A stretch of DNA of 21,488 nucleotides from positions 1-21,488 of the IMG/VR virus record IMGVR_UViG_3300014720_001565; one strand, written 5' to 3'. Below the pieces are notes generated by a model. That model worked only from the letters and a program-made list of their open reading frames with translations, searched no databases and was not told the origin of the DNA. The position numbers were made by a program, and so were the translations under genes. Source of the stretch: a virus. Below are positions 1 through 21,488 of the stretch, one piece after another (positions within the stretch are counted from its first letter, which is position 1; the number at the start of each line of letters is the position of its first letter).

Positions 1-10
1 CCAAGGGTGT

Positions 11-24
11 TATAATAATATAAT
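11..24 (+). promoter_or_regulatory. -10 promoter element(s), leaderless start
   Basis: Two overlapping TATAAT boxes (11-16 and 19-24) lie directly before the ATG at 26. The first leaves 9 bases to the ATG, which would put the RNA start at or just before the start codon. No Shine-Dalgarno site is visible. A -35 region would fall outside the window. Confidence 0.55.
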
Positions 25-25
25 T

Positions 26-712
26 ATGAATTTTACTTTTGGAATAATAAGTGATGGTAGCAATATAGATTATATTAATCAAGTTTTAGATAGTATAAAA
101 AAACAAAATATACCAAATTATGAAATTTTAATAATTGGAAATATAGAAATTAATAGGCCAAGTACTAAAGTAATAAACTTTGATGAAACAATAAAACAAA
201 ATTGGATTACAAAGAAAAAAAATATTATTACTGAGAATGCTACCTATGAAAATATAGTTTATATGCATGATTACCTTGTACTTGATGATAATTGGTATCA
301 AGGATACTTGAAGTATGGAAACGACTTTAAAGTTTGTATTAATAAACTTATCAATCCAGATGGATCAAGGTTTAGAGATTGGCTTGTCTGGCCCCACTCA
401 AATAACGAAATAGATAAAATAGTATTGCCTAATAGAGAGTGTTTAATTCCGTACGATATGATTCATTTAAATAAATATCAGTATATCTCTGGAAGTTTTT
501 GGGTAGCAAAAAAAAGTGTAATGTTAGAATTTAAACTAAATGAAGATTTAATACATGGACAAGCAGAAGATCTTGATTGGTCTTTTAAAGTAAGAGATAA
601 ATATAAATTTTCAATTAATGAATACTCTACAACTAAATTATTAAAGTTTAAAGATCCATTTTATAATATAACTAGCGAAGAAACTAATTTAAAATTAATG
701 GAGTTAAAATGA
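26..712 (+). CDS. GT2-like (GT-A fold) glycosyltransferase
   Basis: A 228-aa protein that probably transfers a sugar from a nucleotide-sugar donor to a glycan. The N-terminus (residues 3-40) has the alternating strand/helix pattern of family 2 glycosyltransferases. HDYLVLDDNW (81-90) sits where the metal-binding DxD motif is expected, and GQAEDLDWSFKVRD (about 178-191) resembles the downstream acidic ED motif. No signal peptide or membrane segment is visible, so it is probably cytoplasmic. The gene is much more AT-rich than its leftward neighbours and runs against them, with its own promoter, which suggests acquired cargo. Its stop overlaps the next ATG (ATGA at 709-712). The family call is by motif pattern; donor and acceptor cannot be read. 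Confidence 0.65.
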   Translation: MNFTFGIISDGSNIDYINQVLDSIKKQNIPNYEILIIGNIEINRPSTKVINFDETIKQNWITKKKNIITENATYENIVYMHDYLVLDDNWYQGYLKYGNDFKVCINKLINPDGSRFRDWLVWPHSNNEIDKIVLPNRECLIPYDMIHLNKYQYISGSFWVAKKSVMLEFKLNEDLIHGQAEDLDWSFKVRDKYKFSINEYSTTKLLKFKDPFYNITSEETNLKLMELK

Positions 713-864
713 ATATAGAAGATGATATAAAAGATATACTTTTTAAAATAGGCCAAGATATCAAAATTCATAAACTTATAGATGGTAATCTTATTGTAGA
801 AATAGATTACGACAAATATACAATTGAAATAATGGAATTAATGAAAAAGTATTTATCTAATTAG
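709..864 (+). CDS. Small protein of unknown function (51 aa)
   Basis: A 51-aa ORF starts at the ATG that shares bases with the stop of the glycosyltransferase gene (ATGA, 709-712) and ends with TAG at 862-864. The overlap suggests translational coupling. The protein is rich in Ile, Asp and Lys (MNIEDDIKDI at the start, IMELMKKYLSN at the end) and is probably a small helical protein. It has no Cys motif, signal or membrane segment. Its 3' end overlaps by 8 bases the end of the convergent gene at 857-1003. I do not recognise a family. Confidence 0.6.
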   Translation: MNIEDDIKDILFKIGQDIKIHKLIDGNLIVEIDYDKYTIEIMELMKKYLSN

Positions 865-1003
865 ACTTATTCTTTTTACTGTACTCGCCGTATTTACCAA
901 GAACTGCTTTAACTGTACCGTCTTTTCTTAGACGAACAATCATACCATCTTTAATCTGTATTGGATTAAATTTACGGTGAGGCTTATATTGTCCAGAGGA
1001 CAT
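857..1003 (-). CDS. Small basic protein of unknown function (48 aa)
   Basis: The frame is open from 1081, but the ATG at 1003 (MSSGQYKPHRKFNP) is preferred because it overlaps the upstream gene by only 20 bases. Starting at 1081 would add 26 residues lying wholly inside that gene. The product is lysine/arginine-rich, and a middle section reading MIVRLRKDGTVKAVLGKYGEY could form a small beta-barrel (KOW/SH3-like); this is inference from pattern only. The upstream ribosome site is weak (GGTAG). It is the last gene of the leftward unit that starts at 2036. Confidence 0.5.
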   Translation of the reverse strand: MSSGQYKPHRKFNPIQIKDGMIVRLRKDGTVKAVLGKYGEYSKKNKSN

Positions 1004-2036
1004 TACCGCTACCACGCTTTCTTGATTGTTTCTGAATTGGATTAAAGGTATCAGAGAACAAGGCTTTATCTTTTTCTGCATTTACAATTCTACGAGACCA
1101 AGAGAAGCCTGCATCTCCACCCCACGCTAACCACATAATATATCCATTAGATGGGTTTGCTTGATTACCCCAATCCTTACCCTTCTTGTCTACTTCGTGA
1201 CGTGAGAAGTATGAATACATTCTCTTAACAGTACTAAGAGATAGAGTTTCTCCTCTTGCTAATTGTCCTGCACGAGTCCATCCTACTGCAGTTCCAGCAC
1301 CTTTTGCCTTACCATCTTCTTTAAATTTAATTGCTTTACGTGCTGCTGCACGAGCACCCGCTGGTGGCGAATATCCATCTGCCTTAGATACTGAATCTGT
1401 TTCATAAACAACCGTGTCATCATCTTCAAATAGATCATCTGCTTTTGCAGCAGGCACACAGTTAGGAACCATTCTTCCGCCTTCTCCTGGCTTCATTCCA
1501 CGCATTACATAACCATCCCAACATGGGGCTTTCTTTTCTAAATCATCTGAGCAACAATCTGTTTTAGGGTACATCATTTCTTCCGCCATAGCAGTCTCCA
1601 TATCTTTTAATTTTGGTTCTTGTGGAAGCGGATCAATTGCAATCATAAGTGACATCATGCATGCAGAATATTCTCTTGTTGCTTCCCAGAATCCATCTTT
1701 TTCTTGCTTATATAACTGAATTAATACCGCTGGATTTTCTGCCGATGCTTCAAGTGTATATTTGCCTCCAGGAATTCCAAGCATTCCTTCACGCATAACG
1801 TGTACTACCTGACCAATATGAAATTCATATTCTTCTCCATGCGAAGTCATGGCCCAGTCGCCCTCTTTTAGATTAGGCATAGCCTTGCCTATATTGCCCT
1901 CAGAGCGGTTTATAGCATAGATCTGTGCTGCAGCCTCAGAACGAGTCTTATGGCACCCCACAACCTCTCCTGTGTCCTTCATAGCGGGGTATCCAGAGCA
2001 TCCTCCAGAACCTTTAGCACCTACATTATACGGCAT
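984..2036 (-). CDS. Three-module phage head-associated protein
   Basis: 350 aa. Three sections look like separate modules seen in actinophage structural or head-maturation proteins. Residues 13-42 hold a Cys-flanked motif (CSGYPAMKDTGEVVGCHKT). Residues about 170-195 contain APCWDGYVMRGMK...GGRMVPNCVP. Residues about 222-317 contain GARAAARKAIKFKED, VGWTRAGQLARGE, TVKRMYSYFSRHE and WLAWGGDAGFSW. I know the last module from phage prohead-protease/capsid-region proteins, but its biochemical role is not established. An acidic linker (DDLFEDDDTVVYETD) separates modules 2 and 3. No catalytic protease motif is visible. Transcription starts from a TGCTATAAT box 6 bases before the ATG, so the mRNA should be leaderless. 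It is less AT-rich than the genes on either side. Confidence 0.6.
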   Translation of the reverse strand: MPYNVGAKGSGGCSGYPAMKDTGEVVGCHKTRSEAAAQIYAINRSEGNIGKAMPNLKEGDWAMTSHGEEYEFHIGQVVHVMREGMLGIPGGKYTLEASAENPAVLIQLYKQEKDGFWEATREYSACMMSLMIAIDPLPQEPKLKDMETAMAEEMMYPKTDCCSDDLEKKAPCWDGYVMRGMKPGEGGRMVPNCVPAAKADDLFEDDDTVVYETDSVSKADGYSPPAGARAAARKAIKFKEDGKAKGAGTAVGWTRAGQLARGETLSLSTVKRMYSYFSRHEVDKKGKDWGNQANPSNGYIMWLAWGGDAGFSWSRRIVNAEKDKALFSDTFNPIQKQSRKRGSGNVLWTI

Positions 2037-2042
2037 AATACT

Positions 2043-2048
2043 ATTATA
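2043..2048 (-). promoter_or_regulatory. Extended -10 promoter, leaderless (gene at 2036)
   Basis: On the minus strand TGCTATAAT ends exactly 6 bases before the ATG at 2036, so the +1 should fall at about the A of ATG. There is no ribosome site. The box is back-to-back with the rightward promoter at 2060-2065. Confidence 0.65.
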
Positions 2049-2059
2049 GCACCTTATGG

Positions 2060-2065
2060 TATACT
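2060..2065 (+). promoter_or_regulatory. -10 promoter for sulfotransferase-like gene
   Basis: TATACT at 2060-2065 is followed by an AAGGAG ribosome site at 2073-2078 and the GTG start at 2087. This promoter gives a short leader with a Shine-Dalgarno site, unlike the divergent leaderless promoter 12 bases away. Confidence 0.55.
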
Positions 2066-2086
2066 GGATAAAAAGGAGAAAAAAGG

Positions 2087-2776
2087 GTGAACAATCCTGA
2101 TATTTTATTTAACTCGATAGCCAGGTGTGGTAACACCTTCTTGGTCTTTGCTTTTGGAGAGGCCATAAGACAAAATATAGACGGTGGAGAGGATACATTT
2201 TATGAAAATAGACAACTTTATTCACATAGCCATTGGCCTTTTTTGTTACGTCTTGACCCAGAGCAAACAAATACAATTCAATTTACTAACTTTAGGCATC
2301 CGTTAGAAAATATCCCAAGTTTATTCGCATTGCCACACTATAGATCTATTTGGAAACATCCAGGAATTAAGAATAAAGATGTTCTTGAGGATAGAGTTAT
2401 TGAAGCAATAAGAGAATATATATTATGGACTAAAACACAAACAACTTATAATTTTTCAAACGTAATTCTTTTTGAAGACATAAAAAATGATGTTAATTTA
2501 GTTTTAAAATTTATTTTTGATAAATTAGGAATAGAATTTAAAAATAATATTGACATTGAAAAAGTAAAAAATGATCTAAGAAGTTTTGAAGATGAAAGAT
2601 ATTTAGATGAGAAAGAAAGATTTAATATGGGAAGACTTCCTAGAGGCTTTAGTGAAACAGAACAATATAAACAAATTCAAGAAATACTATTGAATGAAAA
2701 TTGGGTTCATCATATATCCTATAAAGAAGCAGTCAATAGATACGAATATATATATAATGAAAAAAGGGCGAACTAA
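2087..2776 (+). CDS. Sulfotransferase-like P-loop protein
   Basis: 229 aa, probably transferring sulfate from PAPS to a carbohydrate or other hydroxyl acceptor. SIARCGNTFL (10-19) matches the 5'-phosphosulfate-binding loop. TNFRHPLENIPSLF (67-80) matches the 3'-phosphate-binding element, with Arg70 and Ser78 in the usual places. VILFEDIKNDVNLVLKFI (about 126-143) matches the conserved Y/F-E-D-L section near the end of the fold. The GTG start is chosen because AAGGAG lies 8 bases upstream. Like the gene at 26-712 it is AT-rich, rightward and has its own promoter, so it reads as a self-contained cargo gene. Its last codons lie inside the terminator hairpin of the convergent gene. The substrate is unknown. 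Confidence 0.65.
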   Translation: MNNPDILFNSIARCGNTFLVFAFGEAIRQNIDGGEDTFYENRQLYSHSHWPFLLRLDPEQTNTIQFTNFRHPLENIPSLFALPHYRSIWKHPGIKNKDVLEDRVIEAIREYILWTKTQTTYNFSNVILFEDIKNDVNLVLKFIFDKLGIEFKNNIDIEKVKNDLRSFEDERYLDEKERFNMGRLPRGFSETEQYKQIQEILLNENWVHHISYKEAVNRYEYIYNEKRAN

Positions 2777-2790
2777 ACTAAAGTCCGCCC
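2766..2790 (-). terminator. Rho-independent terminator
   Basis: On the minus strand GGGCG pairs with CGCCC, extended by ACT/AGT across one mismatch, and is followed by TTTTTT (complement of 2760-2765). It ends transcription leaving the gene at 2809-3060. The hairpin overlaps the last codons and stop of the convergent sulfotransferase-like gene. The plus-strand side lacks a T-run. Confidence 0.75.
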
Positions 2791-2808
2791 AATTCTCTAA
2801 TTAAGAAA

Positions 2809-3060
2809 TTACTTTGTAGCCTTCTTTACAGGCTTCTTAATTGTTTTCATTGCTTCGTCTACAGCCTTTGCTGCAGGCAAACGTCCAAATGCTGAATCGT
2901 TTGGATTAACTGCTCTGGCTAATACTGGAATAAGCGCACCAACAAGTGCTGCCCATAGATCTTTTGGATCTGTTACTCCAGCAGTGTATAGTGCTGCTAC
3001 AGCACCAACTACTGAACGTCCATAAGACGCTGCCATTGCTTTCATTTCTTTTTCTGTCAT
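2809..3060 (-). CDS. Small membrane protein, holin-like
   Basis: 83 aa. Two hydrophobic stretches (about residues 13-28 and 33-51), a Pro/Asp turn between them (VTDPKD) and a strongly basic tail (KTIKKPVKKATK) give a holin-like layout. Similar small proteins occur in actinophages with no firm function. A strong AGGAGGT site lies 6 bases before the ATG. It is the last gene of the small-protein run and is followed by the terminator at 2766-2790. The first hydrophobic segment is short, so it could instead be a soluble helical protein. Confidence 0.5.
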   Translation of the reverse strand: MTEKEMKAMAASYGRSVVGAVAALYTAGVTDPKDLWAALVGALIPVLARAVNPNDSAFGRLPAAKAVDEAMKTIKKPVKKATK

Positions 3061-3070
3061 GTTTTACCTC

Positions 3071-3229
3071 CTAGGATACGACTTTGGTTATTACATCATA
3101 ACCAAGCCATAGTCCTATTATACCAGCAACTCCAGCAAATACTGGTGGGGCGGGTACTGGTAGTTTAAATGCTGCAAATATTACTCCACAGCCAAACCCA
3201 GTCAGTACTGAAAATACTATCTCTTTCAT
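3071..3229 (-). CDS. XapX-like (DUF1427) small membrane protein, 52 aa
   Basis: The first hydrophobic segment (about 5-20) ends in FKLPVPAPPVFAGVAGIIG (21-39), close to the LPIPAPPVLAGVLGI signature of the XapX/DUF1427 family. A second segment ends in LWLGYDVITK. The family consists of two-helix membrane proteins whose role is not established. The start ATG shares bases with the stop of the zinc-ribbon gene upstream (ATGA, 3226-3229), and AAGGAG lies 8 bases before it, so translation is probably coupled. Confidence 0.7.
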   Translation of the reverse strand: MKEIVFSVLTGFGCGVIFAAFKLPVPAPPVFAGVAGIIGLWLGYDVITKVVS

Positions 3230-3414
3230 TTCTCATTCTCCTTTATTTTATCTAGTGGCGTTGGAAGTGTTATTAATGTGCCACAATCTTTACATGTACC
3301 GTCTAAAAAGTATAGGCCTATCTCATAATCAGTAGGGTCAAATTGAACAGTTGCATTAAAAAAAACACATCCACAGTTTGGGCATTTACAAGTAGGAATT
3401 CCTCTTGCATCCAT
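3226..3414 (-). CDS. Zinc-ribbon protein
   Basis: 62 aa with Cys9, Cys11, Cys14 and Cys16 (TCKCPNCGC) and a second pair, Cys41 and Cys44 (CKDCG), enough for a zinc ribbon. Between the pairs are a short beta-rich stretch and the DPTDYEIGLYFLDG section. Small zinc ribbons of this layout are common in actinophages; nucleic-acid or protein binding is likely but the partner is unknown. The ATG overlaps the previous stop (TAATG at 3412-3416) and the stop overlaps the next ATG, so it is the middle gene of a coupled set. Confidence 0.65.
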   Translation of the reverse strand: MDARGIPTCKCPNCGCVFFNATVQFDPTDYEIGLYFLDGTCKDCGTLITLPTPLDKIKENEK

Positions 3415-3824
3415 TACTCGCCCTTTGGTAAAAGATTTTTAAGTTTGACTAAGTAAGTTTCTAAACTTTTCATTACAGTCTTATACTTTAAATCTTTAGG
3501 CTGATTGCTTTTTAGATACTCTATGTTATTATCTAAAAACTTTACAAAAGACTCAATTGTTTTTTGACTTTCTTCTATATACTTGAAAGCATGCTCTCTT
3601 GAATCGGATATAAACTTAAGAAACCCATCGTTAGATGAATCTTTTTCTTCGTTTGTAGTTCTGTCTTTATCTATATGATCTTTTAATATTACTTTATCAA
3701 TTTGTGATTGAAGCAAAGAAGCAATAAGATCATTATTTCTAAAGCGCAATCTTATATTCTTAAACAATAGAATAAGTATTGATGATACCAATATAAATGT
3801 TATTACTGTTTCAACGATTTGCAT
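3414..3824 (-). CDS. Membrane-anchored coiled-coil protein
   Basis: 136 aa. One N-terminal membrane helix (about residues 3-21, VETVITFILVSSILILLF) is followed by a basic patch (KNIRLRFRNN) and a long charged helical region to the end. The positive-inside rule suggests an N-out anchor with a cytoplasmic coiled coil. There are no catalytic motifs and I do not recognise the family. It overlaps the start of the zinc-ribbon gene and its own start lies inside the end of the gene at 3811-4290 (14-base overlap). Confidence 0.55.
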   Translation of the reverse strand: MQIVETVITFILVSSILILLFKNIRLRFRNNDLIASLLQSQIDKVILKDHIDKDRTTNEEKDSSNDGFLKFISDSREHAFKYIEESQKTIESFVKFLDNNIEYLKSNQPKDLKYKTVMKSLETYLVKLKNLLPKGE

Positions 3825-4290
3825 GTGTCACCCAATAATATTTACATGTAGAACAGCATGGCTGGTTGTATAAACTATATTTTGCATGGGCAAACTTAGC
3901 ATAATAAAGAGGATCTTTATCAAACAAACTTGCTTTGTGTGTAGTAATAAGGCGCATTATTTCATTTGTATTGCTTAAAAAAGAGGGAACTGTATCTCCC
4001 CAAGAATCCCAGCATTGGTCTTTAAGTCTATTAAGATTGGCTTCATTGTTCTCTGTTTTAATACCTCGATATTTTGCCTCACGAATCATGGCTTGAACAT
4101 ATTGCCAAAGTCCTCGCTCATAACCTTTCCACATAAGAACTGCAGGATGATTTCTCCAACCACCTGTAGGAGACTTGCCAGATAAAACATTAAGAATTTG
4201 ATAGCACTCAAGTATTTGTTTATTAAGACGCTTACTATCCAACCAACGAGCGGTTGTTACTGCATTTGTCGATGGCAAAAATGTTTGCAT
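3811..4290 (-). CDS. MSMEG_6728 / pyrimidine-dimer-glycosylase-like protein
   Basis: 159 aa. The N-terminus MQTFLPSTNAVTTARWLDSK, followed by RLNKQILECYQIL and GGWRNHPAVLMWKGYE (about 43-58), is the signature of the MSMEG_6728 family, which is linked to pyrimidine-dimer DNA glycosylases (Pyr_excise type). The family role would be excision of UV-damaged pyrimidines, but I have not confirmed catalytic residues. C-terminal CCSTCKYYW holds three Cys and may add a metal site. Its start overlaps the stop of the 44-aa gene upstream (TAATG, 4288-4292). Confidence 0.6.
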   Translation of the reverse strand: MQTFLPSTNAVTTARWLDSKRLNKQILECYQILNVLSGKSPTGGWRNHPAVLMWKGYERGLWQYVQAMIREAKYRGIKTENNEANLNRLKDQCWDSWGDTVPSFLSNTNEIMRLITTHKASLFDKDPLYYAKFAHAKYSLYNQPCCSTCKYYWVTHANR

Positions 4291-4424
4291 TAAAACTCCT
4301 CTTCATCTTCTACATCTCCAAATATATCAAAGTCCTCTACTTTTGTCAAGTGTTTGATCCAGGAAGCCAACGTGATAGAAAATAATGAAACTGCAAAAAA
4401 TATCATAAATATTCTTTTTTTCAT
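4290..4424 (-). CDS. Small single-pass membrane protein (44 aa)
   Basis: A 44-aa ORF with a basic N-terminus (MKKR), one hydrophobic segment (about 5-22, IFMIFFAVSLFSITLASW) and a strongly acidic tail (FGDVEDEEEF). This could be a small membrane protein or an uncleaved signal. Stop and start overlap both neighbours: its ATG lies within the stop of the 4421-4555 gene, and its TAA overlaps the ATG of the glycosylase-like gene. The function is unknown; the tight coupling on both sides supports it being real. Confidence 0.6.
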   Translation of the reverse strand: MKKRIFMIFFAVSLFSITLASWIKHLTKVEDFDIFGDVEDEEEF

Positions 4425-4555
4425 TCGTCTGCCTTTCCTATTGTTATAGTGCCACCACATCTATCGCATTTGTCATATTTTAGTCCTGTAAAAGGGCACT
4501 GTGTTATTCTGTGTTTATGTTTAATTAAAAAACAAACTATTTTTTTGCTATTCAC
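4421..4555 (-). CDS. Small zinc-finger-like protein (44 aa, GTG start)
   Basis: A 44-aa ORF that starts with GTG at 4555, six bases inside the end of the upstream gene, with an AAGGTGG ribosome site just before it. It carries Cys8, His13, His15, Cys20, Cys30 and Cys33, the last two in KCDRCGG. This Cys/His layout with a CxxC near the end resembles other tiny actinophage zinc-binding proteins. Its stop shares bases with the next ATG (ATGA). The function is unknown. Confidence 0.6.
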   Translation of the reverse strand: MNSKKIVCFLIKHKHRITQCPFTGLKYDKCDRCGGTITIGKADE

Positions 4556-4790
4556 GTTTACCACCTTCACGAACTAACAAAACTATAGATCCATTATCTT
4601 CAAGGGCCTTTTTAACTCTTACCATATATTCTACAGCACGTCTCTTATCTTCTTCAGATAGAGACATAAATGACTTTTCTGAAGCACGAACAGTGATAAA
4701 GTTATCATTATCTATTAACTCAAGGGAGAAACCTTTTGGAGCAAAATGATCAAGAGATCTAAAGGCTCTTTTCATAGCATCTGTATACAT
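4548..4790 (-). CDS. Conserved-looking phage protein of unknown function (80 aa)
   Basis: 80 aa, mixed alpha/beta: an N-terminal helix (MYTDAMKRAFRSLDHF), two strands (FSLELIDNDNFITVRA), a long helix with KRRAVEYMVRVKKALED and a final strand SIVLLVREGG. No Cys, signal or membrane segment. It is probably a small soluble protein. An AGGA site lies about 8 bases before the ATG, and it follows the GDPD-like gene by 3 bases. I do not recognise the family with confidence. Confidence 0.55.
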   Translation of the reverse strand: MYTDAMKRAFRSLDHFAPKGFSLELIDNDNFITVRASEKSFMSLSEEDKRRAVEYMVRVKKALEDNGSIVLLVREGGKRE

Positions 4791-4793
4791 TAT

Positions 4794-5240
4794 TTATCCT
4801 AACAGTTCAGCATAATCGGTACATATACCATATATGGTATCATAATCTACACCAGAACTCAAATCATTATCAACTAATATAGAAATTTTATCAACTTCTT
4901 TTCCAGGATAAGTCCATATATAATTATTATTTGTTAAGGTAAAGTCATCTGTCTGATGCCAAAAGAAATTAGAGTCATGATAGTGGTTAAATGCAAAATG
5001 CATTAAGGTTTTAAAATCTTTACAATGAAACCACGCTCTTGGCAATATTTTATTAAATTGATCTGGCCTAATTTCATATTGTGGCTCATCATGTCCAAAC
5101 CATATCTTTTCTCCATCAAACCAAACATCTACCTCAACATCATATCCCATTTTGATAGCCTGAATTAAATAATCTGGATCATTTTCAAAATCTGGGATAG
5201 GCCCTCTGGTATTGCCACGATGTGCTATTATTTTAGTCAT
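4794..5240 (-). CDS. GDPD-like (glycerophosphodiester phosphodiesterase-type) protein, short
   Basis: 148 aa. His7-Arg8 (IAHRGNT), Glu19, Glu36 and Asp38 (DVEVDVW) and His50 (FGHDEP) line up with the metal and catalytic residues of the GDPD TIM barrel, which cleaves glycerophosphodiesters. True GDPDs are about 230-300 aa, so this protein holds only roughly the first half of the barrel plus a divergent end. It may act in glycan or lipid-linked surface chemistry with the adjacent cassette. The ATG lies inside the end of the HAD-nucleotidyltransferase gene (8-base overlap). No ribosome site is visible, but a TATAAT box lies 7 bases upstream. Confidence 0.6.
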   Translation of the reverse strand: MTKIIAHRGNTRGPIPDFENDPDYLIQAIKMGYDVEVDVWFDGEKIWFGHDEPQYEIRPDQFNKILPRAWFHCKDFKTLMHFAFNHYHDSNFFWHQTDDFTLTNNNYIWTYPGKEVDKISILVDNDLSSGVDYDTIYGICTDYAELLG

Positions 5241-6597
5241 TAGATTTATTATATAGATAGTTTTGTAAGTCTTCTGGTGTACCTATACCCCACATATTTT
5301 TGACGGGTAAACCATAAATATGCTTACCATCTTCTATAGCCTCATTAAATACAGGACATACGTAGAACTCATTATTTACCCTGATATTTTTTGCTATCAT
5401 CTGTTCTGCATATTTAACAAAATCAGATCCGTGCTTCCAATAATAAATACCTACTGTAGCATTATCACTAATAGGTTTCTTCTCTGCTACCTCAGATACG
5501 ATGCCAAACTCATCCATCTTTGCATAAGACCATTTTGGATGATTAGATTTAAATATAGCCATGCCACCATCCGCATTTTTAGCATGAAGATCATATATAA
5601 ACTCTCTGCTACTCCAGTCAACTATCTGATCTGAGTTAGCCATTACTAACGGGGAATCGTTATTTATAAACTCCTTTGCCAATAGGGCAGTAACGGCAGC
5701 ACCTTCTGTAACCCCATCTACTTGAACAATATTACAGTTAGGGGTTATTGCATTAAGAAGATAATCAAGGCTATATTTTTCATAATGTTCTTTCTGTACT
5801 ATGTATGTATATGTTGCTTTAATTGCTAAATTTTCAACTACCGCCTGGATCATAGGCTTGCCCTGAACCTCAATTAAAGGCTTTGGGAAGGCGTATCCAG
5901 CGTCAGCAAACCTACTTCCTGCTCCAGCCATAGGTATTAGGACATTGAGACTTGATTCACTCCAGGAACCTTTTGATTCTTTTAACATTTTAATTGCCCT
6001 CTCTATTTTTTGAATATTAAGATCTTTTCTATTCTTAACTTCAATTAGATTTGCCTTGCTATCTGTTGCTGCTAACTTTCCGACAACACTATCTTCAAAA
6101 ATAACGACTTCATCTGCTATACATCCAAAATAAGAGATGGTCTTCCAGTATATTTCTGGATGAGGTTTTGGAAATTTTACATCTTCATTGCTTACTATGT
6201 GATCCATATACTTAATAATGCCTAACTTTGTTAAGCATTGATCAATAGTAGATCTGATACTATTGCTTGCAACTGCAACCTTTATGCCATTAGCCTTAAT
6301 TAAGTTACAAATTGTAACAAGTTCTTCGTCATATTCTACAGCATTTAACATTTCTTTTGTAAATGCCTGCTTGTTATCACTAATCTCATTATAAAATATT
6401 TCTGGCAAACCTTTATGCTGTGTTAGCATCTTTAATTTTAATTTAGTTGGTAGGCCCTCATATGTTTTTTCTTGTTCATCTCTTGTAATAACATATTTAT
6501 TATCTACAAGAGCAAGGGCTTTATTAAGAGCATTATAATGAATTTCTTTGCTATCTATTAATACCCCGTCTAAGTCAAAAATAATTAATTTTGTCAT
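5233..6597 (-). CDS. HAD phosphatase - sugar nucleotidyltransferase fusion
   Basis: 454 aa with two enzyme domains. Residues 1 to about 205 form a HAD phosphatase like beta-phosphoglucomutase: IFDLDGVLIDS (Asp8 nucleophile, Asp10), VAVASNS (108-113), KFPKPHPE (141-148) and VIFEDSVVGK (165-174). After a Ser-rich linker, residues about 217-454 form a nucleotidyltransferase: VLIPMAGAGSRF (219-230), FPKPLIEVQGKPM (237-249) and MANSDQIVDW (about 317-326). Such a fusion could dephosphorylate and then activate a sugar phosphate to an NDP-sugar for the neighbouring glycosyltransferases. The substrate is unknown. It sits 4 bases after the GT61-like gene and has only a weak ribosome site. Confidence 0.8.
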   Translation of the reverse strand: MTKLIIFDLDGVLIDSKEIHYNALNKALALVDNKYVITRDEQEKTYEGLPTKLKLKMLTQHKGLPEIFYNEISDNKQAFTKEMLNAVEYDEELVTICNLIKANGIKVAVASNSIRSTIDQCLTKLGIIKYMDHIVSNEDVKFPKPHPEIYWKTISYFGCIADEVVIFEDSVVGKLAATDSKANLIEVKNRKDLNIQKIERAIKMLKESKGSWSESSLNVLIPMAGAGSRFADAGYAFPKPLIEVQGKPMIQAVVENLAIKATYTYIVQKEHYEKYSLDYLLNAITPNCNIVQVDGVTEGAAVTALLAKEFINNDSPLVMANSDQIVDWSSREFIYDLHAKNADGGMAIFKSNHPKWSYAKMDEFGIVSEVAEKKPISDNATVGIYYWKHGSDFVKYAEQMIAKNIRVNNEFYVCPVFNEAIEDGKHIYGLPVKNMWGIGTPEDLQNYLYNKSND

Positions 6598-6601
6598 AAT
6601 T

Positions 6602-7618
6602 TTATTCCATTATAATTTTTCTTAAATTGTTATTTGATTTGATAATATCTATCAAATCTTTAGAATATCTACTCCAATTTGGGACACCAAAATAACAGTT
6701 ATGATTTGTATAAGATAGTGTTTGATATAAATGATGAATTGCCTCAACGCCTTCTGTAGACTTCTCATCTTCAGCCCAATTTCCAGTAATTAATCCCATA
6801 GGATATGTTGTAATAAATTCAACAACTGAAGTATTTTTTTGCATAAATAAAGCATTTGCAATACCAGAACTTGACAGCGAAACTAGAGTCTCGACCTCAT
6901 TCATATAGTTTAATTGTCCAAGAAAGTCGTCTTTAAATTTATGTTCTGGAATTATTACTTCAAAGCCGTTTTCTGCCATGAACGACTCTAGGATTTCTTC
7001 ATCAAAAAGCCTGTGGTCCATACTACAAGATAGACCATCTTTAATCCACTTATAATTTCTTGGCTCCATATGTTTTCTAGAAAGATATACTTTTCTAAAT
7101 GGCTTTACATCTTTGTCTGTAACGTATTTTTTAAAATGATCTTTAACTAAAGCAACATTTTCTGGTGTAACACAAAATCCATCAATTACAGTAAAGTTGT
7201 TTGCATAAATAACTTCTTTATTATCATATACTTCCCACTTAACACCAATGTCTTCTAATGACTTTAACATAAATTTATAATATGCTTCATCACGATCTGG
7301 TAAAATAGACATATCATTAATTATTACCGTAGAGTTTGGTTTAGATTTTAAAACATTTAATAAATGAGAAAAGCATTCAAAAAATAAATTATATAGCCCT
7401 ATATTTACCCACCAAAATATTTTATTGTCTTGTGACAACAAGGTTTCATTAGTAAATTTTTCATCTACTTTGCCGTAAAACTTTGAAATTTCTGCATTTG
7501 CTACTCTTATTTTATCTGGCTGATTAAAAAATATTTTATGAAGGCCATAGTAATCCTTAGAGTATCCTTCTCTATGATGTTGAGTATTTCTAACATCAGT
7601 AGCACTGACTTTTAGCAT
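6602..7618 (-). CDS. GT61-like glycosyltransferase (copy 1)
   Basis: 338 aa. The C-terminal half has the family 61/DUF563 pattern: VYLSRKHMEPRNYKW, then a GFEVIIPEHKF section and ETLVSLSSSGIANALFMQKN with STSVVEF-like sequence close by. This is the donor-binding region of capsule-type glycosyltransferases. The N-terminal half is divergent, as expected for the acceptor side. No signal or membrane segment is visible. It is a paralogue of the next gene and directly abuts it (stop at 7619, ATG at 7618), with an AGGAGAGG site inside that gene. It probably adds a sugar to a virion or host-surface glycan; this is inferred from its neighbours. Confidence 0.7.
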   Translation of the reverse strand: MLKVSATDVRNTQHHREGYSKDYYGLHKIFFNQPDKIRVANAEISKFYGKVDEKFTNETLLSQDNKIFWWVNIGLYNLFFECFSHLLNVLKSKPNSTVIINDMSILPDRDEAYYKFMLKSLEDIGVKWEVYDNKEVIYANNFTVIDGFCVTPENVALVKDHFKKYVTDKDVKPFRKVYLSRKHMEPRNYKWIKDGLSCSMDHRLFDEEILESFMAENGFEVIIPEHKFKDDFLGQLNYMNEVETLVSLSSSGIANALFMQKNTSVVEFITTYPMGLITGNWAEDEKSTEGVEAIHHLYQTLSYTNHNCYFGVPNWSRYSKDLIDIIKSNNNLRKIIME

Positions 7619-8632
7619 CTATACCTCTCCTCTAAGCAAAGGATGTAATGCTGGCGTGTTCTCAAACCTTTTAATAACATCTTCTGCTTTTCTTGTTTTA
7701 TTTTGAATTGAAAAATAATTATGATTTTTTATAAAAGATATTGATATATAGAATAAATGCAATGCCTCTTCAACCATATTTTTTTTGCCAGATTCTAATG
7801 GAACAACCATAGTGTTCATTATTTCAATAACATTACTTCCTGGCTGCATAAAAGCAGAACAGGTTAATCCAGAACTTGTCATAGAGATTACTGTTTTAGT
7901 TTCATAGAAGTGATTAATTTGATCTGCAAAAGTTTTAAAATCTTCTGGAACTACAATCTCAACCCCAAATTCTTTACTTAAATACTCTTCAAGTTTATAT
8001 TCATTAAACATTCTTGTATCATGATTGGTTGATGGACCACCATCCCAATCTGGAGTTTCCGTAACAAAACTGGAATAGTCTCGCTGTCCCATATGCCTTC
8101 TGCTAAGGTATATTGTTCTAAAAGGTTTTACATCTTTGTTAATAAAGTCATCTTGAAAAAATTCAAATAAATTATTAGCAGCGTTTGCAGAATTGTTATA
8201 TGTTTGTTTAAAATAAAAATTATTTGCATAAACAATGTCGCCTGGATTTGTTTTTAATATTTTAAAATCTATCTTTTTCTTTGTTAAGGTATTAAACCAA
8301 TGAGTTAGATATGTTTTATCAAAATCATACATAGCACTTGTGTCAAAGATAAACTGGGCATCTGGAAATTTCTTTATCATTTGTATTGCTCCACCTAGAG
8401 CATCATGTAAGAAATGATATGGTCCATTCATCAAAGAAACAAAAACCTTTATTTTATCTGAAACAAAGTTATAAGAATTAGCACGATCTGTTATATCCTT
8501 TTGATTAATCTTGGTAGGATGTAATTGAGTAAATCTTTCATAATTTTCTGGTACAAAAAACATTCCCAATCCATCAAATTTTTGATAATTGATAGGCTGA
8601 TGTCCAGTATACAATACTGATGTTGCTGTCAT
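7619..8632 (-). CDS. GT61-like glycosyltransferase (copy 2)
   Basis: 337 aa, same layout as the downstream copy: IYLSRRHMGQRDYSSF in the middle, FGVEIVVPEDFKTFADQI, then KTVISMTSSGLTCSAFMQPG and SNVIEIMNT. These match the conserved SRR...E..P...Q...SG..N..F..PG..V.E pattern of GT61. The two copies share motifs but have clearly diverged, so they may have different acceptors or linkages. A GGAAGGA site lies 8 bases before the ATG. It is the first gene of the glycan cassette, 4 bases after the WhiB gene. Confidence 0.7.
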   Translation of the reverse strand: MTATSVLYTGHQPINYQKFDGLGMFFVPENYERFTQLHPTKINQKDITDRANSYNFVSDKIKVFVSLMNGPYHFLHDALGGAIQMIKKFPDAQFIFDTSAMYDFDKTYLTHWFNTLTKKKIDFKILKTNPGDIVYANNFYFKQTYNNSANAANNLFEFFQDDFINKDVKPFRTIYLSRRHMGQRDYSSFVTETPDWDGGPSTNHDTRMFNEYKLEEYLSKEFGVEIVVPEDFKTFADQINHFYETKTVISMTSSGLTCSAFMQPGSNVIEIMNTMVVPLESGKKNMVEEALHLFYISISFIKNHNYFSIQNKTRKAEDVIKRFENTPALHPLLRGEV

Positions 8633-8636
8633 AATA

Positions 8637-8921
8637 TCATCCTTCCATAGTCAAAAACTGCCAAGTCTTTGCCCAACTCTGTTTATCCTTGTGGCTATTA
8701 AACTCTTTAGATATTATACCATTCTCTAAATAAATACCGCCCCAAACTCCCCATTCTTTTTGAGAAATGCCCACAGCAAAACAAATTTTTGCGACGGGAC
8801 ACTCAGAGCATAACTTATCTACTGCTGGTCTAATTGCTTCGTCTTCTTCATATTTATCAAAGAATATATTTGTGTCATATTCAAGACAAAGTGCGTTATC
8901 TTTCCATTTATGCTTGTTCAT
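8637..8921 (-). CDS. WhiB-family Fe-S protein
   Basis: 94 aa from the ATG at 8921; an upstream ATG at 8957 would add 12 residues and lengthen the overlap with the previous gene. Cys12, Cys38, Cys41 and Cys47 (LCSECPVAKIC) are the four [4Fe-4S] ligands, and GVWGG (58-62) is the WhiB turn that contacts sigma-A. WhiB proteins are found in Actinobacteria and their phages, where they bind RNA polymerase sigma factor; mycophage TM4 WhiB blocks host WhiB2. The C-terminus has few basic residues and no clear AT-hook or DNA-binding patch. It may reset host transcription during infection. Confidence 0.85.
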   Translation of the reverse strand: MNKHKWKDNALCLEYDTNIFFDKYEEDEAIRPAVDKLCSECPVAKICFAVGISQKEWGVWGGIYLENGIISKEFNSHKDKQSWAKTWQFLTMEG

Positions 8922-9132
8922 ATCTACCAGCGATCTTTTCTGGTATATTCCAGCCATTCCTGTCTGGTACGAATCGCTTAATCATAGCCCATTTACCATT
9001 GACCAATGATCCATGCTTAGATGTTCTAGCCTTATCGCTATGATAAAAATTTACCACAGTCCATCCGTCCCAATACAAATTTTTATTGTTCCTTACGATA
9101 TCTTCCATTGTTTCTAAATTTTTAATAATCAT
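8908..9132 (-). CDS. Small phage protein of unknown function (74 aa)
   Basis: 74 aa. LYWDGWTVVNFYHSD, GSLVNGKWAMIKRFVPD and GWNIPEKI give a beta-rich, Trp-rich protein that I associate with a recurring small actinophage family of unknown role. A strong AAGGAG site lies 7 bases before the ATG. The 3' end overlaps the WhiB start by 14 bases, so the two are probably co-translated. No metal motif, signal or membrane segment is visible. Confidence 0.55.
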   Translation of the reverse strand: MIIKNLETMEDIVRNNKNLYWDGWTVVNFYHSDKARTSKHGSLVNGKWAMIKRFVPDRNGWNIPEKIAGRYEQA

Positions 9133-9143
9133 TTCATACTCCT

Positions 9144-9494
9144 TTAGTATCTAAAAATACCATTCTCTATGTTATTTTCTTGAGCGTCAAACACTATCCT
9201 AGAAACCTTGTCTGACTCTTGTGCAAAATATGCAAAGTAGTTTATTTCATAAATATTTTCTGTAATCCATGAAGGTGCCACCTTGTATAGTTTTATCTTT
9301 TTACCTCTAGACTTCATACCTCTTTCAGAAAGATTGACAAATTCTGTTGCCATAGCGTTAATTTTTGCAGGGCCTGCAGAATAAATATAAAAATATTTAT
9401 CTTCTGGATGCATACTAGAAAGAGCAACACCCATACCTCTTAGAAAAACCTGATAGTCAGCGAAGTTGCTAGACCCCTGGATCCCTACGATCAT
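9144..9494 (-). CDS. SLOG-like (YspA/YpsA-type) Rossmann protein
   Basis: 116 aa. MIVGIQGSSNFADYQVFLRG at the start and IYSAGPAKINAMATEFVN in the middle resemble the nucleotide-binding loops of SLOG-superfamily proteins, which bind nucleotides or related ligands. EINYFAYFAQESDKVSRIV and a C-terminal IENGIFRY complete the small alpha/beta fold. Phage members occur but their role is not known. The ATG lies inside the end of the gene upstream (26-base overlap), with an AAAGG site about 7 bases before it. Confidence 0.5.
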   Translation of the reverse strand: MIVGIQGSSNFADYQVFLRGMGVALSSMHPEDKYFYIYSAGPAKINAMATEFVNLSERGMKSRGKKIKLYKVAPSWITENIYEINYFAYFAQESDKVSRIVFDAQENNIENGIFRY

Positions 9495-9885
9495 CGTCTT
9501 GCCTTTCTGTTAGTTGGTCAATTATGAACATCATCTTGTCTAATTCTACCTTATCAAGTCCTATCATGTCAACTTGAGAAGCAGAATTTTTTATTATTTC
9601 GTCGCCCTCTACTTGTGCGGTGTAGACTGCATTGTTCTTTATCCAAAATGCTCTATCATCCATTACCAACACTCTTAAATTTGCCTGCTTTATGTGCCTG
9701 CTAGACTGAGTGTCTTTATCTTTTTTATTATTTTTTTTCATATTTCCGCCAGTCATTTTTAAAATATGAGATTGACTATATACAACTTTTTTATTAACAT
9801 TGTTAGTGATATTTCTACCTTTTAGTAATAATATGGACAAGCCAATAGTGAGAAAAGATCCTAAAAAGTATTCTAGGCTTATCAT
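9469..9885 (-). CDS. Membrane-anchored protein of unknown function
   Basis: 138 aa. An N-terminal membrane helix (about 3-21, LEYFLGSFLTIGLSILLL) is followed by a basic linker (MKKNNKKDKD, 49-58) and a small beta/alpha domain (VLVMDDRAFWIKNNAVYTAQ and beyond) ending in an acidic helix and an Asp/Arg-rich tail. The layout suggests a cytoplasmic domain tethered to the membrane. The ATG at 9885 follows a TATAAT box by 6 bases, so the mRNA should be leaderless. An internal ATG at the MKKNNKK section is a less likely start. Confidence 0.55.
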   Translation of the reverse strand: MISLEYFLGSFLTIGLSILLLKGRNITNNVNKKVVYSQSHILKMTGGNMKKNNKKDKDTQSSRHIKQANLRVLVMDDRAFWIKNNAVYTAQVEGDEIIKNSASQVDMIGLDKVELDKMMFIIDQLTERQDDDRRDPGV

Positions 9886-9891
9886 AATTAA

Positions 9892-9897
9892 ATTATA
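9892..9897 (-). promoter_or_regulatory. -10 promoter, leaderless (gene at 9885)
   Basis: Minus-strand TATAAT ends 6 bases before the ATG at 9885, with no ribosome site between. It fills the 15-base gap behind the gene at 9901-10224. Confidence 0.6.
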
Positions 9898-9900
9898 CCA

Positions 9901-10224
9901 CTACTCTATAGCAGTGATCCTTTTTAATTCTTTAAGAGAATGCTGTAATCCTTTATCAAGTTTTTCAACCTCTTTATTGTCAAAAGCCTTTTTGGTTAAT
10001 CCAACTAAAGGATTTTCTAGAGTAACATCCATTGTAACGAATCCATCTGCCCACAAATCCATCATCTCTTTACTTAGAGATGTCTGCATTTCTCTATAAA
10101 TAACTGGGTATTTATCTTTTAATTTTGGAGTAAAAGAATATAGCAATTCCCCATTTTCTCCGTCTACTCCAGAAATCTCAATAACTCCCTCAAGAATCAT
10201 CTTGTCTATCATAGAATCACTCAT
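9901..10224 (-). CDS. Protein of unknown function (107 aa)
   Basis: The third ATG of the frame (10224) is chosen because a GGAG site lies 7 bases upstream; the frame is open from 10242. The protein begins MSDSMIDKMILEGVIEISG and reads on as an acidic alpha/beta protein with a helical end (KGLQHSLKELKRITAIE). The N-terminal section has the look of a small phage protein that recognises a short helix-turn, but no family is certain. It overlaps the end of the thioredoxin gene by 8 bases. Confidence 0.5.
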   Translation of the reverse strand: MSDSMIDKMILEGVIEISGVDGENGELLYSFTPKLKDKYPVIYREMQTSLSKEMMDLWADGFVTMDVTLENPLVGLTKKAFDNKEVEKLDKGLQHSLKELKRITAIE

Positions 10225-10483
10225 TGTCATCTCCGTAAACAAGTTTTTTCAAGGCTTCTTTTGTCATTGCCCCTTGCTTTCTTGTAACCTCTTTGTTATC
10301 ATTCATAACAACTGTAGTTGGAACAGAGACAACATTAAATTCAGAAGGATAGTCAGGATCTTCATCAACATCAACCTTGACAACAAAAATATCTGAATGC
10401 TCTTCAGAAAACTCTTCTAGTATGGGCTTCATTCTTTTGCATGGGGCACACCAGTCTGCTCCAAAATAAATTATCTTTATCAT
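10217..10483 (-). CDS. Thioredoxin-like protein, WCAPC active site
   Basis: 88 aa, a compact thioredoxin fold. WCAPC (11-15) carries the redox pair Cys12/Cys15, and Pro55 (VSVPTT) is the conserved cis-proline facing it. Thioredoxins reduce protein disulfides, or act as partners of enzymes such as ribonucleotide reductase or phage polymerases. The length is near that of minimal thioredoxins and there is no signal peptide, so it is cytoplasmic. The start has only a distant AGG site and follows the stop of the second redox protein by 8 bases. Confidence 0.85.
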   Translation of the reverse strand: MIKIIYFGADWCAPCKRMKPILEEFSEEHSDIFVVKVDVDEDPDYPSEFNVVSVPTTVVMNDNKEVTRKQGAMTKEALKKLVYGDDNE

Positions 10484-10491
10484 TTTATCAA

Positions 10492-10830
10492 TTAACCTAC
10501 CAAGTGCTTGTCTTCTGGAAGAGGCTCTGTTCCTGTATTAATAAAGTAAAACTTAGCCAATGCCTCATAACTTCTATCTGGAGGAGTGTTAGGGGCTGGA
10601 TCTGGATACTTGGCAAATTCTTTATCGTTCTCATCAACTATTACAAAATGTGGTAGGCCATATGCCTCTAGAGCAATTGCCTTTTCTTTAACCCCATCCA
10701 TGCTTTCTTCCATCAAAACAATGTTTTTGTTTGAACCATAATTATCCATCAACTTAAAAATATCTGCTTTTGCTGCTCTACAAAATGGGCACCAGTCAGC
10801 AACAAAAATATAAAATTTATTTCCATTCAT
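10492..10830 (-). CDS. Thioredoxin-fold protein, WCPFC active site
   Basis: 112 aa. WCPFC (13-17, Cys14/Cys17) is a glutaredoxin-like redox motif, and YGLPHFVIV (57-65) provides the cis-proline (Pro60). A Pro-rich section (YPDPAPNTPPDR) and a C-terminal helix follow. It differs in motif and length from the adjacent WCAPC protein, so the two may form an electron-transfer pair or have separate targets. The ATG overlaps the previous stop (TAATG, 10828-10832) with AAGGAG upstream. Confidence 0.75.
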   Translation of the reverse strand: MNGNKFYIFVADWCPFCRAAKADIFKLMDNYGSNKNIVLMEESMDGVKEKAIALEAYGLPHFVIVDENDKEFAKYPDPAPNTPPDRSYEALAKFYFINTGTEPLPEDKHLVG

Positions 10831-11075
10831 TAGTAATCTTCTCCTTGTGTCTTGTTTTCAATTAAGCGACTTCTTTCGTCTACTATTTCTATTGCAAACT
10901 TCATCATTTTATCATACCCTACGGCATTATCCATAATCTTATTATAGTGATGCCCACAGAATAATAATTCTCCGCCCTTGCCTAAAACTTTAACATATGC
11001 CTGTGCAGCGCACCTATCACATCTATCTGTTGCATCTAAAAGCCATACCTGCTCTTCTTGCTTTTGTTTTAGCAT
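10830..11075 (-). CDS. DUF7455-like Cys/His protein
   Basis: 81 aa from the ATG at 11075. The frame opens at a GTG at 11084, but that codon is too close to the TATAAT box to be in the mRNA. DRCDRCAAQAYVKV and ELLFCGHHYNKI give Cys19, Cys22, Cys40, His42 and His43, a probable zinc site typical of the actinobacterial DUF7455 family (role unknown). The C-terminus is helical and charged. It is the first gene of the unit that includes both redox proteins. Confidence 0.65.
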   Translation of the reverse strand: MLKQKQEEQVWLLDATDRCDRCAAQAYVKVLGKGGELLFCGHHYNKIMDNAVGYDKMMKFAIEIVDERSRLIENKTQGEDY

Positions 11076-11085
11076 ACTAAACACA

Positions 11086-11091
11086 ATTATA
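11086..11091 (-). promoter_or_regulatory. -10 promoter, near-leaderless (gene at 11075)
   Basis: Minus-strand TATAAT ends 10 bases before the ATG at 11075, giving a leader of about 0-4 bases. It overlaps the end of the FmdB-like gene (stop at 11087-11089). Confidence 0.6.
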
Positions 11092-11272
11092 CCCTTCTAT
11101 TATCAGTTGTATAAAATCCAGAGCCATTGAATGTAACTCCTACATTAGAGTATACACGAACCAACTCATTATTGCAAGTATCGCATTGATACCCTGGATC
11201 ATCCTCAGTCATAGACCTTGTTTTAACATATCTTTGATTGCAAGAAATACAATCGTATTCGTAAGACGGCAT
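11087..11272 (-). CDS. FmdB-type zinc-ribbon protein
   Basis: 61 aa. MPSYEYDCISCNQRY at the N-terminus with Cys8/Cys11 and a second pair Cys30/Cys33 (QCDTC) is the FmdB/CxxC regulatory-protein pattern, and the C-terminus GSGFYTTDNR is also typical. The family is small and widely spread in Actinobacteria; its role is thought to be regulatory but is not well defined. The ATG lies 6 bases after TATAAT and should be leaderless. Confidence 0.75.
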   Translation of the reverse strand: MPSYEYDCISCNQRYVKTRSMTEDDPGYQCDTCNNELVRVYSNVGVTFNGSGFYTTDNRRV

Positions 11273-11278
11273 ATATTA

Positions 11279-11284
11279 ATTATA
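11279..11284 (-). promoter_or_regulatory. -10 promoter, leaderless (gene at 11272)
   Basis: TGTATAAT on the minus strand, then exactly 6 bases to the ATG at 11272, with no ribosome site. Confidence 0.65.
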
Positions 11285-11286
11285 CA

Positions 11287-11562
11287 CTAGGCAGATTGCT
11301 GTGTCAATCTGAGATGAGTCCTTATTCTATGGCAGTTAGAACAAACAACTTCACATTTAGATATTTCTTTTAATATAGACTTCCAAGAAAATCCATCATG
11401 AATCATACGGGATACATTATATTTTTTGTCTCTAAGGTGATCAAAGTCCAAGACTATGTGATTCTTTATGCCACAATCTACACACCCGCTGGCTTCTTTA
11501 ATCTCTACCAGTCTCTTTTTGAATTGTTGCTTTTGTCTACTTAACAATTCTTTGTCTGTCAT
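11287..11562 (-). CDS. HNH endonuclease (copy 1)
   Basis: 91 aa. Zinc-HNH layout: Cys27/Cys30 (CVDC), DFDH (39-42) with the catalytic His, then VCSNCHRIRTH (73-83) giving Cys74, Cys77 and His78. HNH proteins of this size cut DNA and are often free-standing homing endonucleases or packaging-related nucleases. A basic N-terminal helix (RQKQQFKKRL) may bind DNA. It is a paralogue of the gene at 13444-13782 and lies next to the candidate structured RNA at 11593-11667. The ATG is 10 bases after a TATAAT box with no ribosome site. A role in homing is inferred from the context. Confidence 0.8.
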   Translation of the reverse strand: MTDKELLSRQKQQFKKRLVEIKEASGCVDCGIKNHIVLDFDHLRDKKYNVSRMIHDGFSWKSILKEISKCEVVCSNCHRIRTHLRLTQQSA

Positions 11563-11572
11563 AGATGATATT

Positions 11573-11578
11573 ATTATA
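11573..11578 (-). promoter_or_regulatory. -10 promoter, near-leaderless (HNH gene)
   Basis: Minus-strand TATAAT ends 10 bases before the ATG at 11562, the same spacing as at 11086-11091. No ribosome site is visible. Confidence 0.6.
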
Positions 11579-11592
11579 CAGGAAAGTTTAAA

Positions 11593-11667
11593 TCCCCCGC
11601 AGGAATTCAGGCACGAAGGCCAGGTATAAAAAGATGGTAACTAATCATCCCAAGGTCCTGCGGAGGA
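11593..11667 (-). ncRNA. Candidate structured RNA element
   Basis: A long closing stem pairs 11593-11604 with 11656-11667 (11 pairs and one C-A mismatch, core CCGCAGGA/TCCTGCGG). It encloses a GATG/CATC hairpin (11633-11649) and a short GGC/GCC hairpin (11610-11621). The strand is uncertain; on the minus strand it begins 15 bases after the pstS stop, and the GATG/CATC hairpin is followed by TTTTT, so part may serve as the pstS terminator. It is not a tRNA (no T-loop) and I recognise no riboswitch class. Confidence 0.4.
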
Positions 11668-11681
11668 CTACATATATTGTA

Positions 11682-12698
11682 CTACTTAATTTTGGCTATT
11701 TGCATCTTAGCAACCTTTAAAGCATTGCCAGATATAGATGCATATCCTTCTATCTTATTACACTTAGTAACAGCAAAGGTAAAGAAATCTTTCAATACCG
11801 CTGCTTTTTCTCCAGCATTGACATATGCAACCCCATATGCAAATGTGGAAATGTTGTAAGAGTTTTTAGATGGGCTACGATAGTTTAATGTAGCAGTTCC
11901 ATCTTGATTAAACTTTAAATTAGATAAGAAAGATGATGCTGCACCTATAGTTGGAGCCATAAATCTACCTGCTTCATTTTCAATTAATGCGCTTTTCATA
12001 CCACGAACATATGAAACTTCATTGTATGATATTGATCCAGGCAGGGTAGACTGAGTAAATGCAACTTGAGTAGACCCATTAACTGATTGGTAATAACCTA
12101 TATAGTCATTGATATTTCCTGGAAATGCTGTTGCAAATGTTTTATTTCCTGGCTTTGTCCATATTGTTGGAGCAACTGAATTAAGATATGATGTAAATAC
12201 TTCTGAAGTCCCAGACCCGTCAGATCTATACACAATGGTTATTCTCAATTTTGGAAGTTTGCCAGTGTTAAGTTTTTGAATTTCTGGATCATTCCATGTT
12301 GTAATTTGTCCAGCAAATATTTTTGCTAATACTTCTTTAGATAGTTTTAGTCTTGTTTTATATTGTGGAAGATTATATACAATTGCAACTGGACCTGAAA
12401 CTAAAGGCACATAAACAAAATCTTCTTTTGGTTTTGTATCGCTTATTCCATAAGGGGTATCTGATATTGCAAAGTCTACTAATTTATTATTAAAGAAATT
12501 ACGACCAGCACCAGATCCGTTTGGTGTGTAGGTTAAAATATTTCCAGTTTGTTTTGCATATAAAACTCTACATTGATCAACAAAGTTAGTAGAAAATGTT
12601 GATCCAGCACCTCTAAAGGATTCGTTAGAAACAGCAGGGGATATAGAAAAAATACTAGCAAATAAAACCAGTATTAAGATAATCGACTTTGATCTCAT
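11682..12698 (-). CDS. pstS: PstS-type phosphate-binding protein, secreted
   Basis: 338 aa. It starts with a signal peptide (MRSKSIILILVLFASIFSIS, cleavage likely near AVSNE). FRGAGSTFS, YTPNGSGAGRNFF and YRSDGSGTSEVF match the phosphate-contacting loops of the ABC-transporter periplasmic component PstS. The protein would capture phosphate outside the cell for the host Pst transporter; no PstC/A/B genes are present here. There is no clear lipobox Cys. The ATG at 12698 is favoured over the in-frame GTG at 12704 because a TAGTAT box lies 6 bases upstream, so it should be leaderless and transcribed separately from hsp20. Marine cyanophages also carry pstS, which helps phosphate uptake during infection. 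Confidence 0.85.
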   Translation of the reverse strand: MRSKSIILILVLFASIFSISPAVSNESFRGAGSTFSTNFVDQCRVLYAKQTGNILTYTPNGSGAGRNFFNNKLVDFAISDTPYGISDTKPKEDFVYVPLVSGPVAIVYNLPQYKTRLKLSKEVLAKIFAGQITTWNDPEIQKLNTGKLPKLRITIVYRSDGSGTSEVFTSYLNSVAPTIWTKPGNKTFATAFPGNINDYIGYYQSVNGSTQVAFTQSTLPGSISYNEVSYVRGMKSALIENEAGRFMAPTIGAASSFLSNLKFNQDGTATLNYRSPSKNSYNISTFAYGVAYVNAGEKAAVLKDFFTFAVTKCNKIEGYASISGNALKVAKMQIAKIK

Positions 12699-12704
12699 AT
12701 ACAC

Positions 12705-12710
12705 ATACTA
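12705..12710 (-). promoter_or_regulatory. -10 promoter, leaderless (pstS)
   Basis: TAGTAT (TAnnnT type) on the minus strand ends 6 bases before the ATG at 12698, the spacing seen at other leaderless genes here. Confidence 0.5.
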
Positions 12711-12761
12711 TCGTTTGTTTTATGATTATTGGTTAATTACATATTAATAGACAATGAATAT

Positions 12762-12784
12762 TGAGCAGTTTAAACACATGCTCA
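12762..12784. repeat. Inverted repeat between hsp20 and pstS
   Basis: TGAGCA (12762-12767) and TGCTCA (12779-12784) flank 11 bases that include the palindrome GTTTAAAC. It lies about 52 bases before the pstS -10 box and could be an operator or a weak hsp20 terminator; there is no T-run. The rest of 12711-12809 is AT-rich and shows no gene. Confidence 0.35.
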
Positions 12785-12809
12785 GGTGCTTAGTATGATC
12801 TATTGTTAT

Positions 12810-13229
12810 TTATTTGATTTTAATTGCTTTGGGCTTATTTTCTTCGGGGATGTTTCTCTCCACAAAGACGTTAAGAATACCGTCTGCCATTTCAGCACGA
12901 TCAACCTCCATATACTCTCCAAGAGCAAAGGTGCGTGTGAATTTGCGAGTCGCAATTCCTTTGTGAACCACTTCAGCATCAGTGACCTCTACGATTTCTC
13001 CCTTGATAATTAATGTTCCGTTATCTACAGAAACATCAATATCTTCTTTAGAGAATCCAGCAATAGCCAGAGATAACAAATATGTATCATCATCCAACTT
13101 TAATAAATCGTATGGTGGATATGACTTGTTGTGTGCTTCACGATGTACATTGTTAAGACGGTCCAACTCTCTGTTGAAACCAATAAAAAATGGATCCTTA
13201 AATAGATCCAATGCAAATGAACTTACCAT
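12810..13229 (-). CDS. Hsp20 / alpha-crystallin small heat-shock protein
   Basis: 139 aa. An alpha-crystallin domain runs from about residue 38 to 125: YPPYDLLKLDDDTYLLSLAI, GFSKEDIDVSVDNGTLIIKG and FTRTFALGEYMEVDRAEM, followed by the GILNVFVERNIPE edge strand. The C-terminal AIKIK is the I-x-I tail motif that docks into neighbouring subunits. The protein holds unfolding proteins in an ATP-independent way and may protect virion or host proteins late in infection. It has its own TGCTATAAT promoter (13286-13291) and a strong AAGGAGG site. Confidence 0.9.
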   Translation of the reverse strand: MVSSFALDLFKDPFFIGFNRELDRLNNVHREAHNKSYPPYDLLKLDDDTYLLSLAIAGFSKEDIDVSVDNGTLIIKGEIVEVTDAEVVHKGIATRKFTRTFALGEYMEVDRAEMADGILNVFVERNIPEENKPKAIKIK

Positions 13230-13285
13230 TATTCCTCCTTGTTAAGCGAGTTCGTTTATACCCCCCTTTGGGCAGGTACATATAT

Positions 13286-13291
13286 ATTATA
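13286..13291 (-). promoter_or_regulatory. Extended -10 promoter for hsp20
   Basis: TGCTATAAT on the minus strand begins just after the 3' end of tRNA-Thr. It gives a leader of about 50 bases ending in AAGGAGG before the hsp20 ATG at 13229, so this gene is not leaderless. Confidence 0.55.
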
Positions 13292-13295
13292 GCAG

Positions 13296-13367
13296 AGCCT
13301 TCGGTCAGGATTGAACTGACGACTTTCCGCTTACAAGGCGGATACTCTACCACTGAGTTACGAAGGC
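13296..13367 (-). tRNA. tRNA-Thr (TGT)
   Basis: Cloverleaf with a GCCTTCG/CGAAGGC acceptor, an anticodon stem TCCGC/GCGGA and a CTTGTAA loop giving anticodon TGT (reads ACA). The T-arm loop carries TTCAATC. CCA is not encoded. It lies 1 base after tRNA-Glu. Confidence 0.93.
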
Positions 13368-13368
13368 G

Positions 13369-13440
13369 TAGCACTAACGGGAATCGAACCCGTCTTTCCG
13401 CCGTGAAAGGGCGATGTCCTAACCGATAGACGATAGTGCC
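13369..13440 (-). tRNA. tRNA-Glu (TTC)
   Basis: Acceptor GGCACTA/TAGTGCT with a G-U first pair, anticodon loop CTTTCAC giving TTC, T-arm GGGTTCGATTCCC. CCA is not encoded. It lies 1 base from tRNA-Thr and 3 bases after the HNH stop, so it is probably cut from a shared transcript. Confidence 0.93.
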
Positions 13441-13443
13441 AAA

Positions 13444-13782
13444 TTAAATATTTATAGACCTCATGTAGGTTCTATGCCTATGACAATTTGAACAAACCAA
13501 TTCGCATTTTGGAATTTCTTCCAACAACTGAGACATGGTTCCATTTCTAACTATTTGATTAATACCAGACTTTTTTATACCTCTAACATGATCAAAATCT
13601 AACATGTGTGGCGGATAGGAAACATTACAATCTGGACAGACAGAATTATTTAACTTATAGTTTAAAACATATAAGTTTCTTTCGTTTCTTTTATCCTTAC
13701 TTCTTTTTATGGTTATGGCTGTATTTCTTTCATACCAGGCTTTCTTTGCAGCCTTTTCCTTAGCAGGATCTTTATATGGCAT
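13444..13782 (-). CDS. HNH endonuclease (copy 2), tRNA-adjacent
   Basis: 112 aa. The ATG at 13782 is chosen because AAAGGAG lies 5 bases upstream; the longer frame from 13857 would run through tRNA-Asp. Basic N-terminus (MPYKDPAKEKAAKKAWYERN), then Cys49/Cys52 (CPDC), LDFDH (61-65) and LVCSNCHRHRTY (95-106) with Cys97, Cys100 and His101. It shares DFDH and CSNCHR with the HNH at 11287-11562. Position between tRNA-Asp and tRNA-Glu is typical of free-standing homing endonucleases. The target site is not known. Confidence 0.85.
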   Translation of the reverse strand: MPYKDPAKEKAAKKAWYERNTAITIKRSKDKRNERNLYVLNYKLNNSVCPDCNVSYPPHMLDFDHVRGIKKSGINQIVRNGTMSQLLEEIPKCELVCSNCHRHRTYMRSINI

Positions 13783-13798
13783 ATTAACTCCTTTCAAG

Positions 13799-13872
13799 CG
13801 ATCCGTATGGAACTCGAATCCATGACCTCTACCGTGACAGGGTAGCGTTCTAACCAACTGAACTAACGGACC
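13799..13872 (-). tRNA. tRNA-Asp (GTC)
   Basis: Acceptor GGTCCGT/ACGGATC with discriminator G, anticodon stem CTACC/GGTAG and a CTGTCAC loop giving GTC, T-arm ATGGATTCGAGTTCCAT. The 5' end is 9 bases after a TATACT box (13882-13887), so it has its own promoter. CCA is not encoded. Confidence 0.93.
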
Positions 13873-13881
13873 AACCCTTAT

Positions 13882-13887
13882 AGTATA
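13882..13887 (-). promoter_or_regulatory. -10 promoter for tRNA-Asp unit
   Basis: Minus-strand TATACT abuts the DoxX-like stop and lies 9 bases before the tRNA-Asp 5' end. It would drive tRNA-Asp, HNH, tRNA-Glu and tRNA-Thr. Confidence 0.45.
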
Positions 13888-14250
13888 TTACAAAGTTGTA
13901 ATTAATACAAGGACCATACCAAGCAGTGAAAGATTTTTGAAGAATGAAATTCTATCCATTTGTTTGGCATTTGGATCATTAATCTGCCAATAATTATGAA
14001 ATAGAATACATGTCAAAAATAAAAAGACTGCCAAGGAAATTAATGCTGCCATTTCCCAAATTCCCAGTATAAATAGAATTGGTGCTACAATTAACACTAA
14101 TCCTGAAACAACTACTCCAAGTTCTGCTAAAGGCATTCCCTTAGATCTTGCATAAACAACATTTACATCTTTATACTGAAAGTGTGATCTTCCAGCATCT
14201 AAAAACAAAGCACCAAAAAGAACTTTGCCTATTATTGCTATGATTTCCAT
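13888..14250 (-). CDS. DoxX-like membrane protein
   Basis: 120 aa with four predicted membrane helices (about 3-16, 46-64, 67-85 and 102-119). The N-terminal IGKVLFGALFLDAGRSHF section with its Arg-Ser-His is the DoxX/DoxD signature. Family members associate with redox or membrane-damage functions but the role in phages is not known. An AAAGGAGATAAT site precedes the ATG. It lies between tRNA-Asn and tRNA-Asp. Confidence 0.65.
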   Translation of the reverse strand: MEIIAIIGKVLFGALFLDAGRSHFQYKDVNVVYARSKGMPLAELGVVVSGLVLIVAPILFILGIWEMAALISLAVFLFLTCILFHNYWQINDPNAKQMDRISFFKNLSLLGMVLVLITTL

Positions 14251-14280
14251 ATTATCTCCTTTTGAAACATATCTGTTTCG

Positions 14281-14353
14281 CTGGTCTGGTAGGACTCGAA
14301 CCTACGACCTAGGCATTAACAGTGCCCCGTTCTGCCAACTGAACTACAGACCA
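14281..14353 (-). tRNA. tRNA-Asn (GTT)
   Basis: Acceptor TGGTCTG/CAGACCA with discriminator G, anticodon loop CTGTTAA giving GTT, T-arm GTAGGTTCGAGTCCTAC. The first 10 bases of the tRNA overlap the last codons and TAG stop of the subtilase gene on the same strand. CCA is not encoded. Confidence 0.93.
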
Positions 14354-15690
14354 AGACTCTTGCATAACGCAGACCTACTCTTAGAAGAGCAAATTACCTT
14401 AACCTTTTTTAAGATATCAGAATTTTGCTTCTTAACAAGTTCTAGTTCTTTCATTAATGCATCTTGCTTATTAACCAATGTAGAATTTATTTTATTAGTA
14501 TCTTCTATCTGATTGATTAAATCTTCTACTACATTTTTACTTTTTACATTTTCAATTTTTGTAATTGAAAGTTCTAATTTTAATGTAGCAATTTCAGACT
14601 TTAAACTATTTAACTCCTGCGAATTTGATAATGTAGAATTAGTTGTAGACTTTTTTTCTACTACTTTATTAGAATAAGAGTTTGTCTGTAAAGCCTTAAT
14701 ACTACTAGGTATATCTAAAATAGGTAATTGAGAATAAATTAAATCGTCTACGTAATTACTTGATGTCATTAAAGATTTCTTTATTTCATCAAAAGTTGCA
14801 TTTGGCTTTACTTGTTTTAAAATAGCAACAGCACCTGCAACTACTGGTGCAGCAGAAGATGTTCCTCCGCCAATCCAATAGCCATCTGAATTAGCACTAG
14901 CCCCTAAAACTGTTGCTGGCGCAATGACAGAGATCTCTTTAGATATATCAGAGTAAGATTCTATAGATCCACTTTCATTTGTAGCACCCACGGCAATTGC
15001 ATGCTCGTTACATGCTGGAAACATTATCTTAGTAAATCCGCCATTATTACCAGCAGCAGCAATAAATGGAATATTGTTATCCCTTAACTTTTTAAGTCTT
15101 TGCGAGATATCGGTTATATTAGGGCAATAGTTAGGATTATTTCTATCACCTAAAGAACCAAGACCAAAACTTCCGTTAACAGCAGCAATGTTATATTTAT
15201 CCTTAATTGACAAAATCCAATCAAGTGCTAAAAGAATTCCCTCGTGATGTCCTGAATTATTATTTATAGAAATTAATTTAGCATCTGGAGCAATTCCTCC
15301 TGGGAAAATACCAGGTAACTTATTTCCAGCAGCAATAGATCCTACTAAAGTTCCGTGTTCTAAAGTTCTACCAGATGGCTCTTTGACTGCTGCACCAGCA
15401 GCAACTCCAGACTTCTTATAATATTCGCCACACTTTTCTCTTGATGAACAATATCCATCAATTACACGATCTTTAAAGGCTGGACTAGAAAGCAAAAATC
15501 CATCATCAATAATAACTATGACCTGACCTTTGCCTGTATATCCCATCTTATGCGCTTCTGGCAATCCAATCAAAGCATGAGACCTATTTGTTTTTTCAAT
15601 TTGTGATTGATCAACAACGGGCTGATTTGCATATGACGGAATTACATTTAATCCAACTAATGCAATTAAAACAACAATAATTTTTTTCAT
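14344..15690 (-). CDS. Secreted subtilase (S8) with coiled-coil tail
   Basis: 448 aa from the ATG at 15690, which shares bases with the stop of the gene upstream (ATGA) and follows AAGGA by about 10 bases. The longer frame adds 17 residues without signal. The N-terminal signal peptide (MKKIIVVLIALVGLNVIPSYA) is likely cut before NQ. The triad is Asp62 (VIIDDG), His112 (LEHGTLVGS) and Ser278 (GGGTSSAAP), with oxyanion Asn215 (AAAGNNGG). After the catalytic domain (about 45-325) comes a long heptad-rich coiled coil (about 355-430) and a short C-terminal end with two Cys. It may cut host surface proteins or mature phage structures; the target is unknown. Confidence 0.85.
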   Translation of the reverse strand: MKKIIVVLIALVGLNVIPSYANQPVVDQSQIEKTNRSHALIGLPEAHKMGYTGKGQVIVIIDDGFLLSSPAFKDRVIDGYCSSREKCGEYYKKSGVAAGAAVKEPSGRTLEHGTLVGSIAAGNKLPGIFPGGIAPDAKLISINNNSGHHEGILLALDWILSIKDKYNIAAVNGSFGLGSLGDRNNPNYCPNITDISQRLKKLRDNNIPFIAAAGNNGGFTKIMFPACNEHAIAVGATNESGSIESYSDISKEISVIAPATVLGASANSDGYWIGGGTSSAAPVVAGAVAILKQVKPNATFDEIKKSLMTSSNYVDDLIYSQLPILDIPSSIKALQTNSYSNKVVEKKSTTNSTLSNSQELNSLKSEIATLKLELSITKIENVKSKNVVEDLINQIEDTNKINSTLVNKQDALMKELELVKKQNSDILKKVKVICSSKSRSALCKSLGL

Positions 15691-15893
15691 GAAATAAATA
15701 TCCTTAGTACGTGCTCGCATGGGTCGCCTCCTGCTTCCCATTCTTCTAACTCTTCTTCACTCATATATTGCATGCCACCATCGTGCGTGTGGCAATAAGG
15801 TTCGCTTATCCAGCCTCTCTCGATACCGTTAGATAACCAGATGCCAAATTCCTGCTCCTCTGGAGACAGATCTTCCATACCCATATGATTCAT
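15687..15893 (-). CDS. Small acidic phage protein (68 aa)
   Basis: 68 aa, Glu/Asp-rich. PYCHTHDGGMQYMSEEELEE and GGDPCEHVLRIFI are conserved-looking sections I associate with a small actinophage family; Cys34/His35/His37 and Cys59/His61 could bind zinc. The function is unknown. The ATG at 15893 is 6 bases after a TATACT box, so it should be leaderless; the ATG at 15884 is an alternative. It leads the subtilase unit. Confidence 0.65.
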   Translation of the reverse strand: MNHMGMEDLSPEEQEFGIWLSNGIERGWISEPYCHTHDGGMQYMSEEELEEWEAGGDPCEHVLRIFIS

Positions 15894-15899
15894 ATAATT

Positions 15900-15905
15900 A
15901 GTATA
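15900..15905 (-). promoter_or_regulatory. -10 promoter, leaderless (gene at 15893)
   Basis: Minus-strand TATACT ends 6 bases before the ATG at 15893, with no ribosome site. It lies just before the stop of the Ntn hydrolase gene. Confidence 0.6.
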
Positions 15906-15908
15906 CCC

Positions 15909-16442
15909 TTAAATGCTTAGGATGTCAACTGGACCTTTGCAAGATGTTGAATGAGCAATAGCAGCATTAACCGCAGTTACTGCTCTTTTTCTTGCATCTT
16001 TTTGTTTTTGTGTAGAATATAATGAGCCTAATGCTAAATCTCCTCCAGATCCCATTGCTAAATAATCTTGTTCGTATTGCGTCAATGACATATCTGCTGC
16101 ATTGTGTTCATATATTTTTCCACGCACACAAATAATCATTCCAAAGTCTGACGAAGAAGATGTATCAACCCACCATCCTTCATAAAAGTTACGTAATGCT
16201 TTTAAAAATTTACTATACATAAACTTATCAATGCTGCCACGACCCTCATAGACTGGCGGTACAAATAAATGTCTTATTCTATCGCCATCCATAGATCCAG
16301 CATATCCAAACATATAACCTTCTTTTTTCCATATCTTAGGACTAGAAGATATATTTATTGTATTTTCATCTGATATTGCACGATCTCCAGCCATCCATAT
16401 TTTATTATTTATTTTATCACGAACAACTGCAATGCAAGTCAT
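15909..16442 (-). CDS. HslV/proteasome-like Ntn hydrolase
   Basis: 177 aa. Removing Met1 would expose Thr2 (MTCIAVVRDK), the N-terminal nucleophile of HslV and proteasome beta subunits. WMAGDRAI (16-23) supplies the Asp and PKIWKK (35-40) the Lys that activates the threonine; FGYAGSMDGDR and AMGSGGDLALG match the other conserved loops. The family forms ring-shaped peptidases that need an ATPase partner, and no hslU-like gene is in the window. It may therefore use a host unfoldase, act alone, or be a non-proteolytic Ntn amidohydrolase. TATACT (16469-16474) and a GAGAGG site precede it. It lies beside the endolysin. Confidence 0.75.
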   Translation of the reverse strand: MTCIAVVRDKINNKIWMAGDRAISDENTINISSSPKIWKKEGYMFGYAGSMDGDRIRHLFVPPVYEGRGSIDKFMYSKFLKALRNFYEGWWVDTSSSSDFGMIICVRGKIYEHNAADMSLTQYEQDYLAMGSGGDLALGSLYSTQKQKDARKRAVTAVNAAIAHSTSCKGPVDILSI

Positions 16443-16468
16443 ATTATGCCTCTCTGTGGTCTATATAA

Positions 16469-16474
16469 AGTATA
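16469..16474 (-). promoter_or_regulatory. Extended -10 promoter for Ntn hydrolase
   Basis: Minus-strand TGCTATACT, 26 bases before the ATG at 16442, with a GAGAGG site in between. This is a led, not leaderless, start. Confidence 0.5.
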
Positions 16475-16498
16475 GCACTAGAAGTATGTTGTTGTCAA

Positions 16499-17080
16499 TT
16501 ATTTAATTGATTGTCCACATGTTGGACACTTCTTAGATTCAGGATTAGGATTAGCACTTGCTTCTGCTACCTTTCCTGCGCTTTTGAATTTAGGACGACC
16601 AAACCCTACTATAGAAATTTGTACACCCTTTTTATTCTTCTTGTAGGCACGAAGTTTCTTTACGACTTCCCCACCATTACGTTGAGATTTTTTTGGGTCT
16701 CCTGATGTATTTCCTTCTATGCACCATACAGTTCCATCTTCATTATCTTTAATAACAATACCAACATGGCTAATTCTATCTACACCGTCGCCAGGAAAAT
16801 CAAAGTATGCAATGTCGCCTGGATCTGGATCTGCAATTTGTGCATCTAGCCATTTTCCAGACTTCTTAAATGCTGCTGCACCGCCTGGAGTATAAACAGT
16901 ATTAGGAACTTTAACTCCTGCTTTATCAGCACACCACATTACGAAAGATCCGCACCATGGTTGGAAGTTAGCCTTAGTAAAAGCACCATACTTGGTCTCA
17001 TTATCTTTAGGGCCTTCAATATAGCCAATTTCTTCTTTGGCTATTTCAATTAACTTTTCTGCTGTTCCCATTTCTGCCAT
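16499..17080 (-). CDS. CHAP-domain endolysin
   Basis: 193 aa. The CHAP domain cuts peptidoglycan peptide or cross-bridge amide bonds. The catalytic Cys43 (PWCGSFVMWC) and His105 (ISHVGIV) are present, with Glu122/Asn124 (CIEGNTS) as the third partners. The C-terminus carries a short CPTCGQSIK element (one CxxC) instead of a recognisable wall-binding domain. There is no signal peptide, so release needs a holin, and two membrane-protein genes lie upstream. The ATG follows AAGGA by 7 bases and comes 3 bases after the upstream stop. Confidence 0.88.
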   Translation of the reverse strand: MAEMGTAEKLIEIAKEEIGYIEGPKDNETKYGAFTKANFQPWCGSFVMWCADKAGVKVPNTVYTPGGAAAFKKSGKWLDAQIADPDPGDIAYFDFPGDGVDRISHVGIVIKDNEDGTVWCIEGNTSGDPKKSQRNGGEVVKKLRAYKKNKKGVQISIVGFGRPKFKSAGKVAEASANPNPESKKCPTCGQSIK

Positions 17081-17082
17081 GA

Positions 17083-17472
17083 TTAATCCTTATCCCACTC
17101 TTCATCAATTTCTTGTTCTTCTGGCATTTGTGAATTATCTTTACCAGCAGGAACTTCTTCTTCAACTACCGCTTCAGTTGCAGGGACTTCTTCTGTTGTA
17201 GTTTCAAAACTAACTGGCGCTACTTCATTTCCGCCACTCTTTCCAATAAGTAAACCAGCGAGGGTACCAGTAATAAATGTAGCAACACTACCAAGTACAT
17301 TAAAGAACATCTTATCATTTTCAGATTGTGCATTTACTGGTTGTGTTACAAATATAAGAGCATATAGAATGCCCATTGCTGTAAAAAATAGAATCGCACC
17401 TAATGTTATTCCAAGAATAAACTTTAGTCGTGCATCCAGTTCTGCTGGAGTGTACTTAATTTTCTGTGACAC
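17083..17472 (-). CDS. Two-helix membrane protein, candidate holin
   Basis: 129 aa from the GTG at 17472, chosen because GGAAGGAAA lies just upstream and it begins 2 bases after the lipoprotein stop; the longer frame would overlap that gene. Two membrane helices (about 17-42 and 56-77) are joined by a short loop, followed by a long Glu-rich tail (about 88-129). The size, helices and position next to the endolysin suggest a holin; the acidic tail may regulate timing. The alternative is an unrelated membrane protein of the lysis region. Confidence 0.6.
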   Translation of the reverse strand: MSQKIKYTPAELDARLKFILGITLGAILFFTAMGILYALIFVTQPVNAQSENDKMFFNVLGSVATFITGTLAGLLIGKSGGNEVAPVSFETTTEEVPATEAVVEEEVPAGKDNSQMPEEQEIDEEWDKD

Positions 17473-17473
17473 T

Positions 17474-17794
17474 TTAGTTTCCTTCCGATACTTCATCAAC
17501 CATGTCGTTGATGTCATCCACATTCTCTGGCGCTGGTGCGTCATTTGTCTCTTCTATTATATCAGAAGTTATCTCTTCTGTAGTATCTTGCGATATTTTT
17601 TCTTCAGAAGTTGGGTCGAATCCTAATAAATCTGTTGTACATTGTCCAGTTACCTCGCATAAAGGAGGCACACATTCTTTAGTACCAAAATTTGCTGGGT
17701 CTTGACATGGATATCTATAATGTCCATCATACCCGCATGCTGTCAAACCAAGAGCAATAAAAATAGCAGAAATAACAGAAATAACAATCTTCAT
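17474..17794 (-). CDS. Lipoprotein, Cys-rich
   Basis: 106 aa. The N-terminal signal (MKIVISVISAIFIALGLTAC) ends in the lipobox LTAC with Cys20 lipidated. The next 33 residues hold four more Cys (YRYPCQDP, KECVPP, LCEVTGQC), probably two disulfides, and then an acidic low-complexity tail. Related lipoproteins occur in actinophage genomes; surface-exposed phage lipoproteins often block superinfection, but that role is inferred here. TATAAT lies 6 bases before the ATG, so the mRNA is leaderless. Confidence 0.75.
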   Translation of the reverse strand: MKIVISVISAIFIALGLTACGYDGHYRYPCQDPANFGTKECVPPLCEVTGQCTTDLLGFDPTSEEKISQDTTEEITSDIIEETNDAPAPENVDDINDMVDEVSEGN

Positions 17795-17800
17795 ATTGCC

Positions 17801-17806
17801 ATTATA
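17801..17806 (-). promoter_or_regulatory. -10 promoter, leaderless (lipoprotein)
   Basis: TATAAT on the minus strand, then 6 bases to the ATG at 17794. It fills the gap behind the gene at 17807-18016 and drives the lipoprotein, holin-like and endolysin genes. Confidence 0.65.
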
Positions 17807-18016
17807 CTATTCTTTTTCTTCACGAAGCGGGATGGTGATAAGCCATAGGGCTATTGATATTAATGTGGCTACCCCCACTACCTGCTGGGCGGTACCTGTA
17901 AGGGTAAGCCAAGCAATAAAAAAGCCAAGGATGGTAAATATTTGGGCTATGCTCTCAATAATGGCAGATTTAAACCACTTTAAGAGTCCTCTAACTACCT
18001 TCTTAATCATGTTCAT
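17807..18016 (-). CDS. Small two-helix membrane protein, possible holin
   Basis: 69 aa. A basic N-terminus (MNMIKKVVRG), then two membrane helices (about 19-39 and 45-64) with a Gly/Gln turn, and a charged tail (LREEKE). This is a compact holin-like layout and it lies in the lysis region, though the gene at 17083 is a competing holin candidate. AAGGAGG lies 6 bases before the ATG, inside the end of the PA14 gene. Confidence 0.55.
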   Translation of the reverse strand: MNMIKKVVRGLLKWFKSAIIESIAQIFTILGFFIAWLTLTGTAQQVVGVATLISIALWLITIPLREEKE

Positions 18017-18017
18017 A

Positions 18018-20552
18018 TTATAACCTCCTTAGTGACATAACTGAACTAACTATATTAGATACTATAATTACTGGAATAACCACTTCTTGAACCTTTTCTC
18101 TTTGGTCATCCGTCATATCTTTACCCCATTCTGATGGGTCTAAAACCTTTTCAAGATCTACATTTAAAATTGCACCAATTGGATCTGCTAAAAATTGATC
18201 TGTCTGAATCTCAGTAATAGCGTCTGCTAATGTATATGGCATTGGAGCATCTACATTTTCTGCAGCCTTTTCTTCAAATGTTATTATTGCTACAGCAATA
18301 GCCAAATTTTCTTTTGCAGTTTCTCCAAGTTTAAGAATATCATCTACACTAACTCCAAAACCTTTAGCAACTTCTATCTTTGCCTCTGTAGATAAGGCAG
18401 ATAAGGTTTGTCCAACAGCATACATTTGTTCTTTATTTAATTCAATAACTTTATTATCCTTACTTGTTAGGTTTGATATTACTCTTGAAAGATCTTCTGC
18501 AGTACCCTGACCTTTTTCTGGTATTAGTTCTTCTATGTTACTATTGTCTGGTGATGGTTCTTCAGAAGGTTCGGCAGGAGTTGGCTCTGGTTCAGGAGTT
18601 GGCTCTGGATCTGTATCCGTTGGCTGAGGTGAAGGTTCTGGTGAAGGCTCAGGAGTGGGCGAAGGCTCAGGGGATGGAGTTGGCTCTGGTTCATCAGTTG
18701 TATCAGGGCTTGGAGAAGGACTGGGTTCTTCTGGTTCAGTGGGTTCAGGAGTTGGCTCAGGAGTAGGAGTTGCCTCTTCCGTAGGTTCTGGAGTGGGCTC
18801 TGGGGTAGGCTCTGGAGTAGGCTCTGGGGTAGGCTCTGGAGTAGGCTCTGGGGTAGGCTCTGGGGTAGGCTCTGGGGTAGGCTCTGGGGTAGGCTCTGGA
18901 GTAGGCTCTGGGGTAGGCTCTGGGGTAGGCTCTGGGGTAGGGCTAGGTCCTGGACTGGGTTCTGGTGTAGGTTCTGGAGTGGGCTCTGGGGTAGGCTCTG
19001 GGGTAGGCTCTGGCGTTGGTTCAGGGGTAGGCTCTGGCGTTGATTCAGGGGTAGGCTCTGGCGTTGATTCAGGGGTAGGTTCTGGCGTTGATTCAGGGGT
19101 AGGTTCTGGCGTTGATTCAGGGGTAGGTTCTGGCGTAGGCTCTGGGGTTGGTTCAGGTGTGGGTTCAGGCGTAGGCTCTGGGGTTGGTTCAGGTGTGGGT
19201 TCAGGCGTAGGCTCTGGGGTTGGTTCAGGTGTGGGTTCAGGCGTAGGCTCTGGGGTTGGTTCAGGTGTGGGTGTGGGTGTGGGTTCTGGGGTTAGTTTGG
19301 GTTGAGGCTGATTAGCAAGAGCAGCAGCAATGGCTGCAGCAATTCTTTGAGTTTCCTCAAATTGCCATCTTTGTTCATATTCATACCTTGCATTATTAAT
19401 AGCAGTTTGTAAATCTAATATGGCCTGATTATATGCCTCTTCAGAATTTTGTTTAAGAATTAATGCATTTGCTGTATTTGATACAGCATTATTGTGCATA
19501 GTAGTTTTAGTAGAAAGTGTTTGATTATATGTAGTTAAAGTTGAATTGGCTGAATTATATATACTTACTTTTGTATTGTAATCTTGTTGAGCCAAAAACT
19601 GAGCCTCTTGAGCAGCAATAAGTTCTGGTGCTATAATTGGTATTTCTGTGGACAATACAGAACTAGGAATTACCTGCCATCCATTACCAATATTCCATTG
19701 TAAAGATCCGTTGGCCCCTCCTCCATTTTCATACCACCAAACTTCAATTGGAACCCATTCATTACTATCCATATAAAAGCCATTTGGCAATCCGCATTGT
19801 CCGCCACGATCTACCCAATTATTAATTACAGTTAGTCCGTTAATAACTAAAACCATACCATCATCACCACAAGTTCTAAACTGTGGAGTCCAATGCTGTG
19901 TTTGTTTTATGTACCCAGTCCATCTAATTTGATAATCATCATATAATCCTGCGGGGCCTCCAGTTCCAAAATTAAAATTTATTGTAGACCAAGGACCCAT
20001 TGACATAGGCTGTTGACCGCATCCAAAAGGAGGGGATACATTATAATCATTCCAATATGTATAACAATCATATAAAAATGCATTAAGTCCAGGCTGTCCT
20101 GTTATTGGGTATTGAGATTGTACTGAAGCAAGATTTATATTTGCTATATCTAAAACATCTTGTGCATTATTTTTATTTTGCAGAGCCAAATCAGTAGTTA
20201 CCGTTTGTCCATCTACCACAGATTGTGCTAATATTTTTTCTTCAAGTGCCGTTTCTTCTGCCGTAACTGTATTATTGTAGGATTCTAATATACTATCTTT
20301 ATTTTCTTTTGACTCTACCGCTTCATCATACTTATCTTCTGCAATACTTATAAATTCTTGCGTTGGACCCTTATATACTAAATTATTAATATCTTGATTA
20401 AGTTGTTGTATATCTGCATAAGCCTTAGTAAGGGGGTCAGACTGGGCCTGTGAAACGCCCATAAATAACCATCCAAAGGCTAATATTATCACTAGGGGTA
20501 TTCTTAATAATGCGTTTTTAATTTCCCTTCTCCCTTGTGCATTATTACACAA
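18018..20552 (-). CDS. Exported PA14-domain protein with PEPT-repeat stalk
   Basis: Up to 844 aa. Residues 12-36 form a signal peptide, probably cut at VSQA|Q. A coiled-coil helix (about 38-150) leads into a PA14-type beta-barrel (about 155-300) with [10 protein letters not shown], which carries the Asp-Asp pair, and [15 protein letters not shown]14 domains often bind carbohydrate. A second helix (about 305-415) leads to a Pro-Glu-Pro-Thr stalk (about 417-668) and a C-terminal domain (about 672-844) ending in a hydrophobic helix ([18 protein letters not shown]). It may be a surface adhesin or fibre. The start is uncertain: TTG at 20552 is the first start-like codon and there is no ATG before the signal. 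Confidence 0.7.
18555..19305 (-). repeat. 12-base PEPT tandem repeat array
   Basis: Tandem 12-base units, each coding Pro-Glu-Pro-Thr on the minus strand, with Ser (PEST) and Ser-Pro variants. Blocks differ by synonymous changes, so the array is hierarchical: a 24-base super-unit at 19021-19140 and a 36-base super-unit at 19141-19248. It keeps frame throughout. Confidence 0.9.
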
Positions 20553-20556
20553 AGTT

Positions 20557-20562
20557 ATTATA
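20557..20562 (-). promoter_or_regulatory. -10 promoter for PA14 gene
   Basis: Minus-strand TATAAT. With a 6-7 base spacing the RNA would start near 20550, just after or within the TTG at 20552, which conflicts with that codon as start. See the finding on this gene. Confidence 0.5.
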
Positions 20563-20583
20563 TCATTTAATTAAATAAGAAAA

Positions 20584-20608
20584 GAGCGGGAGCATATGCA
20601 TCCCGCTC
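20584..20608 (-). terminator. Rho-independent terminator
   Basis: On the minus strand a GAGCGGG/CCCGCTC stem with an A-T pair and inner GCATATGC, followed by TTTTCTTATTT. It ends the Ala-rich gene just before the PA14 promoter. Confidence 0.8.
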
Positions 20609-20626
20609 AAATCTTAAGATATTAGA

Positions 20627-21488
20627 TTACTTAATTAAAGCAACCTTTGCAGAAGGATTCTTCTTATTCCACTTCTTAGCGAGTGCATTGAAAGCCTTCT
20701 TGACTGCATCTAAAGCATTAGCATTGTCTGCCTTTACCTTTGCAAGTTCAGCAGCATGGGCAGCATCTTTATCTGCAAGAGCCTTATCAGATGCAGCCTT
20801 AGCAGCAGCAGCATCGGCAATAGCCTTTACTGTTGCAGCATTAGCATCAGCAATAGCCTTATCGGAAGCAATCTTTGCATCCGCAATAGCCTTTGTTGCA
20901 GCATCCTTCATGTCATTTATAACTTTTTCAGTAGCAGTTTTCAACTGTGCAATTTCTACATCAGCAGCAGCCTTAACTGAAGCAGTTTCAGCCTTTCCAG
21001 CCGAAACTACCTTTGCAAGTTCTACATCAAACGCAGCCTGCAGATCTGCCTTAGCAGAGTTAACTGCAGTATTTAATGCCTTGTCTGCATCAGCCTTTGC
21101 CTTTTCAGTAGCAAGAGCAGCCTTTGCATCGGCAGCAGCAAGAGCGTCAGCAAGTGCCTTATCTGCAACAGCCTTAGCAATTACTGCTGCAGCATCGGAA
21201 GCAGCCTTAGCGTCAGCAAGTGCCTTATCTGTAGCAGCCTTAGCAGCAGCAAGTGCAGCAGCAGCCTCGGCAGTAGCCTTAGCGAGTGTAGCATCAGCAG
21301 TTTTCTTTGCATCTAATGCAGCAGCCAATAGAGCATTTGCATCTGCAATAGCCTTATCTGAGGCAACCTTATCAGCAGCACGAGCAGCCTTCTCAGCAGC
21401 AAGTGCAGCGTCTGCAGTTACCTTATCAGCAGCACGAGCAGCCTTCTCAGCAGCAAGTGCAGCGTCTGCAGTTACCTTATCAGCAGCA
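20627..21488 (-). CDS. Ala-rich coiled-coil protein, truncated at right edge
   Basis: The frame is open to 21488, so the N-terminus lies outside. At least 286 residues are present. The sequence is a nearly continuous Ala/Lys/Asp/Glu heptad helix (KALADAKAASDAA, ADAALAAEKAARAA) with almost no Gly or Pro, giving a long rod. The last residues (AKKWNKKNPSAKVALIK) form a short basic end. A perfect 54-base repeat lies at the edge. A TTG at 21328 gives a shorter frame but is internal to the coding run. The rod layout suggests a structural or surface fibre; its role is unknown. Confidence 0.7.
   Translation of the reverse strand, partial: AADKVTADAALAAEKAARAADKVTADAALAAEKAARAADKVASDKAIADANALLAAALDAKKTADATLAKATAEAAAALAAAKAATDKALADAKAASDAAAVIAKAVADKALADALAAADAKAALATEKAKADADKALNTAVNSAKADLQAAFDVELAKVVSAGKAETASVKAAADVEIAQLKTATEKVINDMKDAATKAIADAKIASDKAIADANAATVKAIADAAAAKAASDKALADKDAAHAAELAKVKADNANALDAVKKAFNALAKKWNKKNPSAKVALIK
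21367..21488 (-). repeat. 54-base perfect tandem repeat in Ala-rich gene
   Basis: Two identical 54-base units (21367-21420, 21421-21474) and a third cut off by the window end. Each codes for 18 residues (a DKVTADAALAAEKAARAA motif). The repeat continues past the edge, so the copy number is unknown. Confidence 0.9.

Follow-up and report, generated by a model that had tools for sequence, protein, structure and literature searches.

We have found that a HAD-nucleotidyltransferase (NTase) fusion encoded by an aquatic phage is accompanied, in most of its relatives as in the phage itself, by a very small GDPD-like protein, and that this pair, not the whole cassette around it, is the conserved unit. 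The partnership between the NTase and a mini-GDPD is a stronger and less expected finding than the outline in the initial annotation, which had described a single cassette of a GDPD-like gene, the fusion and two GT61 genes. The window, by which we mean the whole stretch of DNA analysed, is a complete IMG/VR virus record of 21,488 bases that may itself be a fragment of a genome. Two genes suggest a phage of Actinobacteria: one for WhiB, immediately upstream of the cassette, and one that is MSMEG_6728-like. The features to which we refer are these:

4794-5240, minus strand: GDPD-like protein, 148 aa; near-constant neighbour of the NTase family
5233-6597, minus strand: HAD-NTase fusion, 454 aa
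5974-6597, minus strand: HAD domain of the fusion, residues 1-208; C1-cap, beta-phosphoglucomutase/hexitol phosphatase group
5236-5961, minus strand: NTase domain of the fusion, residues 213-454
6602-7618, minus strand: GT61 glycosyltransferase A, 338 aa; PF04577
7619-8632, minus strand: GT61 glycosyltransferase B, 337 aa; PF04577
26-712, plus strand, opposite to the cassette: GT2-like protein
2087-2776: putative sulfotransferase-like protein; P-loop-like motif recognised by eye

The four leftward open reading frames lie at 4794-8632 as originally placed, with an 8-base overlap between the GDPD-like and fusion genes, a 4-base gap between the fusion and GT61 A, and no gap between the two GT61 genes. 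The identities first given to them were right, as judged by fold prediction for the GDPD-like protein and by Pfam and PHROG for the HAD-NTase and the two GT61 proteins. The leftward run extends upstream to the WhiB gene across a 4-base gap and downstream to an 80-aa open reading frame across a 3-base gap.

Relatives of the fusion were found at no fewer than 596 viral loci, and we compared neighbourhoods at 86 loci comprising the window, five deposited cyanophages and the best 80 of these at least 596, which are 57-86% identical to the fusion across essentially its whole length. At 78 of the 86 a GDPD-like gene lies near the fusion, on the same strand and within a few genes, mostly directly downstream with an overlap of 4 or 8 bases; at seven of the eight loci that lack it the contig ends within 2.2 kb downstream. 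The next commonest neighbour family occurs at 45 of the 86 loci. A reverse scan that started from the GDPD-like protein alone recovered an NTase of the same family at 71 of 79 viral loci (fused to a HAD in 48, not fused in 23), six of the eight exceptions lying no more than 700 bases from a contig end, and did likewise in bacteria and archaea, for 19 of 21 contigs with the GDPD-like gene. Among 297 SAR11-family genomes, 10 carry the GDPD-like gene, 11 match the NTase profile and nine have both, adjacent and with the GDPD-like gene first in all nine (hypergeometric P for co-occurrence about 1e-14, phylogeny ignored). Because several viral loci are near-duplicates these counts do not represent independent events; the pairing recurs in independent searches and is not due to chance. 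Divergence of the GDPD-like protein tracks that of the NTase moderately (Mantel r 0.26, against 0.41 for the HAD). Locus L002 has a fusion 86% identical to that of the window and a GDPD-like protein at 48%, so the partners can be exchanged, and strict co-transfer of the two is not supported.

The GT61 genes behave differently from this pair: they are present at about 10 of the 86 loci, are nearly confined to actinophage-type relatives, and vary in number and sequence. Since they are sparse and fast-changing, the single cassette first described resolves into two layers, a conserved donor module and variable transferases; the strict partner of the fusion is the GDPD-like protein, to which the initial annotation had assigned no function. 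Related actinophage-type contigs largely keep the order WhiB, one or two GT61 genes, HAD-NTase, (an extra gene), GDPD-like, with GT61 genes that differ among them in both number and sequence. Conservation is much stronger in the fusion than in the GT61 proteins, a contrast that a constant donor with varying acceptors would be expected to produce. Both of the window's GT61 proteins exceed the curated PF04577 cut-off of 27 bits (A, 8.2e-11, 42.7 bits; B, 1.5e-16, 61.3 bits), and they are 27.5% identical to one another. In a tree, A pairs with L004_7430 (87/88) and B with L004_6420 (95/96); as each has its own counterpart at locus L004, the pair is older than the split between these phages, and a recent tandem duplication was rejected. 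The original proposal that the two copies add one sugar at two positions is conjectural. The family of the GT2-like protein is found near the HAD-NTase at 32 of the 86 loci, often as the gene just before it; the window's member is 63% identical to its counterpart at L081 and has no Pfam match. For the protein at 2087-2776, which displays a P-loop-like motif, we found no Pfam sulfotransferase match and no relative in the PDB or among viral contigs, and the earlier suggestion of a sulfated glycan was set aside as no more than a possibility. Sulfotransferase-like motifs recur at L003 and L013, with Pfam scores below the cut-off.

The first half of the fusion matches HAD_2 over residues 5-185 (2.4e-28), PHROG_3980 spans the NTase half (3.9e-73), where the Pfam match to NTP_transf_3 is weak, and an AF2 model of the whole has a pLDDT of 87. 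The nucleophile and acid/base (D8, D10), the motif II Ser (S111), the motif III Lys (K144) and the metal-binding acids of motif IV (E168, D169) are invariant in 22 sequences; the first half is thus, on sequence grounds, a member of the HAD superfamily with intact catalytic residues and a predicted activity. The second half has the GxGxR/PKPL signature and the fold of a sugar-phosphate nucleotidyltransferase. Its motifs GAGSRF..FPKPLI..GKPMI, NSDQ, EFYVCP..N and GTPEDL are conserved, and its nearest structure is 4evw (Foldseek E 6e-18), deposited as a nucleoside-diphosphate-sugar pyrophosphorylase. D323, the presumed first of the two metal-binding Asp residues, is invariant, and Gly437 occupies what we take to be the position of the second metal-ligand Asp of RmlA-type NTases, an Asp that the compared homologues also lack. 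With every catalytic residue of the HAD and the principal motifs of the NTase in place, both active sites appear to be intact, in keeping with the initial annotation.

The NTase also occurs beside the GDPD-like gene in other architectures. It may carry a C-terminal capless HAD of the acid-phosphatase/PNKP type, unrelated to the window's HAD (L112, L114, L132 and others, the carriers including GT61-bearing actinophage-type contigs); it may be fused to RpiB (NTase-RpiB), with genes for a KdsC-like HAD and a PfkB-type kinase alongside (Bellamy, SynMITS9220M01, L101 and L121); or HAD and NTase may be separate adjacent genes (L100, L116 and L161). Because different types of HAD meet the NTase at either end, the HAD step and nucleotide activation would seem to belong to one pathway, and phages appear to have combined a phosphatase with activation in more than one way. 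The early proposal that a HAD step precedes activation by the NTase is supported by these varied fused and adjacent HADs and is plausible. In 20 records that carry the fusion, of which five are complete cyanophage genomes and the rest may be partial, we found no PfkB, GHMP kinase or RpiB; all three records that lack the fusion have a PfkB-type kinase. The SAR11 form of the module is a bare two-gene unit. Gene 207 of S-SM2 is labelled "phosphoheptose isomerase", and this label, with Bellamy 212 by resemblance, had hinted at a heptose pathway; by Pfam the gene 207 product is a small HAD, and the label was dropped.

The GDPD-like protein has no Pfam match at E<=1, the PF03009 profile included, and is matched by PHROG_34507 (3.1e-27). 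Its AlphaFold model (pLDDT 96.7, pTM 0.91) shows some eight strands of a barrel, with few helices, and aligns in VIA to 1o1z over 140 of 148 residues with a Z of 11.2; the 33 best VIA matches (Z 7.5-11.2) consist of GDPDs, phospholipases D and proteins related to them, and Foldseek returned no match better than E 5e-3 for the same model. The protein is thus predicted, from its modelled fold, to be a complete but very small GDPD barrel. H7, R8, E36, D38, H50 and K74 are invariant and fit the GDPD active-site pattern, in a mapping that we presume from motifs and general knowledge of the family; at the position of the third acidic ligand of GDPDs stands an apparently invariant His72, assigned by motif and not by structure. 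A profile comparison with a UgpQ sequence entered by hand spans residues 3-52 only. One cyanophage copy is annotated as a glycerophosphoryl diester phosphodiesterase, and our best guess for the reaction is phosphodiester hydrolysis or transfer.

We consider it slightly better than an even bet that the locus consists of a donor-making module and variable transferases, with the fusion making an activated sugar or polyol, the GDPD-like protein acting alongside and the GT61 proteins using the donor. The fusion would first yield the 1-phosphate of a sugar (or polyol), the likeliest route being removal of a second phosphate, and its NTase half would join that 1-phosphate to a nucleotide. Since it follows the NTase wherever the latter goes, the small GDPD-like protein would work on the same compound or on a product built from it. 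The GT61 pair, perhaps joined by the GT2-like protein, would then use this donor to modify a glycan on the surface of either the virion or the infected host. The likely role of the module is thus to supply surface-glycan synthesis with a nucleotide-activated donor; the intact active-site residues, the predicted folds and the genetic linkage of NTase and GDPD-like protein are observed, and we infer the order of the steps, the nucleotide-sugar product and the target. Against the donor model stand the Gly at the second metal Asp, although the compared homologues lack this Asp as well, the moderate tracking between GDPD-like protein and NTase together with the exchange of partners at L002, and the lack of a PfkB or GHMP kinase with the fusion, which leaves the source of the bisphosphate unexplained. 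As to the target, at L002 the GT61, fusion and GDPD-like genes lie between tail-fibre/collagen-like genes and genes of head-decoration/tail-fibre families, and the gene order of this one relative favours decoration of the virion. In cyanophages the module sits inside long runs of epimerase and glycosyltransferase genes, and isolated chromosomal copies in SAR11 suggest that it may also serve a cell's own surface.

The HAD half may be read in two ways, as a phosphatase acting on a bisphosphate supplied by the host, which the recurrence of capless HADs favours, or as a beta-PGM-like mutase with no need of a kinase, which the retention of H20 and K76 and the missing kinase favour. If it is a mutase, the fusion alone could convert a sugar 6-(or 5-)phosphate to the 1-phosphate and on to a nucleotide sugar; we think this unlikely. 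H20 and K76 are invariant in 22 of 22 sequences, as in L. lactis beta-PGM, and the distal-phosphate Ser is conserved; the distribution of kinases among records with and without the fusion and the bare two-gene unit of SAR11 fit such an enzyme as well. On the other hand R49 and W24, which beta-PGM uses for phosphate and sugar (PMC9171722), are replaced in the same 22-sequence comparison, for which the beta-PGM sequence was entered by hand; a script compared its numbered residues with established active-site positions, the majority of which are named in PMC9171722 and PMC11283535. Moreover, the HAD scores 78.2 bits against a cut-off of 189.4 for the beta-PGM equivalog TIGR01990, its PDB matches include an MtlD phosphatase among the closest structures, besides TM_1254 and beta-PGM, and the capless HAD that this NTase carries in other phages is unlikely to be a mutase.

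A further question is what the product is and what the GDPD-like protein does with it. GlpQ-type enzymes act on glycerophosphodiesters, and by analogy the product could be a nucleotide-activated polyol or phospho-alcohol whose group becomes phosphodiester-linked and is trimmed or recycled by the GDPD-like protein. This would suit GDPD-type chemistry and the hexitol and mannitol phosphatases among the HAD matches; we hold it to be quite improbable, since the adjoining transferases are GT61 glycosyltransferases and not phosphotransferases and the NTase motifs are of the sugar-1-phosphate type. That the GDPD-like gene is a ugpQ-like auxiliary gene for phosphorus acquisition, here by coincidence, seems very unlikely given that in phages and SAR11 alike it is linked to the NTase family, and given the apparent replacement of the third GDPD metal ligand by an invariant His, even though viral ugpQ genes have been reported as phosphorus-acquisition AMGs (PMC10987575), the cyanophage copy bears the annotation mentioned above and the window contains a PstS gene. 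There is an even slimmer chance that the donor serves hypermodification of DNA bases: phage glycosyltransferases can modify DNA (PMC12619734; PMC12838424), but we recognised no base-modifying enzyme in the window, and the module stands alone in SAR11 chromosomes and amid sugar epimerase and glycosyltransferase genes in cyanophages.

The donor model that we prefer bears on a module that recurs in aquatic phage contigs, in hundreds of them at the least, and that turns up sporadically in SAR11 genomes. Surface glycans of phages affect adsorption, host range and recognition, and the synthesis of donors by phages is poorly understood; several independent HAD-NTase arrangements with one NTase family and one mini-GDPD point to a single common donor. 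It may be, though we hold it less likely than not, that phages of cyanobacteria and Actinobacteria and some SAR11 share a nucleotide-sugar or phospho-alcohol pathway as yet undescribed, in which the mini-GDPD is dedicated to a step other than glycerophosphodiester hydrolysis. If so, any viral copies read as phosphorus-acquisition genes would be misannotated. A neighbouring NTase should be looked for before a small viral GDPD gene is assigned to phosphorus scavenging.

Our literature search, of incomplete coverage, found no paper on the HAD-NTase fusion or its pairing with a GDPD-like protein, and the module is best placed by comparison with better-known systems. Its NTase resembles RmlA, GlmU and the nearest structure, 4evw, in fold and N-terminal signature motif, and differs in being fused to a HAD and in having Gly where the second metal Asp would stand. 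In the ADP/GDP-heptose pathway (isomerase, kinase, GmhB phosphatase and NTase) a HAD phosphatase likewise feeds an NTase, and the phage variant with RpiB, PfkB and a KdsC-like HAD has all four kinds of step, whereas the window lacks isomerase and kinase, has a HAD of the C1-cap beta-PGM type and not of the GmhB type, and adds the GDPD-like protein. The latter shares with GDPDs (PF03009, UgpQ/GlpQ) the barrel and the HRG, E-x-D and HD motifs, yet it has 148 aa against at least 217 aa in the solved GDPDs listed, no Pfam match, HCK in place of E-x-K, and a gene linked to an NTase. Lastly, the locus recalls the virion glycosylation loci of mycobacteriophages, which also involve phage-encoded glycosyltransferases in phages of Actinobacteria (cited in PMC12619734); the phage described here seems to encode the synthesis of the donor too.

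We note that a cupin-like gene, some 107 aa in length, repeatedly adjoins the genes for the nucleotidyltransferase (NTase) and the GDPD-like protein. It is present in 20 of the 79 viral loci recovered by a scan started with the GDPD-like protein alone, and among the loci read it mostly accompanies unfused NTases; it lies beside the NTase and GDPD-like genes in loci L101, L109, L110, L112, L122, L132, L140 and L151. Carbamoyltransferase genes are found in the actinophage-type relatives L003 (341-1774), L006, L009 and L013, an assignment for which the Pfam test covers L003 only, and glycans in these relatives might therefore be carbamoylated.

The window itself encodes the following:
3811-4290, MSMEG_6728/pyrimidine-dimer glycosylase-like protein
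8637-8957, WhiB-like protein, directly upstream of the GT61 pair
11682-12704, PstS-type phosphate-binding protein
12810-13229, Hsp20, accompanying the PstS-type gene
13295-14353, minus strand, four tRNA genes (Thr, Glu, Asp, Asn)
14344-15741, subtilase-family protease
18018-20552, 844-aa protein that combines a PA14 domain with a long PTPE repeat

The order of the WhiB-like gene and the GT61 glycosyltransferase pair is kept in the window's closest relatives. Long plus-strand ORFs at 18464-19305 face the gene for the PA14/PTPE protein and probably mirror its repeat. Mycosin is the nearest NCBIfam model for the protease, with a score under the cut-off.

Bellamy gene 206 (L088, 3169-4326), deposited as 'phosphatase', is an NTase-RpiB, and S-SM2 gene 207 (L087, 7690-8001), deposited as 'phosphoheptose isomerase', is a small HAD protein; both deposited labels thus look wrong.
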